DNA of 64,000 nt from Flavobacteriales bacterium (GTDB taxonomy: Bacteria; Bacteroidota; Bacteroidia; Flavobacteriales_F; PHOS-HE28), in assembly GCA_019912395.1 (NCBI GenBank), contig JAIOIH010000042.1, forward strand, positions 124,001 to 188,000. Reading direction: 5' to 3'. The notes under the pieces were generated by a model, which saw only the letters and a program-made list of their open reading frames with translations, was not told where the DNA came from and did not search any database. Shown one piece after another: positions 1 to 64,000 of the stretch; the stretch's first letter is position 1, and each line of letters begins with the position of its first letter. The translations under genes were made by a program, and so were the position numbers.

Positions 1-189
1 TATTGGAAGAGCGCGATCAGTCCCGTCACCGTGCTGGAAGGCGCGATCGCGGCGTATGCCGTGTGGGGCATCGCGATCGGCTTCCGCACCGGCGACCTCG
101 GGCTGTTGCCCTACCACATCATGTTGGCGCTCGGCTTCGGGCTGGTGTGCTGGTACTCCGTGGCGCACTCGCTGCGCACCGCTGCATGA
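1..189 (+). CDS. C-terminal end of a membrane protein (5' part outside window)
   Basis: Frame 1 is open from the first base to a TGA at 187-189 and gives 62 residues. They contain two hydrophobic stretches, near residues 12-27 and 37-55, separated by a short polar turn, so this is the membrane-anchored tail of a larger protein. The next gene is a GT-C glycosyltransferase whose ATG overlaps this stop as ATGA (186-189), which suggests translational coupling and a shared job in glycan or lipid-linked sugar metabolism. A membrane glycosyltransferase of family 2 would fit, but the visible part has no catalytic motif, so the product stays unassigned. Confidence 0.6.
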   Translation, partial: YWKSAISPVTVLEGAIAAYAVWGIAIGFRTGDLGLLPYHIMLALGFGLVCWYSVAHSLRTAA

Positions 190-1490
190 TGGGCACGCGA
201 GCCGTTCAACGCATCGCCCCGCTCCTGCTGCTTGCTGCCGCCGTGCTTTTCCTGGGCCATGGTCCGTCGCGCTCGCAGAGCTTGCAACTCCTGCTCGGCT
301 TCAGCACCGCATTCACCGCCTATTTGTGGGCGGACCGCAAGTCGAAGCTATCGTGGAAGCAGCTCATGGTCGCGGCGATCATGCTGCGGGTACTGCTGTT
401 CCTCGCACCGATCACTTGGACCGACGATCAGTTCCGCTACATCTGGGACGGCCTGTGCTCCGTGCATGGCATTTCCCCGTTCGCTTTCACTCCGGCAGAA
501 TTGCTGGCCCTGCATCCGCAGGTCTTCACGCCGGCGCTCTTCGCGAAGCTGAATTCACCGCACTTCCATTCCGTGTACCCGCCGGTAGCGCAGTTGGTGT
601 TCATGATAGCGGCGGGGCTGGGCCAAGGTGATGCATGGCACGCCACGCTCGTACTGCGCATCGTGGCGGTCGCCTTCGATCTGGCGACGATCGGTGCATT
701 GGGCGTGCTCCTGAAGGACGCGCCGGACCGTGTGCGGAAGGTGGGCCTCTACGCGCTGAACCCGTTGGTGCTGATGGAATTCACCGTGAACCTGCACAGC
801 GAAGTGTTGATGATCGCACCTTGTTTATGGGCGGTCCATCTGTTCCGCAACAAGCGGTACGCTGCGGCGGCTGTGCTCATCGCCATCGCCGCAGCGGCCA
901 AGCTGTGGCCCCTGATCTTTCTCGCATGGATCCCCTCGCAGCTCGGGTGGCGGCGCTCCATCCGCTTCCTCACCATCACGCTCCTTGTCTTCGTGGCCTC
1001 CTGGATCCCATTCTACACACCGGAGTTCTTTGCGCATTTCGGCAGCAGTCTGAAGCTCTATGTGAGCTGGCTCGAATTCAACGGCGCATTGTTCGAAGGC
1101 CTCCGCCGCCTGCTCGGTGACGCCCTGGTGAAGGGCACCGGCCTGCTGAGCGCGATCACGCTCATCGGGCTTGCGGCGTACACCCTCCGGCTGTGGCGAA
1201 CGCGCCGGACGGTGTGGCCGGAGGCGATGCTGTGGCTCTTGGCGATCTACCTCTTCGGTGCACAGGCCGTGCAGCCGTGGTACATCCTGCCGCTGGTGCC
1301 CCTCGCCGCGCTCACCGGTTGGCGCTGGCCCCTGCTGTGGACGCTGTTGATCGTGCCCACCTACCTCACCTACGGAACCGTTCCGTATGAACAACCCTAT
1401 TGGTGGATCCCCGTGGAATACCTGCTGCTGCTCGCATTCATGGCCTGGGAAATGTGGCGGCGCAACAAGCAAATGGCCTTCCGGACCTGA
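186..1490 (+). CDS. GT-C fold polyprenol-phosphate-sugar transferase-like membrane protein
   Basis: A 434-residue protein with about ten hydrophobic helices. Near residues 78-92 it carries the sequence TWTDDQFRYIWDG, matching the acidic DD/DE pair plus YxWDG motif at the end of the first extracytoplasmic loop of GT-C mannosyltransferase-like enzymes, which use polyprenyl-phosphate sugars as donors. The ATG at 186 is chosen because it overlaps the preceding stop (ATGA); the open frame continues further upstream but reads there as arginine-rich shadow sequence. The likely role is transfer of a hexose to a lipid-linked or extracellular glycan at the inner membrane. Substrate and acceptor cannot be deduced. 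It converges with the next gene, leaving only 8 bp between the two stops. Confidence 0.7.
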   Translation: MMGTRAVQRIAPLLLLAAAVLFLGHGPSRSQSLQLLLGFSTAFTAYLWADRKSKLSWKQLMVAAIMLRVLLFLAPITWTDDQFRYIWDGLCSVHGISPFAFTPAELLALHPQVFTPALFAKLNSPHFHSVYPPVAQLVFMIAAGLGQGDAWHATLVLRIVAVAFDLATIGALGVLLKDAPDRVRKVGLYALNPLVLMEFTVNLHSEVLMIAPCLWAVHLFRNKRYAAAAVLIAIAAAAKLWPLIFLAWIPSQLGWRRSIRFLTITLLVFVASWIPFYTPEFFAHFGSSLKLYVSWLEFNGALFEGLRRLLGDALVKGTGLLSAITLIGLAAYTLRLWRTRRTVWPEAMLWLLAIYLFGAQAVQPWYILPLVPLAALTGWRWPLLWTLLIVPTYLTYGTVPYEQPYWWIPVEYLLLLAFMAWEMWRRNKQMAFRT

Positions 1491-1498
1491 TCGCAGCC

Positions 1499-3607
1499 TC
1501 ACTCCGGGGCGTTCACGATCCGTTCCTTCTTCCGCAATTTGCGAAGCGCACAGGCCCTCGCTTGCATCGATGCGTTGCCATGCAGCACCAATTGCGATCC
1601 GGCTTGGATATCCAGCTTTGCTTTCCGGTCCAACACCAGCTCGGCACCGGGCATCAGGTGCATCACCGAGTTGTTCAACAACTGGAGCTTCGCATTGGCC
1701 TCCAGCACCATCCGTGCACCGGCTGCCACGGTGAACTGCGTGGGCGGGCTGAACCAGAACGTCCCGTCCTCCTTCTCACCTTGTTGCGCCAAGCGGGTGG
1801 GCGTTCCGGATCGGTCCACCTGCAACGTTCTTCCCCCCGCCAACGTGAGCGCGGTGCCTTTGTACCCCTTGAGCGCGGGCAGCACGATGCTGTCCGCGCA
1901 CCAGCGCACATCCTCCGTGAGGCGCGTATCACCGCTGCGCACATGGAGCACGATGGCCCCATCGGCACGCTGCTCCAACAGCTCCACACTGATGCCGTTC
2001 AGATACACCGTGCGGTTGTCGGGCTTCTTCCCCCGGTTCCGCTCCACGGTCACATTGCACGCCAAGCTGAGCATGTTGGCACTGGACGGATTGGTGCCCA
2101 TGGCGATGCGGCGGTTGCCTTGCGGCGTGAACACTTGGCGCGAGCTTCCCAAATAGGCCGCATCGTCCACCATCTCGCCATTGTAGATCCCTACGCGGGG
2201 CACGATGGCCTCCTTGCGCGAGATCTTGCCGTCGTTGTCCTTGTCGAACAGCGGGAACTCCTGGTCCTGTGTCCCGCTCAGCGGATTCGCCCACGCATCC
2301 TTCACCACGTATGGTTCGGTCGGCCCGGGCCAGAGGCATTTGAAGATGATCGTATCGTCGCGCAACCGGCGATCAAAGTTGCCATTGGCCATCACCGGTC
2401 GCAGGTAGTCCGCATATCCGCCATAGATGCCGTCACCGGTTTTCTTCTCCTTGTCCACTTGCATCTGCGCATAGATCCCCGGCACGGCCGGTTTCACGCA
2501 GGATAAGTCCTCATAGTGGAACACATCCGTCGCACAACCGTTCCTCGCCTTCGTCTGATGGTTCTCCAGCCATAGCCATTGGGGATATTCATCCGCTTCA
2601 AGGAAGGGCATGCGGATGCGGAGCGCATCCCCTCCGGTGATGAAATCGTGCAGGACGAAGATGCCCGTATCACCGGCCAACGGATCAATGTCGCCGTTGA
2701 CCTCAACGCCGTCCAGGCCGTGGGCGCGAATGTGGAACCGGCTTCCTTCCATCCGCCAGCCCAGCCTGTCGCGGTCCCAGGCAGCAGCAGTGAGCAATGA
2801 GCTGTTGGCGGCCCCCATCAAGCTCCATCCCCCTTGCTGCGGAATGAAATAACCGGTGAAAATGGGCGCGTTCCCCCCACCGCTGTGGAAGTTGTTGCCG
2901 CCCAGCAGCAAGTGGTTGAACTCGTGCTTCAGAATGGCGAAGGGAAGTCCGTTCATCGCACCGAAACGGCTCTGCGTATCGCTGGGACGGCCATGGAGCA
3001 GGCCGGCGCTGCCCGCATCGGTGCTGCCCTGCCCGTGGGTGAGGACGTTGCTGTTGCGATAGATCACCATCACATGGTCGTAGCTGTGCGGGTGGTCGGA
3101 CACGTTCTGTTTGGGCAGGCCCGGCCTTCCACCGTCGGTCCACAGGTCGAGATCATCGATGGACAGGCCGTGCGCGGTACGCAACGAGTCCAGCTTGTTG
3201 GCGGCCTCCCATGCCATGCCGCTCCAATCGCGCATGCTTCGTTGCTCGCTTTCGCGGACGACCACCGCCTGGTCGATGTAATCCCCCAGCACGGTGAATT
3301 GGCCAAGGCTCATCTCATGATAGTAGCGCGAGACCTGGGCTTGTGGAACGGTCAATGGAAAGGGATCGAACAGGTCATCCTTCCAGGTGGGCAGCTCGCC
3401 CTTTTGCCAATGGTCCGCCCCCTCGGGCTGCGGGTCCTTTCCGGGGTTCTTGTCATAGTCCACCTCAGCGAAGATCACGAGGATGCGAATGGTTCCTCGC
3501 GGGCTGAGGTACCAGCCATTCTCGCTGTTCGGCACTTGGGTGCTGTCCTGCTGCGCAAAAAGTGCAGTGGAGAAAAGGATGGGAAATAGCAGGTATAAGC
3601 GGCGCAT
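1499..3607 (-). CDS. Secreted zinc metallopeptidase, M6-like, with EF-hand loop
   Basis: 702 residues starting with a clear signal peptide (MRRLYLLFPILFSTALFAQQ). HEFNH at residues 228-232 gives the HExxH zinc motif, followed by GGNNFH, and a WSLMG sequence further on resembles a Met-turn, so an M6-like or related extracellular peptidase is likely. About residue 450 a perfect EF-hand loop (DKDNDGKISRKE) suggests calcium binding. The last 80 residues form short hydrophobic/polar ladders (AKLQLLNNS, AKLDIQAGS) as in beta-solenoid tails. No standard T9SS C-terminal domain is evident, so the export route past the periplasm is uncertain. The gene follows DUF2480 by 15 bp but has its own promoter box in that gap, so it is probably separate from the suf operon. 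Confidence 0.7.
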   Translation of the reverse strand: MRRLYLLFPILFSTALFAQQDSTQVPNSENGWYLSPRGTIRILVIFAEVDYDKNPGKDPQPEGADHWQKGELPTWKDDLFDPFPLTVPQAQVSRYYHEMSLGQFTVLGDYIDQAVVVRESEQRSMRDWSGMAWEAANKLDSLRTAHGLSIDDLDLWTDGGRPGLPKQNVSDHPHSYDHVMVIYRNSNVLTHGQGSTDAGSAGLLHGRPSDTQSRFGAMNGLPFAILKHEFNHLLLGGNNFHSGGGNAPIFTGYFIPQQGGWSLMGAANSSLLTAAAWDRDRLGWRMEGSRFHIRAHGLDGVEVNGDIDPLAGDTGIFVLHDFITGGDALRIRMPFLEADEYPQWLWLENHQTKARNGCATDVFHYEDLSCVKPAVPGIYAQMQVDKEKKTGDGIYGGYADYLRPVMANGNFDRRLRDDTIIFKCLWPGPTEPYVVKDAWANPLSGTQDQEFPLFDKDNDGKISRKEAIVPRVGIYNGEMVDDAAYLGSSRQVFTPQGNRRIAMGTNPSSANMLSLACNVTVERNRGKKPDNRTVYLNGISVELLEQRADGAIVLHVRSGDTRLTEDVRWCADSIVLPALKGYKGTALTLAGGRTLQVDRSGTPTRLAQQGEKEDGTFWFSPPTQFTVAAGARMVLEANAKLQLLNNSVMHLMPGAELVLDRKAKLDIQAGSQLVLHGNASMQARACALRKLRKKERIVNAPE

Positions 3608-3611
3608 CCGA

Positions 3612-3619
3612 CCAAGGTA
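3612..3619 (-). promoter_or_regulatory. -7 promoter box (TACCTTGG) of the metallopeptidase gene
   Basis: On the minus strand TACCTTGG matches the Bacteroidota -7 consensus TAnnTTTG at seven of eight positions and ends exactly four bases before the ATG at 3607. Transcription would start at or beside the start codon. Confidence 0.5.
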
Positions 3620-3622
3620 CGG

Positions 3623-4141
3623 CTATGGCTTCGGGGCCTTGTACAGCGGTACGGTGCTGCACGGCTCGCCGAACATCAGGCTCTTCACCACGGGCAACAG
3701 CTTGGCGGTCAGCTCCACGTAGGCGTTCAACGGCACCGGCAGCTTGCCACATCCTTTCAACACGATCCGTGCGCCGCGAAAGGGTTCGACGTCCAGCTGC
3801 TGCACAAAGCGGGTGAACACCGCGCGCTCCAATTGCTCCGCATCACCTTGCGATACGAACTGGGCGTGCGGCTGCAGATGCGCGGCGATCAGCATGAATG
3901 CCCAAGTGGGAATGATCGCGTCCACGGTACAATGCACCGAGACGAAGTGGCCATCGTAGCACGCCCAATCATGGTCTTTCACGAAGGTCCGAAAATCCTT
4001 TTCCTTCAGCGCGATGCCCTCCCAAAGCAGCGGAGCGATGTCAAAGACGGTGCGCACCCCTTGCGGATACAGCTCCTCCAGGTCCAGGGTTTGGATGCCG
4101 CTGGAAGCGACCTTGTTGATGATCGGGCCTGTGTCGCTCAT
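3623..4141 (-). CDS. DUF2480 family protein (suf-operon associated)
   Basis: 172 residues, recognised as the Bacteroidota-specific DUF2480 family from its start (NKVASSGIQTLDLEELYP) and the internal WACYDGHFVSVHCTVDAIIP segment. No catalytic function is known to me. It is the last gene of the suf cluster, 100 bp after the sufT-like gene, a position I recall as conserved in this phylum, which suggests an accessory role in Fe-S cluster assembly or in using its products. It has no signal peptide or membrane segment, so it should be cytoplasmic. Cysteines lie in WACYDG, VHCT and LKGCGK, but they do not form a recognisable metal site. Confidence 0.85.
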   Translation of the reverse strand: MSDTGPIINKVASSGIQTLDLEELYPQGVRTVFDIAPLLWEGIALKEKDFRTFVKDHDWACYDGHFVSVHCTVDAIIPTWAFMLIAAHLQPHAQFVSQGDAEQLERAVFTRFVQQLDVEPFRGARIVLKGCGKLPVPLNAYVELTAKLLPVVKSLMFGEPCSTVPLYKAPKP

Positions 4142-4241
4142 GGGTCTTCGTCCCGTTATCGTTGTGTTGTGGGATTTCCCGGAAAGGCAGCGGTCGAAAA
4201 GTTGCGATCCTGCATGTTCCTCTGCGTCGCCGCGAATTACA

Positions 4242-4562
4242 TCACATGAACCCCAGCTCCAACTGCGCCGCTTCGCTCATCATGTTGCGGTCCCACGCAG
4301 GCTCGAACGTGAGTTCCACCTTGGCCCCGTTGGCACCCATGGTCTCGGCCACTTTATCCTCCACCTCACCGGGCAAGGTGCCGGCAACCGGGCATGCCGG
4401 ACTGGTCAAGGTCATCTTGATGTAGATGCTGGCATCGTCGCGCACCACCACGTCGTAGATCAGGCCCAGCTCGTAGATGTCCACGGGGATCTCCGGGTCG
4501 TAGATCGACTTGAGCGTCATGATCACACGCTCCTCCAGTTGGTTCTTCTCGTCGTCAGTCAT
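4242..4562 (-). CDS. sufT: SufT/MIP18-type (DUF59) Fe-S assembly protein
   Basis: 106 residues, the usual length of a stand-alone DUF59 domain. The family signature DPEIPVDIYELGLIYDV is at residues 22-38, and the conserved cysteine region TSPACPVAGTLPGEV is at about 53-67. Members act late in Fe-S cluster maturation, probably helping cluster transfer to apo-proteins in the cytoplasm. It lies between sufE and DUF2480 on the same strand. The 103 bp gap to sufE is almost filled by an inverted-repeat element (4574-4654), which may form a hairpin in the transcript. Confidence 0.9.
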   Translation of the reverse strand: MTDDEKNQLEERVIMTLKSIYDPEIPVDIYELGLIYDVVVRDDASIYIKMTLTSPACPVAGTLPGEVEDKVAETMGANGAKVELTFEPAWDRNMMSEAAQLELGFM

Positions 4563-4573
4563 GGGGAAATGCT

Positions 4574-4654
4574 ATTTACCGCCAAGACGCAAAGAGCGCA
4601 AAGGCAATCCAACCCAAACCCCTTCTTGGCGTGCTTAGCGTCTTGGCGGTAAAT
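4574..4654. repeat. 81-bp intergenic element with perfect 17-bp inverted ends
   Basis: Left arm 4574-4590 (atttaccgccaagacgc) is the exact reverse complement of 4638-4654. The interior begins with the related words gcaaagagcgcaaag. The same core, cgtcttggcggt, recurs at 28638-28660, 57208-57225 and, with one change, 27421-27440. It fills the sufE-sufT gap. Confidence 0.85.
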
Positions 4655-4665
4655 CTCTTTTGCGT

Positions 4666-5136
4666 TCATGTTTTAGCAGAATACACCAGCGCATACCGTT
4701 TCATCTGGTCCAGCATGGCCACCACACCGTTGCTTCGGTTGGGTGAAAGGTGTTCGCGCAGGCCGATGCGGTCGATGAATGTAAGCGGTGTGCCCAGGAT
4801 CTCTTCCGGTGTCCGGTCGTTCAGCACACGCACCAGCAACGCCACCAGCCCCTTGGTGATCATCGCATCACTGTCCGCGGTGAAATGGATGACAGTCGTT
4901 CCGGAGGAACCGGTGTCACTTCGAGCGCAGTCGAGAAGCGACACCGGTTCCGCCGTGAGCCACACACGGCTCTGGCATCCGCGCACAAGGTTCTCATCGG
5001 TCTTGTGTTCCGGAGCGATCAACGGCAACTCCTTGCCCAGTTCGATCAATTGCTCGTAGCGGTCCTGCCAATCGCCGAGCATCGCGAACTCGTCCACGAT
5101 CTCTTGCTGGGCTTGTTCAAGTGTCGTGTCCATCAT
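4666..5136 (-). CDS. sufE: SufE sulfur acceptor with an in-frame insertion
   Basis: 156 residues. SufE takes the persulfide sulfur from SufS and passes it to the scaffold. The acceptor cysteine is in VRGCQSRVW near residue 54, and the C-terminal SPNRSNGV segment is typical. The ATG at 5136 overlaps the sufS stop as ATGA, implying coupled synthesis of the two partners. Compared with E. coli SufE, as remembered, there are about 12-16 extra residues (around EPVSLLDCARSDTGSSG) between the cysteine loop and the DSDAMITKG strand. They are encoded by a palindromic repeat at 4906-4951 that keeps the reading frame. The insert lies in a surface loop near the active cysteine and adds one more cysteine. 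Confidence 0.92.
   Translation of the reverse strand: MMDTTLEQAQQEIVDEFAMLGDWQDRYEQLIELGKELPLIAPEHKTDENLVRGCQSRVWLTAEPVSLLDCARSDTGSSGTTVIHFTADSDAMITKGLVALLVRVLNDRTPEEILGTPLTFIDRIGLREHLSPNRSNGVVAMLDQMKRYALVYSAKT
4906..4951. repeat. 46-bp palindromic repeat inserted inside sufE
   Basis: Arms ggaaccggtgtc (4906-4917) and gacaccggttcc (4940-4951) are perfect 12-bp inverted repeats around a core, cttcgagcgcagtcgagaag. I recall closely similar TTCTCGACTGCGCTCGAAG words as dispersed intergenic repeats in Bacteroidota. Here the element lies in coding sequence and adds codons without shifting the frame. Confidence 0.75.
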
Positions 5137-6392
5137 CGCAGCATCTTCACCGCCTTCTTGGCGGCGGCCACCATCGCATCCACTTCGTCGATCGTATTGA
5201 ACGGTGCAAAGCTCGCCCGCGTGGTGCCGCTCACGCCGAAGCGCTCCATCAACGGTTGCGTGCAGTGGTGCCCTGTGCGCACGGCGATGCCTTGTTGGTC
5301 CAGCAAGGTGCCGAGGTCGTAATGGTGAACCCCTTCAATGACGAAGCTGATCACGCCCACTTTTTCCTTCGCGGTTCCAATGATGCGCAGTCCCTCGACA
5401 GTGCGCAGTTCCTTCGTCGCATGTTCGAGCAGCGTGTGCTCGTGCGCGGCCATCGCGTCGATGTCGTAGTCCTGCAACCAACGCACCGCCTCGCCCAGCC
5501 CGATGATGCCCGCGATGTGCGGCGTGCCGGCCTCGAACTTGAAGGGCAGCTTGGCGTAGGTCGTCTTCGCGAAGGTCACTTGGTCGATCATCTCGCCTCC
5601 GCCTTGCCACGGGGGCATTTGCTCCAGCAGTTCCTCGCGCCCGTAGAGCACACCGATGCCGGTGGGCGCGTACATCTTGTGTCCGCTGAAAGCGTAGAGA
5701 TCACAGCCGAGGTCCTGCACATCCACGTGCATGTGGGGGATGGCCTGGGCGCCGTCCACCACGGTGATGACGCCGTGTTTCTTGGCTTCGGCGATCAGTT
5801 CTTTTATGGGGTTGATGGTGCCGAGCGTGTTGCTAACGTGCGAGATGGCCAACACTTTCGTGTGCTCGGTGAATTGTCTGATCATCCGATCATCTGATCT
5901 ACTGATCTCCCATTCCCCACTCTCCGTGATCGGGATCACTTTCAGTGTGGCTCCGTATCGTTCGCAGGCCAGTTGCCAGGGAACGATGTTCGCGTGATGC
6001 TCCATGCCGGTGATCAGCACTTCATCACCGGGTTTCAACAACAACTGACCAAGGCTGCTCGCGGCGAGATTGATGCTTGCCGTGGTGCCGCTGGTGAAGA
6101 TCACTTCGTGCGCGTGCCTTGCATTGATGTGGCCGCGGACAGTCTCGCGTGCGGCCTCCTGCGCATCGGTGGCCAATGTGCTCAACGTATGCACACCGCG
6201 ATGCACGTTCGCGTTGATCGTGGCGTAGTACGCGCTCCCGGCCTTGATCACGCGGCGCGGCTTCTGGCTCGTGGCGGCATTGTCCAGATAGACCAGCGGC
6301 TTGCCGTGTACCAGCACCTTCAGAATGGGGAACTGGGCACGGATCTCCTCCACGTCGAAGACAGTCTTTACCGCTGAGGTTGAGTTGGTCAT
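5133..6392 (-). CDS. sufS: SufS cysteine desulfurase
   Basis: 419 residues from the ATG at 6392; an ORF start 12 codons upstream lies in repeat DNA and is rejected. It is a group II PLP cysteine desulfurase: the PLP lysine is in FSGHKMYAPTGIG, the nucleotide-like motif ATSQKP and histidine EHHANIVPW are present, and the catalytic cysteine is in RTGHHCTQP near the C-terminus. It converts L-cysteine to alanine and hands persulfide sulfur to SufE, whose gene overlaps by four bases. Around residues 161-172 (WEISRSDDRMIRQF) the coding DNA consists of gatcatctgatc-type words shared with intergenic repeats of this window, which may be a small repeat-derived expansion. Confidence 0.95.
   Translation of the reverse strand: MTNSTSAVKTVFDVEEIRAQFPILKVLVHGKPLVYLDNAATSQKPRRVIKAGSAYYATINANVHRGVHTLSTLATDAQEAARETVRGHINARHAHEVIFTSGTTASINLAASSLGQLLLKPGDEVLITGMEHHANIVPWQLACERYGATLKVIPITESGEWEISRSDDRMIRQFTEHTKVLAISHVSNTLGTINPIKELIAEAKKHGVITVVDGAQAIPHMHVDVQDLGCDLYAFSGHKMYAPTGIGVLYGREELLEQMPPWQGGGEMIDQVTFAKTTYAKLPFKFEAGTPHIAGIIGLGEAVRWLQDYDIDAMAAHEHTLLEHATKELRTVEGLRIIGTAKEKVGVISFVIEGVHHYDLGTLLDQQGIAVRTGHHCTQPLMERFGVSGTTRASFAPFNTIDEVDAMVAAAKKAVKMLR
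5876..5910. repeat. GATCATCtGATC-type repeat word inside sufS
   Basis: gtctgatcatccgatcatct continues with gatctactgatctcc. It resembles the intergenic string ttctgatcatctgatcgg at 7959-7976 and the row of tctgatct words at 22744-22776. It is translated in frame in sufS. Confidence 0.5.
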
Positions 6393-6399
6393 TGTTTTA

Positions 6400-6471
6400 T
6401 ACCGCAAAGGACACAAAGGCGAATGCACAAGGCGGCCGGTGTTCTTCGTGACCTTCGTGTCCTTTGTGGTA
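6400..6471. repeat. 72-bp intergenic inverted-repeat element between sufD and sufS
   Basis: Arms 6400-6419 (taccgcaaaggacacaaagg) and 6452-6471 pair at 18 of 20 positions. It nearly fills the 87-bp gap and should form a stable hairpin in the suf transcript. Confidence 0.8.
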
Positions 6472-6479
6472 TCGCTTCA

Positions 6480-7760
6480 TCATAGCTCCTCCAGCTTATC
6501 GTCGATCATTCCTCCGAGGTGCTTCCTCCAATCCTCGTTCGCGATCCGCTCCAGTACATCCACCATGAAGGCGTGCGACATCATGCGCCGCGCTTCCGCC
6601 TCGCTCACACCGCGTGACCGGAGATAGAAGATCGCTTGCTCGTCCATGCGGCCGATGGTGCATCCGTGGCTGCACTTCACATCGTCGGCGTAGATCTCCA
6701 GCGCGGGCTTGGAGAATACACGCGCATCATCGCCTTGCAGGATGTTCGCATTGCGCTGGTAGGCACGGGTCCGTTGGGCATCCTGTTTCACAAAGACCTT
6801 TCCGTCGAAAACGCCCGTGGCCTTCCCGGCCACGATGCCCTTGTACAATTCATCGCTCGTGCAATCGGGCACGTTGTGGCCGATATAGCTTTGGTTGTCG
6901 CAGTGCGCGTTGCCGTCCAACAGGTACACGCCGTTCAGTTCGGCATGGGCTTCGGGGCCATCGAGGGAAATGTTCAGCTCGTTGCGGACCAGGGAGCCGT
7001 AGAGCGTGGTGGTGTCGATGCTGAAGCGCCCCTTCGCGCCGATCGTCACACCATCGATGTTCATGTCCGCTGGGCCGTTGTCCTCGTTCTGCAAAAGATG
7101 CAGGGTAAGGCTCGCACCATCGCCGACCACGATCTCGCGAACGCCGTTCACCAAGGAAGAGGACGATCTGCCGATCGCGATGTGCTCATCGATCACCTCC
7201 ACTTCCGCGCCTGCATCCAGCTTGAACAGATCGCGCGGCTGGATCAGCATCGGCTCCGCGTTCTCCGAACCAACGGTGATGCGCAGCACGTGGATCGGCT
7301 TGCCGGTCTTCGCGTCCTTGGCGCCCAAAATGATGAGACCGTCCGTGGGCGAAGCCGTGTTCATCGCAGTGAAAAGGCGGTCGCCGATCGGCACGATCCT
7401 TCCGTAGTGCTCCTTCAGCGGACCGTGGTGGAGGTGATGTTTCACGCTGTCGATCACAATGCCTTTGTCCGTCCTGAGGTCGTCGCTGAGGTCCGGGCGG
7501 AAATGGCCGTTGACGAACACCACGCGCGTTGTTGGAAAAGGAAGGCGAGCAGGAAGGGTTACCGCAACGGGCGCAACGGGCGCAACGAATGCATTGCTGA
7601 ACAACTTACCTACGCGTGTGTATTTCCACGCTTCGGTCCGCCGGTCCGGAATGGACAGTTCTTGCGCAAGCAGCAAGGCTTCCGCAGCACCGGGCCAAGC
7701 GCTGCCCTCGAGCAAGGGGAGCACTGCTGCTTTGGGATCGGAAAGCGTTATGGTGCTCAT
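6480..7760 (-). CDS. sufD: SufD, Fe-S scaffold subunit
   Basis: 426 residues from the ATG at 7760 (MSTITLSDPKAAVLP); the extra 34 upstream codons of the open frame lie in hairpin DNA and are rejected. The middle and C-terminal parts show the SufBD beta-helix core (NVPDCTSDELYKG, KPALEIYADDVKCSHG) and the C-terminal helix RSRGVSEAEARRMMSHAF. SufD forms the SufBC2D scaffold with SufB and SufC. Near residues 60-68 the sequence FVAPVAPVAVT is encoded by a short tandem repeat, gcaacgggcgcaacgggcgc (about 7563-7587), whose words also occur in the non-coding element at 27313-27490. SufB, the partner carrying the cluster, is not encoded in this window. Confidence 0.95.
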   Translation of the reverse strand: MSTITLSDPKAAVLPLLEGSAWPGAAEALLLAQELSIPDRRTEAWKYTRVGKLFSNAFVAPVAPVAVTLPARLPFPTTRVVFVNGHFRPDLSDDLRTDKGIVIDSVKHHLHHGPLKEHYGRIVPIGDRLFTAMNTASPTDGLIILGAKDAKTGKPIHVLRITVGSENAEPMLIQPRDLFKLDAGAEVEVIDEHIAIGRSSSSLVNGVREIVVGDGASLTLHLLQNEDNGPADMNIDGVTIGAKGRFSIDTTTLYGSLVRNELNISLDGPEAHAELNGVYLLDGNAHCDNQSYIGHNVPDCTSDELYKGIVAGKATGVFDGKVFVKQDAQRTRAYQRNANILQGDDARVFSKPALEIYADDVKCSHGCTIGRMDEQAIFYLRSRGVSEAEARRMMSHAFMVDVLERIANEDWRKHLGGMIDDKLEEL

Positions 7761-7828
7761 GAATATTGCTTTGGGATTGTCGAGCCATTCTCCTTCGCAA
7801 ACACTTCGGCGAAGAACATGGCTCGGCT

Positions 7829-7873
7829 GTACAGGTGCTTTGTGGCGAGAAATTCGCCACAAAGCACCTGTAC
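7829..7873. repeat. Perfect 20-bp inverted repeat (hairpin) in the sufC-sufD gap
   Basis: gtacaggtgctttgtggcga (7829-7848) pairs perfectly with 7854-7873 around a five-base loop. It lies 69-113 bases before the sufD ATG in the transcript. It could protect or separate the sufC message, or be a mobile repetitive palindrome; no T-tract follows on the minus strand. Confidence 0.9.
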
Positions 7874-7920
7874 GTTTTGGGCTTTAAGCACGCGGCAATG
7901 GCATTTCATTTATATCGGAT

Positions 7921-7975
7921 CAAATCAGCGTTGATCTGCGTCATCTGCGCTCCATTTTCTGATCATCTGATCGGC
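7921..7975. repeat. Intergenic short-repeat patch downstream of sufC
   Basis: The patch is made of the words atcagcgttgatctgcgtcatctgcgctcc followed by attttctgatcatctgatcgg. Related words occur in sufS (5876-5910), before egtD (22744-22776) and at 57104-57118. It is described here as dispersed repeat sequence of unknown function. Confidence 0.5.
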
Positions 7976-8716
<741 letters not shown>

Positions 8717-8741
8717 GACAGGTGTGGATCGCGAGGGCTAT

Positions 8742-8756
8742 TTAGATTGATTCTAA
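8742..8756. promoter_or_regulatory. Candidate operator TTAGA-N5-TCTAA upstream of sufC
   Basis: ttagattgattctaa is an inverted repeat with perfect five-base arms, 26 bp before the sufC ATG. It sits just downstream of the predicted transcription start, where a bound repressor would block RNA polymerase. Its shape resembles the TTAGAAT-type iron boxes I recall from Bacteroidota, so control by an iron or Fe-S sensor is plausible but unproven. Confidence 0.4.
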
Positions 8757-8771
8757 GCCTATTCCCGGCCA

Positions 8772-8779
8772 CAAAGGTA
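8772..8779 (-). promoter_or_regulatory. -7 promoter box (TACCTTTG) of the suf operon
   Basis: On the minus strand TACCTTTG matches the Bacteroidota -7 consensus exactly. The predicted start is near 8765, giving a leader of about 50 bases that contains the inverted repeat at 8742-8756. Confidence 0.55.
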
Positions 8780-8891
8780 GCCTTCACAAAGGTGGGCGGC
8801 AAGGAAATGGAAGAAGCTGATCGCCAAGGGGTAACATCAGGGAAATAAAGGACATTCCCGATCGCCGATCCCCGATGGACCGGTGCCGCGT

Positions 8892-9503
8892 TTACCAGCG
8901 ATCGCTCCCCGGAATTCCTGCTTTCCTCAGGTCGGTCTCCGTATCAATGTCGATCAATACGGGAAGAGCATGCCACGTGCGGCCCAAGCGACGCAGGTCA
9001 TCCGTGGTCTGTGCAAATACACTGTCCGAGCTCCAGGCCTTCCCGCCGAAGAGTTCCTCGCACGGCTCTCGCAACCCCAGGAGATAGTAGCCGCCGTCAT
9101 TGGCAGGGCCGATCACCGCATCGTGCTTCTCCAATGCCTCGTACGCCTCACGGAGCAGTGCGGTGCTAAGCTGCGGCAGGTCGGTACCGATGATGATGAT
9201 GGGGCCGTGGCCGCTGGAAAAGCCCGACCCGAAAGCACGCTTCATGCGATCACCGAGGTCCCCGCCTTCTTGCACGTGAACGGTATAGCCCAATTCGGCG
9301 CAAGGCTCTGGATCGGGAACATCATCGGCATACCATGCCTGCCGATCAATGCCCAAGGCCGCACCATGTTCCAAGGTGTGCTGCACCAAGTACTGGTAGA
9401 CCTCGAGCGCCCGTTCCTTCCCCATGGTGGCGGCCAAGCGCGTCTTCACCTTTCCCAGCACCGGGGCGCGCAGGAACACAAGGAGCAAGGGTTTGTCGCT
9501 CAT
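8892..9503 (-). CDS. TIGR04282/DUF2064 glycosyltransferase-like protein (arsenosugar cluster)
   Basis: 203 residues from the ATG at 9503, which overlaps the arsS stop as ATGA. It has the nucleotidyl/glycosyl-transferase A fold seen in TIGR04282: LVFLRAPVLGKVKTRLA at the start, GDRMKRAF, the IIIIGTDLPQL strand with its GTD metal-binding motif, and GPANDGGYYLLGL. In the family this protein accompanies ArsS and is thought to act on the sugar part or activation step of arsenosugar synthesis; that role comes from gene context. It is the last gene of a five-gene operon starting with an ECF sigma factor. Confidence 0.88.
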   Translation of the reverse strand: MSDKPLLLVFLRAPVLGKVKTRLAATMGKERALEVYQYLVQHTLEHGAALGIDRQAWYADDVPDPEPCAELGYTVHVQEGGDLGDRMKRAFGSGFSSGHGPIIIIGTDLPQLSTALLREAYEALEKHDAVIGPANDGGYYLLGLREPCEELFGGKAWSSDSVFAQTTDDLRRLGRTWHALPVLIDIDTETDLRKAGIPGSDRW

Positions 9504-10540
9504 GTTACCGATCCACCACAACTACTGCCCGCACCGGCGGTACATCCGTAGCAATGCCTACCGGTCACGATCACCCTGCCCGCCACGTTGGCCTGGGCCA
9601 GGTCGCGGATATGGCGTGGCATTCCGGCACTGAGCGGCAGGTCCAGCATCTGGTTGAAGTCACAATCATATATGCTTCCGTCGTGCGACACGGAGATCAT
9701 GTTGCGGCACATCAACCCGGCCACTGCGGCTGGATTGAAGGCGTTCACCAAGCGCTCCATGTATTCCGCGTAGCGCTCGGTGCGCACCAGGAATTCCAGA
9801 AAGCGGCTGATGGGCAGGTTGGTGATGGCGAACAGCTTATGGAAGTGGATCCCATGGTCCGCCATCAAACTTTTCTTGAACTGCTTTTCCAGTTCATCCT
9901 GCGATCCCGGCAGGAATGCCCCGGCCGGATTGTACACCAGGTTCAACTCCAGGTCGCTGTCGGGTAAGCCGTAGCCTGCGGCGTTCAGCATCTTCAGGGC
10001 TTCGATGGAATGCTCGAACACGCCCTTGCCGCGTTGGCGATCGGTGCGGTCGGCGGTGTAGAACGGGAGCGAGCTCACCACTTCCACACGGTGCTTTCGG
10101 TAGAATTCCGGCAGATCGTGGTACTTCTTGTTGGCCAGGATGATCGTGAGGTTGCACCGCACGATGATGTGGCATCCCCTCTCGCTCAATCGCTCCACGA
10201 ACCAACGGAATTCCGGGTGCATTTCCGGGGCACCGCCGGTGAGGTCCACGGTACCCACGGGGTGCGCGTCCAACGAGCGCAGGCAATCCTCCATCACTTC
10301 GCGGCTCATGCGCTCCTTGCGGTCAGGTCCGGCATCCACATGGCAATGCACGCAGGTCTGGTTGCACATGCGGCCGAGGTTAAGCTGCAGCACTTCCGGC
10401 TCGGAAGAGCGCAGTTCGGGCGATCCGCTCCGGGCCATCTTGTCCGAAAAGAACGGCAGTGCCGAACCCGGGTCCTCCAGCACGCGCCTTTGTTCGGAGG
10501 TCGCGCTCAACAAGGCATGTTGCGCCAAAAGGCTCTTCAT
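9500..10540 (-). CDS. arsS: Arsenosugar biosynthesis radical SAM protein ArsS
   Basis: 346 residues from the ATG at 10540, which overlaps the stop of the AhpD-like gene as ATGA; the upstream part of the open frame is a shadow of that gene. The radical SAM motif CNQTCVHC is at about residues 57-64 and is followed by DLTGGAPEMHPEFRW, as in TIGR04167. The C-terminus has further cysteines (DCDFNQML, HCYGCTAGAGSSCGG) that may bind an auxiliary cluster or substrate. In the known family ArsS adds the 5'-deoxyadenosyl group to dimethylarsenite. No arsM methyltransferase is in the window, so the arsenic substrate would have to be made elsewhere. Confidence 0.93.
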   Translation of the reverse strand: MKSLLAQHALLSATSEQRRVLEDPGSALPFFSDKMARSGSPELRSSEPEVLQLNLGRMCNQTCVHCHVDAGPDRKERMSREVMEDCLRSLDAHPVGTVDLTGGAPEMHPEFRWFVERLSERGCHIIVRCNLTIILANKKYHDLPEFYRKHRVEVVSSLPFYTADRTDRQRGKGVFEHSIEALKMLNAAGYGLPDSDLELNLVYNPAGAFLPGSQDELEKQFKKSLMADHGIHFHKLFAITNLPISRFLEFLVRTERYAEYMERLVNAFNPAAVAGLMCRNMISVSHDGSIYDCDFNQMLDLPLSAGMPRHIRDLAQANVAGRVIVTGRHCYGCTAGAGSSCGGSVT

Positions 10541-10875
10541 GCGCCGGTAAGGTCCTTTACGTGGTTCATCATCTGGGTGCCGTGCACCAGGGTCGCGCCG
10601 CCGCGGATCGCCGCAGCCACATGCACGGCCTCCATCATTTGAGCCTCGCTGCACCCCTTCTCCAATGCGTCGGTGCTATATGCATCGATGCAGTAGGGGC
10701 ATTGTACGCCATGCGCCACGGCCAATGCGATCAGTGATTTTTCCCTGGCGGTAAGGGCACCTTCCTTGAAGACCTCGCCGTACCAAGCAAAGAATTTGTC
10801 CGCCAATGGCTTTTGGAACTCGGCGATGTCACCGAATTTGCCGAGGTCCGCAGGGTCATAATATTTCTTCGCCAT
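10537..10875 (-). CDS. AhpD-like protein of the arsenosugar cluster (TIGR04169 type)
   Basis: 112 residues, a single AhpD/CMD domain. The redox motif is in VQCPYCIDAYST (CxxC at about residues 59-62), followed by the helix EAVHVAAAIRGGATLVHG. Small AhpD-like proteins are regular neighbours of arsS and may protect against, or act on, thiol-arsenic intermediates; the exact reaction is unknown. Its gene starts 12 bp after the zinc-finger gene and overlaps arsS by four bases. Confidence 0.88.
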   Translation of the reverse strand: MAKKYYDPADLGKFGDIAEFQKPLADKFFAWYGEVFKEGALTAREKSLIALAVAHGVQCPYCIDAYSTDALEKGCSEAQMMEAVHVAAAIRGGATLVHGTQMMNHVKDLTGA

Positions 10876-10887
10876 TGTTCTTGGGTC

Positions 10888-11157
10888 CTATGTGGTTCCT
10901 GTCATATCCGTGTGTACGGCATCGATGATGCGCTTTTCGAGCACCTCCGTCAGCTGGGGAACAAGTCCATCCTCCCGGTGTTCGAGGAACGCGTCAAGAA
11001 GTCCGCTCTGCCGCTGGTAAACGCCGCAACCCTGGCATATTCGGGTATGCATCCACAATTGGACCGAGGCCACCGGCGGAAGCGGGGCGAAGGATCTTCG
11101 TTCGACGAGCTCAGCGGCCTTTCGGCACGAGAGCATGAGTGCTTGCATGAGTCCCAT
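10888..11157 (-). CDS. Small zinc-finger (zf-HC2-like) protein, probable anti-sigma factor
   Basis: 89 residues. The arrangement CRKAAELVERR at residues 11-21 followed by LWMHTRICQGCGVYQRQS at about 35-52 gives the Cys...His-x3-Cys-x2-Cys pattern of the anti-sigma zinc-binding motif. There is no membrane segment, so it is a soluble member. It begins one base after the stop of the ECF sigma gene, the usual sigma/anti-sigma layout, so it probably holds the sigma factor inactive until a signal (perhaps oxidative or arsenic stress) changes its zinc site. The signal is inference. Confidence 0.75.
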   Translation of the reverse strand: MGLMQALMLSCRKAAELVERRSFAPLPPVASVQLWMHTRICQGCGVYQRQSGLLDAFLEHREDGLVPQLTEVLEKRIIDAVHTDMTGTT

Positions 11158-11158
11158 A

Positions 11159-11737
11159 TCACGGTTCAGGGTTCGAGGCCATCCGGGCGCTGATGCATTC
11201 GCGCAGCTTCACTTTGGCCCGGTGGATCTGTTGCCAGTAGTTCGTCGCGGTGATGCCAAGCTCCTGACAGATCGCCGCAGCATCCTTCTCCTTCAGGTAT
11301 TTCATCTCCACGGCAGCACGCCAATGGGGTGGTAATTTCTTCAGGCATTCCGCCAGAAAGCGTTGCAATCGCTCGACCCTTCCCTGCTCGTCCAAGTCCC
11401 ACTCCGTGGGCATGTGCTCGGCCCTCCAGCGACCGTCGGCGGTGAAGTGATCCACATCCCGTGCTTCCAACCCATGCACCACCGGGTCGCGGTAGGCCTT
11501 GCGGTAGTGGTCCGCGATCTTGTTCTTCAGGATGGAGAACAACCAGGTGCGCGGGCTGCTCTGCTGCGCGAATTTTTCACGCCCGTTCCACGCAGCGATG
11601 AAGGTGAGCTGCACCAGGTCCTCGGCAATCTCCGGCTCCTTCACGCGGGAAGCGGCGTAGCGCAACAGCTCGGAAGTGTGCGCATGCACCCACTCGTTGA
11701 AATTCCCCTTGTCCATGGCCGCCGCCGCAGTTCGCAT
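11159..11737 (-). CDS. ECF-family RNA polymerase sigma factor
   Basis: 192 residues from the ATG at 11737, which lies five bases after a TAGCTTTG box; another ATG at 11716 is possible. Region 2 is visible as YAASRVKEPEIAEDLVQLTF and SPRTWLFSILKNKIADHYRK, and region 4 as LPPHWRAAVEMKYLKEKDAAA with the helix-turn-helix ICQELGITATNYWQQIHRAK. It heads the operon zinc finger - AhpD - arsS - TIGR04282 and probably directs its transcription. Genes are packed with a one-base gap and ATGA overlaps, so the five products are likely made together. Confidence 0.9.
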   Translation of the reverse strand: MRTAAAAMDKGNFNEWVHAHTSELLRYAASRVKEPEIAEDLVQLTFIAAWNGREKFAQQSSPRTWLFSILKNKIADHYRKAYRDPVVHGLEARDVDHFTADGRWRAEHMPTEWDLDEQGRVERLQRFLAECLKKLPPHWRAAVEMKYLKEKDAAAICQELGITATNYWQQIHRAKVKLRECISARMASNPEP

Positions 11738-11742
11738 GCGGG

Positions 11743-11750
11743 CAAAGCTA
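11743..11750 (-). promoter_or_regulatory. -7 promoter box (TAGCTTTG) of the ECF sigma operon
   Basis: TAGCTTTG on the minus strand is a full match to TAnnTTTG and ends five bases before the ATG at 11737. It supports this start over the internal ATG at 11716. Confidence 0.45.
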
Positions 11751-11887
11751 TCCGGCGCTGTTTTATCCCCGTCAGGAACAAGAAGTATCCCGACCTTGTT
11801 CACGGAGTACTCTGCGATCAGCGGAACTTTGCATTTCTCTGCACCTCCGCGCCTCTGCGTGAGATCCCGAGAGACCTTGATCGAACC

Positions 11888-13108
11888 ATGAAAAGCACCA
11901 AGATCACCTTTCCCAACGCCACGGGTACCAACCTCAGCGCGCGCATCGACCTACCTGCGGACCGCAAGCCACTGCACTTCGCGCTCTTCGCGCACTGCTT
12001 CACCTGCAGCAAGGACCTCCATGCGGTGCGTAACATCAGCCGCGCACTCACCGGTGCGGGTTTCGGCGTGATGCGTTTCGACTTTACCGGTCTGGGGCAG
12101 AGCGATGGTGAATTCAGTGAGACCAACTTCAGCAGCAACGTGGCCGACCTCCACGCGGCCATGGCCTACCTCAAGGCCGAGCACATGGAACCCGCTTTGC
12201 TCATCGGGCATTCGCTTGGTGGCGCAGCGGCGATCGTGGCGAGTGCCGAGGCGGAGAACATCAGGGCCGTGGCAACTATCGGCGCACCGGGCGATGTGGG
12301 GCACATCAAGAAATTGTTCAGTGGGGACCTGGAGAAGATCAAGGCGGAAGGGCATGCCGAGGTCAACATCGGCGGAAGGCCGTTCACCATTGCGAAGAGT
12401 TTTCTGGACGACCTGGAAAAGCGTGACCTCTCGAGCATCCTCGGCGACCTGCGCAAGCCCATCCTCATCGCGCACAGCCCGCAGGACGCGGTGGTCGGCA
12501 TCGCGAACGCCGCAGCGCTGTTCACGGCCGCACGGCAGCCGAAGAGCTTTCTCAGTCTGGATGGTGCCGATCATTTGCTCACCAACAACACCGATTCGAA
12601 CTATGCCGGCAGCATGATCGCCGCATGGTCGAAACGCTACTTGCAGCATGAAAAGCCGGTACAGGAACTGCAGAGCGACATGCCGGTGGTGGTCCATATC
12701 GCGAACGAGAAATACACCACCCAGGTCCTCGCCGGTGGCCATCACCTCACGGCGGATGAACCCGAAAGCGTGGGTGGGAACAACTACGGCCCTTCACCCT
12801 ACGACCTGCTGAGCGCGGCTTTGGGCGCCTGCACCGCAATGACGCTGAAGATGTACGCCGAGCGGAAGATGTGGGATCTTCAAGAGGCCTACGTTCACCT
12901 GAAGCACGGCAAGATCCACGCGAAGGATTGCGAAAGCTGCGCGGAAGGCACCACCGGAAGGATCGATCGCTTCGAGCGCGTGGTGGAGCTGCACGGCGAC
13001 CTGGACGATGCCCAGCGCAAACGCCTGATGGAGATCGCGGACCGCTGCCCGGTTCATCGCACGTTGCACGAGACCGTTGAGGTGGTTACCCGGTTAAAGA
13101 ATGAGTGA
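11888..13108 (+). CDS. Alpha/beta hydrolase fused to an OsmC domain
   Basis: 406 residues. The first 255 form an alpha/beta hydrolase: nucleophile elbow GHSLGGAA near residue 103, a strand with AHSPQDAVV carrying the acid residue and DGADHLL with the catalytic histidine. The last 130 form an OsmC/Ohr domain with [24 protein letters not shown], which includes one conserved cysteine. This two-domain protein is a known bifunctional family, presumably combining ester or thioester hydrolysis with peroxide or redox chemistry; the true substrate is unknown. ATG 11888 is chosen because the upstream frame is antisense to the sigma gene. Short repeat words flank it on both sides (about 11833-11865 and 13117-13160). 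Confidence 0.9.
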
Positions 13109-13211
13109 TGAGTGTGAACCACAGAGGCACAGCGAAAAACAGGCGAAGCATAGCGCAGAAGGTTGGAGCATGCGAGGGTGAGTGGGTCCGATAGGTTGAC
13201 AGAAGTTCCCC

Positions 13212-13219
13212 GACCTTCG
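13212..13219 (+). promoter_or_regulatory. -7-like box (GACCTTCG) four bases before the aminotransferase gene
   Basis: GACCTTCG differs from TAnnTTTG at two positions but lies exactly four bases before ATG 13224, the same spacing as at six other genes in this window. Confidence 0.35.
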
Positions 13220-13223
13220 CAGC

Positions 13224-14291
13224 ATGGAACTGAAGAATTCTCCGGATTGGAAGGCGATCCGCTCCGAATATCCGGGACTTGGGCACGGCACGTACCTGGA
13301 CACCTCCTCCTTGGGGTTGATCGCAGGTTCCACGGAGGAAGCCGCCCAAGCCGAGCAGAAGCGCTTGATGGTCGAAGGTTCTTCACGCTATGTTCATTGG
13401 CATGTGCACGGGCGTGCCGAGGTTGGAAGAACGGTAGCGAAACACGTCGGCGGCAGTGATGCGGGCATTGTGCTGTTACAGAGCTTCACCGTCGGGATGT
13501 CCCGCTTGGCGCCGATGCTGAAGCACCGCAGGAAAGTGCTGTTGGTGGGCGGTGATTATCCCACGTTGCACGGACCGTTCAGGTGGAACGATTTTGATGT
13601 GGTGATGGTGCAGCCGAACGTTGATGGCACGATCCCGCTGGACCTACTTGCTGCCGCCATGGAACGGGAGCACCCGCTGCTCGTGGCCATCAGCCATGTG
13701 CAATGGACCACCGGCCATACCATCGACCTCCGCGCGCTCTCCGAGCTCTGCCATGCGCACGGTGCATGGTCCGTGGTGGACGCCACGCAGTCCTGGTGCA
13801 GTGCTCCCATCGACCTTCGCAACGCACCCGTGGACATCCTGGGTACCAGCGGTTACAAATGGCCCTTGGCGGGCATGGGGAACGGCTTCTTCCACCTGTC
13901 AATAACCGTTCGCGAGGAGCTTTCGGAGCGCAACGGTTATGATGCGATCGGTGCACTTTCCGAGGGTCATCTCGATCCCCTTGCACTGGCACGCTTGGGT
14001 GATGCGGTACAACGGGCCTCGGCGATGGGGTCGGAGGCCATCGCGGAACGCGTGCAGCAGCTCTTCGACCTGGCCGTGCAGCGCCTTGATAAGGCAGGCG
14101 TGCATATCCTCAACGGAAGGGATCCGGTAACGCGTGCGGGCATCCTCATGATCGAAGGTGATGAGAATCGCCTGGCCAAAATGCGGGAGGCCGGAGTTCA
14201 AGCACAATTGCGTGGCGCGGGCATCCGCATCGGAATCCACTTCTATAATGATGAGGAGGATATTGAAAAGCTGGTGAAGGCGCTGGGATGA
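13224..14291 (+). CDS. Class V aminotransferase-fold PLP enzyme
   Basis: 355 residues of the class V aminotransferase/cysteine desulfurase fold. The PLP lysine is in GTSGYKWPLAGMG near residue 212, VVDATQSW near 187 holds the PLP-ring aspartate, and SHVQWTTGHTIDL resembles SufS/NifS-type enzymes. There is no conserved desulfurase cysteine loop, so it may be a lyase, isomerase or aminotransferase. A broken copy of its C-terminal 28 codons lies at 21641-21727 beside egtD. As EgtE, the C-S lyase of ergothioneine synthesis, belongs to this fold, an ergothioneine role is possible but speculative. The gene stands alone between the OsmC fusion and the T9SS operon, with which it converges. Confidence 0.8.
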   Translation: MELKNSPDWKAIRSEYPGLGHGTYLDTSSLGLIAGSTEEAAQAEQKRLMVEGSSRYVHWHVHGRAEVGRTVAKHVGGSDAGIVLLQSFTVGMSRLAPMLKHRRKVLLVGGDYPTLHGPFRWNDFDVVMVQPNVDGTIPLDLLAAAMEREHPLLVAISHVQWTTGHTIDLRALSELCHAHGAWSVVDATQSWCSAPIDLRNAPVDILGTSGYKWPLAGMGNGFFHLSITVREELSERNGYDAIGALSEGHLDPLALARLGDAVQRASAMGSEAIAERVQQLFDLAVQRLDKAGVHILNGRDPVTRAGILMIEGDENRLAKMREAGVQAQLRGAGIRIGIHFYNDEEDIEKLVKALG

Positions 14292-14337
14292 ACCCGGAAA
14301 CGGATCACCCCTCAACCTGCAGGGAGCTTGTGCGCGG

Positions 14338-15933
14338 CTATTGCTTCACAAAGCGACCGATGACGGTGCCGGCACCGGTGCGCAACTCCAGGCAGTACAC
14401 GCCATTGGCCCAACCCTCCACGGCGATCTGCAAGGATCGCATGCCGGGTTCAACCGGCCTTTGCAGCACGATGCGCCCGGTGATATCCAGTACCTCCAGC
14501 GTGGCTCGTTCCTGCATATAGGTGGGGAGCACCACATTTACCCGGTCCGTAGCGGGTGAGGGATACGTCGAAAGTTGACCGGCACCAAGCAGTTCACCCA
14601 CGCCCGCATCCAGGTCGCTGAAAAGTTTGACCAACCAAATATCTTGGATACCCGGCGAATGCAGACCGCTGACATCACCATCAGTAGAGTACGTTTTCCC
14701 GGAGGTGAAAATTTCACCGGCGGGGTTACGGGCCACGGCATAGGCATCGTCACCGCCTGAGCCGCCAAGACATTTCTGCCAAAGCAGGTCCAAGTCCGCG
14801 TCCACCATGAGCACCCAGGCGTCCAGGCCGTTGCCACCGTGGTTGCCGCTCACATCACCATCGTTGGACTTCGTGTAACCAGCGACCACAAAGCGGCCTT
14901 GGCCGGCGACCGCTCCTGACCAAGCTTGGTCCTCGCCGGTACCGCCGAAGCAGCGCTGTTGCTGGATCGTTCCCGAACTATCCAGCAGCACCAACCAAAC
15001 ATCATAATTTCCGTGGTTCCCGCTGACATCCCCGTCGTTCGAGGCAGTGGAACCCACGACCAGGATGCTGCCGTCCGGGTTCACCAGCAAGTCCTTCGCG
15101 CTATCATCCATGTTCGGTCCGCCGCTGCCGCCCATGCGGCGGTTCCACAGCAAGTTACCTTCGGTATCGATCTTGATCACCCACACTTGGCCCGTACTGC
15201 CGGTGGTGACTTGCCCGTCCGTGGAGGCGCTCGTACCTGCGATCACATGGTCACCTTCAGGCGTGGCCTTTATTGCCCAAGCTTCATCTTGACCGGACCC
15301 CCCATAACAGTGGAGCCATTCAACAACACCGCCGCCATCCAACTTGGCAGCGAAGTAATCGGATTGGCCGTGGTTCTCCTGCCAGATGCCTTCGTTGGCG
15401 AAGGTTCCCCCTACGGCCAAGTAGCCCCCGTCCGCAGTTTCCACAGCCTGATCGATATCCGCGCCCGAACCGTCCAGATCACCGGCCAGACAGGTCTGCC
15501 ACTGCACGTTGCCAATTGAGTCCACTTTAAGTGCCCAAGCATGACTGAAAAATCCATTGCATTCAATGTCCCCGTCCGCGGACGTTGTGGAACCCAGCAT
15601 CAGGAAGCCCCCGTCCGAGGTGGCCAGCAGGCGGGTTGCCACATCGGCATCGGAGCCACCGTAACAGCGTTGCCACTGTATCTGGCCCATGGCATCGAGT
15701 TTGACCAACCAAAAATCCGGGGGGCCATGTTGGCCGGAGACATCACCATCGTAGGACGCTGTGCTCCCCAATACGGCACAACCTCCATCAGCGGTGGCTT
15801 GTACGCCCCAGCTTTCCTCATACAGGCTTCCTCCGAGGCAACGCTGCCACTCAATGGCAGGAGCTTGGGCCTGGAGCATGGTACTTGTGGCCCCGTATAG
15901 GAGGCCGATGAATAAAACACGCAAGTTGACCAT
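14338..15933 (-). CDS. T9SS-secreted repeat protein, type A sorting domain (paralogue 1)
   Basis: 531 residues with an N-terminal signal peptide ending near QAQAP. The body has about seven repeats of 50-60 residues with the recurring words WQRCLGGS / DGGFLMLGST / DGDVSGNHG / DFWLVKLD, probably beta-propeller-like blades. The C-terminal 75 residues (TYPSPATDRVNV, LEVLDITGRIVLQRPVEPG, GVYCLELRTGAG) form a T9SS type A sorting domain, so the protein should be exported to the surface or released. It follows the very similar 15938-17527 gene after four bases and ends the operon. Function beyond display or adhesion cannot be told. Confidence 0.88.
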   Translation of the reverse strand: MVNLRVLFIGLLYGATSTMLQAQAPAIEWQRCLGGSLYEESWGVQATADGGCAVLGSTASYDGDVSGQHGPPDFWLVKLDAMGQIQWQRCYGGSDADVATRLLATSDGGFLMLGSTTSADGDIECNGFFSHAWALKVDSIGNVQWQTCLAGDLDGSGADIDQAVETADGGYLAVGGTFANEGIWQENHGQSDYFAAKLDGGGVVEWLHCYGGSGQDEAWAIKATPEGDHVIAGTSASTDGQVTTGSTGQVWVIKIDTEGNLLWNRRMGGSGGPNMDDSAKDLLVNPDGSILVVGSTASNDGDVSGNHGNYDVWLVLLDSSGTIQQQRCFGGTGEDQAWSGAVAGQGRFVVAGYTKSNDGDVSGNHGGNGLDAWVLMVDADLDLLWQKCLGGSGGDDAYAVARNPAGEIFTSGKTYSTDGDVSGLHSPGIQDIWLVKLFSDLDAGVGELLGAGQLSTYPSPATDRVNVVLPTYMQERATLEVLDITGRIVLQRPVEPGMRSLQIAVEGWANGVYCLELRTGAGTVIGRFVKQ

Positions 15934-15937
15934 AGCT

Positions 15938-17527
15938 CTATCGTTTTATGAAACGTGCGCTGCGCACTTCGGCCCCTGCGTTCAGCCGCAGGCAGTATAT
16001 GCCATCGGCCCATGCTGCAACAGGTATCCGCATATCTCGAATTCCAGGCTCAACTGGCCTGTGCATGATCCTTCGACCCGTGACGTCAAACGCCTCCAGG
16101 GTTGTGGCAGCAGGCAACACTTCCGGCAGCTTGATGAAGACCTGGTCGCTGGCCGGGGAGGGATGCACGGACAATTCCATATCCCCATCCCGTAGTTCAT
16201 TCATGCCCACCTCCATATCACTGCCGAGCTTAGCCACCCAGATGTCATCATTGCCGTGGTAGCCGCTCACGTCGCCATCATTGGAGTTCGTATGTCCCGA
16301 AATGATGGTCTCACCGTATGAGGTGCGGGCCATTGCGAAAGCCGCATCGGCTCCTGAACCTCCAAGGCATTTTTGCCAAAGCAGGTCCAGGTTGGCGTCC
16401 ACCATCAACACCCATGCATCCTCGCCGCCGTGGTTACCGCTCACGTCGCCATCATCGGAATCGGTATACCCAGCGATCACATAGCGGCCCTGGCCAGTAG
16501 CTGCACCTCCCCATGCGTTATCCCATCCCGAGCCGCCAAAGCAACGCTGCTGCAGGATCGTTCCGCTGCTGTCCAACACCACCAGCCACACATCATAGCT
16601 TCCATGATTCCCGCTGATATCCCCGTCGTTCGCACCGACCGTGCCGACCATCAGGATGGAACCGTCCGGGTTCACCACCAGGTCGCGCACCTCTTGGCCC
16701 AGGTCCGGCCCATTGCTGCCCCCCATGCGGCGGTTCCACAGCAGGTTCCCCTCTGGATCGATCTTGATCACCCAGATCTGACCAATGGTGCCGGTGGTGA
16801 TCTGGCCGTCCGTGGAACCGGTGATCCCTGCGACCACAAAATTGCCGTCCGGGGTTGCCCGAACAGTGCTGGCAACATCCGATCCAGAACCACCATAGCA
16901 ATGCAGCCATTGCACCTCTCCCGACCCGTCCAGTTTCACAACGAAGAAGTCCCCTTGCCCATGGTTCTCATGCCAGACCCCTGCGTTGGCGGAGGATCCC
17001 CCTACGACCAAGTAACCACCATCCGCTGTTTCCACGGCACAGCCCACCCCCAGGTTTGAACCGCCCGGATCGCCTATCAGGCAAGTCTGCCATTGCAGAG
17101 CACCGTCTAGATCCACTTTCAATGCCCAAGCACGCAGTTGTGGAGGACCGCCGCAGGTCACATCGCCATCCAAGGAACCTGTAGTGCCCAGCAGCAGAAA
17201 ACCTCCGTCGGAGGTGGCCAGTAGGCTATTGGCCGTTTCATTTCCCGTTCCACCGTAACAGCGCTGCCACTGGAGCGAACCTGTGTCATCAAGCTTTGCC
17301 AACCAGAAATCCCTGCCGCCATGATTCTCGGATACATCCCCATCGTTGGATTCAGTTCTGCCCAAGACGGCATATCCACCATCCTGAGCAGGTTGAATGC
17401 CCCAGCTAATTTCATATTGGCTTCCCCCTAGGCAGCGCTGCCATTCCAAGCCGGGGGCTTGGGCTTGAAGCAAAGTACTTGAGGCCCCATACAGGAAGCT
17501 GAAGAATGAAATGCGCAAGCTGACCAT
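15938..17527 (-). CDS. T9SS-secreted repeat protein, type A sorting domain (paralogue 2)
   Basis: 529 residues, a tandem duplicate of the next gene (14338-15933): same length, same signal peptide region, the same series of WQRCYGG / DGGYLVVGGS / DGDVSGNHG repeats and the same sorting domain (VHPSPASDQVFIKLP, FDVTGRRIMHRPVEPG). Many stretches are identical, including LDSSGTI, VNPDGSIL and LLWNRRMGG, while loops and the C-terminus have diverged. It lies four bases after the subtilase stop and four bases before paralogue 1, so the three are certainly cotranscribed. The repeats lack catalytic motifs; a structural or binding role at the cell surface is likely. Confidence 0.88.
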   Translation of the reverse strand: MVSLRISFFSFLYGASSTLLQAQAPGLEWQRCLGGSQYEISWGIQPAQDGGYAVLGRTESNDGDVSENHGGRDFWLAKLDDTGSLQWQRCYGGTGNETANSLLATSDGGFLLLGTTGSLDGDVTCGGPPQLRAWALKVDLDGALQWQTCLIGDPGGSNLGVGCAVETADGGYLVVGGSSANAGVWHENHGQGDFFVVKLDGSGEVQWLHCYGGSGSDVASTVRATPDGNFVVAGITGSTDGQITTGTIGQIWVIKIDPEGNLLWNRRMGGSNGPDLGQEVRDLVVNPDGSILMVGTVGANDGDISGNHGSYDVWLVVLDSSGTILQQRCFGGSGWDNAWGGAATGQGRYVIAGYTDSDDGDVSGNHGGEDAWVLMVDANLDLLWQKCLGGSGADAAFAMARTSYGETIISGHTNSNDGDVSGYHGNDDIWVAKLGSDMEVGMNELRDGDMELSVHPSPASDQVFIKLPEVLPAATTLEAFDVTGRRIMHRPVEPGIRDMRIPVAAWADGIYCLRLNAGAEVRSARFIKR

Positions 17528-17531
17528 GGCC

Positions 17532-20500
17532 TCAATGTTTCACGAAGCGGGTACTGCGTATGCTGCTACCTTGGTTCAGTCGGAGGCAGTATACGCCATC
17601 AGCCCAGCCTTCCACGGCGATCTGCAAGGTTTGCATGCCTGAGTTCACCTTCCTGTGGAGCACGATGCGTCCGGTGATATCCAGCACGTCCAGGGTGGTA
17701 TTGGGTGGAAGCCCTCCGGGGAGACGGATGTTGACAAAGTCGCTGGCCGGGGAGGGATACACGGAAAAATCCGAAGGAGTGGACACCTCCTCCACGGAAA
17801 CTCCGGTCTCCGGTCCCAGCAGATGGACGCTGTAAGCCGTCATAAGGTCTTGAGGCGGTGCGGGGATCCACTGGTTCACCGGGTTCCCGTTCGCATCCGC
17901 CATCACATACCAACAATTGGTGGTGGCGGTCACGTTCACCGTTGCTGTGGTTGGATCGATGTTGTAGATGTAGTTGGCATCGTATCGTCCATCCACGTTC
18001 GGATTGTTGGAAATGCCGAGCGTGGAACTTTCACGGTTCCATACATCCAACACGGTGTAGTCGGGGCCGAAGGTGTTGGAATAGGAGAACTGCACTTCCG
18101 TGCGGGCCGCCGTGTAGTCTCCGGCGGGCAGGTCCCATGAACCGCTCCAGGCATTGACCCAACTATTGATGTGGATCGTCTCACTGGGGAATGTGGTGGG
18201 CACTGGATGCACAGACGTGGAATGGAAAACCCAATAGGGTGATGCCACTTGCCGCACAGCCTCCCCGGCGTTCAGCCTGCCCCAGCCATTGGGGTCATCA
18301 TAGGTGCCGGGGCCGTTCAGGTCATCCGTGGCCGTGGATTCCATGATGTGCTCCACATCTTCCGGTGCCAGGTCGTTAGCGGCACCGCTCAGCACGTTGT
18401 GTTCGCTCATCATCAGGGCCGCCACCCCGGCCGCGTGGGGCGCCGCCGCAGAAGTTCCCTGGAAGCAGTCATAGTAGGCGGGCAAACCCGGTTGACATAA
18501 GGGGAAGTTGGTAGGATGATGGCCCACTGTGGAAGCAATTATCTGCGTTGCACCGGGCGCGACCAGGTCCATGTCATTGCCGTATTGCGTGTAGAAAGGC
18601 CCGTTCGCGAAAGTCATTGAGAGGCCATCGGTCCCACTGGCCCCGATGCTCAAGATACCGTTTTCGTCCAAGTAGGTACCCCCGTAGCAACTGGGGAAAG
18701 TGACAGCGTAGGGGCCGGGGTCCCCGGAGTTCCCGCGCGCCGCCACAACCATGCACTGGTTGTGGTACGCGTTCACCACCGCCTGGATGAGGGCGGGGGA
18801 AAATGCTTCGGGCCTGGGCCCAGCGCCCCAACTGAGGTTGAGGATATTGCAACCCGGTATCCAGTCAAAACCGACTCCATCGGTGGAGGCATCCACAATG
18901 GCCGGTGCGATATCATCCAATTGCATGTAGACATAGCCGTCCACGATGCCAGCCGAATACAGCGAACAGCCCGTGTTGGGCGCACCCGTTCCGCCTGCAA
19001 TGCCCGCAATGCCGATGCCATTGTTCCGAATGGCACCCACAATTCCCGCACAGGCGGTTCCGTGTTCGCTAAAAGGATGGAACTCTTGGTACTGATATTG
19101 CCATCCGTTCCAAACATAGTCGTACCCACCGGCAACGTGGTCGCCAAGATCTTCCACAGCTTCATTGTAGGCACCATCCCTATTGATGCCCTCGACCATG
19201 TCGTCCACGATGCCGACCTTCACTTCGGGAATTCCCGTTTGAATGTCCCAAGCGGGGTCCACATTGATGTCTGCATTGGGATAAGAGGCTGTGGGGACCA
19301 AGCTCGGTTGGCGGTGCAGCAAGGGATCGTTCGGAATGTCATAGGGCTGGTAAATGTTGTTCACCTGAGCGTAGGTGATCTCCTGGTTCAGGGTATTTAA
19401 GCTGTCGATGGCGGCAAGGAGATCGGTGCCTTCGGGCAGGCCGATCTTCAGTACCCGCCAGAATTCCGGCATGGGCACCTCCTCGCCCAAGCGGGAAATG
19501 GAAATACTGTCCGCCGTGGTCATCCCGAAGAAGACCTTGTACACCGGCACCTTGCCGCCGGAGGAAATATTGAGCTTATGGGCGACGACATCCGCCGTTG
19601 CCGGGTCCAGGGCCTTGTCCAAGGTGCTGAACTGGATTTCCTTCTTGTCCACCCACTCAGTGTTGACCACAGGCTTCCTGAAGCTGACGATCAACTGCCG
19701 GTCCATGCAGATCGGCGTGCCGCTGGAATCCACCACTGCACTGTCCTTCACGGTGGTATACCGGTATTTCACCATGGAATAGGTCTTTGTGGGGCCTTCT
19801 CCGGTGATGCCGCTCACATAGGCCTCCTTGCCAACGGCGATCAGGCCAAGGGCCTTGTCATCACCGTTCAGCCCGTCATAGTACTTGTACCATTCCTGCT
19901 TGCCGTCGGCCGCATATTTTACCGTGAGGAAATCATTGGTTTCCCCGTTGAACACGGTGCCTACCACCAAGACCCCACCGTCCTGGGTTACGGCCAGCTT
20001 TTCGGCTTCTGCCCGGTATTCCGGTTCCTTGGGCTTGAATTCACGGGTCCACAAGGTGTTTCCCTGCGCATCATACTTGACGGTCATGAACAGGGATCCG
20101 CCTTCCGCCAAGTCGCTGTAGCCGGCCACATAGGCCTGCCCTTCCGGGTCCACGCCGATGGCCTTGCCCACATCCGCCCTGTTCGCATCACCATCGTATG
20201 TCCGGGCCCAGTCCAACGTAAAGCCGCCCGTTAGCTTCACGGTCTGCATATCCCTGCCGTCATCCTCACCACTGAACCCGGTGAGGAAGAAATGGCCGTC
20301 GATATCCCTGGTGAACGCCAATGCGCTGTTGATGCTGACGCCGGGAACGGAGACGCGTTGTGCGTCCGTCTGTCCCCCGTTGATCTTGTTGTAGCCCACT
20401 GTGGCATATTCCCAAATGCCCGGTGTGGCCGAGGAGGCCCCGCTAACGACCGGGTCGTTGTTCGCGTTGAGTTCCAATCCCACGGCGATGTCGATGGATC

Positions 20501-21107
20501 CGCTGTGATCATAATTGCTGTGCCACAGCAAATTGCCTGAGGCATCGAATTTGAGCAGCACGTAATCCACATTGTTGAAGGTGGAATAGGTGATGCCGGC
20601 CACGTAGATATTGCCAGCCGGGTCCAGTTTGATGCTGGTGGGGGCGTCGATCAGGTTCGATACCCCGTCCCATGTGCTATGCCAAACGAGATCGCCCTCC
20701 TCATCATACTTGAGCACGACGATGTCCTGCATGCCGTTCACCGAGGTGGTCGCTGCCGCGATGAAAGCATTCCCGTAATTGTCCGTGGCCACGGCTGCAC
20801 CGTAATCTGGTCCGTGCGCCTCGCCATCGAAGGTTCGTTCCCACATCAGCCCCCCGTCCCGGTCATATTTATTGATGAGCACATCGGGATTCCCCGGCTC
20901 GGTCATGGTGTTACCGGCCATGATCACGTTGCCTTGGAAATCGAAGACGCTGGCACTCCAATTGAGCGTATCCGGTAGCCCGATGGTTTCCGACCATTCC
21001 TTGTTCACGTAGGATTTCTGTGCCATTCCTGCAAATCCCAAGATCAGTGCAATGTAGCACAGCACGAGCCTCAACATCCGCGTAAGACGAGTATCGGAGT
21101 ATTTCAT
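17532..21107 (-). CDS. T9SS-secreted subtilisin-like (S8) serine peptidase
   Basis: 1191 residues from the ATG at 21107, chosen because MKYSDTRLTRMLRLVLCYIA starts a good signal peptide. The first 450 residues are beta-propeller/SBBP-like repeats (DNYGNAFIAAATTS, DPEGQAYVAGYSD). The S8 domain follows with Asp635 (GIVDDM), His682 (EHGTACAG) and Ser886 (GTSAAAPHAAG), a complete triad. The end (VYPSPASDFVNIRLPGG, LDVLDITGRIVLHRKV) is a T9SS type A sorting domain closely matching those of the two downstream genes. It heads a three-gene operon and may process itself or its co-secreted repeat proteins. The XRE gene runs divergently 131 bp away. Confidence 0.9.
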   Translation of the reverse strand: MKYSDTRLTRMLRLVLCYIALILGFAGMAQKSYVNKEWSETIGLPDTLNWSASVFDFQGNVIMAGNTMTEPGNPDVLINKYDRDGGLMWERTFDGEAHGPDYGAAVATDNYGNAFIAAATTSVNGMQDIVVLKYDEEGDLVWHSTWDGVSNLIDAPTSIKLDPAGNIYVAGITYSTFNNVDYVLLKFDASGNLLWHSNYDHSGSIDIAVGLELNANNDPVVSGASSATPGIWEYATVGYNKINGGQTDAQRVSVPGVSINSALAFTRDIDGHFFLTGFSGEDDGRDMQTVKLTGGFTLDWARTYDGDANRADVGKAIGVDPEGQAYVAGYSDLAEGGSLFMTVKYDAQGNTLWTREFKPKEPEYRAEAEKLAVTQDGGVLVVGTVFNGETNDFLTVKYAADGKQEWYKYYDGLNGDDKALGLIAVGKEAYVSGITGEGPTKTYSMVKYRYTTVKDSAVVDSSGTPICMDRQLIVSFRKPVVNTEWVDKKEIQFSTLDKALDPATADVVAHKLNISSGGKVPVYKVFFGMTTADSISISRLGEEVPMPEFWRVLKIGLPEGTDLLAAIDSLNTLNQEITYAQVNNIYQPYDIPNDPLLHRQPSLVPTASYPNADINVDPAWDIQTGIPEVKVGIVDDMVEGINRDGAYNEAVEDLGDHVAGGYDYVWNGWQYQYQEFHPFSEHGTACAGIVGAIRNNGIGIAGIAGGTGAPNTGCSLYSAGIVDGYVYMQLDDIAPAIVDASTDGVGFDWIPGCNILNLSWGAGPRPEAFSPALIQAVVNAYHNQCMVVAARGNSGDPGPYAVTFPSCYGGTYLDENGILSIGASGTDGLSMTFANGPFYTQYGNDMDLVAPGATQIIASTVGHHPTNFPLCQPGLPAYYDCFQGTSAAAPHAAGVAALMMSEHNVLSGAANDLAPEDVEHIMESTATDDLNGPGTYDDPNGWGRLNAGEAVRQVASPYWVFHSTSVHPVPTTFPSETIHINSWVNAWSGSWDLPAGDYTAARTEVQFSYSNTFGPDYTVLDVWNRESSTLGISNNPNVDGRYDANYIYNIDPTTATVNVTATTNCWYVMADANGNPVNQWIPAPPQDLMTAYSVHLLGPETGVSVEEVSTPSDFSVYPSPASDFVNIRLPGGLPPNTTLDVLDITGRIVLHRKVNSGMQTLQIAVEGWADGVYCLRLNQGSSIRSTRFVKH

Positions 21108-21181
21108 GGGGTAAAGGGGTTGGTGTACGACGAAAATAGCCGCGACCGACATGTGGATGAGGGGCAAAAGGCACGTTATCG

Positions 21182-21209
21182 GGGATGCCGATGACCATAT
21201 CGGCATCCC
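21182..21209. promoter_or_regulatory. 11-bp inverted repeat between the subtilase and XRE genes
   Basis: gggatgccgat (21182-21192) and atcggcatccc (21199-21209) are perfect arms with a six-base spacer. Placed in the divergent region next to an XRE-type gene and 29 bp before its ATG, it is a good candidate operator for that regulator. A TACCTTTC box (21213-21220) overlaps the downstream flank. Confidence 0.5.
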
Positions 21210-21238
21210 TGATACCTTTCGGCCCTATTCCAGTACAG

Positions 21239-21640
21239 ATGAACAAAAAGCAAATTGCGATGCGGATCCGCCAACTGCGGGAGGAACGGAACTTGACCCA
21301 GAAGGAAGTGGCCGACGTGCTTGGGATCCATCAGCCTGCCTATTGCGCGAAGGAGAGCGGCGACACCTCATTCACTGCGGTTGATCTGGACAAATTGGCC
21401 GTTTTCTATAACCTGAGCTTGGACGAATTGCTGCGTGCGGACCAGCCCGTGCTGAACATGTACGAGAACAAGGTGGCGAACGGCTACAACGTGATCCATA
21501 CACAGAACCAGCAAGGCATCAGCGCCGAGCTGTTCAACCGGCTTTGTGACATCATGGAAAACAATGCGATCGTACTCAAGGACATCGCCGCACAACATGC
21601 GAAGTTGATCGAGCTGTTGGCGCGGGCCGGCAAGAGTTAG
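21239..21640 (+). CDS. XRE-family transcriptional regulator
   Basis: 133 residues from ATG 21239. Residues 8-62 form a Cro/CI-type helix-turn-helix: RIRQLREERNLTQKEVADVL followed by IHQPAYCAKESGDTSFTAVDL. The C-terminal part (FNRLCDIMENNAIVLKDIA, AKLIELLARAG) is a helical, probably dimerising, segment. It is divergent from the three-gene T9SS operon and probably controls it or itself through the inverted repeat upstream. The reading frame stops directly against a remnant of an aminotransferase gene, which suggests that the DNA from here leftwards was joined to old egt-linked sequence at this point. Confidence 0.88.
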   Translation: MNKKQIAMRIRQLREERNLTQKEVADVLGIHQPAYCAKESGDTSFTAVDLDKLAVFYNLSLDELLRADQPVLNMYENKVANGYNVIHTQNQQGISAELFNRLCDIMENNAIVLKDIAAQHAKLIELLARAGKS

Positions 21641-21727
21641 TTGCGTGGCGCGGGCATCCGCATCGGGGTCCACTTCTACAACAATGAGACGGATGTGGAA
21701 CGGTTGGTGGAGGGGGTCCGGAACTAG
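21641..21727 (+). pseudogene. Remnant: C-terminal 28 codons of a class V aminotransferase-like gene
   Basis: Directly after the XRE stop, 28 codons plus TAG read LRGAGIRIGVHFYNNETDVE and on to RLVEGVRN. This aligns with the last 27 codons of the gene at 13224-14291 (LRGAGIRIGIHFYNDEEDIE...). The first 26 bases are identical (compare 14208-14233). There is no start codon and no upstream part, so it is a truncated gene end. Divergence at other codons shows it comes from a paralogue or an old duplication, not a recent copy. Confidence 0.8.
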
Positions 21728-21753
21728 GCCGAAACACCATGGAGAGATAAGCC

Positions 21754-22743
21754 CTAGCGCTCCGGATCGGTCCGCGCGAAGACCACGTCGGTGAAGTAGC
21801 CCTTGCCGTCCGTGAATTGTGCCGTGATACGAAGCCCGGAATGGGTGGCGAGGTCCTCGATCATCGCATTGTCATACTTCTGGCTGATCTCCGTGTGCAG
21901 TGCTTCCCAAGCGTTGAAATGAACGGGGGCTTCTGCACCCGGAATGTGAACGTCCTGATCACAAGTGCTCACGAGGTAGCTGAGCGCTCGGCCGCTCGAG
22001 GGGTCGTACACGGGCGTGTGGATGAACTGCTCCACGTTGAAGTCCGCACCGAGTTCACGATTGATCCGGTGCAACAGATTGAGGTTGAACTCGCGTGTGT
22101 GGCCCTCGCTATCGTTGTAGGCGCGCAGAATGGTCGCAGGGTCCTTTTTCCGGTCGAACCCCACGAGGAACCGGTCGTTCGGACCCAAGTACCTCGCCAC
22201 GCCTTTCAGCAGGTCGATGGCGCGCGCGCGGTCCAAGTTGCCAATGTTGGAGCCGAGGAACAGCACGGCCTTCGCTTCCGAGGGGTCGGAGAAACCGCGC
22301 TCGATGGCCTCAAAATACTCGCCCTGTTCCGCTTGGTAGCGAAGTGTTGGAAGTTCCTTCTTCAACGCTTGTCCAAGCTGATCCAGCACATGCCTCGAAA
22401 TATCGATCGGGTGATACACGGGATCACGGCCCTGCTCCAGCGCACGCCTCAGTACATGCTTGGTCTTCGCACCATCGCCCGCCCCCAGCTCGAAGAGGGA
22501 AAAGCGTTGATGCCCGTTGAACAAGGCCGCCAGCACCGCATCCGTTTGGTCCCGTAGGATCTCGTCCTCGGCCCGCGTGACGTAATAGTCCTCCGAGGCC
22601 ATGATCCGCTGGAAGAGCTTGTCGCCCGCCGCATCGTAGAAGTAGCGCGAGCTGATCTTCTTCGGCGTACCGGCAAGCCCGGCGAGGACGTGCGCCCGGA
22701 ATTCCTTCGTCGCCGCGGATATGGGTTCGAGGATGTCCTTCAT
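21754..22743 (-). CDS. egtD: EgtD, L-histidine N-alpha-methyltransferase
   Basis: 329 residues from the ATG at 22743; earlier in-frame starts lie in a tctgatct repeat and overlap egtB. SAM-dependent methyltransferase motif FELGAGDGAKTKHVL is near residue 81, followed by FLGSNIGNL and DRFLVGFDRKKD, all typical of EgtD (DUF2260). It makes hercynine by trimethylating histidine, the first step of ergothioneine synthesis in the cytoplasm. It follows egtB by 19 bases on the same strand. Confidence 0.93.
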   Translation of the reverse strand: MKDILEPISAATKEFRAHVLAGLAGTPKKISSRYFYDAAGDKLFQRIMASEDYYVTRAEDEILRDQTDAVLAALFNGHQRFSLFELGAGDGAKTKHVLRRALEQGRDPVYHPIDISRHVLDQLGQALKKELPTLRYQAEQGEYFEAIERGFSDPSEAKAVLFLGSNIGNLDRARAIDLLKGVARYLGPNDRFLVGFDRKKDPATILRAYNDSEGHTREFNLNLLHRINRELGADFNVEQFIHTPVYDPSSGRALSYLVSTCDQDVHIPGAEAPVHFNAWEALHTEISQKYDNAMIEDLATHSGLRITAQFTDGKGYFTDVVFARTDPER

Positions 22744-22776
22744 CTTCTGATCTTCTGATCTTCTAATTTTCTGATC
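22744..22776. repeat. tctgatct tandem words at the egtB-egtD junction
   Basis: cttctgatcttctgatcttc plus aattttctgatcc fills the 19-base gap and encodes the last residues of EgtB (GSEN). It belongs to the same short-word family as 5876-5910 and 7959-7976. Confidence 0.55.
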
Positions 22777-24010
22777 CATCCCGCGCAAGCCGGATCCCGG
22801 TGTATTGCCAGCGCAGGTTTGGCTGGAAAAAATTGCGATACGAGGCGCGCGAATGGTTCGGCGCCGTGGCCACCGAGGCTCCGCGCAGCACCATCTGGTT
22901 CACCATGAACTTACCGTTGTATTCGCCCAGGGCACCGGGAACCCGTTTGTATCCCGGATACGGCAGGTATGCACTGTTCGTCCACTCCCAGCGCTGGCCC
23001 CACTGGAACCGCGTGTTCGCCACCTCCCATTCCGCTTCCGTCGGCAGGCGCTTCCCGCTCCATTCCGCGAAGGCGAACGCCTCGTAGAAGGAGATGTGGC
23101 ACAAGGGCATCTTCGGCTCCACCACTGCCAAGCCCTTCAGTGTGTAGTAGTGCCACGCGCCATCCACTTTGTGCCAGTACATCGGGGCTTGTACGTGGTT
23201 GTCCTGCACCCACTGCCAGCCATCGCTGTGCCAATGGTTGAAGTCCGCGTAGCCCCCATTGTCCATGAACGCCAGGAATTCACCGTTGGTCACCAAGCGG
23301 TCGCTGATCGCGAAGTCCTCCACATACACTTGGTGCCGTGCATGCTCATTGTCGAAGCTGAAGCCTTCACCCTCGGATCCGATGGAGTACAAGCCGCCGT
23401 TGATGGGGATGAAGTCGCCCTTGGTCTTCTCCGCGCCGCTTTCGGTGAAGTCGTCGTATACGGGGAACAGCGGATTATTGCCGAGGATATACTTCAGGTC
23501 CGTCATCAGTAATTCCTGGTGCTGCTCCTCGTGATTGAGTCCGAGCTCCAGGATCCGCAGTTGTTCCTCGCTTGCATTTCCGCTGGCCAGGAACGCGTCC
23601 ATCGCCTTGTCCACATGTGCGCGATACGCATGCACTTCCTCCAACGTGGGGCGGGTCATGTTGCCACGGTCGGCGCGCAGCACGCGCTTGCCCACGGTCT
23701 CGTAATAGCTGTTGAACAGGTAGGCCATGTCCGCATTGAACAGCTTGTATTCCTCGCTGTTCTTCAGAATGAACTGTTCAAAGAACCACGTGGTGTGACC
23801 AAGGTGCCACTTGGGCGGTGATACGTCCACGATCGGCTGCACCACATGGTCCTCCACTTTCAGCGGTGCGCAGATGGCCACGGTGCGGGCCCGCACGGCG
23901 TGAAAGCGTCGGGCCGGATCCGTGGCTGTTTGCGCTATTCCCTCCGACGTGCTGGTACCGGGGAGGTTCGCCACCGCTGAGGGGCTTTCATCCTTCTTTG
24001 TGTTCTGCAT
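22763..24010 (-). CDS. egtB: EgtB, ergothioneine sulfoxide synthase
   Basis: 415 residues from ATG 24010 (MQNTKKDES); an ATG at 24025 is also possible. The N-terminal DinB-like domain carries the iron ligands: HLGHTTWFFEQF and HEEQHQELLMTDLKYIL. The C-terminal formylglycine-synthase-like domain is seen as PINGGLYSIGSEGEGFSFDNE, EAFAFAEWSGKRLPTEAEWE and LRGASVATAPNHSRASYRNFF. It is an iron(II)- and oxygen-dependent enzyme that joins a thiol (cysteine or gamma-glutamyl-cysteine) to hercynine. No EgtA or EgtC is nearby, so cysteine as thiol donor is plausible; the lyase step would need an EgtE-like enzyme such as the protein at 13224. Confidence 0.94.
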   Translation of the reverse strand: MQNTKKDESPSAVANLPGTSTSEGIAQTATDPARRFHAVRARTVAICAPLKVEDHVVQPIVDVSPPKWHLGHTTWFFEQFILKNSEEYKLFNADMAYLFNSYYETVGKRVLRADRGNMTRPTLEEVHAYRAHVDKAMDAFLASGNASEEQLRILELGLNHEEQHQELLMTDLKYILGNNPLFPVYDDFTESGAEKTKGDFIPINGGLYSIGSEGEGFSFDNEHARHQVYVEDFAISDRLVTNGEFLAFMDNGGYADFNHWHSDGWQWVQDNHVQAPMYWHKVDGAWHYYTLKGLAVVEPKMPLCHISFYEAFAFAEWSGKRLPTEAEWEVANTRFQWGQRWEWTNSAYLPYPGYKRVPGALGEYNGKFMVNQMVLRGASVATAPNHSRASYRNFFQPNLRWQYTGIRLARDGSEN

Positions 24011-24124
24011 AATTGAATGACGCATAGCGCGCTTGTATTGTTCAACTGCCAAGCCTGTTGTCGCTCCATCGCCACGGTCCTGACGCTATCTTGGCTGCGC
24101 GTTCACCCTTGCAAGCTGGACCAC

Positions 24125-24577
24125 ATGAAGGACATCTTCAACAAGTCGGTTTCGGATGAAGTGGTCTCGCGCATCGAAAAGCTAACGCCTGAGGCGCAGC
24201 CCCATTGGGGCAAAATGGACGCTGCGCAAATGCTGGCGCATTGCAACGTGACGTACGAAATGGCCTTCACCGACAAGCACCCGAAACCGAGAGGCTTGAT
24301 GAAGCTGGTGGTGAGGATGTTCGTGAAGAACGCAGTTGTTTCGGAGAAACCGTATCCACGGAATTCACGCACGGCACCTCAATTCCTGATCTCGGATGGA
24401 AGGAGCTTCAAGCTGGAGAAGACCCGCTTAATAGCGTACGTCAACCAATGCCAACAGCTTGGTGCGGCATACTTCGACGGCAAGGGGTCACGTTCCTTCG
24501 GGCCGCTGAACACGCGGGAATGGAACAACATGTTCTACAAGCACTTGGACCATCACCTCACCCAATTCGGCGTATAG
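24125..24577 (+). CDS. DUF1569 (DinB-like) family protein
   Basis: 150 residues from ATG 24125 (MKDIFNKSVSDEVVSRIEKL). The pattern WGKMDAAQMLAHCNVTYEMAF and the C-terminal YKHLDHHLTQFG are hallmarks of DUF1569, a four-helix DinB-like fold with a possible metal site formed by the three histidines. Function is unknown; some relatives are thiol-linked. A TATCTTGG box lies at 24087-24094, about 30 bp upstream. It is divergent from egtB. Confidence 0.8.
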   Translation: MKDIFNKSVSDEVVSRIEKLTPEAQPHWGKMDAAQMLAHCNVTYEMAFTDKHPKPRGLMKLVVRMFVKNAVVSEKPYPRNSRTAPQFLISDGRSFKLEKTRLIAYVNQCQQLGAAYFDGKGSRSFGPLNTREWNNMFYKHLDHHLTQFGV

Positions 24578-24627
24578 GCCAACACCGGTTGAGTACTGTC
24601 AAGCATCTTGACGCTCCCTGATCGGGA

Positions 24628-25455
24628 CTACTTCCCGAAGTGAATCACCGCCGAGAGGGCGCCCATCACGGCCTGGTCCACGTTGCGACCACTGAGCACA
24701 TAGTTCGCTTCCGCCACTATCCCGATACGGGGGCAAACGAGCTTGTAGTACTTCCCACCGACCTTCAGGAAGTCAACCCCCAACTCCTTGAAGCTGGTTG
24801 GTGCTAGATCCCCGGTACCCCGATAGTTCTTGCCACCGTCCGCCTTTTGCCCTTGCGCATAGATCTCCCAGAAATGCGTGCTATTGAAATGTCCGAAGCG
24901 TAAGGTTCCGATCAGTGCGTCCGGCGTGGGGTCCGAGGCGAATACCTCCCCGCCGACGAGGCTCGCGAACCAGCCATTGTCCCACGTGTACTGCACCACG
25001 CCCATTGGAATGACGCCTGTTGCTTGCTGACCGATCGCATTGACGCCCTCGGTTTGATAATCCGTTAGCGGCAGGCTATAGCCCAAGGCAGGACCCAAGG
25101 CCAACCTACCCTTGCCGATCCCGGTATTCACGGGCAACCATTTCAGGAAGGCCGATGCATCCTGAAAGTCCGCTTCGGTCGAGTTCCAAATGAACGGAAC
25201 GCTCAGTTGCAGGTCGAGTTCCCCGGTGATCCCGCGTGCGGCAAAAAGGGTGACCGCCTGCTGGTTTCGTTCGATGCCCGCATTGCCATCGGCGAGGTAG
25301 TAGTCCAAACCCTTCTGATAACTGAAGGAGGTGACCACGTCCATATTGCCCGCGCCCTTGTTGAAGCCGTCCACCTGCGCTTCCACCGCAGGGGAGATCA
25401 AACATGCGATCAACACATGCTTCCAGTTCTTCGAGATGTCTACAGCGCTTCGCAT
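24628..25455 (-). CDS. Outer-membrane beta-barrel-like protein
   Basis: 275 residues from ATG 25455, beginning with a signal peptide (KHVLIACLISPAVEAQVDG). The rest alternates hydrophobic and polar residues with aromatic girdles (LDLQLSVPFIWNS, GMVVQYTW-like strands, YYKLVCPRIGIVAEANYVLSG) and ends in a phenylalanine-containing strand (AVIHFGK), as in outer-membrane barrels of the phenol-degradation MetA/transporter type. Substrate unknown. It is followed in the direction of transcription by the end of the DUF1569 gene (convergent) and lies 58 bp after a rhodanese gene. Confidence 0.6.
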   Translation of the reverse strand: MRSAVDISKNWKHVLIACLISPAVEAQVDGFNKGAGNMDVVTSFSYQKGLDYYLADGNAGIERNQQAVTLFAARGITGELDLQLSVPFIWNSTEADFQDASAFLKWLPVNTGIGKGRLALGPALGYSLPLTDYQTEGVNAIGQQATGVIPMGVVQYTWDNGWFASLVGGEVFASDPTPDALIGTLRFGHFNSTHFWEIYAQGQKADGGKNYRGTGDLAPTSFKELGVDFLKVGGKYYKLVCPRIGIVAEANYVLSGRNVDQAVMGALSAVIHFGK

Positions 25456-25513
25456 GCTTCCGGAGGGTAAGTCGTCATTCCCATCCATACCTGACCAAGG
25501 CCCAGGACTCAGG

Positions 25514-26035
25514 CTAATGGACCTTCTCCCCCTTCAACGCCCAACGCGACCAGTTCTTGTTGTACGTGTGGATACGGTTCGTCGGCTTCCCGACATCATC
25601 CACCACGGCGTGGCCGGTGTTCACCCATTCAAAGATGCCGCCGTAGAGGTTCCTCACGCTGGTGTAGCCGGCCTTCAGCAGTTTTTCCGTTACCCGCTCG
25701 CTGCGATAGCCCACGGAGCAATACACCACGATGGCCGCGTCCTTTGGCAGGTCCTTCACCTTGGCAATGTCGAAATCATCGTAGCCCACACGGCGCGCCT
25801 TGGCAATGTGGCTCACGTCGTATTCTTCCTTGGATCGCGCATCCAACAGCACGACTTTCGGCTCCTTGGCCAGTTGCGGCACATCGATCACGGGCGTTTT
25901 GTCGGAGAGCAGGTGTTGCAACTTCTCCTGGTACGCAGGCTCCTGCACGTGCTGGGCTTGCGCTGCTCCCGTAGCGATCAGTAGCAGCAATACCAGTGCG
26001 GTGCGATGTGCGGCTTTGATCAGTGGGGACATCAT
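25514..26035 (-). CDS. Periplasmic rhodanese-like sulfurtransferase
   Basis: 173 residues with a signal peptide (ALVLLLLIATGAAQAQ). A single rhodanese domain follows: LLDARSKEEYDVSHI near residue 63 and the active-site loop VVYCSVGYRSE, with the catalytic cysteine present. It may transfer sulfane sulfur or act in redox defence in the periplasm. It is the third gene of a minus-strand set with the fatty-acid-hydroxylase-like gene and a small membrane protein, 59 bp after the latter. Confidence 0.88.
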   Translation of the reverse strand: MMSPLIKAAHRTALVLLLLIATGAAQAQHVQEPAYQEKLQHLLSDKTPVIDVPQLAKEPKVVLLDARSKEEYDVSHIAKARRVGYDDFDIAKVKDLPKDAAIVVYCSVGYRSERVTEKLLKAGYTSVRNLYGGIFEWVNTGHAVVDDVGKPTNRIHTYNKNWSRWALKGEKVH

Positions 26036-26094
26036 GTTGGTTTAGCTGATGTGTCGATTAGCTGATGATCCTACGCTCGCACCCCGGCACTTTC

Positions 26095-26322
26095 TCACTC
26101 TGTGGTCTTCTTCCCCACCGCCCGTAAAACACCCAACCGCGCCAGCAGAATGATGGGAAAACCGTGCCACAGGAGATCGAGCCAATCCAGCGCCTGCATG
26201 CCGTGCGCGCCACCGGCCACCCAGCGCAATTTGCCCCACAGGTGCGGCTCGGGGAAAAATGGCATCAGGCCGAGCAGCAGTGCCATGGGCACCAGGACCT
26301 TCCAATCGTTGATGAGGTTCAT
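26095..26322 (-). CDS. Small two-helix membrane protein
   Basis: 75 residues with two hydrophobic segments (LVPMALLLGLMPFF and LDLLWHGFPIILLARLGVL) joined by a conserved-looking loop (EPHLWGKLRWVAGGAHGM). Databases often label such proteins RND transporter, but the length and topology do not support that name. Its ATG overlaps the stop of the upstream hydroxylase-like gene as ATGA, so the two products are probably made together. Confidence 0.75.
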   Translation of the reverse strand: MNLINDWKVLVPMALLLGLMPFFPEPHLWGKLRWVAGGAHGMQALDWLDLLWHGFPIILLARLGVLRAVGKKTTE

Positions 26323-27191
26323 TGGTTGCGTGGAGGAAAGGCGACCTGTTTGATGAATGTTTTCGGAAAGGTCTCGTCACCGGGGAATCCCAGCTCGATG
26401 TCGCGACCGTCGGAGGGGATCACGGCGGTTCCGAAGAGGTAGTCCCACAGGCTGAGGCTAATGCCGTAGTTGAGGCCGTATTTCCGGCCCGCGGGAAGTT
26501 CCTTCACGTGGTGCCAGATGTGCATCCTGGGATTGTTCAGCACGTACTTCAATGGGCCGTAGCTGAGGTTGAGGTTGCTGTGATTGAGGTGCCCTATCGC
26601 CGTGGCAAAAATGTGGACAATGAAGAAGTCCTTCAGGCCGAAGCCGATCATCGCGAGCGGGATGTACTGCGCGCTCTTGTAGAACACGTTCTCCATCCAG
26701 TGAAAGCGCAGGTGCGCGGCGAAGCCCATCTGTTTCACGCTGTGGTGTACCCTGTGGAACTTCCACATCCACGGCACGCGGTGCAGCATGCGGTGAACGT
26801 TCCAGTGGATGAAGTCGGCCACCAAAAAGAGCGTGAGCAGCTGCGCCCACTCGGGCCAGCTACCGATCTCCACGGCCACGATGTTGGTGATGCCGATGGC
26901 CGCCAAGGCACTGTTGAACAAATCCACTGCCACGTTGCTCACCGCGTTGTACGCGATCAGTGAAAAGAGGAAATAGTTGAAGAACATGTAGAAGCCGTCC
27001 AGCCAGAAATCCTGCCGGATGCGGGGCTGGTCCTTGCGCCAGGGGAAGAGGATCTCCGCGGTCCACGCGAAGAGCGATAGCCCCACCAACCACCAGAAGT
27101 AGTTGTGCCAGCTCAAGTGTGAGATCTCCTGCACGAGGTAGTTCCAATAACCCGTGTAGGAGCTGACGATAATGTCGAGGTAATGCCGCAT
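26319..27191 (-). CDS. Fatty acid hydroxylase / sterol desaturase superfamily protein
   Basis: 290 residues with four or more membrane helices and the di-iron histidine motifs of the superfamily: HWNVHRMLHRV, KFHRVHHSVKQ, HLNHSNLN and HIWHHVKELPAGRKYGLNYG. It should hydroxylate or desaturate a lipid in the inner membrane; the substrate cannot be told. A TAGCTTCG box (27203-27210) lies 11 bases before the ATG. It is the first gene of the set hydroxylase - small membrane protein - rhodanese - beta-barrel. Confidence 0.88.
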   Translation of the reverse strand: MRHYLDIIVSSYTGYWNYLVQEISHLSWHNYFWWLVGLSLFAWTAEILFPWRKDQPRIRQDFWLDGFYMFFNYFLFSLIAYNAVSNVAVDLFNSALAAIGITNIVAVEIGSWPEWAQLLTLFLVADFIHWNVHRMLHRVPWMWKFHRVHHSVKQMGFAAHLRFHWMENVFYKSAQYIPLAMIGFGLKDFFIVHIFATAIGHLNHSNLNLSYGPLKYVLNNPRMHIWHHVKELPAGRKYGLNYGISLSLWDYLFGTAVIPSDGRDIELGFPGDETFPKTFIKQVAFPPRNQ

Positions 27192-27253
27192 GGAATGCTG
27201 CGCGAAGCTACCGGCAAGGAACGAGCGCGAGTGTGCGTTGTGTCACGGTTTTC

Positions 27254-27491
27254 CACCGCCACGACGCAAAGTGCGCAAAGAATGCGGCTGGTCGGCGATA
27301 TGCAAGAGTTTGGACCGCAACGAGCGCAACGAAAGGCGCGCCATGGGGATCACTCTCGGAACGTTGCGTTCACATGGCGCTCGTCGCGGTAATAAAGCAT
27401 TTCATTGGGTTCCCTTGGTGTTCTTAGCGCCTTGGCGGTTCGTCCCTTCAGAACGTTGCGTTCTCGTTGCGTCCGTTGCGTCGTGGCGGTG
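27254..27491. repeat. 238-bp composite intergenic element with perfect 16-bp inverted ends
   Basis: The 346-bp gap between the divergent genes at 27191 and 27538 is mostly this element. caccgccacgacgcaa (27254-27269) pairs perfectly with 27476-27491. Inside are two copies of gaacgttgcgttc, the words accgcaacgagcgcaacga and a ttcttagcgccttggcggtt segment related to 4635-4654. No ORF of quality lies in it. Confidence 0.8.
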
Positions 27492-27525
27492 AAATCAGTA
27501 CCTGTCAGGACCGGAACGCTTTCCC

Positions 27526-27533
27526 GATCTTCG
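27526..27533 (+). promoter_or_regulatory. -7-like box (GATCTTCG) four bases before a lipoprotein gene
   Basis: GATCTTCG followed by four bases and ATG 27538 repeats the layout seen at several other genes of the window. The match to TAnnTTTG is six of eight. Confidence 0.35.
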
Positions 27534-27537
27534 TACC

Positions 27538-28464
27538 ATGAAACGCTCCTGGCCATTTGTGATCGGTGTTGGTGTCGTCACCCTCCTGTTCGCCACGTGT
27601 TCCGCCGGCCCTTCGGAAAAACACGCGGACAACAACACGCTAGCGGGTACCCCCCCCTCTGCGGAGTTCATCGCTTATTGGCACCAAGGCAAGGCGGAAT
27701 TGAACCACTATGCCCTCACCCAGGCACGGTACGGCGAACTGCGCAACGGCGATGCGGTGCTCATCTTCGTTACGGAGGATGTTCTCGACAGCGCACAAGT
27801 GAAGTATGAAGGCCAAGGCGACGCGCCAAGGACGAACGTGCTGAAGCTGAACCGCATCGATCGATTCGTCACCGGCATCTATGACTACTCGCTGATGACA
27901 AGCACGTTCAGCCCCGTGGACGGCACGCCGCCAATGAAGGTGAGCTACACTACGCAGGACTGGTGCGGCCAACTGTTCATGCAGTTGAACCGCCGGGACC
28001 ATGGTTACAAATACGAGCTGCGCAGCTACTTCCAGGCGGACGGCGACAAGGACGGCACGATCGGAAAAACAGCGCTTGAGGATGACATCATGGTACAGGT
28101 CCGCATCGACCCGAAGAAGCTTCCTGTAGGCACGGTGGACATGCTGCCCACGCTGAGCTACCTGCGCCTGATGCACAAGCCCATCACGCCCGTGAAGATG
28201 AACGCGGAGCTCAATGTACAAGGCGACACGAGCACGTACCACATGCAATTCTCGTCACTGGACCGCACGGTCTCGATCCACTTTGGCACCGCATTTCCGC
28301 ACGTGATCTACGGCTGGGAGGAAACCCGCCCGGACGGTTTCGGTGACAACGTGCGCACGCTCACCACCACGGCACGATTGAAGGAACAGGTGATGGAACC
28401 GTATTGGGCGCAACACGACGTGGCGGATTCGACTTACCGCAGAGCGTTGGGATTGCCTGAGTGA
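27538..28464 (+). CDS. Lipoprotein of unknown function
   Basis: 308 residues beginning with a lipoprotein signal (VTLLFATCSAG; cysteine 21 as lipobox). The conserved-looking core reads YWHQGKAELNHYALTQARYG, AVLIFVTEDV, VLKLNRIDRFVTGIYDYSLM and TTQDWCGQLFMQLNRRDHGY. I recall similar Bacteroidota proteins being annotated as septum inhibitor Maf, but no Maf motif is present, so that label is not used. It stands alone, divergent from the hydroxylase set and convergent with purF. The substrate or partner is unknown. Confidence 0.7.
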   Translation: MKRSWPFVIGVGVVTLLFATCSAGPSEKHADNNTLAGTPPSAEFIAYWHQGKAELNHYALTQARYGELRNGDAVLIFVTEDVLDSAQVKYEGQGDAPRTNVLKLNRIDRFVTGIYDYSLMTSTFSPVDGTPPMKVSYTTQDWCGQLFMQLNRRDHGYKYELRSYFQADGDKDGTIGKTALEDDIMVQVRIDPKKLPVGTVDMLPTLSYLRLMHKPITPVKMNAELNVQGDTSTYHMQFSSLDRTVSIHFGTAFPHVIYGWEETRPDGFGDNVRTLTTTARLKEQVMEPYWAQHDVADSTYRRALGLPE

Positions 28465-28637
28465 GTTGTCAGTTGTCAGGGCACCTGCGCCAAAGCGCTT
28501 CGGCGACGGCGCGATGCCTACGGCATACTTGTCCATCAGGAAGAACGGATAGCGAGGTGTGAAATGTATTCCGTTGCGCCCCTTGCGATGACAAAGCATG
28601 TGTTGCGCCAGTCGGCTGAAGGCAGGGTCCCTTCGCG

Positions 28638-28660
28638 TTCTTAGCGTCTTGGCGGTTAAA
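28638..28660. repeat. Copy of the cgtcttggcggtt repeat word
   Basis: ttcttagcgtcttggcggtt followed by aaa lies just after the purF stop in the 201-bp gap 28465-28665. The same gap also starts with agttgtcagttgtcag. The rest of this gap shows nothing recognisable. Confidence 0.6.
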
Positions 28661-28665
28661 AACCC

Positions 28666-30567
28666 TCAGTAAGCCCGCACGTTCTTCCCCTGCCTCCAAT
28701 TGATGAAGGCCCGGTTCACCACGCGGTTGCCGCCGGGCGTGGGGTAGTCGCCGGTGAAATACCAGTCGCCGGTGTGGCCCGGGCAGGCGGCGTGCAGGCC
28801 CTCGATGCTTTGGTACACGATGGTCACTTCGGCCTTGATCTCGGGCGAGGTCAGCAGTTCGCCGATGCGCTTGCTGATCTGCTCCGCGGTGAACGGCCGG
28901 TAGATGTCCTTCACCACGTTCTCCTGCTCGGTGATCGGCTTGTCCACCATGGCGAGGCAACGGTCGTACACATCGTCGATGATGTTCTCCTGCTTGGTCT
29001 CCTTCAGCAGTGAAATGGCCGCTTGGAAGGCCGCGAGGTCGCCCATCTTCGCCATGTCGATGCCATAGCAATCAGGATAGCGGATCTGCGGAGCACTGCT
29101 CACCACCACGATCTTTCGCGGCTCCAGTCGGTCCAGCATCTTCAAAATGCTCTGCTTCAAGGTGGTGCCGCGCACAATGCTGTCGTCGATCACCACCAGT
29201 GAATCAACACCAGCGCGCACCGAGCCGTAGGTGATGTCGTACACGTGGGCCACGAGGTCCGCGCGCGAGTTCTCATTGCTGATGAAGGTGCGCAGTTTCG
29301 CATCCTTGATCGCCACCTTCTCCAATCGGGGGCGCAGCGAAAGGATGGTCCGCAGCTTCGCAGGGTCGGGCTTCGGGCCCAGCTCCATGATCCGGCGTTC
29401 CTTCAGCCGGTCCAGCTGGTCCTCCATCTCCTTCATCATGCCGTAGCACGCCACCTCGGCGGTGTTGGGGATGAACGAGAACACCGTGTTCTCCAGGTCG
29501 TGGTCGATCTCCTTGAGAATGGCCGGGCACACGGAACGGCCCAGTGCAATGCGCTCCCGGTACACGTCCATGTCGCTGCCCCGGCTGAAGTAGATGCGCT
29601 CGAAGCTGCACGAGCGCTTTTCCAACGGTGGCAGGATCTCCACGGTACCGAACGTGCCGTCCTTCTTCACGATCAGGGCTTTTCCCGGCTCCAGTTCCCG
29701 TACTTGGTCCACCTTCAGCCCGAAGGCCGTTTGGATCGCGGGGCGTTCGCTGGCCGCCACCACCACTTCATCATCGGCGTACCAGAAGCAGGGACGGATA
29801 CCGGCGGGGTCGCGCAGTACGAAAGCGTCCCCATGGCCGATCAAGCCGGCCAGCGCGTAACCGCCGTCGAAGTCGATCGCGCTTTGCTGCAAAATGCTCT
29901 TCACGTCCAGCTTCTCCTCGATCATCTTGGTGATCTGCCGGTCGTTGTATCCGAGTTGATGGTGGATGCCGCGCAACCGCTCGTTCTCCATGTCCAGGAA
30001 GTGTCCGATCTTCTCGAGCACGGTCATGGTGTCGCTGCGTTCCTTGGGCGTTTGACCGATGCTCACCAGCAGGCTGAAGAGCTCGTCCACGTTGGTCATG
30101 TTGAAATTGCCGGCCACCACGAGGTTGCGCGTGATCCAGTTGCTGAGGCGGCGGCGCGGGTGGCAGTTCTCCAGCTCATCACGGCCGAAGGTGGCGTAAC
30201 GCAGATGGCCCAACAGGAGTTCGCCCACATAAGGTGCGGTCTCCTTGAGCAAGGCGGCATCGTGTTCCGCCTTTGGGTTCTCGGCAAGGGCCGCGCCGAT
30301 GCCCTTATGGATGCGATCGAAGATCAGCTGGATGGCATCCTTGGAGGTACTGCGGTCGCGATCGATGAAGTTGGTTCCAGGCAAAGGGTCCAGCTTGATG
30401 GTGGCCACCCCGGCCCCGTCCTGGCCGCGATTGTGCTGCTTCTCCATGAGGAGATACAACTTGGTGAGGCCGTAGAGTGCGCTTCCATGGCGCTCCCGGT
30501 AATGGGCCAACGGCTTCCGCAAGCGGATGAAGGCCAGTCCGCACTCGTGCTTGATCGCGTCGCTCAT
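28666..30567 (-). CDS. purF: Amidophosphoribosyltransferase-like enzyme (PurF, long form)
   Basis: 633 residues from ATG 30567. Cys9 (HECGLAF) fits the class II glutaminase nucleophile exposed after removal of a short propeptide, and NRGQDGAG follows. The phosphoribosyltransferase part has LVVIDDSIVRGTTLKQS, the PRPP loop. At 633 residues it is longer than typical PurF (about 500); I recall this long form from Bacteroidota. It would make 5-phosphoribosylamine, the first step of purine synthesis, but extra segments around the SFIPNTAEVACYGMMKEMED region could adapt it to another role. A TACCTTTG box is 31 bp upstream. Confidence 0.85.
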   Translation of the reverse strand: MSDAIKHECGLAFIRLRKPLAHYRERHGSALYGLTKLYLLMEKQHNRGQDGAGVATIKLDPLPGTNFIDRDRSTSKDAIQLIFDRIHKGIGAALAENPKAEHDAALLKETAPYVGELLLGHLRYATFGRDELENCHPRRRLSNWITRNLVVAGNFNMTNVDELFSLLVSIGQTPKERSDTMTVLEKIGHFLDMENERLRGIHHQLGYNDRQITKMIEEKLDVKSILQQSAIDFDGGYALAGLIGHGDAFVLRDPAGIRPCFWYADDEVVVAASERPAIQTAFGLKVDQVRELEPGKALIVKKDGTFGTVEILPPLEKRSCSFERIYFSRGSDMDVYRERIALGRSVCPAILKEIDHDLENTVFSFIPNTAEVACYGMMKEMEDQLDRLKERRIMELGPKPDPAKLRTILSLRPRLEKVAIKDAKLRTFISNENSRADLVAHVYDITYGSVRAGVDSLVVIDDSIVRGTTLKQSILKMLDRLEPRKIVVVSSAPQIRYPDCYGIDMAKMGDLAAFQAAISLLKETKQENIIDDVYDRCLAMVDKPITEQENVVKDIYRPFTAEQISKRIGELLTSPEIKAEVTIVYQSIEGLHAACPGHTGDWYFTGDYPTPGGNRVVNRAFINWRQGKNVRAY

Positions 30568-30598
30568 GGGATGTTGGGCACCGTGAATACCAACGCGG

Positions 30599-30606
30599 CA
30601 AAGGTA
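30599..30606 (-). promoter_or_regulatory. -7 promoter box (TACCTTTG) of purF
   Basis: Perfect TAnnTTTG on the minus strand, 31 bp before ATG 30567, leaving an ordinary short leader of about 25 bases. Confidence 0.5.
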
Positions 30607-30836
30607 CGGAGGATGCGTGGTCATGTTCGCTACCTGTTGGCTGATTGGCCGGTTGGTTCGTGGCGGGTTTTCGGAATGGTCCGTCACATGTTCAACTGGA
30701 ACGGTGGCCGAAACGCGCAACCCGTAATCCGCAGAGAACGAAGCGGAACATGCCAACGAACCGCCCAAGCAACCTCCCGCCCCCCTGAAAGGTCTTAGCT
30801 TGGGGGTCCCCAAACCGGGACAATCCGTTCAGCACC

Positions 30837-33800
30837 GTGCGCCGATCGCTTTGCATAGCATTTTGTTGCGCCGCCATTTCCTCGATGGCCGCCGATCCTC
30901 CCGTGGCCCGGTTCACGCAGAACAACGGGCAGTGGCCTGCACAAGTGGCCTACCGCGCCTTGGTACCCGGAGGGGCGCTCTTCGTGGAGCACAACGCCCT
31001 CACCTACTCCCTGCGCTCCGGAGGGCCGATGGAGCAGCATGGCCATGAACAGGATGGTCCACCTACCCCACCGCGCGCCCATGCCTTTCGTGTTTCGTTC
31101 GAGGGAGCGCAGCAGGCCGTTCCGGAAGGCTCTTCACCACTGGCCTTTTATGAGAATTACTTCCTCGGGAACGATCCCGCCCATTGGGGCACGCGATGCC
31201 CGGTTTTCGGGACGGTGGCACTGAAGGGGTTGTATTCCGGGATCGACCTGCACATGGACGGCCACTCCGGGCTGAAGTATGACTTTATTGTGGCCGCCGG
31301 AGCGGACCCGGCCCTTGTGCGGCTGCACTTTGAAGGGCAGGAAAACCTGAACCTGAAGAATGGCCGCCTGTTCGTGCGGACCACGGCGGGCACGGTGATC
31401 GAGGAAGCACCGGTAGCGTACCAGGAACTGCCTTCCGGACGCCGGAACGTGCGCTGCACGTACCGCTTGGAGGGAAGCCATGTCTCCTTCGACCTGCCTG
31501 ATGGTTACGACCCCTCGCTTCCCTTGGTGATCGACCCGGTGCTCACCTTCGCAAGCTATTCCGGCAGCACGGCGGACAACTTTGGCTTTACCGCCACCTA
31601 TGACGCCTCCGGGCATCTGTATGGCGGTGGCATCGTGTTTGCCACGGGCTATCCCACCACGGTGGGCGTGCTGGACCCCTCCTTCAATGGCGGCACCATC
31701 GATATCGGCCTCACCAAGTTCGCGCCGGACGGCACCTCGCTGATCTGGAGCACCTACATCGGCGGCGATCAGAACGAATCACCGCACAGCTTGGTGGTGA
31801 ACAGCAATGATGAGCTCTACCTGCTGGCCAGCACGGGCTCGCCCGACTTCCCCACCACACCTGGCGCGTACGACCCGACCTTCAATGGGGGTACACCCAT
31901 TTCATCCGGTTTTCCCTTGGGCTGGGTGGGCATGACCGGCGGGTACGGCTACGGCCATGCCAACGGTTCGGATATTGCCGTGGCCCACTTCTCCACGGAT
32001 GCCACCGCGCTCATCGCTTCCACCTACATCGGAGGTTCCGGCAACGACGGGTTGAACAATGTGCTGCCCTTGACCCACAACTATGGCGATGCCTTCCGCG
32101 GGGAGATCGCGTTGGACGGGAACGAGCAGCCCGTGGTGGCCTCCTCCACGCAGAGCACGGACATCCCGGTGAGCGCCAACGCGCCCCAGCCCACCTTCGG
32201 AGGTGGCACGCAGGATGCCTACCTCATCCGGATGAACCCGGCGCTTTCCACGCTGCAAGCCACGTTTTATGGCGGTTCCGGGGAGGACAGCGGCTACGGC
32301 GTCCAGTTTGATTCCAACGGCCAGGTCTTCATCACCGGCGGAACCACGAGCACCGATCTCATCATGGTCGGCACGCCGTTCCAAGCCACCAATAGCGGTG
32401 GAGCGGACGGCTACGTGGCCTGCTGGAACATCGGTCTCACACAGGTACTCTCCTCCACCTACATCGGCACACCCTCCTTCGACCAGAGCTATTTCGTGCA
32501 GGTGGACATCGCTGACAAGGTTTATGTGGTAGGCCAAACCCACGGGGCCTTTCCAGTATCCGCCGGCGTGTACAGCAACCCCGGTAGCTCACAGTTCATC
32601 CAAAAGTTCAGCAACGACCTGGCCACCTCGGAATGGTCCACCGTGATCGGAAGCGGCACGGGCAATGAGGACATTTCGCCATCCGCGTTCCTGGTCAGCG
32701 ATTGCGGGCAGATCTACTTCAGTGGATGGGGAGGCGTGGTGAACCACAACGCGCAAGCTGCCGCAAGCACAACGGACGGGCTGACGGTTACATCCGATGC
32801 TTTCCAAGCCACTACTGACGGCAGCGATTTCTACCTCATGGTATTGGAGGTGGACGCGACCGCGTTGAACTACGCCACTTTCCTAGGCGGTTCCTCCAGC
32901 CCGGAGCATGTCGATGGGGGAACCTCGCGGTTCGATAAGCACGGCACGGTTTACCAAGCGGTCTGCGCGGGATGCGGCGGGAACGATGACTTCCCCAGCA
33001 GTCCCGGCGCATGGTCCGCGACCAACGGCTCCTTCAACTGCAACCTGGGCGTGTTCAAGTTCGACCTGCTGCAACCCACCGCGCACATCGCCGTGGACGG
33101 CCCGAGCTATGCCTGCCTTCCCGGTGCCAACATCTCCTTCATCAACTTGAGCACGGGTGGCAGCATTTTCGATTGGGATTTTGGCGATGGAACGGACACC
33201 CTGGACTTTGAGCCCACGCACACCTATGTGACCCCGGGCACCTTTACGGTGCGTTTGGTGCTGAGCGACGAGGATGTGTGTACGAGCAATGACACCGCAT
33301 ACCTCGAGGTGCAGATCATCCTTCCGGGATCATCCTTCATCGATCCGGTCGCTACGGTCTGTCCAGGGGGTACCGTGCAACTGCACGCCCATGGCGGACA
33401 TGCCTTCGAGTGGCTGCCGGCACCCGGCATTTCGGACCTGTTCGTACCGGACCCCGTGGTGGAACCACCGGGAAATACAACCTACACGGTGCTGGTAACG
33501 GACAGTTGTGGCACGGACACCGCGAGCGTCGAGGTCCTGATCTTCACACCCACCGGTATCGGGGCGGGGAACGATACCACCGTATGTCTGGGAAGCAGCA
33601 CCCCGTTGACGGCCAGCGGTGGAGGCACGTACAGCTGGACCCCTGCGGCCACGCTGGACGATCCCGGTTCGGCCACACCCTTGGCCACCCCGCTGGACAC
33701 CACCACCTACCACGTGCAGATAACAACGCCGGAAGGCTGCCTGGTGGAGGATTCCATGCAGGTGAACACACAGGAAGGCCTCCCCGTACCGGTGCTGAAC

Positions 33801-34712
33801 GATACCGCGATATGCCTCGGTGATGGTGTGCAACTGCTGGCCCAAGGGGGCGATACCTACGCTTGGGACGCCCTTCCGGGGATCACGGACCTCACCATCC
33901 CCGATCCCCTGGTAGCCCCGACGGTCCCTACCACCTTTACCGTCCATTTGGGTAATGCCTGTGGAACGGTCAGTGCTTCCGCGTTCGTGGACGTCCACTT
34001 TGTGAGTGCGCTCGCCTGGCCGGACACCACCGTGTGCCCCGGTGACCGCTTGGTGCTGCATGCTTCCGGAGGAACCCTCTATCAATGGTCGCCACAGTCC
34101 TCGGGTACCGACAGCCTGGTCCTGGACCCGGCCACTGCAGGAAGCCATACCGTCACGGTTTCCGACGATCTGGGCTGCTCCGGTTCAGCAACGGTTACCG
34201 TGGGCCTCTTTCCCCCCGCAACCGTCACCGCCGGTTATGAGACCAGCATCGATTACGGCGAAAGCACCTTGCTCAGTGCATACGGTACCGGCACCTTCCT
34301 GTGGTCCCCGGACTCCTCGCTCAATTGCAGCACGTGCACCCATCCGATCGCCTCGCCCATCTCCACCACCACCTATGTCGTGGAGATCACGGACAACAAT
34401 GGCTGCAAGGCCACCGACGAGGTCACGATCTACTTCCGGGGCACCATGTTCGTGCCCAACACCTTCACGCCGAACGGAGACGGGGTGAACGACCGGTTCC
34501 GCGCACTGGCGAGCGAAGTCTCCGTGTTCCGCTTGCTGGTGTTCAACCGGTGGGGTGAACAGGTATTCAGCACGGACCGGTTGGATGGCGCTTGGGATGG
34601 CAGCTACAAGGGGAAGGAGTCGCCGATCGACACCTACGTGTGGCGGGTGGACTACACGGAAACGAACGGCACCGCCCACACGGAATACGGGCATGTGAAC
34701 CTGATCAGGTGA
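30837..34712 (+). CDS. T9SS type B (gliding-motility C-terminal) giant surface protein with SBBP and PKD domains
   Basis: 1291 residues with a GTG start (30837) and signal peptide (SLCIAFCCAAISSMAAD). Residues 25-245 match the N-terminal module that precedes SBBP repeats (RFTQNNGQWPAQV, YSGIDLHMDG, IDPVLTFASYSG). SBBP beta-propeller-type repeats follow to about 690 (WSTYIGGDQNES, ASTYIGGSGNDG). A PKD domain (FDWDFGDGTDTLDFEPTHTY) and several Ig-like segments (VCPGGTVQLHAHGG, YTWTPA-like) precede the CHU_C/type B sorting signal (MFVPNTFTPNGDGVNDRF, FNRWGEQVFST). It should be exported by T9SS and displayed on the surface, probably as an adhesin. The stop overlaps the convergent ACMSD gene by 8 bp. 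Confidence 0.92.
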   Translation: MRRSLCIAFCCAAISSMAADPPVARFTQNNGQWPAQVAYRALVPGGALFVEHNALTYSLRSGGPMEQHGHEQDGPPTPPRAHAFRVSFEGAQQAVPEGSSPLAFYENYFLGNDPAHWGTRCPVFGTVALKGLYSGIDLHMDGHSGLKYDFIVAAGADPALVRLHFEGQENLNLKNGRLFVRTTAGTVIEEAPVAYQELPSGRRNVRCTYRLEGSHVSFDLPDGYDPSLPLVIDPVLTFASYSGSTADNFGFTATYDASGHLYGGGIVFATGYPTTVGVLDPSFNGGTIDIGLTKFAPDGTSLIWSTYIGGDQNESPHSLVVNSNDELYLLASTGSPDFPTTPGAYDPTFNGGTPISSGFPLGWVGMTGGYGYGHANGSDIAVAHFSTDATALIASTYIGGSGNDGLNNVLPLTHNYGDAFRGEIALDGNEQPVVASSTQSTDIPVSANAPQPTFGGGTQDAYLIRMNPALSTLQATFYGGSGEDSGYGVQFDSNGQVFITGGTTSTDLIMVGTPFQATNSGGADGYVACWNIGLTQVLSSTYIGTPSFDQSYFVQVDIADKVYVVGQTHGAFPVSAGVYSNPGSSQFIQKFSNDLATSEWSTVIGSGTGNEDISPSAFLVSDCGQIYFSGWGGVVNHNAQAAASTTDGLTVTSDAFQATTDGSDFYLMVLEVDATALNYATFLGGSSSPEHVDGGTSRFDKHGTVYQAVCAGCGGNDDFPSSPGAWSATNGSFNCNLGVFKFDLLQPTAHIAVDGPSYACLPGANISFINLSTGGSIFDWDFGDGTDTLDFEPTHTYVTPGTFTVRLVLSDEDVCTSNDTAYLEVQIILPGSSFIDPVATVCPGGTVQLHAHGGHAFEWLPAPGISDLFVPDPVVEPPGNTTYTVLVTDSCGTDTASVEVLIFTPTGIGAGNDTTVCLGSSTPLTASGGGTYSWTPAATLDDPGSATPLATPLDTTTYHVQITTPEGCLVEDSMQVNTQEGLPVPVLNDTAICLGDGVQLLAQGGDTYAWDALPGITDLTIPDPLVAPTVPTTFTVHLGNACGTVSASAFVDVHFVSALAWPDTTVCPGDRLVLHASGGTLYQWSPQSSGTDSLVLDPATAGSHTVTVSDDLGCSGSATVTVGLFPPATVTAGYETSIDYGESTLLSAYGTGTFLWSPDSSLNCSTCTHPIASPISTTTYVVEITDNNGCKATDEVTIYFRGTMFVPNTFTPNGDGVNDRFRALASEVSVFRLLVFNRWGEQVFSTDRLDGAWDGSYKGKESPIDTYVWRVDYTETNGTAHTEYGHVNLIR

Positions 34713-35721
34713 ACGCGCCGCGTTCCAGGTCGAGCCATTGCAGGGCCGCGCCGCTCAGGACCTGTTCCTTCTGTCGGTCATCCCAAGGCATGGAGCGGAC
34801 CAGTTGGCCCGGCTCCAACTCGCCGAGGGGGAAGGGATAGTCCGTGCCCAACGCTACTTTGTCCGCGCCACAGAGGTTCACGATGTGCTGGAGCATCGCA
34901 GGATCGTGTACCAGGGAGTCCAACCAGAATTTTCCCAAGTGTTCACGGGGCGGAACGGCGTTGTCCACGGCACAAAGATCCGGTCGTACATCGAAACCGT
35001 GCTGGATGCGGCCGATCGTACCCGGGAACGAACCGCCACCATGGGCGAAAGCGACGCGCAGTTTCGGAAGCTTTTGGAACAGCCCGCTGAAGATCATGCT
35101 GGTGATGGCCAGCGTGGTTTCCACCGGCATGGCCACCAACCACGGTGACCAGTATTTCTCCGTGCGCTCCTTGCCCAGCATGTCCCAAGGATGCACGAAC
35201 ACCGCCATGCCCAGTTCCTCGCAGGCTTGGAACAGAGGAAAGAGCCGGGGCTCGCCGAGGTTCAGTCCCTCCACATGCGTGCCTATCTGCACCCCGCGCA
35301 GCCCGATCCGCTTGCACCGCTCCAATTCCCTTATGGAGAGTTCGATGTCCTGCATGGGCAAGGTTCCCAGGCCAATGAAGCGTTTGGGAAACTGATCCAC
35401 GATGCCCGCGATATGATCGTTGAGGAACATCGCCATGTTCAAGGTGTCCTTGGGTTTTGCCCAATAACTGAACATCACGGGCACGGTGCTCAACACCTGC
35501 ACATGCACATGGTGCCGATCGCACTCGCTCAGGCGAGCCTTGGGATCCCACAGATTGGCTTCCACCTCCCGAAAGAAGCGGTCGTCCTTCATCATCCGTG
35601 CACAACCCGGCTTGTGGTGATCCAAGTGAATGAAGCCCCCGTAGCCGAAGCGCCTGCCGAAATCCGGGATGTCCTGCGGCAGGATGTGCGTGTGGATGTC
35701 CACCGTGAACAGCTCGGCCAT
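34705..35721 (-). CDS. 2-amino-3-carboxymuconate-6-semialdehyde decarboxylase (ACMSD)
   Basis: 338 residues from the ATG at 35721. It belongs to the amidohydrolase superfamily with metal ligands in VDIHTHILP (HxH), AVFVHPWDML and the aspartate in LGTDYPFPLGE; the RFGYGGFIHLDHH region is typical of ACMSD. It decarboxylates the product of 3-hydroxyanthranilate dioxygenase to 2-aminomuconate semialdehyde in the kynurenine pathway of tryptophan breakdown. The dioxygenase gene lies nine bases upstream on the same strand, so the two consecutive steps are cotranscribed. Confidence 0.92.
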   Translation of the reverse strand: MAELFTVDIHTHILPQDIPDFGRRFGYGGFIHLDHHKPGCARMMKDDRFFREVEANLWDPKARLSECDRHHVHVQVLSTVPVMFSYWAKPKDTLNMAMFLNDHIAGIVDQFPKRFIGLGTLPMQDIELSIRELERCKRIGLRGVQIGTHVEGLNLGEPRLFPLFQACEELGMAVFVHPWDMLGKERTEKYWSPWLVAMPVETTLAITSMIFSGLFQKLPKLRVAFAHGGGSFPGTIGRIQHGFDVRPDLCAVDNAVPPREHLGKFWLDSLVHDPAMLQHIVNLCGADKVALGTDYPFPLGELEPGQLVRSMPWDDRQKEQVLSGAALQWLDLERGAFT

Positions 35722-35730
35722 CAACGCGTT

Positions 35731-36261
35731 CTAAACGAAACGGGGGTCGGACTCCATTACGGTCCCGCACTTGTCGCATGTACGCAACTCCTTGCTTCCA
35801 TAGAACTTCCTGAACCGGGGCAGGAAATCCTTCTCAATGTCGTTCAGCACGAAATAATCCTCGTGGAGCTTATGGTTGCACTTCTCGCAGAACCAGAGCA
35901 GGCCGTCCTTCATCTCGCGATCGGCGCGCTTGGCCTCTATCACCAGGCCCACCGTTCCCGCACCGCGCCTCGGCTGGTGCGGTGTGCGGGCAGGCAACAG
36001 GAACATCTCGCCCTCCTTGATGGGGATGGTCACGGCCTTGCCGTTCTCCTGGATGCCCACCTCGATCCCGCCCTCCAACTGCAGGAAAAGCTCCTCGGTC
36101 TCGTTCCAGTGATAATCCTTGCGGGCGTTCGGGCCACCCACCACCATCACGATGAAATCGCCGGCATCCACGTAGAGGTTCTTGTTGCCTACGGGCGGTT
36201 TCAGCAGGTCCCGGTTATCCGTGACCCATTGCATCAGGTTGAAGGGGCGGCGTATGCTCAT
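35731..36261 (-). CDS. nbaC: 3-hydroxyanthranilate 3,4-dioxygenase
   Basis: 176 residues, a cupin of the expected length. Iron ligands lie in YHWNETEELFLQLEGG (His and Glu) and in PARTPHQPRR. The C-terminal rubredoxin-like CxxC pairs (WFCEKCNH and RTCDKCGT) of the bacterial and fungal-type enzyme are present. It opens the ring of 3-hydroxyanthranilate to 2-amino-3-carboxymuconate semialdehyde. It forms an operon with the decarboxylase. A TACTTTCG box (36280-36287) is 18 bp before the ATG. Confidence 0.95.
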   Translation of the reverse strand: MSIRRPFNLMQWVTDNRDLLKPPVGNKNLYVDAGDFIVMVVGGPNARKDYHWNETEELFLQLEGGIEVGIQENGKAVTIPIKEGEMFLLPARTPHQPRRGAGTVGLVIEAKRADREMKDGLLWFCEKCNHKLHEDYFVLNDIEKDFLPRFRKFYGSKELRTCDKCGTVMESDPRFV

Positions 36262-36329
36262 GGTGTTTCGATCGATCCCCGAAAGTACGGACCGACAACT
36301 GCGGATAAAAATCGCGGACCCCGAACAAC

Positions 36330-36361
36330 AAGGGGGCGGCCGCTTCCGCGACCGCCCCCTT
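36330..36361 (-). terminator. GC-rich hairpin terminator after the 943-residue-ORF T9SS gene
   Basis: aagggggcgg (36330-36339) pairs with ccgccccctt (36352-36361), with an inner CGC/GCG step. It lies 26 bp after the stop at 36387 and runs into a T-rich stretch on the minus strand. The same stem design occurs at 40175-40201. Confidence 0.75.
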
Positions 36362-36386
36362 GATCTGATCGCGCGTGGTATCTCCT

Positions 36387-39173
36387 TTACTTCACCATGA
36401 GCTTCACCGCGCTGCTGCCTTCAGTGCTGGTCACATGGAAGAGGTAGTTACCGGCCTTCAATTTTCCCGCCATTAAAAGTTGGTATGCTTCACCTGCCTT
36501 CAGGTTCGCCTGCTCCACATGAACGGTCCTTCCCGTCATGTCCAGCACGGTGACCTGCGCATTGGTCCACGATGCGGAAGGCACGAAAGTGAGGTCACCG
36601 GTACCCGGGTTCGGGTACACCTGAACGGTTCCGCGATCCATGTGGCTCACCCCGGTGGTGTTGTCCGATGTGATGCAGAGCACGAATGTTCCTGCCGTTC
36701 CATTCTCCTGGGTGAAGACCCGCACATGGTAGGTGGAATCCGTGAGCACGGCGAGTTCGATCGGCTCCCCGTCGATGGAGCAGGCGATGCTGCTATCACC
36801 GCAGGCTGCGAAAACCTCCATGCCGGCACCGTCAATGGTACCGGCCTCCAATGTGATCGTCACTTCATCGGCATCGCCCGTGCTGAACGTGTACCATACG
36901 TCCTGCCAGTTCTGAGCGGAATCAGCGCAGGTGGGCATATCGCCGCTGCCGGTGGCGTTGAGGTTGTCGCCGACCACAGCGCCGGTAGCGCAGGAATCAG
37001 GAGCAACCACGGTGATGCTTGCAGCATCGGCGCAGAGGTCGTTCGCGGGAGGTTCCACGGGTTCGCAGGCAACGGCTGTGGCGGTGATCGTGTATACGCC
37101 AACTGCACTGGCGGTATCCATCATTACGGGGATCCAATAGGTGCCTGCTGCCAGTTCGTCGAAAACCTGGATCAAGCTGCCCGAAGCGCAGGTATCGGTA
37201 CTGCTCGGTTGGATCAACTGCGTGGCCGGGCAATCGCTGTAGATGCCCATGGCAAACGTTGAGAAGGTGCTATCCGTACTGCAGTAGTCCAGTGTTACGC
37301 TGGCGCATTCCGTAAGGGTGATGGATTCCCACACATTGGCGTAACCCAAGCCCTCACTATCCGTGGCACCGGTGTTATCTCCATTGAGCGTTAGGGTGTC
37401 ATCAACGGCCAGCACATTGGGTAGCACATTGCTGCAGAGGTCGTTCACCGGTCCGGTCACGGTATCGCAGGCCACGGCCATCACATTGACCGAGTACATG
37501 CCGAGCGCACTGGCGGTATCCATCAATACAGGGATCCAATAGGTGCCCGGGGGCAGGCCCTCGAAAATCTGGACCAGGTTCCCATTTGCACAGCTATCCA
37601 CGGCTGTTGCGGGTATGAGCTGCGTGGCGGGGCAATCGGCATAGACGCCGATGGCATAAGCGCTGAAAGCGGGATCGGTACCGCAGTAATCCACCGTTAT
37701 GTTGGCACACTCGGCGATAGTGAATGCTTCCCATACATTGGCATAGCCCAGCCCCTCGCTATCCGTTGCGCCGGTATTATCACCGGTGAGCACCAAGGTG
37801 TCGCCCAGTGACAATCCATTCGGGATAATGGCATCGCAGAGATCATTTGGAGGGGTGATCACAGTGGGGCATGCAACGGCGGCCACATTGATCGCATAGG
37901 CACCTTCAGCATCATCCGGTACCATTACCACGGGGATCCAGTATGTGCCCGGGGCCAAGCCTTCGAAGTTCGCGGTCAGATTGCCGTCGGCACAAACGCC
38001 GTAGTTCTCCGGCTCTATCAGCTCCATGGCCGGGCATTCGGCATAAATACCCGGGATGGCAGCTGCGGTGAAAAGGGGGTCGGTACCGCAGTAGCTTACT
38101 TCCACATCCGCGCATTCGGTGATGGTGAAGGATTCCCACACGCTGGCATAGCCCAGCCCCTCGTTGTCCGTGGCTCCGGTATTGTCGCCATTGATCACCA
38201 GGGTATCGCCCACGGCCAGGTCATTTGGCTCGGCACCGTTGCAGAAATTGTTTACAGGTCCGGCACAGGCCGTGGCCGTGACGTTCAAGGTGTAGGCACC
38301 CTCCGCAGTACCGGCTTCCAGCACAACAGGGATCCAGTACGTGCCGGGAGCGAGGCCTTCGAAGGTGTCACTCCTGTTCCCGTCCGGGCAGGTGCCACCC
38401 GCAGTGGTGTCAATGAATGCGGTGGCGGGGCAGTCCGCATATATGCCGTGGAAATTCACGGTGAACGGGGGGGCGGTGCCGCAATAGTCCACGGTCACGT
38501 TCGCACACTGGGCCAGTGTGAAGGATTCCCAGACCACCGGGATGCCGAGTCCATCGTTATCCGTGGCACCCGTGTTGTCGCCGGTGATGGTCACCGTATC
38601 ACCGATGTCCAGTGCATGGGGTTGCGCACCGGTGCATAGATCATTGGGAGGGCCTGCGGAAGCACAGGCCGTGGCGGAGATGGTGATCACGTAATCCCCG
38701 ATCGCCTCATCTGCTCTCGACCATACGGGATAGTAATAGGTGCCTGCCGGGAGTTCGCTGTAGTACATCACCGGCTGCCCATCCACACATTCATTGTTGT
38801 TGTAATCCTGTGTCACAACGAGTTCGTCCGCTGGGCATTGGGGTGTGACCGCATTCCAGAAATAGTCACCAAAAAAGGGTGCAGTTGACCCACAGAACGC
38901 AATGCTCACATCCGCGCACTGCGCAGTGGTGAAGGCCACCCATACCACGGGTACCCCGAACGCGTCCAAGCCGGAGCCGGGCTCATTGTCGCCATCGATC
39001 GTGGCTCCTTCATTGTTTCCGGTAAAGACAAGGGCACTGTCAATGGCCAAGGGCAAGGGGGTAACATCCTCGCAATGGTCATTTGGCGGTGGGTCTTGGG
39101 CTTGGACCGTGGCACTGGAGATCACGAAGTAAAAAGCCGCGAAGGCGGAGATCAAAAGTCTTGTTCTTTTCAT
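36387..39173 (-). CDS. T9SS type A surface protein with five ~130-residue tandem repeats
   Basis: 928 residues from ATG 39173 with a signal peptide (LLISAFAAFYFVISSATVQAQ). Five tandem units of about 125-140 residues follow; the last four are very alike, each with the words GDTLVLTGDNTGATDSEGLG, VWESFTIAECANVTVDYCGT, GIYADCPATQLI and FEGLAPGTYWIPVVMD. A sixth, different unit (LCADAASITVVAPDSC...) resembles a carbohydrate-binding-like pre-peptidase domain. The T9SS type A sorting domain (VQVYPNPGTGDLTFVPSASW, VLDMTGRTVHVE) ends the protein. Conserved cysteines per unit suggest disulfides. A role as repetitive adhesin or matrix protein is likely. Confidence 0.9.
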   Translation of the reverse strand: MKRTRLLISAFAAFYFVISSATVQAQDPPPNDHCEDVTPLPLAIDSALVFTGNNEGATIDGDNEPGSGLDAFGVPVVWVAFTTAQCADVSIAFCGSTAPFFGDYFWNAVTPQCPADELVVTQDYNNNECVDGQPVMYYSELPAGTYYYPVWSRADEAIGDYVITISATACASAGPPNDLCTGAQPHALDIGDTVTITGDNTGATDNDGLGIPVVWESFTLAQCANVTVDYCGTAPPFTVNFHGIYADCPATAFIDTTAGGTCPDGNRSDTFEGLAPGTYWIPVVLEAGTAEGAYTLNVTATACAGPVNNFCNGAEPNDLAVGDTLVINGDNTGATDNEGLGYASVWESFTITECADVEVSYCGTDPLFTAAAIPGIYAECPAMELIEPENYGVCADGNLTANFEGLAPGTYWIPVVMVPDDAEGAYAINVAAVACPTVITPPNDLCDAIIPNGLSLGDTLVLTGDNTGATDSEGLGYANVWEAFTIAECANITVDYCGTDPAFSAYAIGVYADCPATQLIPATAVDSCANGNLVQIFEGLPPGTYWIPVLMDTASALGMYSVNVMAVACDTVTGPVNDLCSNVLPNVLAVDDTLTLNGDNTGATDSEGLGYANVWESITLTECASVTLDYCSTDSTFSTFAMGIYSDCPATQLIQPSSTDTCASGSLIQVFDELAAGTYWIPVMMDTASAVGVYTITATAVACEPVEPPANDLCADAASITVVAPDSCATGAVVGDNLNATGSGDMPTCADSAQNWQDVWYTFSTGDADEVTITLEAGTIDGAGMEVFAACGDSSIACSIDGEPIELAVLTDSTYHVRVFTQENGTAGTFVLCITSDNTTGVSHMDRGTVQVYPNPGTGDLTFVPSASWTNAQVTVLDMTGRTVHVEQANLKAGEAYQLLMAGKLKAGNYLFHVTSTEGSSAVKLMVK

Positions 39174-39324
39174 GAGCATGGTGTTCAATTGGTGGCTTGA
39201 ACAAGGGGTCCAAGCCACCGAGGCAACTTCGGATCACAAGAACGCACATATTCCCGAACGGTTCGCTGATGCCGGTCAGAATCGATCGTTGGCGGGATGT
39301 TCAAACGTCATCATGCCACCCATC

Positions 39325-39332
39325 TACCTTTG
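39325..39332 (+). promoter_or_regulatory. -7 promoter box (TACCTTTG) four bases before the SDR gene
   Basis: Perfect TAnnTTTG, four bases before ATG 39337. The transcript is predicted to begin at or within the start codon. Confidence 0.55.
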
Positions 39333-39336
39333 CTGC

Positions 39337-40125
39337 ATGAACATTCGATTGGACGGTCTTCATGCCCTTATCGGTGGCGGCACCCAAGGCATCGGAAATG
39401 CCACGGCCCGGGAAATGGCACGGTTGGGCGCCCGGATCACGCTGTTGGCGCGCGATACTGCCAAGTTGCAGGAAGCCGTGGCGGAACTGGATACTTCCAA
39501 GGGACAAGAGCACTTATTCCTCGCCACCGACATGGCGGACACCGCCGCACTGGATGTCACCATTGCGGCGCATGTGCAGGCACACGGCCCGGTGGATATC
39601 CTGGTGAACAACACGGGCGGCCCGCCGCCCGGACTTGCCCACGAAGCTTCGATCGAGGCGTACGAGAATGCCTTCCGCTTGCACCTGCTCGCCTTTCAAT
39701 CGCTGGTCCTTGCCATCGTTCCCGGGATGAAGGAGCGTCGCAACGGCCGCATCATCAACGTGATCAGCACCAGCGTGAAGGTGCCGCTGCCCAACCTCGG
39801 CGTGAGCAATACCGTGCGTGGGGCCGTGGCCCAATGGGCGAAGACCTTGGCCAATGAGCTGGGACCTTTCAACATCACCGTGAACAACGTGCTGCCCGGT
39901 GCCACCGCTACGGGCCGGTTGAAGGCGATCATCGGCAACAGGAGCAGTAAAATGGGGGTGACCGAAGAAGCCGCCGCACAGGAAATGATGGATGAGATCC
40001 CCATGCGCCGCTTTGCCGGACCGGAGGAGACCGCCGATGCCATCTGTTTTCTCGCCGGACCATCTGCCGCATACATCACCGGTGTGAACCTGCCCGTGGA
40101 TGGCGGCAGGACCGGTTGCTTGTGA
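39337..40125 (+). CDS. SDR-family protein lacking the catalytic Tyr-Lys pair
   Basis: 262 residues. The Rossmann motif GGGTQGIGNATARE, the DILVNNTGGPPPGL strand and the C-terminal AAYITGVNLPVDGG mark a classical SDR fold. The usual YxxxK active-site pair is replaced: the region reads PNLGVSNTVRGAVAQWAKTLA, where tyrosine and lysine would be expected. I recall an SDR clade with this NNTGGP / LSN..R signature. It may bind NAD(P) without the usual reaction or use other residues. Its place between kynurenine genes suggests a role in aminomuconate metabolism, which is inference from context. Confidence 0.85.
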   Translation: MNIRLDGLHALIGGGTQGIGNATAREMARLGARITLLARDTAKLQEAVAELDTSKGQEHLFLATDMADTAALDVTIAAHVQAHGPVDILVNNTGGPPPGLAHEASIEAYENAFRLHLLAFQSLVLAIVPGMKERRNGRIINVISTSVKVPLPNLGVSNTVRGAVAQWAKTLANELGPFNITVNNVLPGATATGRLKAIIGNRSSKMGVTEEAAAQEMMDEIPMRRFAGPEETADAICFLAGPSAAYITGVNLPVDGGRTGCL

Positions 40126-40174
40126 TGCCAATCCCTATTTAAAGGAGACCATAGAGGACCTCCTGAAAGCAGCA

Positions 40175-40201
40175 AGGGGCGGCCGCAATGCGACCGCCCC
40201 T
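40175..40201. terminator. GC-rich hairpin terminator between convergent SDR and T9SS genes
   Basis: aggggcgg (40175-40182) and ccgcccct (40194-40201) with an inner CGC/GCG step and AAT loop. It lies between two converging stops (40125 and 40224) and can serve both strands. The stem is nearly the same as at 36330-36361. Confidence 0.75.
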
Positions 40202-40223
40202 CGGCGTTAGTGGGAGCTGATGA

Positions 40224-42338
40224 TCACTTGATCATCACCGGGCGGCTGCTGATGCCGTTAGCGCTGATGAGGCGCAACGTGTAGGTGCCTTGAGCCAGTT
40301 TACCGTTCAAAGGCAAGGTCACGGGCCGGCCCGCGCTCATGCTCTGCTGATGGCTGTACACTACACGGCCGGTCATGTCAGTGAGTTCGAATTCCACCGA
40401 TCCGCTCAGATCGGCACCACTGATGGTAACGTCGCCGGTGGTGGGGTTGGGGTACACATTCATATCCAAGGTGTTCACTTCACGAACACCGGTAGGGATG
40501 GTGATCTCAACGTGGTAGTCCTCGATCTCGCCAAAGGAGTACTCCGCACATGGATCCATGCTCGCTTCATCCCATGCGCAACGAACACGTAAGCGCGTGG
40601 TGCCCAACGTGGCATCGGCTGGTACGGTGAATGAAAGTGCGATCAACTCTCCGGGTGTGGTTCCCGCGAATTCTCCTAGCTTCTCCGTGACTTGGAAAGT
40701 GGTGTCCACATTGTAGTCGATCCATGCTGCGAAGTAGTCCTCACCGTAAGTCCCGCTGGTGATGGAGAGGGTGTATGAACCACCTTGCTCCAGCATGGTG
40801 CTCTGTGCTGTGTAGTCCTCGTAGTTGTTGTCCCCGGCAGTGGTGTTGTTGATCGCACCCAACGTCACATTGGCAATGAAATCCCCATCAGTGGGATCAG
40901 CCTGAGTAGGCACGCAGTATTGGGCCGGCGGCACACCTGTGGTAATACAGATGTTGAAATTGTGGTCCGTTGATCCATGTGCATAGTCATACACGCGGAG
41001 ATAGTACGTCACACCAACAGTCAACCCGGTCAGCGGAGTCACCTCGGTGACCGGATCCGGGTTCGGAAAGGTCGGGTCTCCGCAAACAATGGAAGTAAGG
41101 TCGGCACAGCTTCCGGAGAACAGCTCCATCACGGCATCAAAATTTCCAATGCCTTCAATGATCACGGTGTGTTCCGTTTCCGTGGCGGTGAAGGAATACC
41201 ACACATCCTTGGCATCCGGGCTGGTGTAGCCATTGCAAAGAATGGGATCCATGCTTTGGGTCGCTCCGGCAGTGGTCCCGGCTACCGGAACACAATCCGT
41301 AGCTGGGGTCAGTTCAATAGCTCCGGCGCACTCGTCATTTGCGGGCGGTGTAGCGCAGGCTGTGGCGGACACCGTGATCGTGTAGGGACCCACCGCATCG
41401 TTCGCGGGGTCCATCATTACTGGATAATAGTAGGTTCCGGCAGGGACATCCGTATAGAAAATGGTGTAATTGCCATCTGTGCACGAGGTAGCATCAAAGC
41501 CACTATTGGCGACGAAGTCCGTGAAAGGGCAGCCAATGAACAAGTTGGCAAATGCATTTCCGAATGCTGGCGTGGTCCCGCAATAGGCGATTGCCAAATT
41601 CGTGCATTCAGTGGTGGTGAACATTTCCCAGACAGCAGGCGTGGCACCCAAGCTGTCAGCACCGGTGGTGGCTCCCGTATTGTCCCCGGTGAAGGTGACG
41701 GAGGAGCCTGCGGCAAGGTCCTGGTTCACAGCTCCGGTGCAATCGTCATTGACGGGCGCGGGATCTTGTGCTGCAAAGCTGACGCACAAAGTGAACTCTC
41801 CGCCTACACCGAAGTCCGTGTTCGCAAATACGCGGATGTAGTAATCCGTGTTCGGGGTCACGTTCACTTGGATAGGTCCAGCAGGATTGATCTCGCAAGC
41901 GATCTCGGCACCTGGATCACAGGTGGTTTGCACCGTGAAAGCCCAATCCGTTCCGTCCACATTGGCCATGTTAACAGTGACCACTGAGTTCGTATCGGAA
42001 TTGAAGCTGTACCACACGTCCTGATAGCCATCGGTAGAAGTGTCACAGGTCGGATCCCCGGTGGAGATCGTTGATGTACCGTTATTGCCGGTGACCATTG
42101 AGGTGCCACAATCCGCCGTGGGCACCAAGGTCAATGCTTGCGCTGCGGAGCATTCATCATTGGCTGGCGCACCGCCACCACGCATGGCATTGCCGTGGGT
42201 TGCCAATTGGCCGCGGACATGGGCCGGACGTAGTGTTTGCAACTGATCCGTGCCCGCCTTGCCATGGCTCTGGGCCATGCTGCTTCCGGCAAGCAAAAGT
42301 GCTGAGGTTGTAAGCAGAGTAGCGTAGATGTTCTTCAT
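40224..42338 (-). CDS. T9SS type A surface protein with GEVED domain
   Basis: 704 residues from ATG 42338 with a signal peptide (YATLLTTSALLLAGSSMAQ). Three pre-peptidase-like units (ANDECSAAQALTLVPTADCG, NDDCTGAVNQDLAAGSSVTF, ANDECAGAIELTPATDCVP) resemble those of the 36387-39173 protein. A GEVED-type domain follows (YCVPTQADPTDGDFIANVTL, EYSFGEIEDYHVEI), then the T9SS type A sorting domain (MNVYPNPTTGDVTISG, LTDMTGRVVYSHQQ). It is probably a surface-displayed binding protein. The gene is separate from its similar neighbour, with the SDR gene between them. Confidence 0.9.
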   Translation of the reverse strand: MKNIYATLLTTSALLLAGSSMAQSHGKAGTDQLQTLRPAHVRGQLATHGNAMRGGGAPANDECSAAQALTLVPTADCGTSMVTGNNGTSTISTGDPTCDTSTDGYQDVWYSFNSDTNSVVTVNMANVDGTDWAFTVQTTCDPGAEIACEINPAGPIQVNVTPNTDYYIRVFANTDFGVGGEFTLCVSFAAQDPAPVNDDCTGAVNQDLAAGSSVTFTGDNTGATTGADSLGATPAVWEMFTTTECTNLAIAYCGTTPAFGNAFANLFIGCPFTDFVANSGFDATSCTDGNYTIFYTDVPAGTYYYPVMMDPANDAVGPYTITVSATACATPPANDECAGAIELTPATDCVPVAGTTAGATQSMDPILCNGYTSPDAKDVWYSFTATETEHTVIIEGIGNFDAVMELFSGSCADLTSIVCGDPTFPNPDPVTEVTPLTGLTVGVTYYLRVYDYAHGSTDHNFNICITTGVPPAQYCVPTQADPTDGDFIANVTLGAINNTTAGDNNYEDYTAQSTMLEQGGSYTLSITSGTYGEDYFAAWIDYNVDTTFQVTEKLGEFAGTTPGELIALSFTVPADATLGTTRLRVRCAWDEASMDPCAEYSFGEIEDYHVEITIPTGVREVNTLDMNVYPNPTTGDVTISGADLSGSVEFELTDMTGRVVYSHQQSMSAGRPVTLPLNGKLAQGTYTLRLISANGISSRPVMIK

Positions 42339-42434
42339 CTGTTGGGTTTTGGGTGTTGGGTAGGCGGCAAAGATGCACGAAAAACCGAGGTTCCCGAACA
42401 AAAAAACGTCCGATCCTCGTTCTGTCCGGACCGA

Positions 42435-43142
42435 TCATTCGTCGGGCACCACCAGCCTGAACCCCTTGCCATGCACATTGGCCACCTCCACTTCGGGGTC
42501 CTCCGCCAAGTACTTGCGCAGCTTCGCGATGTACACGTCCATGCTCCTCCCGTTGAAGTAGTTGTCGTCACCCCAAACGGTGCGCAGGGCCGTGGACCTC
42601 TCCAGGACGGAGTTGGCATTCTCGCTGAGCAGGTGCAGGAGGTCATTCTCCTTGGTGGTCAGGTTTCGCTCTCCCTTGGGGCCGGTGAGGACCTGCTTTC
42701 GCGCATCGAAGGTGAACCGCCCCAAGGTGAAGGAGGTCCGCCTCTCCTCCTGCGGGGCAGCGCCCCATGATCGGCGGAGCACCGCATCGATCCGCAGGAG
42801 CAACTCCTCCATGCTGAAGGGCTTGGTGAGGTAATCGTCCGCACCGCACTCGAAACCGGTGAGCGTATCCTGCCGCATGTTCTTGGCACTCAGGAAAATG
42901 ATCGGGGTTTCCCTGTCCGTCCTGCGGATCTCCCGCGCTAGCGTGAAGCCGTCCTTCAGCGGCATCATGATGTCCAGCAGCAACAGGTCAAATTGGCCCT
43001 TTTCGTAGGCCATCAGCCCTTCTGCACCGTCCTTGCGCAGCTCCACATCGTAGTTCTTGGCTCGCAAGTATTGGGCAAGCAGGGTGCCCAGGTTGGGGTC
43101 ATCCTCGCATAGCAGTAGTTTGGCCTTCCTCTCCATGTTCAT
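42435..43142 (-). CDS. OmpR-family response regulator
   Basis: 235 residues. The receiver domain has the acidic pocket CEDD, the phosphorylation aspartate in LLLLDIMMPLKDG, and the lysine in DDYLTKPF. The C-terminal winged helix ends with RSMDVYIAKLRKYL and VHGKGFRLVVPDE. It overlaps the 3' end of the kinase gene by 44 bases, so the pair is translated together. It resembles the RprY-type regulators of Bacteroidota. Target genes are unknown; the adjacent surface-protein and dehydrogenase genes are candidates. Confidence 0.93.
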   Translation of the reverse strand: MNMERKAKLLLCEDDPNLGTLLAQYLRAKNYDVELRKDGAEGLMAYEKGQFDLLLLDIMMPLKDGFTLAREIRRTDRETPIIFLSAKNMRQDTLTGFECGADDYLTKPFSMEELLLRIDAVLRRSWGAAPQEERRTSFTLGRFTFDARKQVLTGPKGERNLTTKENDLLHLLSENANSVLERSTALRTVWGDDNYFNGRSMDVYIAKLRKYLAEDPEVEVANVHGKGFRLVVPDE

Positions 43143-44541
43143 AAGGTATGGTAATGATGAACCGACTTCCGGTTCCTTGTTCGGACCACTCGGAATTGCT
43201 CTCCACGCGAATGGTGCCTCCGTGCCTTTCCACCACGGACTTCACATAGCTTAGGCCCAGCCCGAACCCCTTCACGTTGTGTACGTTGCCTGTGGGCACG
43301 CGGTACAGGCGATCGAATATTTTGTTCTGCTCGGCGCGTGGAATGCCAATGCCGTTGTCGCGCACCTCGATGGTGAGCACTTGCGCATCGCTTCGGGTGG
43401 TGATGCGTACCACGGGGGAAACGCTGCAGTACTTCACGGCATTATCGATGAGGTTGTAAAATATGCTGGTAAGATGTGTGCGGTCACCGCGCACATGCGC
43501 CAATTCCGCCCCCGGCTGGAACGTGATGCGTCCTCCGCGCTTTTCGGCCTGCAATGCACTATTGCGCACCACCTCCGCCAGCAGCGCATGCATGTCCACA
43601 TCGGTGGTGCGCAGTCGCATTCCGCCTTGATCGGTCACGGCGCTCAACAGTACGCTTTCCACCAGCATGCCCAAGCGCTTGTTCTCATCGCGGATCATGC
43701 CCGTGAACATACGGATCTGTTCCGGGTCCTTGGGAATGCCTGGATCGTTCAGTGCCTCGCACGCCAGTGAAATGGTACTGATCGGTGTTTTCAGTTCATG
43801 CGTGAGGTTGTTCACCAGGTCGTTCTTGATGTCGCCCAAGCGCTTTTGGCGGAGGATGGTCCTTACCGTATAACCGAAGATGACCGCGATCAATAGCAAA
43901 AAAACGGCGGATGTCGCCACCATGGGCCACATGCTCCGCAGGAGCACCGAGGGCCTTGCGGGCACGTTCAAGTGAAGCCACCAGGTGGAGCCCGTCCGCT
44001 GTTCCTGCGGCCAGTCATTCCTGAACAGCTGCGTGCGGTGCGCACTGGCCTGCACCGCCCCCGAGTCCCGAAGGTCCGGCAGGCCCAGCAGTACGGCCTC
44101 ACCCGTTTCGCTGAATATGCCGTACTCAAAATTGCACTGGATATGTCGCAGTCGGAGTTCCTCGGTGATCAAGGAGTCCAGCAATCGGGGATCGATCCGC
44201 TCACGGATATCCCGGAACATGCCCGCCGAGAGGATGCCGCGAAGAAGCTCATCCAACGTATCGTCGTTCAGCCCTGCCGCCACCATGCCGGAAGCGTCGG
44301 TTCCGGGATCCGTCCGTATTGCGTTGCTCACACCGCTTCCCGGCAAATGGCTCAGGTTCTGGCGTGCCTCGGCGCGCTCCAGGCGATCGCTTACCGCTAC
44401 CAGGGCATTGTCGATGCTCTCATTGAATTGCGCATCCTTGAGCACCAGGGTGTCCTTTACCCATTTCGTCTGTATCCACACCAGACCGAGCAGGGCCACG
44501 CTAATGGCCACGACCAGTATCGTGATCGTACGCTTCTCCAT
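43099..44541 (-). CDS. Membrane sensor histidine kinase
   Basis: 480 residues. Two membrane helices (ITILVVAISVALLGLVWIQ near the start and MVATSAVFLLLIAVIFGYTV at about 232-251) enclose a periplasmic sensor of roughly 200 residues. HisKA has the phospho-acceptor in LTHELKTPISTISL, and the ATPase part shows NLIDNAVKYC, DNGIGIPRAEQNKIF and GFGLGLSYVKSV. It is the partner of the overlapping OmpR-type regulator. A TAGCTTTC box (44549-44556) lies seven bases before the ATG, divergent from the dehydrogenase promoter 109 bp away. Confidence 0.93.
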   Translation of the reverse strand: MEKRTITILVVAISVALLGLVWIQTKWVKDTLVLKDAQFNESIDNALVAVSDRLERAEARQNLSHLPGSGVSNAIRTDPGTDASGMVAAGLNDDTLDELLRGILSAGMFRDIRERIDPRLLDSLITEELRLRHIQCNFEYGIFSETGEAVLLGLPDLRDSGAVQASAHRTQLFRNDWPQEQRTGSTWWLHLNVPARPSVLLRSMWPMVATSAVFLLLIAVIFGYTVRTILRQKRLGDIKNDLVNNLTHELKTPISTISLACEALNDPGIPKDPEQIRMFTGMIRDENKRLGMLVESVLLSAVTDQGGMRLRTTDVDMHALLAEVVRNSALQAEKRGGRITFQPGAELAHVRGDRTHLTSIFYNLIDNAVKYCSVSPVVRITTRSDAQVLTIEVRDNGIGIPRAEQNKIFDRLYRVPTGNVHNVKGFGLGLSYVKSVVERHGGTIRVESNSEWSEQGTGSRFIITIPYEHGEEGQTTAMRG

Positions 44542-44664
44542 ACAGGTTGAAAGCTACTCGCCCCACTGGTATCGGGCATTGCCGGTTAACGATGTTTAAC
44601 CGGCACGCCAATGTAAAGCGGCATTTAGCTCCCCCTTGTACACACGCTGCGGGGAACGACCCTC

Positions 44665-44672
44665 TACTTTTG
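44665..44672 (+). promoter_or_regulatory. -7 promoter box (TACTTTTG) four bases before the dehydrogenase gene
   Basis: Perfect TAnnTTTG ending four bases before ATG 44677, the same layout as the SDR gene of the same pathway region. Confidence 0.55.
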
Positions 44673-44676
44673 TTCC

Positions 44677-46119
44677 ATGGAACAGGTCCTCAACTACATC
44701 AACGGCGAATTGCGACCGGCCGTCGGTGGCGGATGGCTGGATGGCTACGCCCCGGCGCGCGGCGCGGTCTACGCACACATCGCGGACAGTGCCGCGGAGG
44801 ATGTGGAGCTTGCGGTACAGGCCGCCACGGAGGCGCTACCCGGCTGGATCGCGCTGGGCCGACAGGGCCGCCATGATGCGATGATGCGCTTGGCCGACCT
44901 GGTGGAACGGGACCTTGAGCTTTTCGCCCAAGCGGAAAGCCGCGACAATGGCAAGCCCGTAGGCCTGGCCCGGGATGTGGACATTCCCCGCGCCATCGCC
45001 AACCTCCGCTTCTTCGCCACGGCGATCCTGCACTGGCACAGCGAGGCACACATTACCGATGATGTGGCCGTGAACTACACCGACCGGCAACCGATGGGCG
45101 TGGCGGGGTGCATCAGCCCATGGAACCTGCCGCTCTATTTGTTCACCTGGAAGATCGCCCCTGCCTTGGCCAGCGGATGCACGGTGGTGGCCAAACCCTC
45201 GGAGATCACGCCCTACACCACCCTGATGCTGGCCGAGCGCTGCAGCGAAGCCGGTTTTCCCGCTGGCGTGCTCAATATCGTACAGGGCACCGGCCCCAAG
45301 GTGGGTGCTGCCATTACGGCTCACCCGGCCATCCCGGCCATTTCCTTTACCGGCGGCACTGCCACGGGAGCACACATCGCGGCCACGGCGGCGCCGATGT
45401 TCAAGAAGCTGAGCTTGGAGCTGGGGGGCAAGAACGCGGTAGTGGTGTTCGCCGATTGCGACTTCGGGGAAGTGCTCTCGGAAACCGTGCGTTCGTCCTT
45501 CAGCAACCAAGGCCAGATCTGTCTGTGCGGCTCCCGCATCCTGGTGGAACGCTCCATGTACGAGCGCTTTCGCGACGCGTTCGTCGAGCGGGTGAAGGCG
45601 TTGCGTGTGGGCGACCCCGGCAAGGAAGGGACCGATATCGGCGCGGTGGTGAGCGAAGCACACATGCACAAGGTGCTCGGCCATATCGCCCTGGCGAAGG
45701 AGGAGGGTGGCCGGATCCTGTGCGGCGGCGAGCGCATCATCCTGGACGGTCCGTTGGCGGAGGGCTGGTACTTGGCACCCACGGTGATCGAAGGGCTCGG
45801 CCCTCAATGCCGCACCAATCAGGAAGAGATCTTCGGGCCGGTGGTCACCATCCAGCCCTTTGATACGGAAGAGGAGGCCCTGACTGCTGCCAACGGCACT
45901 CCTTATGGCCTGGCCAGTATTTTATGGACATCCAACGGCAACCGCATGCACCGCTTGGCACGTCAATTCAAAAGCGGCATCGTTTGGGTGAACTGCTGGA
46001 TGCTGCGCGACTTGCGCACGCCCTTTGGGGGCATGAAGCAGAGCGGGGTGGGCCGGGAAGGCGGATCCGAAGCGTTGCGTTTCTTCACCGAAGCGAAGAA
46101 CGTCTGCATCAAGTTGTAG
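44677..46119 (+). CDS. Aldehyde dehydrogenase, 2-aminomuconate semialdehyde type
   Basis: 480 residues of the NAD-dependent aldehyde dehydrogenase family. The general base glutamate is in LELGGKNAVVVF and the catalytic cysteine in SNQGQICLCGSRI. The end NCWMLRDLRTPFGGMKQSGV is typical of the ALDH8-like group that oxidises 2-aminomuconate or 2-hydroxymuconate semialdehyde. This is the step after ACMSD in kynurenine breakdown, so it fits with the HAO-ACMSD operon 9 kb away. Its 3' end overlaps a small antisense gene by 11 bp. Confidence 0.93.
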   Translation: MEQVLNYINGELRPAVGGGWLDGYAPARGAVYAHIADSAAEDVELAVQAATEALPGWIALGRQGRHDAMMRLADLVERDLELFAQAESRDNGKPVGLARDVDIPRAIANLRFFATAILHWHSEAHITDDVAVNYTDRQPMGVAGCISPWNLPLYLFTWKIAPALASGCTVVAKPSEITPYTTLMLAERCSEAGFPAGVLNIVQGTGPKVGAAITAHPAIPAISFTGGTATGAHIAATAAPMFKKLSLELGGKNAVVVFADCDFGEVLSETVRSSFSNQGQICLCGSRILVERSMYERFRDAFVERVKALRVGDPGKEGTDIGAVVSEAHMHKVLGHIALAKEEGGRILCGGERIILDGPLAEGWYLAPTVIEGLGPQCRTNQEEIFGPVVTIQPFDTEEEALTAANGTPYGLASILWTSNGNRMHRLARQFKSGIVWVNCWMLRDLRTPFGGMKQSGVGREGGSEALRFFTEAKNVCIKL

Positions 46120-46270
46120 GAACGGTAGGCTCCTGCGAACGAGCCTCACGTACCCGGCTTTCGGATGCCCGATCCTTCATCCCATTGGTAAAGAACCAGC
46201 CAAAGCGCTGGTCGAACCAGGCTTCGAACTCCGCCAGGCTACTACTAAGGTTATGGATCAGTTCACGCAT
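46109..46270 (-). CDS. Small conserved-looking protein (53 residues)
   Basis: ATG 46270 to TGA 46109 gives MRELIHNLSSSLAEFEAWFD followed by QRFGWFFTNGMKDRASES and a polar tail. The amphipathic helix and the RFGWFFTNG motif resemble small uncharacterised proteins I recall from Bacteroidota. It fills the otherwise empty stretch between the dehydrogenase and the SiaB-type gene and overlaps the dehydrogenase stop by 11 bp on the opposite strand. No signal peptide or cysteine. Function unknown. Confidence 0.6.
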   Translation of the reverse strand: MRELIHNLSSSLAEFEAWFDQRFGWFFTNGMKDRASESRVREARSQEPTVPTT

Positions 46271-46340
46271 TTGCAGGTGTTACGAATGGTACGCGCAAAG
46301 AGTTCGGATCATTGCCCCTTGCCGAACGGGTTGCCAATAC

Positions 46341-46358
46341 CCGTGGTGATCACCACGG
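46341..46358. other. Perfect 18-bp palindrome over a stop codon
   Basis: ccgtggtgatcaccacgg is fully self-complementary and includes the TGA stop (46350-46352) of the SiaB-type gene. It may be a binding site or chance; the encoded end is VPW-stop. Confidence 0.6.
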
Positions 46359-47339
46359 AACGTGTACCATCGCAAGGACCCTGCCATCTTCCGGGGGGGT
46401 ACCGAAGCTGATGCCCGAATCGGCACCTCGCGCTCGCTCGCCCAGCTGCCCGGCCGAAGCTTGGTCCACCAGGCCCCCGATCGATAGAACGGGGCGCTCG
46501 TCCCCATGGAGGACGAGCACGACCGGACCGCCTTGGGGCACATGCGGCAGGACCAACTTCTCCAGTTGCGCCCATTTCGCCTCGCGCTCCGCCGAAGCAT
46601 CGGCCCGCACGGGTCGCTCCACACCAGCCAGTTCCATCAGGGCCGCCTCCACCTCGGAAGTCCAAAACCCGGCATAGAAGAACGAGACTTCGTGCTCCGC
46701 CACAAGCCTCGGCAGGATCGTGTCGTTCCGGAATGATCGGGCCGCTTGCACGTCAGGCTCCCCCAGTTCCAGGAACAAGGAGAAAAGGACGTGTTCCACG
46801 TCCAGCGGGTCAAAATTCCAACGTGGTGTCCCACCGGCGCGGCGCACCATTTCGATCAGGCCCAAGCCGGCCCCGCGCGTACCCGGGGAACTGGTGCGCT
46901 GAATGCCCTTCATGTACAGCTCCTTCAATTTCACATTGTCCTTCCCTTGTAGTTCCGTGAGGATGCGCTCCAGGTTTTGCGCTTGGGCATGGGTGACCGG
47001 GTTGCGCGTGAACAGCTCATGCCCCTGTGCCCGGCATCGCAGCAGAAAGAGGCTCCGGGCCTCACCCCATGCCGGCAACACGGTGGGGCCGGCCCGATGG
47101 CGGACGATGTTCTGATAGGCCTCCACCAGGACATAGCCCAAACGGCCCTTGGACGAAAGCGTTGTTTCGCAACTGCCATGGATCGCCTCACCCAGCTCGA
47201 TCAGCCGCGCCGAATGCTCATCGGGAAAATGACCGCTATACCCGAAAATGCACTGATCCCCGCGCAGTGCAGAGGTGAGGGAACGGGCCAATCGGATATC
47301 CATGCGGTGCTCAGCGAAGGTAGGTCCGATCCCTTTCAT
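46350..47339 (-). CDS. SiaB-type protein kinase with an extra C-terminal domain
   Basis: 329 residues from ATG 47339 (ATG 47303 also possible). The first 190 residues match the SiaB family (DUF6272) of GHKL-type protein kinases: LGYVLVEAYQNIVRHRAG as the N-box, LERILTELQGKDNVKLKELY, and RGAGLGLIEMVRRAGG as the glycine-rich box. SiaB relatives phosphorylate STAS-domain partners in signalling cascades. Residues 195-329 form a second domain without recognisable motif (VSFFYAGFWTSEVEAALMEL ... VVLVLHGDERPVLS), longer than a usual SiaB. It is divergent from the HD-PPK1 gene, and the 121-bp gap must hold both promoters. Confidence 0.75.
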   Translation of the reverse strand: MKGIGPTFAEHRMDIRLARSLTSALRGDQCIFGYSGHFPDEHSARLIELGEAIHGSCETTLSSKGRLGYVLVEAYQNIVRHRAGPTVLPAWGEARSLFLLRCRAQGHELFTRNPVTHAQAQNLERILTELQGKDNVKLKELYMKGIQRTSSPGTRGAGLGLIEMVRRAGGTPRWNFDPLDVEHVLFSLFLELGEPDVQAARSFRNDTILPRLVAEHEVSFFYAGFWTSEVEAALMELAGVERPVRADASAEREAKWAQLEKLVLPHVPQGGPVVLVLHGDERPVLSIGGLVDQASAGQLGERARGADSGISFGTPPEDGRVLAMVHVPW

Positions 47340-47445
47340 CCTGAGCAGGTGCCGTATCCAACGAGGATCATCTCCATCAAGGTTCCGGCCGGAAGGAAAG
47401 TTCAGCGACCGCAGATCACCGCAAGCCGTTCACGGGCACCAGCGC

Positions 47446-47453
47446 TACATTCG
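47446..47453 (+). promoter_or_regulatory. -7-like box (TACATTCG) before the HD-PPK1 gene
   Basis: TACATTCG matches TAnnTTTG at seven of eight positions and ends seven bases before ATG 47461. Confidence 0.35.
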
Positions 47454-47460
47454 CGTGCTG

Positions 47461-50157
47461 ATGCTCACACGGAGTCTATTGGAGAAAGCACGGCTGCACG
47501 TGCGCCGGTATTTCTCCAAGCACATCCCAGACCGGATGCGCTTCCATGACCTGGAGCACACCCTTGCCGTAACACGGAGCGCTATTGACATCGGTCGTGC
47601 CTCGGGCCTCAAGGGGCAGGCCTTGATGCTCGTGGAGCTGGCCGCTCTGTTCCATGATACCGGCTATGGAAAGGTCTGCGATGGCCATGAGGAGGAAAGC
47701 GCAGCCCTGGCCGCAGCATGGCTGCACGCACGCGGGGTGGACCGCCGCACCATCGGCGAGGTACGCTCCCTCATTCTGGCCACACGTGCCGATCACGTGC
47801 CGCGCGGCCTCTCCCAGCGCGTCCTGCGCGATGCCGATTCCGCCAAGGCCGGACAGGCGGATTTTCTGGAAAAGGGGGAACGGCTCCGGCAGGAACGGGA
47901 AAGTTGGTCGGGCAAGCACATCCCCCCCACTGAATGGGAACAGGAGAACCTCAGCTACCTGGAGGGCCACCGCTTCCATACCGCCTATGCGCGGCAACGG
48001 TTCGGGAAGCAGAAGGAGATCAACCTCGAACTGCTTCGGCAATCCATCTCCCGGCTCCCGAACCGGACCGACGCGGTCATCGCCGCACGGCCCGAGCCGT
48101 TCATGGACCGCGAGCTCAGCTGGCTTTCCTTCAACGCCCGCGTCCTCCAAGAGGCGCAGGACCCCACGGTGCCGTTGCTGGAGCGATTGAAGTTCGTGGC
48201 GATCCACAGCAGCAATCTCGATGAGTTTTATCGGGTTCGCGTTGCACAGCTTCGTGGCCTGCGGAAGCTTGGAAAGTGGAACCGGTCTGCCCTGGGAGTG
48301 CCTCCGGGCAAGCACATCAACCGGATCAATCACGTAGCCCTTCAACAACAAGCGACCATGGGGAAGCTCTTCCGGGGCACGCTTCTCCCCGAGCTTCGGG
48401 AACAGGGTATCCGCTTTCTGGATGTGGGGCAGCTTTCCCGGAAGCATCGGGAATTCGTGCTGAAGTATTTCACAAAGTGCGTGGAACCCCTGCTGCGCCC
48501 AATGTCCATGCGGGAATCGAATGCCCTGTTCATCGAGGACCGTCGGCTCTACCTCGTGTTCTCGCTTGTCCAAGGGAAGCATGGGAAAAGCAGGATGGTA
48601 TTGGTGAACGTGCCATCCGCGGAGCTCGGGCGTTTCGTTACCCTGCCCTCGACAGAGGGCAGTACGGACCTGATCTACTTGGACGAGGTGATCCGGGTTG
48701 GCGCTTCGCACTATTTCAAGGGCTGGACCGTGGAGGCCTGCCATGCGATCAAGCTCTCCCGCGATGCCGAGCTCTATCTGGACGAGGAATTCACCGAGGA
48801 CCTGGCGGACAAGGTGCGCCGCAGCTTGCGCAAGCGCAGCACCGGCGTTCCGGCTCGATTTCTTTATGACAGTGCCATGCCGGGCGCCATGTTGGACCAG
48901 GTGCGTCGCCTTCTCGATGTGAAAAAGGGAGACATGCTACCGGGTGGTCGCTACCACAACCTCAGTGACCTTTTGGGCGTGCCGATCATCGGTTATCCCG
49001 AACTGAGGGAAAAGCCCTTGCAACCGCTTCCACATCCGGCGCTGACCGGCAAGGACCTGTTCCGGGCCATTCGAAACCGCGATCAATTGCTCCACTTCCC
49101 CTACCACGCCTTCCACCCCGTGCTGGAGTTGATCGCACAAGCTGCCCGGGACCCCATGGTCAAGCGCCTGGCGATCACCCTGTACCGCGTAGCCTCGAAG
49201 TCGCTCATCTGCGAGGCCTTGGCGGAGGCGGCCCGCAACGGCAAGCAGGTGGATGTGTTGATGGAGGTGCAAGCCCGGTTCGATGAGGGGAACAACCTCT
49301 TCTGGGGTTCGGTGCTCTCCAAGGCCGGAGCGCGGGTATCCTACGGCGTGCCCGGGTTCAAGGTACACTGCAAGTTGTTGCTGATCGAGCGGGAAGGGGC
49401 CAAGGACCTGGAGCGATATGCCTACTTGGGCACCGGGAATTTCAACGAGCAAACCGCGCTCATTTATTCGGACATGGCCATACTGACGGCGAGAAAGGCC
49501 ATCACCGCCGAAGTGAATACGATCCTCGAAGGCTTGATACGGGGTGCGACCCCTGCTCGCAACAGGCTCCTGATCACCTCACCGGATCATTTGCGCAGCT
49601 ACCTGGAGCGCGCCATCGATCGCGAGATCGAGCAGGCCTTCCAGGGGAAGCCCGCATCGATACTGCTGAAATTGAACAGCTTGGAGGACAAACCGTTGAT
49701 CCGCAAGCTGTACGATGCCGATCGCGCTGGTGTGCAGGTCCGATTGATCATCCGGGGCATCTGTTGCCTGGTGACCCAAGTACCCGGACACAGCGCCACG
49801 ATCGAAGGCATCAGCATTGTCGACCGGTTCCTGGAGCATGCCCGTGTGTATATTTTTCATAATGCAGGAAAACCCACCGTGCATTTGGCCTCCGCCGATT
49901 GGATGGAGCGCAACCTGGACCGCCGGGTGGAGGTGGCCTTTCCGGTCCTGAATGAAAAGCTCAAGGATGAGGTGATGCGTTTTCTGGAACTGGAGTGGGC
50001 GGATAATGTGAAAGCGCGGATCATCGACCAAGGACAGACCAACAGGTATCGTCCTTGGAGGAAAGGAACACGCAAGATCAGGTCACAAACGGCTTGGTAT
50101 GAATACCTGAAGGCAGCGGTCGAGCAAGAACCCCGCTCAGGACCATTGCGACCCTGA
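47461..50157 (+). CDS. ppk1: HD phosphohydrolase domain fused to polyphosphate kinase 1
   Basis: 898 residues from ATG 47461; the frame is open further upstream but reads as antisense to the kinase gene. Residues 1-200 are an HD domain with all metal ligands: His33 (LEHT), His65-Asp66 (ALFHDTGYG), His76 (GHEEES) and Asp124/126 (LRDADSA). From about 214 (FMDRELSWLSFNARVLQEAQ) a complete PPK1 follows, with the phospho-accepting histidine His636 (KVHCKLLLI), TGNFNEQTALIYSDM, and the second active-site histidine His793 (LEHARVYIF). PPK1 reversibly makes polyphosphate from ATP. The HD part may hydrolyse a nucleotide or phosphate ester; its substrate is unknown. Usual PPK1 is about 690-700 residues. 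Confidence 0.93.
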   Translation: MLTRSLLEKARLHVRRYFSKHIPDRMRFHDLEHTLAVTRSAIDIGRASGLKGQALMLVELAALFHDTGYGKVCDGHEEESAALAAAWLHARGVDRRTIGEVRSLILATRADHVPRGLSQRVLRDADSAKAGQADFLEKGERLRQERESWSGKHIPPTEWEQENLSYLEGHRFHTAYARQRFGKQKEINLELLRQSISRLPNRTDAVIAARPEPFMDRELSWLSFNARVLQEAQDPTVPLLERLKFVAIHSSNLDEFYRVRVAQLRGLRKLGKWNRSALGVPPGKHINRINHVALQQQATMGKLFRGTLLPELREQGIRFLDVGQLSRKHREFVLKYFTKCVEPLLRPMSMRESNALFIEDRRLYLVFSLVQGKHGKSRMVLVNVPSAELGRFVTLPSTEGSTDLIYLDEVIRVGASHYFKGWTVEACHAIKLSRDAELYLDEEFTEDLADKVRRSLRKRSTGVPARFLYDSAMPGAMLDQVRRLLDVKKGDMLPGGRYHNLSDLLGVPIIGYPELREKPLQPLPHPALTGKDLFRAIRNRDQLLHFPYHAFHPVLELIAQAARDPMVKRLAITLYRVASKSLICEALAEAARNGKQVDVLMEVQARFDEGNNLFWGSVLSKAGARVSYGVPGFKVHCKLLLIEREGAKDLERYAYLGTGNFNEQTALIYSDMAILTARKAITAEVNTILEGLIRGATPARNRLLITSPDHLRSYLERAIDREIEQAFQGKPASILLKLNSLEDKPLIRKLYDADRAGVQVRLIIRGICCLVTQVPGHSATIEGISIVDRFLEHARVYIFHNAGKPTVHLASADWMERNLDRRVEVAFPVLNEKLKDEVMRFLELEWADNVKARIIDQGQTNRYRPWRKGTRKIRSQTAWYEYLKAAVEQEPRSGPLRP

Positions 50158-50260
50158 TCCCCCCAAGGTCCCCTGAGTTGCGACCGCTCAACCCTCTAGT
50201 GGGAAACTGACGGGCATATTACCATCTCGCAAGTAGAAACCACCCGAAGTGGTAGAATGG

Positions 50261-50295
50261 AAAAAGGGCCGTTCCATTCTTGGAACAGCCCTTTT
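50261..50295 (-). terminator. Hairpin terminator downstream of tRNA-Ala
   Basis: On the minus strand aaaagggctgttcca pairs with tggaacggcccttttt around AGAA, followed by Ts. It starts four bases after the tRNA 3' end. The stem has one mismatch and could also end the HD-PPK1 transcript on the plus strand. Confidence 0.8.
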
Positions 50296-50298
50296 GGG

Positions 50299-50373
<75 letters not shown>

Positions 50374-50507
50374 TTCCGTTTTCAAATATACATCCGAAAA
50401 CGAGGCGGCAAATGTAGGCATAGTAGCCGTTCAATAAAAACCGGTCTTGGGGGAGGTGGTGATCCAAGGCCGTGACGGTGTTGAGAGCGCGGGTGTTTCC
50501 TTTGCAT

Positions 50508-51392
50508 ATGCCCTTGCCCGGAACCCTTGCCCCCCATCTGGAAGCCGTTCTCAGCGAAAAGCTGGAGCGATCCATCACCCTTCTTGAAGTAGCTCGCGTG
50601 CATGGAGGCAGCGTGAGTGATGCCTTTCGCTTGGATACCGAAGCGGGGTCGTTCTTCCTGAAGATCAACCTGGCGGACCAGTTCCCCAGCCTGTTCAGCT
50701 CCGAGGCCAACGGCCTGCACATACTGCGCCAAGCGGCCGAGCTCCGCGTGCCCGAACTGATCGCGCAAGGCGAGCACGAGGACACTACCTACCTGCTTTT
50801 GGAATACATCGCCCCGGCTGAGGAGGACCGCGATTTTCAATCCCGCTTCGGGAAACGGCTGGCCAAGCTCCATCGCCACAGCCATGCCACTTTCGGTTTG
50901 GAGCATGATAACCACATCGGCCTATTGCCGCAAGTGAACACACCGCATTTGGACTGGTGCGAATTCCTGATCCACTGCCGCTTCGGGCCACTGGTGAAGA
51001 TGGCCCGGGATAACAAGCGCATCCATATGGGCGATGCGCTGCGGTTCGAGCGGCTCTACGGCAAACTGCCTTCACTGATACCGGCCGAGCTCCCCGCCCT
51101 GCTGCACGGTGACCTGTGGAAGAACAACTACCTGGCCGACGGCGAGGGGGAAGCCGTGCTCATAGACCCTGCAGTGTATTACGGACATCGCGAAATGGAC
51201 CTGGCCATGACCAAGCTGTTCGGCGGTTTCGACCGTGACTTTTATGAGGCTTACCAGGCGGAGGAACCCTTGGAACAGGACTGGGAAGAACGCATCGATC
51301 TCTGCAACCTGTACCCGCTGCTGGTACACCTCAATCTCTTCGGGGGCAGCTATGCGGACAGGGTGAGCTCCGTGCTCCGGCAGTATGTGTGA
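50508..51392 (+). CDS. Fructosamine-3-kinase-like protein
   Basis: 294 residues from ATG 50508, three bases after a TTCCTTTG box. The kinase-like fold has GGSVSDAFRLDTEAGSFFLK (P-loop-like strand and lysine), the aminoglycoside-kinase-type catalytic loop LLHGDLWKNNYL, and the metal-binding LIDPAVYYGHREMDLAM. Such enzymes phosphorylate ketosamine adducts on proteins or small molecules and help remove glycation damage in the cytoplasm. It is convergent with the PBP1A gene (11 bp between stops). Confidence 0.92.
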   Translation: MPLPGTLAPHLEAVLSEKLERSITLLEVARVHGGSVSDAFRLDTEAGSFFLKINLADQFPSLFSSEANGLHILRQAAELRVPELIAQGEHEDTTYLLLEYIAPAEEDRDFQSRFGKRLAKLHRHSHATFGLEHDNHIGLLPQVNTPHLDWCEFLIHCRFGPLVKMARDNKRIHMGDALRFERLYGKLPSLIPAELPALLHGDLWKNNYLADGEGEAVLIDPAVYYGHREMDLAMTKLFGGFDRDFYEAYQAEEPLEQDWEERIDLCNLYPLLVHLNLFGGSYADRVSSVLRQYV

Positions 51393-51403
51393 ACCTTCCG
51401 GGA

Positions 51404-53842
51404 CTACTCCCAACTGGGTGCCTCTTGGCTCTCCTCATAGATGTTGGTGCTGGAGCCTTTGCGCTTAAAGCAGTCCATGTCCAGGTCGCCGATACCGTCC
51501 GGCTTCACGAAGTCGCCGGTACTGATCGTGATGGTGCTGTCCGCGTACACCTTGTTCATGAAATACCCGTAGATCGGCAGCGCCATGTTCGCACCTTGGC
51601 CTTGATCGGTGCGGCTGAAGCGAACGCTGCGGTCCTCCGCACCGGTCCACACGCCCGTCACCAGGTCCGGCGTGATGCCGATGAACCAGCCATCGCTGTT
51701 GTTCTGGGTGGTGCCCGTTTTACCCGCCGTGGGATATTTGATATTGCCATACTTCGCCCTGTTGCCCCATCCCATCCGCAGCCGCATGCCGGTCCCCACC
51801 GTCTTACCGGTGCTGGGGTTGTAGGCACCGTCCACCACACCCTTCAGCATTTCCAGCATGATGTAGGATGTCCGTGGGTCCAGCGCTTCCTCCGTCACGG
51901 GCGTCATATCGAAGAGGGCATTGCCATTCTTGTCCTCGATCCGGGTGAAGACTACCGGCTTGATGTACACCCCATCATTGGCGAAGGTGGAGAAGGCACC
52001 CACCATCTCCTCCAGGGTCAGGTCGGCCACTCCGAGGCACAGCGATGGCACGGGGTCCATCGGGCTCTTCACGCCCATGTGCCTCGCCAAGGAGATCACG
52101 GACTGCGGGCCGTACTGCTTCATCAGCCACGCGGTAATGGTGTTCATGGAGTTGGCCAGGGCATACTTCACCGTCACCATGCCGCCGTATTCGTTATCGC
52201 TGTTCTGCGGGCACCAGTCCGGTTGCCCGGCCGGCATATCGAAACAGGTTTTCTGGTTGGGCAGTTCCATGCAGGGCTTCATGCCTTCGCGGATGGCCGT
52301 GGCATATACGATTGGCTTGAAGGTGGAGCCCACCTGTCTGCGTGCTTGCGCCACGTGGTCGAATTGGAAATGCTTGTAATCGATGCCACCCACCCACGCC
52401 TTCACGAAGCCGGTATGCGGGTCCATGCTCAAGAGACCGCTCTGCAGGAAGCTCTTGTAGTAGCGAATGCTGTCATTGGGCGACATCAGGGTATCCACCT
52501 CGCCATGCCATGTAAAAACGGTCATGGGCGTGGGCGTGTCGAACTGCTTCTCAATGCCCTTCTCGTTCAGCACAGGCCACCAGGTATCGCAGCCGCCCTT
52601 GTCGGGATCGCAATGGAACATGTTCCTTCCCTCGTGCTTCTCCTTCACGATATAGGCCGCTGGCCGCTGGCAATTGGGGCAGAGCCTACCGGTAAGGGTC
52701 TTGTACCGGTCACTGCGCTTGCGGGCGGTGTTCATAATGCCCTCCACTTCCTTATCGCTCACCCGGAAATCGAACGGGTTCTTCTTCTTCTTGGCGAGGT
52801 CCTTGAAGAACTGCTCTTGCAGCTCGGTGGACAGGTGCTCGCGCATGGCCCATTCCGCATAGCGCTGCATCCGGCGGTCGATGGTGGTGTACACTTTCAG
52901 TCCATCCGTATAGATATCGTAGGCCGATCCGTCCGTCTTGGCGATCCGCAGTTTTCCGGTCTCGGGGTCCTTCTCGCTGAACAAGCGCTGCAGCTCCCCG
53001 CGCAGGGTCTCGCGCAAGTAGGGCGCCGGGCCTTCGGTATGATCGATCCGTTGGAAATCCAAGCCGAGCGGAAGCACCTTCAAGGAATCATATTGCTGGC
53101 GGTCGAGGTAACCCTTTTTCACCATCTGGTTCAGCACCACCATGCGCCGGGTGAGCGTGGTATCGGGGCGCCGCAGGGGATTGAAGAGCGCGGGGTTCTT
53201 GCACATGCCCACCAGCATGGCGGCCTGCTCGATGCGGAGCGAATCCGTAGTGGTGTTGAAATACACGCGCGCAGCCGAGTTGATGCCCACCGCCTGGTTG
53301 ATCCAATCGAACCGGTTGAGATACATCGCGATGATCTCCTCCTTGGTGTATTCCCGTTCCAACCGCGCAGAGATGATCCACTCCTGGAATTTCTGGAACA
53401 CGCGCCCGAAAAAGTCCCTTCTGGCATCGTGAAAAAGCATTTTGGCCAACTGCTGGGTGATGGTGCTGGCCCCACCGCGCTTTCCAAGGAATACGGCTGC
53501 ACGGGCCGTGCCGCGCACGTCGATGCCGCTATGCGCCATGAACCGCTCATCCTCGGTGGCCACCAATGCCCGAACCACGTGCGGGCTTATGTGTGAAAAA
53601 TCAACCGGAATGCGGTTTTCCCGATAGTACTGGCCCATGATGGACCCATCGCTGAACAGCACGGCCGTGGCGAGATCGCTTCGGGGGTTCTGCAACTCCG
53701 TGGTGCTGGGCAGGTCCTTGCTGCCTGCCGCCAAGAGCAGCATCACCAGCAGACCGATCACCGGGCCGAGCACCACCAGCCACCATAGGGCGTACCATCG
53801 GCCCGCGATGCCCTTCCTTTTCTTCTTGGTCTTGCTTGCCAT
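51404..53842 (-). CDS. Penicillin-binding protein 1A with zinc-ribbon-like insertion
   Basis: 812 residues from ATG 53842, with a cytoplasmic KKKRKG tail and one membrane helix (WWLVVLGPVIGLLVMLLLAA). The transglycosylase (GT51) domain shows EDERFMAHSGIDVRG and GGASTITQQLAK. The transpeptidase has the active serine in GSTFKPIVY, the SMN motif and AGKTGTTQ. Between them lies a four-cysteine segment, LCPNCQRPAAYI ... MFHCDPDKGGCDTWW (coding about 52573-52690), which looks like a zinc ribbon and which I do not remember from other PBP1A proteins. It polymerises and cross-links peptidoglycan. The gene follows gldH by ten bases. Confidence 0.93.
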   Translation of the reverse strand: MASKTKKKRKGIAGRWYALWWLVVLGPVIGLLVMLLLAAGSKDLPSTTELQNPRSDLATAVLFSDGSIMGQYYRENRIPVDFSHISPHVVRALVATEDERFMAHSGIDVRGTARAAVFLGKRGGASTITQQLAKMLFHDARRDFFGRVFQKFQEWIISARLEREYTKEEIIAMYLNRFDWINQAVGINSAARVYFNTTTDSLRIEQAAMLVGMCKNPALFNPLRRPDTTLTRRMVVLNQMVKKGYLDRQQYDSLKVLPLGLDFQRIDHTEGPAPYLRETLRGELQRLFSEKDPETGKLRIAKTDGSAYDIYTDGLKVYTTIDRRMQRYAEWAMREHLSTELQEQFFKDLAKKKKNPFDFRVSDKEVEGIMNTARKRSDRYKTLTGRLCPNCQRPAAYIVKEKHEGRNMFHCDPDKGGCDTWWPVLNEKGIEKQFDTPTPMTVFTWHGEVDTLMSPNDSIRYYKSFLQSGLLSMDPHTGFVKAWVGGIDYKHFQFDHVAQARRQVGSTFKPIVYATAIREGMKPCMELPNQKTCFDMPAGQPDWCPQNSDNEYGGMVTVKYALANSMNTITAWLMKQYGPQSVISLARHMGVKSPMDPVPSLCLGVADLTLEEMVGAFSTFANDGVYIKPVVFTRIEDKNGNALFDMTPVTEEALDPRTSYIMLEMLKGVVDGAYNPSTGKTVGTGMRLRMGWGNRAKYGNIKYPTAGKTGTTQNNSDGWFIGITPDLVTGVWTGAEDRSVRFSRTDQGQGANMALPIYGYFMNKVYADSTITISTGDFVKPDGIGDLDMDCFKRKGSSTNIYEESQEAPSWE

Positions 53843-53852
53843 AGTGCCTTGC

Positions 53853-54338
53853 TCAACGACGCTTCCGGGCTTCCTCCACGCTGATGCCCACATCGATCAC
53901 TCCGTCCAGGTCATCCGTGCGCATGGCCTGTTCCAGGATGAACACATAACGGCCGGAACGCGGAAATCTGTTGTTCATCCGGTACAGCACATGTGCCTGG
54001 AAGCGATCACTGAAGATGAACCCCGTGCCTTTGCCGTACCAGCGGCCGATGGGGTCGGCCAAGGTGCATTCCACCGTGTCGGTGAATGAATGCCCTCCGG
54101 GGCCCTCCAGGGTGGCGAAGATGTAGATGTTGCTGAAGCGATATTCGCCGGTATGCCGAATGTCCAAGTAGATGTCCCGCTCGGAGACGGTGTCGGTGAT
54201 CTCGAACGCGAACTGTGGCTTCCAGGAACGTGACCAGGAGCCACCGGGGACCTGGGCATCCTCTTGGAACACCACATGTTCCGAGCATCCGGCCATCGAC
54301 AGCCCGACCACGGCGAAGATCAGTGCAATGGGCTTCAC
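53853..54338 (-). CDS. gldH: Gliding motility lipoprotein GldH
   Basis: 161 residues with a lipoprotein signal (AVVGLSMAGCSEH). The core (FAFEITDTVSERDIYLDIRH, GEYRFSNIYIFATLEGPGGH, DRFQAHVLYRMNNRFP) matches GldH, required for gliding in flavobacteria, with an as yet unclear biochemical role at the cell envelope. Its ATG overlaps the ricT stop as ATGA, and PBP1A follows; the order ricT-gldH-PBP1A is, as I recall, widely conserved in Bacteroidota. Confidence 0.92.
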   Translation of the reverse strand: MKPIALIFAVVGLSMAGCSEHVVFQEDAQVPGGSWSRSWKPQFAFEITDTVSERDIYLDIRHTGEYRFSNIYIFATLEGPGGHSFTDTVECTLADPIGRWYGKGTGFIFSDRFQAHVLYRMNNRFPRSGRYVFILEQAMRTDDLDGVIDVGISVEEARKRR

Positions 54339-55765
54339 GTGTCGTTGGGCTTGGGACCACCTCCACTAGGCGGGGGACCGTCCGGTCCGGGGCCTTTCCG
54401 CCTTCTGCCCCGGCCGTCGCGACTTCTCCTTGCACCAGCCGGACGCTCCGCACCGGTTGCGGACTTTCCCGCATCCGTGCGCGTCTCCTGTTTGGCCGAG
54501 CGTTCACCAGGGGGGCCACTGCGCTTTCGGCCTTCACGGCGTTGGCGGGGGGGCTGGCCACTTTTTTCCGGGGCACCTCCGGAAGGACCTCCCGAAGCCT
54601 TTCGCTTCCTGCCGTCCCGGTTCCGGCGCTTGCCTCCGGTCTTGATCTTCTTGTCGAAACGGGAGAGGTCCTCCGCGCCGTCGATCACGTTCTCGTAATC
54701 GGTGGACTTGTCCTCCACTTTGGTGGCGGGGCGCTCATCCGCCATGTGCAGGTCCACTTCGGGCTCCACTCCTTCCTTGTTCTGCGCCAGGATATCCCGC
54801 ACGGTATCGATCGGGAATCCGGCCATGGCCGATGATTCTCCGGGCTTTTTGAAGATGTACCACATCTTCTCCCCGAAGATGTCCGTCTTGATGTGCACGC
54901 CCGTGCCATGCTTGGTCTTGAGCTTTGCGTTCGCCGAGGGATAGCTCTTGATCGCCTCGATGTACATGTCCAGTTCGTAGTTCAGGCAGCACTTCAGCTT
55001 GCCGCACTGCCCTGCCAGCTTCTGCGGATTGAGCGCCAATTGCTGGTAGCGCGCCGCGCTGGTGGTGACGCTGCGCAGGTCGGTGAGCCAGGTGCTGCAG
55101 CACAACTCGCGCCCGCAGGACCCGATCCCGCCCACACGTCCGGCCTCCTGCCGCGCACCGATCTGTTTCATGTCCACGCGCACGTGGAACCGCTCCGCCA
55201 ACTTCCGCAAAAGGTCCCTGAAATCGATGCGCTGTTCCGCAGTGTAGTAGAACGTGGCCCGGTGGCCATCGCCTTGGAATTCCACATCGCTCACCTTCAT
55301 GTCCAGCCGCGCCTCCTGGCACATCCTGCGGGCCTCCACCAAGGTCTCGTCCTCGCGCTTGCGCGCGGCATGCCACGCATCGATATCCTCCTGGGTGGAC
55401 TTGCGGATCACTTTCCGAAGCTCGTAGGTATCCGCACTCGAGTTCTTGCGTTGCATCTGTGCGCGGACCAATTCCCCGGTAAGGCTCACCATGCCCACAT
55501 CGTGCCCGGAGGAGGCTTCCACCGTCACCAGGTCGCCCGGCATCAGCGAAAGTCCGCCGGACGGCGGATGCCGGTAGAATCCCTTCCGCGTGCTCTTGAA
55601 GCGCACTTCCACCGCATCGAACGGCGTTTGGCCGCCCGGGAGGGGTATCCCTGCAAGCCAATCGAAGACATCGAGCTTGTTGCAGCCGCTGCTGCTGCAA
55701 TAGCCATTGCTTTTGCATCCGGCAGGCTTGCCGTCCGCTCCTTTGGCACAACTGGTACAGGACAT
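54335..55765 (-). CDS. ricT: RicT/PSP1-domain protein with a basic C-terminal tail
   Basis: 476 residues. The PSP1 domain (about 40-290) contains the cysteine-rich motif GGIGSCGRELCCSTWL and GQCGKLKCCLNYELDMY, ligands for Fe-S binding in the RicA/RicF/RicT (YaaT) complex. The N-terminus has another six cysteines (CTSCAKGADGKPAGC, CSSSGC). The last 120 residues are low-complexity and rich in Lys, Arg, Gly and Pro, suggesting RNA binding. In Firmicutes the complex affects RNA processing; the role here is not known. A TATCTTCG box (55772-55779) lies six bases before the ATG. Confidence 0.88.
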   Translation of the reverse strand: MSCTSCAKGADGKPAGCKSNGYCSSSGCNKLDVFDWLAGIPLPGGQTPFDAVEVRFKSTRKGFYRHPPSGGLSLMPGDLVTVEASSGHDVGMVSLTGELVRAQMQRKNSSADTYELRKVIRKSTQEDIDAWHAARKREDETLVEARRMCQEARLDMKVSDVEFQGDGHRATFYYTAEQRIDFRDLLRKLAERFHVRVDMKQIGARQEAGRVGGIGSCGRELCCSTWLTDLRSVTTSAARYQQLALNPQKLAGQCGKLKCCLNYELDMYIEAIKSYPSANAKLKTKHGTGVHIKTDIFGEKMWYIFKKPGESSAMAGFPIDTVRDILAQNKEGVEPEVDLHMADERPATKVEDKSTDYENVIDGAEDLSRFDKKIKTGGKRRNRDGRKRKASGGPSGGAPEKSGQPPRQRREGRKRSGPPGERSAKQETRTDAGKSATGAERPAGARRSRDGRGRRRKGPGPDGPPPSGGGPKPNDT

Positions 55766-55895
55766 GAGGCGCGAAGATAACTGTAGTGGAAAGCTGAAGA
55801 GTGAAAGCTGAAAGAGGAAACAGGAACGTTGAAACGGGCAACAGCGTTGGGGTCGGCCGTATTCGGCACCCGGCGGCAGGAACTCAAACCACCCT

Positions 55896-57029
55896 CTACG
55901 CCACGGCTTCCTTCATCCGCAAGAGCGTGCCCAACCGATAGCTCAGATCAAGGAAAAGCACTTTGGGATTGGCGTTGCGCTCCAAGTGTCCATGGGCGGT
56001 TTCCAGTTCGTGGCGGATGCCATCCGCGTTGTGTACGTTGAGCAGGGCGCTGAATTTCTTCACGAACTCCATCTCTTCCCCGAAGGCGGCGATCAACTGC
56101 GGTACATCCTGCCATTGCAGCATGCACTGGCGGATCAGGTAAAGCGCATAGGTCATCAGGCCCTTCTGCTCCTCACGGCCCATCTTGGCGAAGTAATCGG
56201 CGAACATCACGTTATCGGCCACCTTGTTGGCATAGCAGGCGCGAAGCCAGTCGCGGAAAAAAACGAATATCTCCTCTTCCTCGCCCTTCGCCATGGCAAA
56301 AGCCTCCAACAGGTCGCCTTCGCTGCGCGCCGCGATCCCGCGTGCATCCGCCGGGGAGATCTCCGGATGGCGTTGCTGGATCGCCGCCGTGACCTCGCTC
56401 GGGCCCGGTGCGGCCACCTTCACTAGTTGCGTCCGGCTGAGAATGGTGGGCAGGATCCGGTCGTTGGCATGGCCCGCCAGCAGAAAGGCGGTCCTCGGCT
56501 CCGGCTCTTCCAGCACCTTCAGGATCTTGTTCGCCATGGGAGCATCCATCATCTCCGGAAGCCAGATCAGCATCACCTTCCATCCGCCGGAAAAGGACTT
56601 CAGGCTGAGCTTTCGCACTACTTCCGCCGCGATGTCCACGCCCATCCGGAGCTGCTTGTTCTCCCCCTTCAGCAACCCACGCCACACCTCGGCATCGAGG
56701 TAAGGGTCGTTCAACACGGCACCACGCCACTCCGCCGTGTACGGATCACAGGTCTTTCCACGGTCCGCCGACAAGAAGATGGGGAACACCATGTTGAGGT
56801 CCGGATGCGCGAGCTTGGCCATCATCACGCACGAGGGGCACACGTCGCAACTATCGCCCTCGCCGGGGTTCTCGCAAAAGAGGTAGGTGGCGTATGCCAG
56901 CGCCAGGGGAAGCACGCCACTGCCCCGCGGACCCAGGAAGAACTGCGCATGCGGCACACGGCCCTCGCGGATGTTGCCGATGAGCCGCGCCTTCAGCTCG
57001 GCATGCCCGATGATCTTGTTGAACTGCAC
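55896..57029 (-). CDS. holB: DNA polymerase III delta-prime subunit
   Basis: 377 residues with a GTG start at 57029, chosen because a TAAACTTG box lies four bases upstream. The start FNKIIGHAELKARLIGNIRE and PHAQFFLGPRGSGVLPLALA are typical; the P-loop lacks lysine (GPRGSGVL), as expected for the non-ATPase delta-prime. A zinc module with CENPGEGDSCDVCPSC follows, then KSFSGGWKVMLIWLPEMM, ANKILKVLEEP and the SRC-like ILSRTQLV. It is part of the clamp loader. It precedes ricT by 130 bp on the same strand. Confidence 0.93.
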   Translation of the reverse strand: MQFNKIIGHAELKARLIGNIREGRVPHAQFFLGPRGSGVLPLALAYATYLFCENPGEGDSCDVCPSCVMMAKLAHPDLNMVFPIFLSADRGKTCDPYTAEWRGAVLNDPYLDAEVWRGLLKGENKQLRMGVDIAAEVVRKLSLKSFSGGWKVMLIWLPEMMDAPMANKILKVLEEPEPRTAFLLAGHANDRILPTILSRTQLVKVAAPGPSEVTAAIQQRHPEISPADARGIAARSEGDLLEAFAMAKGEEEEIFVFFRDWLRACYANKVADNVMFADYFAKMGREEQKGLMTYALYLIRQCMLQWQDVPQLIAAFGEEMEFVKKFSALLNVHNADGIRHELETAHGHLERNANPKVLFLDLSYRLGTLLRMKEAVA

Positions 57030-57033
57030 CCTG

Positions 57034-57041
57034 CAAGTTTA
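57034..57041 (-). promoter_or_regulatory. -7-like box (TAAACTTG) four bases before holB
   Basis: Seven of eight matches to TAnnTTTG on the minus strand, ending four bases before the GTG start. Confidence 0.4.
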
Positions 57042-57103
57042 CGCCCGGATGACCACAGAGCGGGAGAGAGCAAAACCGCCGATGGCACAGAGAATGGGGA
57101 AAC

Positions 57104-57225
57104 AACCGCCGATTACGCAGATGACGCTTGGGGTCGCTGTTCTCGCCATCCGGGAATTCCATCGGCGTAATCGGCGGTTTTTTGCATTCATCGCCTTGGC
57201 GCTCTTGGCGTCTTGGCGGTTAAAT
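57104..57225. repeat. Intergenic repeat patch between holB and pgk with 15-bp inverted ends
   Basis: aaccgccgattacgc (57104-57118) pairs perfectly with 57165-57179; the right arm runs into a T-tract on the plus strand. At 57208-57225 follows gcgtcttggcggttaaat, the repeat word also seen at 4638-4654 and 28638-28660. Confidence 0.7.
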
Positions 57226-57234
57226 CCTTCCCGG

Positions 57235-57242
57235 TAATTTCG
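57235..57242 (+). promoter_or_regulatory. -7-like box (TAATTTCG) four bases before pgk
   Basis: Seven of eight matches to TAnnTTTG, ending exactly four bases before ATG 57247. Confidence 0.45.
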
Positions 57243-57246
57243 CAGC

Positions 57247-58437
57247 ATGCAAACCATGGACAGCTTCGATTTCAAAGGCCGCAAGGCCCTCGTTCGCGTG
57301 GACCTCAACGTACCCCTCGACGCGCAGTTCAACGTGACCGACGACAACCGCACCAAGGCCATCGTCCCCACGGTGAAGAAGATCTTGAAGGACGGAGGCA
57401 GCGTGATCCTGATGAGCCACCTCGGCCGGCCCAAGGGCAAGGTGGATCCCGAGCTGAGCCTGAAGCCCGTGGCCAAGCACCTCGAAGGACTGCTCGGTGT
57501 GCCCGTGCAATTCACCACGGACTGCATCGGCGAGGACGCCCAAGCGAAGGCCGCAGCATTGAAGCCCGGCGAAGTACTGCTCTTGGAAAACCTGCGCTTC
57601 CATCCCGAGGAGGAGAAGGGCGACGAGGCCTTCAGCAAGGCACTCTCCACGCTCGCCGATGTGTATGTGAACGATGCCTTCGGCACCGCGCACCGCGCAC
57701 ATGCCAGCACCACCGTGGTGGCCAAGTATTTCCCGGACGCCAAGCTCTTCGGCTACCTCATCTCGGGTGAGCTGGACAGCCTGGGCAAGGTGCTCCACCA
57801 GCCGGAGAAACCACTTTGCGCCATCGTGGGCGGCGCCAAGGTGAGCAGCAAGATCGAAGTGCTACAGAACCTCTTGGACAAATGCGACGAGGTGATCATC
57901 GGGGGTGGCATGGCCTTCACCTTCCTCAAGGCGCAGGGCGGAAAAGTGGGTGCCTCGCTCGTGGAGGACGATCACCTCGAAACCGCCAAGGCCATCCTCG
58001 CGGCCGCGCAGGACAAGGGCGTGATGCTGCACCTGCCTACCGATGCGGTGGTTGCGGACGCCTTCGCGGATACGGCCAACACGGACATCTGCCCCGCCAA
58101 CGCCATCCCCGACGGATGGATGGGCCTGGACATCGGCCCGGAGACGATCAAGAACTTCAGCACTGCGGTGAAGCGCGCCAAGACCATCCTGTGGAACGGC
58201 CCCATGGGCGTGTTCGAGATGCCGAGCTTCCGGAAGGGCACCCGCACCATCGCGGAAGCCGTGGCCGATGCCACGGAATACGGCGCCTTCTCCTTGGTGG
58301 GCGGCGGCGACAGCGTGGCGGCGGTGAACCAGTTCGGCTTGGCGGACAAGATCAGCTATGTGAGCACCGGCGGGGGGGCCATGCTGGAATACCTGGAGGG
58401 CAAGGTGCTGCCGGGGATCGCGGCGGTAAAGGAGTGA
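57247..58437 (+). CDS. pgk: Phosphoglycerate kinase
   Basis: 396 residues, normal length. Signature motifs: [12 protein letters not shown], the 3-phosphoglycerate-binding [29 protein letters not shown], and the ADP-binding [22 protein letters not shown] and [14 protein letters not shown]. It interconverts 1,3-bisphosphoglycerate and 3-phosphoglycerate with ATP synthesis in glycolysis. A second ATG nine bases on (57256) is possible, but the box at 57235-57242 favours 57247. It is divergent from holB and convergent with a lipoprotein gene. Confidence 0.97.
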
Positions 58438-58506
58438 AGGGGGTGATGGGGGTGATGGGGAAAGCGCGGCCTTCGGTCATCAACGACCTTCCGTGTAATG
58501 GACCCC

Positions 58507-59190
58507 CTACTCGATCGTCACCGACCCGCGTGCTTCCACCTCGATGATGCGCCGACCGCCAGCGTTGTTATCGCCTTCGTTGAGGCCCACGGTGCGGCTG
58601 CGGTTGAAGTAGAGATCGGCCGTGCCCATATTGAGACCGGAGAGCACAGTGCCGGGAATGAAGATCGCGCTTGAGCCCGCCACATCGAGCATGGTCTTAC
58701 TGGAATTGGATCCGTTCTGCCGCACCCAAACCTCCATGCGTTCGCCTTGCACCAGCGGCTGGCCTATCCATGTAGCGAGGCCTCCGTTGGTCCTGGACAA
58801 CACGATGTTCGCGGGAACGGCCACATCGTTGCTATCGCTGCGCGAGATGCTGTTCACGAACCAGGCACCATCGGAGCGGGTGAAGCGGAAGTCCACATCC
58901 ACCATGCCCGTGGTATTCCAGCGGTAGAAGTAATTGTCCAGTTCGGTGTAGGTGTTGTGCACATTGCCGTTGAAGGTGATGGACGCACCGCCGGTAAGCT
59001 GCAATCGAGTGCCCCACGAGTTGCTCTTGCGGAAAGTGGCAAAGGCACGGGTGCGGTTCTCGGGCTTATCGAAGATGACCTTGTAGTCCTGGTAGATGGA
59101 GGTATCCGCGGGCAGGTTGTCGCTCTCTTCCTTGCGACAAGCCGTAAGTAGCACGCTCAAGGCGAGTATCAGTATGAGGGGGAGACGCAT
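58507..59190 (-). CDS. Lipoprotein of unknown function
   Basis: 227 residues from ATG 59190 with a lipoprotein signal (PLILILALSVLLTACRKEE). The mature part is rich in beta-type and Asn/Ser/Thr residues (WGTRLQLTGGASITFNGNVH, RWNTTGMVDVDFRFTRSDGA, FIPGTVLSGLNMGTADLYF), resembling an extracellular beta-sandwich domain. No motif is recognised. It stands alone; the 140-bp gap to the LytTR regulator shows nothing of note. Confidence 0.7.
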   Translation of the reverse strand: MRLPLILILALSVLLTACRKEESDNLPADTSIYQDYKVIFDKPENRTRAFATFRKSNSWGTRLQLTGGASITFNGNVHNTYTELDNYFYRWNTTGMVDVDFRFTRSDGAWFVNSISRSDSNDVAVPANIVLSRTNGGLATWIGQPLVQGERMEVWVRQNGSNSSKTMLDVAGSSAIFIPGTVLSGLNMGTADLYFNRSRTVGLNEGDNNAGGRRIIEVEARGSVTIE

Positions 59191-59330
59191 GGTGGTAAAA
59201 GTGTTGTGGAACTGCTCAAGCAACAATGATACCGATCGTGACCCACGCTCCCGCATGTGTTCCAGCTCCTGCATGGTCGACGACGCTTACCGGTTGGGTC
59301 ACTTGCGGGGGTGGTCCTGCTTGTCCCCGG

Positions 59331-60086
59331 CTACACCAGGTTCAAGCGCTTGGCCAGGTCATCCTTGTAGCTGCCGCCGATGGGGATGATCTTCTTCTCG
59401 TTCTCGAGAATGAGGTTGGGTTGCTCGATGGCCGTGATCTTGTCGATGCGGACGATGAAGGAGCGGTGAACACGCATAAAGTCGTTCTCGGGCAGCTTGG
59501 CCTCGATGTCCTTCATGGTGCTGTGGATGGTGTAGCGGGTGTTCAGCGTATTGATCACCACGTAGTCCTTCAGTGCCTCGATGTAGTAGATGTCGCTGGT
59601 GCGGAGCTTCATCAGGCGGCTGTTGTTCTTCACGAAGAGGATGTCCTTGTTGCCGCTTTGGCCTTCCACCAGGTTGAACAGCAGGTCGCGTTCCTTCAGC
59701 ACCTCGGCCTCCTTCTTGTGCTTGTAGAGGGCCATCTCGATGGAGGTGTGGATATCGATCTCCTTGAACGGCTTGATGATGTAGCCGTACGGCTGGGTGA
59801 CCTTGGCCTTGCTCAGGGTGCTTTCGTCGGCGTACGCAGTAAGGAAGATCACGGGGATGTTGGCCTCGGCACGGATGCGGGTGGCCGCCTCGATGCCGTT
59901 CATCTCTCCCTTGAGCATGATGTCCATCAGGATGATGTCCGGCTTGGCCTCCATGGCCAGTGCAACGGCATTTTCCCCCGTGGAAGCAGCGCCCACCACG
60001 TTATAGCCCAATTTTTTCAGGCTTTGCTGAATGTCCTTGCTGACGATGCTCTCGTCCTCAACCACCAGTACATTGGTTTGCGCCAT
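59331..60086 (-). CDS. LytTR-family response regulator
   Basis: 251 residues from ATG 60086; an upstream TTG start is less likely. The receiver has the acidic pair VVEDE, the phosphorylation aspartate in IILMDIMLKGEMNG and the lysine in YIIKPFKE. The C-terminal LytTR DNA-binding domain shows LRTSDIYYIEALKDYVVINT, FMRVHRSFIVRIDKI and IPIGGSYKDDLAKRL. It lies ten bases after the multi-PAS kinase, its probable partner. LytTR regulators in Bacteroidota often control surface and secreted proteins, so the T9SS cargo genes are possible targets (inference). Confidence 0.93.
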   Translation of the reverse strand: MAQTNVLVVEDESIVSKDIQQSLKKLGYNVVGAASTGENAVALAMEAKPDIILMDIMLKGEMNGIEAATRIRAEANIPVIFLTAYADESTLSKAKVTQPYGYIIKPFKEIDIHTSIEMALYKHKKEAEVLKERDLLFNLVEGQSGNKDILFVKNNSRLMKLRTSDIYYIEALKDYVVINTLNTRYTIHSTMKDIEAKLPENDFMRVHRSFIVRIDKITAIEQPNLILENEKKIIPIGGSYKDDLAKRLNLV

Positions 60087-60096
60087 GGCCTTGCTA

Positions 60097-63000
60097 TCAG
60101 TAACGTTCAAAAGTAATCAAATACGCCGTTCCCGAGCTATCGTCGGGGACCGATCGCTGGATGTTTCCGTCGAGCTGGTCCATCAGCAGCTCCACCAGTT
60201 CCATTCCAAGCCCCCGGTCGCGTTCATCCACATAGTTCTCCGGGAATCCCTGGCCGTTGTCGGAGAGCGTGATGCGCACTTGGTCCTTGCGCTGGGAAAG
60301 CGTGATGGAGATCGCTCCCTCCCTGCCATCTGAAAAGGCATGCTTCAGGGCATTGCTGATCAGTTCGTTCAGCACGAGGCCGCAAGGGATGGCCCTGTCC
60401 AGGTCCAGCATCAGGGGCTTGAGGTCGGTCCGGAGCAACACCCTGCCGCTTAGCGAATAGCTCATCACCAGGTTGCTGCACAGGCCATCGATGTAGCGGG
60501 CCATGTCCACTTGGCTGAAGTTCTTGTTCTGGTAGAGGCTTTCATGGATGAAGGACATGCTCCTGATCCGGTCCTGGCTCTCGTGCAGGAGGGCGATGGA
60601 ACGTGGATCATCGTCCACGTGGTCGCGCTGCAGGCTGAAGATGCTGCTGATGATCTGCAGGTTGTTCTTCACCCGGTGATGCACCTCCTTCAGGAGGACC
60701 TCCTTTTCCTGGAGGCTTTGTCGCATCTCCTGTTCCACCCTTTTCTTTTCCGTGATGTCATGGGCCAGGCAGCTCACTTCATTGATCGCCCCGTCGGTGA
60801 TGATCGGGCTGATGTAGAGTTCGATCCATGTGGCTCCCTCAGGTCGTTCGAAGCGGAGCTCATGGTGCATCGGCTTGCCGGCGAGCACCCGGTCGAAGAG
60901 TTGGATGAACTCCGCGTCCTGCTCGGCGGGTACCCGTTTCCTCACGGTCTCACGAAGGTCGTCGCCCACGTCCTGCTCCACGCCGAGGGTCTGCTTCACC
61001 ACGGTTCGGAAGTGCTTGTTGCAGGCGGTGATGCGATAGTCCCTGTCCAAGGACCAGATCAACACATTGGCACTGCTTTCAAAGATGGCGTTGAGCTTGG
61101 CGGCCTGCTCGCGCACCCTGGCCTCCGCCACGCGTTCGGCCGTTACCTCCAAGCCGATACCGAACGCCTCCTCCACATTTCCGTCGCGGTCCAGCACGGG
61201 GCTGAGGTAGATCTCGTTGCATACCCGCTGGCCGTTCCGATCGATCAGGTCCGTCTCGAAGCGCAGGGTCTTCCCGGCGAACACCTCTTCGTACTTGCTC
61301 CTCCAGAAGTCATGGTACGCTTCCGGGGCGAACAGTTTGCGCGGAGTTGCGGGTTCGGTATTGATCTGCGGTATAGTGCCGTGAAGGCGTTTCACCATGT
61401 CCTGGTAGCCCTGATTGAAACTGGTGAGCGCGATCCGCCGGTCCACCGTCCAGAACATGTGCTCGCTGGCCTCGAACAGGGCCTTTTCCTTGGCGGCATG
61501 CTTCAGGAGCTGCTCCTGTGCGGCATGGGCCGCCGTGATATCCCGAAAGATACTGCGGACCGCAATGGTTTTGCCCTCTTCCTGGCGTACGGTCGAGGTT
61601 CCTTCCATGAGCAGCTCACGGCCATCCTTGGTCAGGAAAATGGAACGCCACGGTTCGGGTTTGACACTATCGGGCGCATTTTTCAGCCATTGGCGTGCCG
61701 CATCGCGTTTTTCAGGTGTGACCAGGTCGAACATGGTCATCTCCCGGACCTCCTCCTCGGAGTAGCCCAGCGTTCTCTTCCACGCATTGTTGATGAAGAG
61801 GAACTTCCCGTCCGTGTCCATGCTATGGATCAGGTCGTTGGCATTATCGACCAAGTCGCGATAGCGCTCCTCGCTCAAGCGGAGCGCCTCACGGTCGCGC
61901 TTGGCCTGCGTAACGTCCCGGCTCACGCCCATGCTTCCCAGCGTTTGGCCGTCCTCGTCGAACAGCCGCGAAGCCGCGAGGAAACTCACGATGATCTTTT
62001 TGTCCTTGGTGATGTTGCGGACCTCTCCCGCATACGCACCGTAGCGGGACATCTCCTCCTGGACACGCTCGAACTCCTCCTCGTCCGCATAGAGGATCCG
62101 GGAGTTCTTGCCCAGCACTTCCTCAGCCTCGTAGCCGAACTTTATCGTGGCCGCAGGATTGAACTCGGTGATCTTGCCCTTGGGGTCCACTGCGACGATC
62201 ATGTCCAGCGAGCTGTCGATCAGGCTCTTCGCCATGCGCCTGCTTTGCACCAAGGCCTCCTGGGTGAGCCGATGTTCCTCGATCTCCGCCCGCAGCACCG
62301 CGTTCATCTCCTCGGCCATCGTTGCGCGCAACCGTTCCTGGATCAGGCTGCGCTCGGTTTCCAGGTCCTGAAGGGTGAGCTGCACCGCTGCGCCGTTCAT
62401 GTGCCATGTCGCGGTGCCATGGACCATCAGGGGGCGATATCCCTTGCTTTTGGAGCCAAAATGGATCCTCGCCGCTGGGGACCCATCGCCGTGCTCAATG
62501 TTGTGCAAGAGATCACTGATCAGCGCGGCATCGCTCTTCAGGACCAGGGAAAGGAGGTCGGAACCGATCAGTGACCGGTTGTTCAACAGTGTTTCCGCAG
62601 CCGGGTTCGCGTAGACCATTTTTCCGCGCTGCAGCACGACCATGCCGTCCCTTACCTGCTCGGTGAGCTGCCTGTAGTTGTTGGCCAGCACCCGCTGTTC
62701 CAGTTCCGATTGCCGCACCACCGTAATATCGATCACCACCCCTTCAATGACCGTGGCCCTTCCGGGTTCCTCCCGCAGGATCACGTTCTCCAGCACATGT
62801 ACGGACCTGCCCTTGCGGTGCTTCAATAGGATCTCGTAATTGTTCAAGCGCTTTTTCTCCAGAAGCTCCTCGATGAACCGTTGGCGCTCGGCCAGATCGA
62901 AATACAGGCCCTCCACGGGCACCTTCATCAATTCCTCCACGGTCCCGTAGCCGAGCAATTGTGCCAGTGCGTTGTTGCAATCCAGCATCCGTCCGGTGAG

Positions 63001-63150
63001 GCTGGTCCGGAACAGGCCGAGCAGCTCGCCCCCGAACAGTTCGTCATGGAACCGTTGCCGATCGCTGTGCCGGGGCCGGTTCTCCATGCCGTCGGTTGCA
63101 CCGGGAGCATCCCGATCACCGGACATGGGTTCAGTGGAGGAACTGTTCAT
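60097..63150 (-). CDS. Multi-PAS sensor histidine kinase (HisKA_2 type)
   Basis: 1017 residues with no membrane helix, so a cytoplasmic sensor. Five or six PAS domains can be followed from about residue 40 to 790 (e.g. LFRTSLTGRMLDCNNALAQL, DSSLDMIVAVDPKGKITEFN, DTDGKFLFINNAWKRTLGYS, SLDRDYRITACNKHFRTVVK). The kinase core is HisKA_2: LLKEVHHRVKNNLQIISSIF, then NELISNALKHAFSDG, DNGQGFPENY and RGLGMELVELLMDQ. Its ATG overlaps the MORN-protein stop as ATGA and the LytTR regulator follows. The several PAS domains suggest integration of redox, light or small-molecule signals. Confidence 0.92.
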   Translation of the reverse strand: MNSSSTEPMSGDRDAPGATDGMENRPRHSDRQRFHDELFGGELLGLFRTSLTGRMLDCNNALAQLLGYGTVEELMKVPVEGLYFDLAERQRFIEELLEKKRLNNYEILLKHRKGRSVHVLENVILREEPGRATVIEGVVIDITVVRQSELEQRVLANNYRQLTEQVRDGMVVLQRGKMVYANPAAETLLNNRSLIGSDLLSLVLKSDAALISDLLHNIEHGDGSPAARIHFGSKSKGYRPLMVHGTATWHMNGAAVQLTLQDLETERSLIQERLRATMAEEMNAVLRAEIEEHRLTQEALVQSRRMAKSLIDSSLDMIVAVDPKGKITEFNPAATIKFGYEAEEVLGKNSRILYADEEEFERVQEEMSRYGAYAGEVRNITKDKKIIVSFLAASRLFDEDGQTLGSMGVSRDVTQAKRDREALRLSEERYRDLVDNANDLIHSMDTDGKFLFINNAWKRTLGYSEEEVREMTMFDLVTPEKRDAARQWLKNAPDSVKPEPWRSIFLTKDGRELLMEGTSTVRQEEGKTIAVRSIFRDITAAHAAQEQLLKHAAKEKALFEASEHMFWTVDRRIALTSFNQGYQDMVKRLHGTIPQINTEPATPRKLFAPEAYHDFWRSKYEEVFAGKTLRFETDLIDRNGQRVCNEIYLSPVLDRDGNVEEAFGIGLEVTAERVAEARVREQAAKLNAIFESSANVLIWSLDRDYRITACNKHFRTVVKQTLGVEQDVGDDLRETVRKRVPAEQDAEFIQLFDRVLAGKPMHHELRFERPEGATWIELYISPIITDGAINEVSCLAHDITEKKRVEQEMRQSLQEKEVLLKEVHHRVKNNLQIISSIFSLQRDHVDDDPRSIALLHESQDRIRSMSFIHESLYQNKNFSQVDMARYIDGLCSNLVMSYSLSGRVLLRTDLKPLMLDLDRAIPCGLVLNELISNALKHAFSDGREGAISITLSQRKDQVRITLSDNGQGFPENYVDERDRGLGMELVELLMDQLDGNIQRSVPDDSSGTAYLITFERY

Positions 63151-64000
63151 GGCGCAGATCCCGAAGGCTCGAATGGTGGAGGTAGCTTTTCGTTGTCCAA
63201 ACGCATTTCCTTACCATCCTTGTAACGGATGGTAAGCAATAGCGTTCCGTTGTCGTCGAAAAAGTTGAAATCCCCCTGTTCCAGGCCTGCCGTGTATCTG
63301 CCTTGCAATTTCAATCGCCCATTGGGCCAGTACCATTTGTGCTTGCCGTTGCGCTCTCCACCCACGAAGGAACCCGTAAAGTTCCTCTTTCCATTGTCGT
63401 AGGTACTGGTCCATGGGCCATCGCGCAGGCCGTCCTTGTAGGCTCCCGTTTCGGTGTGCCCCCCCACATGGTACACCCATTTCCCGTCCTTCAGGCCATC
63501 GATGTATTCACCTTGGACGATCACGGAGCCGTCCTTTTCGTATTCCACCGAGGCACCATCCTCCTTGCCCTTGCGGTAGTTCTCTTCCCGATGGAGCTCA
63601 CCGGTCTTGTAGAACCACCGCCAATTGCCCTGAGGCAGGCCATCGCGGTAATTCCCCTTTTGTTCCACCTCCCCACTGCGGTGATAAAAGGTCCAAGGTC
63701 CATCCTTCTTCCCGTCCTTGTAAGTGCCTTCGGCCCGCTTCTCGCCCGTTACGAAGTATTCGGTCCAAGGGCCGTTCATGGCACCTGCCTCGCTCACGCC
63801 CCCAGTGCCGGTCAGTACATCGTTCCGGTAGATGGAGGCCTGCGTGGGCTTGCCCTGCTCATCGAACATCCTGAACAGGCCCTCTTTCCTCCCGTCCTTG
63901 GTGTAGCTGCCGATGCTGGCCACCGTGCCATTGGCGTGGTAGGCATTCTTGATGTCCAACAAGGTGGTCTCCGTTGCGTCGGGCAATATCTCGTCCTGGT
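63147..64000 (-). CDS. MORN-repeat (YwqK-like) protein, start outside the window
   Basis: The frame stays open to the right edge (..DEILPDATETT), so the N-terminus is missing; a TTG at 63986 is not taken as the start. The visible 284 residues contain about ten repeats of 20-25 residues of the MORN-2/YwqK type: YKDGKKDGPWTFYHRSGEVE, YRDGLPQGNWRWFYKTGELH, YIDGLKDGKWVYHVGG. Such repeats form beta-hairpin rods and often act in surface or membrane contacts. The stop overlaps the kinase ATG, so it is coupled to the multi-PAS kinase and may supply or present its signal. Confidence 0.85.
   Translation of the reverse strand, partial: QDEILPDATETTLLDIKNAYHANGTVASIGSYTKDGRKEGLFRMFDEQGKPTQASIYRNDVLTGTGGVSEAGAMNGPWTEYFVTGEKRAEGTYKDGKKDGPWTFYHRSGEVEQKGNYRDGLPQGNWRWFYKTGELHREENYRKGKEDGASVEYEKDGSVIVQGEYIDGLKDGKWVYHVGGHTETGAYKDGLRDGPWTSTYDNGKRNFTGSFVGGERNGKHKWYWPNGRLKLQGRYTAGLEQGDFNFFDDNGTLLLTIRYKDGKEMRLDNEKLPPPFEPSGSAP

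Follow-up and report, generated by a model that had tools for sequence, protein, structure and literature searches.

A T9SS cargo operon with an XRE regulator gene between an aminotransferase gene and egtD in a Flavobacteriales genome: a probable insertion beside a duplicated gene end

In the lineage of the Flavobacteriales bacterium studied here, an XRE-family regulator gene and a T9SS cargo operon have probably been inserted between a class V aminotransferase-fold gene (AT) and egtD, leaving a second copy of the 3′ end of AT on the far side of the inserted DNA. The DNA was analysed as a window of 64,000 nucleotides (GenBank assembly GCA_019912395.1, contig JAIOIH010000042.1, positions 124,001 to 188,000), and all coordinates given below are those of the window. 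Direct observation covers the second gene end (here called the remnant), the lack of the operon at this site in related genomes, and its occurrence elsewhere in two relatives; that the event was an insertion, rather than a loss in all of the other genomes, is what we infer. Insertion scars of this type have been described before, and the case adds another example. A gene fragment next to the genes of a pathway may be mistaken for a lost partner; here, comparison with a single relative that has the site empty is enough to replace a lost egtE by the scar of an insertion.

The second copy of the gene end

The intact AT gene is situated at 13224-14291 on the forward strand. The remnant, at 21641-21727 on the same strand, comprises 28 codons and a stop codon, and 26 codons align with the end of the AT gene. 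It directly abuts the stop codon of the XRE gene (21239-21640), without a gap and with a shared reading frame. The bases upstream of 21641 are those of the XRE gene, which is apparently full-length (its homologue in genome G017 aligned from residue 1 to position 129 of 133), and no AT-like sequence is left there. The local alignment of the remnant with AT opens with 26 identical bases, the first of them at 21641, and has a score of 81. Random 87-base stretches taken from both strands of the window and scored against the AT gene (3878 scores) had a mean of 19.4 and a maximum of 34, confirming that the match is far above chance. A repeat finder reported the same pair as direct repeat family D8 (14208-14280, within the intact AT, and 21641-21713, both on the forward strand; 82% over 73 bases; 7433 bases apart), and a six-frame search of the genome itself found the remnant as a match to AT (query residues 316-353, E 4.6e-7). 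With up to three mismatches allowed, the 26-mer has exactly two occurrences in the 4.13-Mb genome. The remnant is most likely without any role.

The same 26 bases are unchanged in the AT gene of genome G022, which among the genomes searched is the nearest relative of the window genome both by EgtD (80% identity) and by AT (72%). The idea that the 26-mer is a repeat peculiar to the window was rejected, as it is present in G022 too; and since the AT gene of G022 carries it, the identity of these bases between the remnant and AT is not special to that pair. They are, moreover, the longest identical run between the AT genes of the window and G022, which are 71% identical over the gene (the next longest run is 18). 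In an alignment of 78 bases, 16 positions differ between AT and the remnant, 11 between AT and G022, and 14 between the remnant and G022, the first 26 bases being identical in all three. The differences between the remnant and AT are therefore 0 in 26 bases followed by 16 in 52 (Fisher p 0.0008), and those between AT and G022 are likewise 0 in 26 followed by 11 in 52. Among intact AT orthologs (105 pairs), variation is the same in the two parts of the tail (0.263 and 0.259). A recent duplicate that decayed evenly was rejected as a full account of the uneven distribution between the remnant and AT, yet AT and G022 have a similar one. Because the two tails differ at 16 of 78 bases, they do not suggest a fresh duplication, and the remnant was probably not copied recently from the AT gene in its present form.

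Which of the two tails is the native one was considered from single positions and from trees. Reading by eye, there are three positions at which AT and G022 have a base that is rare among the other orthologs and the remnant has the common one, and two positions with the opposite pattern. Trees of the tail alone favour a placement of the remnant outside AT plus G022 (lnL better by 2.9 with 78 bases and by 4.2 with 52 bases); the remnant is too short to be placed firmly, and with p-AU of 0.053 to 0.23 for the two alternative placements, none of the three is rejected at 5%. In a tree of the full gene (15 AT genes), the placement of the remnant as sister to the AT of the window was 2.8 units from the best and was not rejected (p-AU 0.196). 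Taken from these few bases, there is a weak lean towards the intact tail being native and the remnant having arrived with incoming DNA.

The site in relatives

The remnant is convergent with egtD (21754-22788, reverse strand; 267.1 bits to TIGR03438, cut-off 290.9), with 26 bases between their ends, and egtD is followed by egtB (22763-24052, reverse strand; 527.4 bits to TIGR03440, cut-off 360). The gene order in the window is radical-SAM, CMD, sigma factor, hydrolase/OsmC, AT (forward), two cargo genes (reverse), subtilase (reverse), XRE (forward), remnant (forward), egtD (reverse), egtB (reverse). From translations of the open reading frames read by eye, we take the flanking genes here and in relatives to be those for radical SAM, CMD, sigma factor, hydrolase/OsmC, rhodanese, purF, sufC/sufD, DUF427, and rsmI-, TetR- and TolC-like proteins.

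The genomes searched were 58 picked as relatives and then 45 of the genus (including the window genome). Six of the 45 have egtD, the window genome among them. In G022 (locus L069), egtD and AT are tail-to-tail without the T9SS block, and the sole open reading frame between them is small and DUF427-like. The gene order of G022 matches that of the window on both sides, running from purF to egtB-egtD and then through AT, hydrolase/OsmC, sigma factor and CMD to radical SAM. Protein identities to G022 are 92% (radical SAM) and 91% (hydrolase/OsmC) on the left flank, and 86% (EgtB), 85% (rhodanese-like) and 92% (purF product) on the right, with EgtD itself at 80%. By these comparisons, both flanks of the window look vertically inherited relative to G022. 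AT is also convergent with egtD in G004, G017 and G011, with 73 to 455 bases between the ends of the matches, and in these three genomes sufC and sufD adjoin the other side of AT. In the fifth other genome with egtD (G030), the contig stops just past the DUF427-like open reading frame. Thus, in all four of the informative egtD relatives (G022, G004, G017 and G011), AT is convergent with egtD and the T9SS block is absent between them.

The presence of AT beside egtD in four of four relatives, together with the conserved order of the flanks in G022, identifies the intact AT at 13224-14291 as the gene that belongs beside egtD. Judged from gene order, AT is not lost: the unit of XRE, subtilase and cargo genes now separates it from egtD. 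The initial annotation had recognised the match of the 28 codons after the XRE stop to the end of AT, the disappearance of everything upstream of it and the breakpoint that it marks, all of which hold, the XRE/T9SS block being absent at this site in relatives; its further reading of the remnant as the trace of a lost aminotransferase gene does not, as the gene has been separated rather than lost. It had also proposed that related genomes be compared for an intact aminotransferase gene next to egtD and for 14338-21640, and had named as contrary evidence relatives with the remnant and the operon but never an intact gene. The relatives have intact AT beside egtD, and neither the remnant nor the operon there.

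The DUF427-like open reading frame of G022 (L069, 10267-10548) is situated between egtD and AT, and similar sequence is present in G011 and G030; its counterpart in the window is the gap at 21728-21753. In the window genome, a search for DUF427 had no matches (it was run without a positive control, so this proves little). Since the G022 open reading frame is unmatched in the window genome, at least one further change may have happened at the site, which may thus have seen more than one event. In G017, the egtB match (L133, G017:C6:13161-14351) contains one in-frame TGA and may be broken or misread. G004 has egtD and AT, and an egtB match is absent at E <= 1e-40.

The probably inserted block

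The probably inserted block (14292-21640), which is absent between AT and egtD in the four relatives, comprises a T9SS cargo operon and a divergent XRE gene. Two operon genes on the reverse strand encode T9SS cargo proteins: one of 531 amino acids with beta-propeller-like repeats (14338-15933; Por_Secre_tail and SBBP-type matches; 61% to the copy in G031) and a paralogous one of 529 amino acids (15938-17527; 65% to the copy in G017). Beside them, on the same strand, is the gene for a subtilase (S8) with beta-propeller repeats and a T9SS sorting tail (17532-21107; 74% to G031, 68% to G017). The XRE-family regulator gene (PF01381, 2.8e-12) is on the forward strand, divergent from the operon. The cargo genes (14338-17527) are tandem paralogs, seen at the DNA level as repeats that are 67–76% identical at a spacing of about 1.6 kb.

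Close homologues of the subtilase (at least 68%) were found in only two of the 44 other genus genomes, G031 and G017, and G022 is without one. More remote copies or pieces (39–49%) are present in G019, G001, G058, G066 (two), G010, G024 and G065, and G017 has a second piece; some S8 match exists in all 45 genomes, mostly via the common T9SS tail or repeats. The arrangement of an XRE gene, a divergent S8 gene and two cargo genes is shared by the window genome, G017 and G031, each of which has it at a different chromosomal place. In G017 the unit is on contig C70 (L087), beside a ribbon-helix-helix-like open reading frame and an rsmI-like gene, with AT and egtD of that genome on C6; in G031 it is on contig C241 (L092), beside TetR- and TolC-like genes. 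G019 and G008 have a related XRE gene divergent from a gene for a T9SS-type protein. The occurrence of the unit at differing sites would fit transfer or relocation, and the location of an XRE-plus-T9SS cargo operon at different places within one Flavobacteriales genus bears on how operons for secreted proteins spread.

The block and its surroundings were searched for features of mobile elements. Profile searches identified no integrase among the four genes of the block, and all seven matches to the tyrosine recombinase family (PF00589) in the genome are away from the contig of the window (C11). There are no inverted repeats of at least 18 within 14150-21800, so transposon ends were rejected, as was integration at a tRNA (the window has a single one, at 50295-50373). 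The GC content in 1-kb windows of 8000-30000 is 0.545–0.612, without a sharp contrast between the block and its flanks. A scan of 14200-21800 for promoters and terminators gave 7 and 8 sites, compared with shuffle means of 3.5 and 5.8.

Possible routes of insertion and alternative explanations

In the lineage of the window, the XRE regulator gene and divergent T9SS operon (about 7.35 kb) would have come to lie between AT and its convergent neighbour egtD, an event that would leave AT whole at the left and a 28-codon second 3′ end of AT at the right; the left junction would lie somewhere within 14292-14337. The gene-end anatomy is consistent with two possible routes: either an element integrated site-specifically at a core within the gene end, or incoming DNA bearing its own AT tail recombined homologously within the 3′ end of AT. 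The route by homologous recombination is mildly favoured, because of the lack of an integrase and because of the tail tree.

The closest known anatomy appears to be the duplication of the end of icd in Escherichia coli by e14, a prophage with a (putative) integrase gene, which has the 165-bp end icdC across the element with 12 changes (PMC11148124). In both cases the host gene is whole on one side of the insert, its 3′ end is repeated with an open frame across the insert, and the two ends differ by substitutions. Unlike e14, the present block yielded no recombinase (the tyrosine type was searched for), its repeat, of about 78 bp, has 16 changes, and its cargo is a T9SS operon. Compared feature by feature, the intact gene and partial 3′ copy are present here as flanking direct repeats, and the empty site is present in G022, G004, G017 and G011, though with the DUF427-like open reading frame in the gap of G022; an integrase encoded by the element was found neither with PF00589 nor among the block genes. 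The weak lean given above, with the intact tail native and the remnant incoming, runs opposite to the e14 case. Protein-coding genes also have insertions at their ends, with a repeat at each junction, in the case of genomic islands in trmE, dusA or yicC; those islands carry integrase and mobilisation functions (PMC8409611), none of which were seen in this block.

Site-specific integration of the e14 type would make the 26 bases an att core, the element would have supplied a new in-frame 3′ end of AT, and the remnant would be the original chromosomal end. In agreement with this reading, the 26 bases are the same at either side of the block and the sequences after them have diverged, the frame of AT is preserved, G022 has the 26-mer at its empty site, and the layout is shared with e14/icd/icdC (PMC11148124). 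We nevertheless consider it unlikely: the recombinase searches speak against it, the operons of G017 and G031 have no AT tail next to the XRE gene, and the tree that it predicts, with the remnant grouped with the G022 tail, is favoured least or equal least (p-AU 0.058 to 0.07), so that the remnant as native 3′ end is weakly disfavoured by the short-tail trees and not rejected. The remnant could also descend from an old tandem duplication of AT, in which a second AT beside egtD was destroyed, except for its tail, by the arrival of the operon; of the alternatives, this comes closest to the interpretation in the initial annotation. The frame of the remnant has stayed open, with residues similar to those of functional AT tails, and the tree permits an old split; a second AT match (E <= 1e-6) is found in none of the 44 other genus genomes and the four informative egtD genomes each have a single AT at this place, making such a duplication quite improbable.

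An artefact has even less to recommend it. The genome is a draft assembly (87 contigs) and the junction falls at a 26-base exact repeat, at which the egtD side or the operon might have been misjoined. Both flanks, however, are similarly close to G022 (85–92% outside egtD and AT) with its gene order kept on either side, and a misjoin at the repeat would require that the true XRE gene also precedes that 26-mer, so a chimera is very improbable. Returning to insertion by recombination, no donor was found in which the operon is joined to the same AT tail. A bolder extension, which we regard as doubtful, is that the 3′ end of AT is the integration target of a mobile unit that would move T9SS cargo and XRE regulator between genomes of the genus without encoding its own integrase, and that would keep the target intact by bringing an AT tail of its own.

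The aminotransferase gene and EgtE

Class V is the fold class of EgtE. EgtE and AT are both PLP enzymes of the same general fold class, and AT neighbours egtB-egtD. The initial annotation had suggested from the shared fold that the supposedly lost gene may have been an egtE-like partner of egtBD. This identity is unsupported for the intact AT, which scores 35.7 bits with the EgtE model TIGR04343, failing the cut-off of 400 by a wide margin. AT is, furthermore, mostly found without egtD: a full-length AT is present in 16 of the 45 genus genomes (another two carry a piece of AT at a contig end), and of these 16, five have egtD and 11 are without it. EgtE is the PLP-dependent C–S lyase of ergothioneine synthesis (PMC10805701). 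Where AT and egt genes occur together, AT might be a partner of the latter.

AT matches Aminotran_5 (PF00266, 6.3e-18) plus many class V families, and a search of solved structures with AT gave chiefly cysteine desulfurases. A scan of the named genomes with AT gave seven loci, the best on the G022 contig and the other six distant (24–31%). In G006, G031 and G002, the sequence downstream of AT on the opposite strand reads, by eye, as the end of purF; AT is thus part of this chromosomal neighbourhood whether the egt genes are present or absent. On the other side of AT in G022, an open reading frame (L069, 11885-12676) which we presume by eye to be flavodoxin- or NADPH-oxidoreductase-like is situated between AT and the hydrolase gene, where the window has 115 bases.
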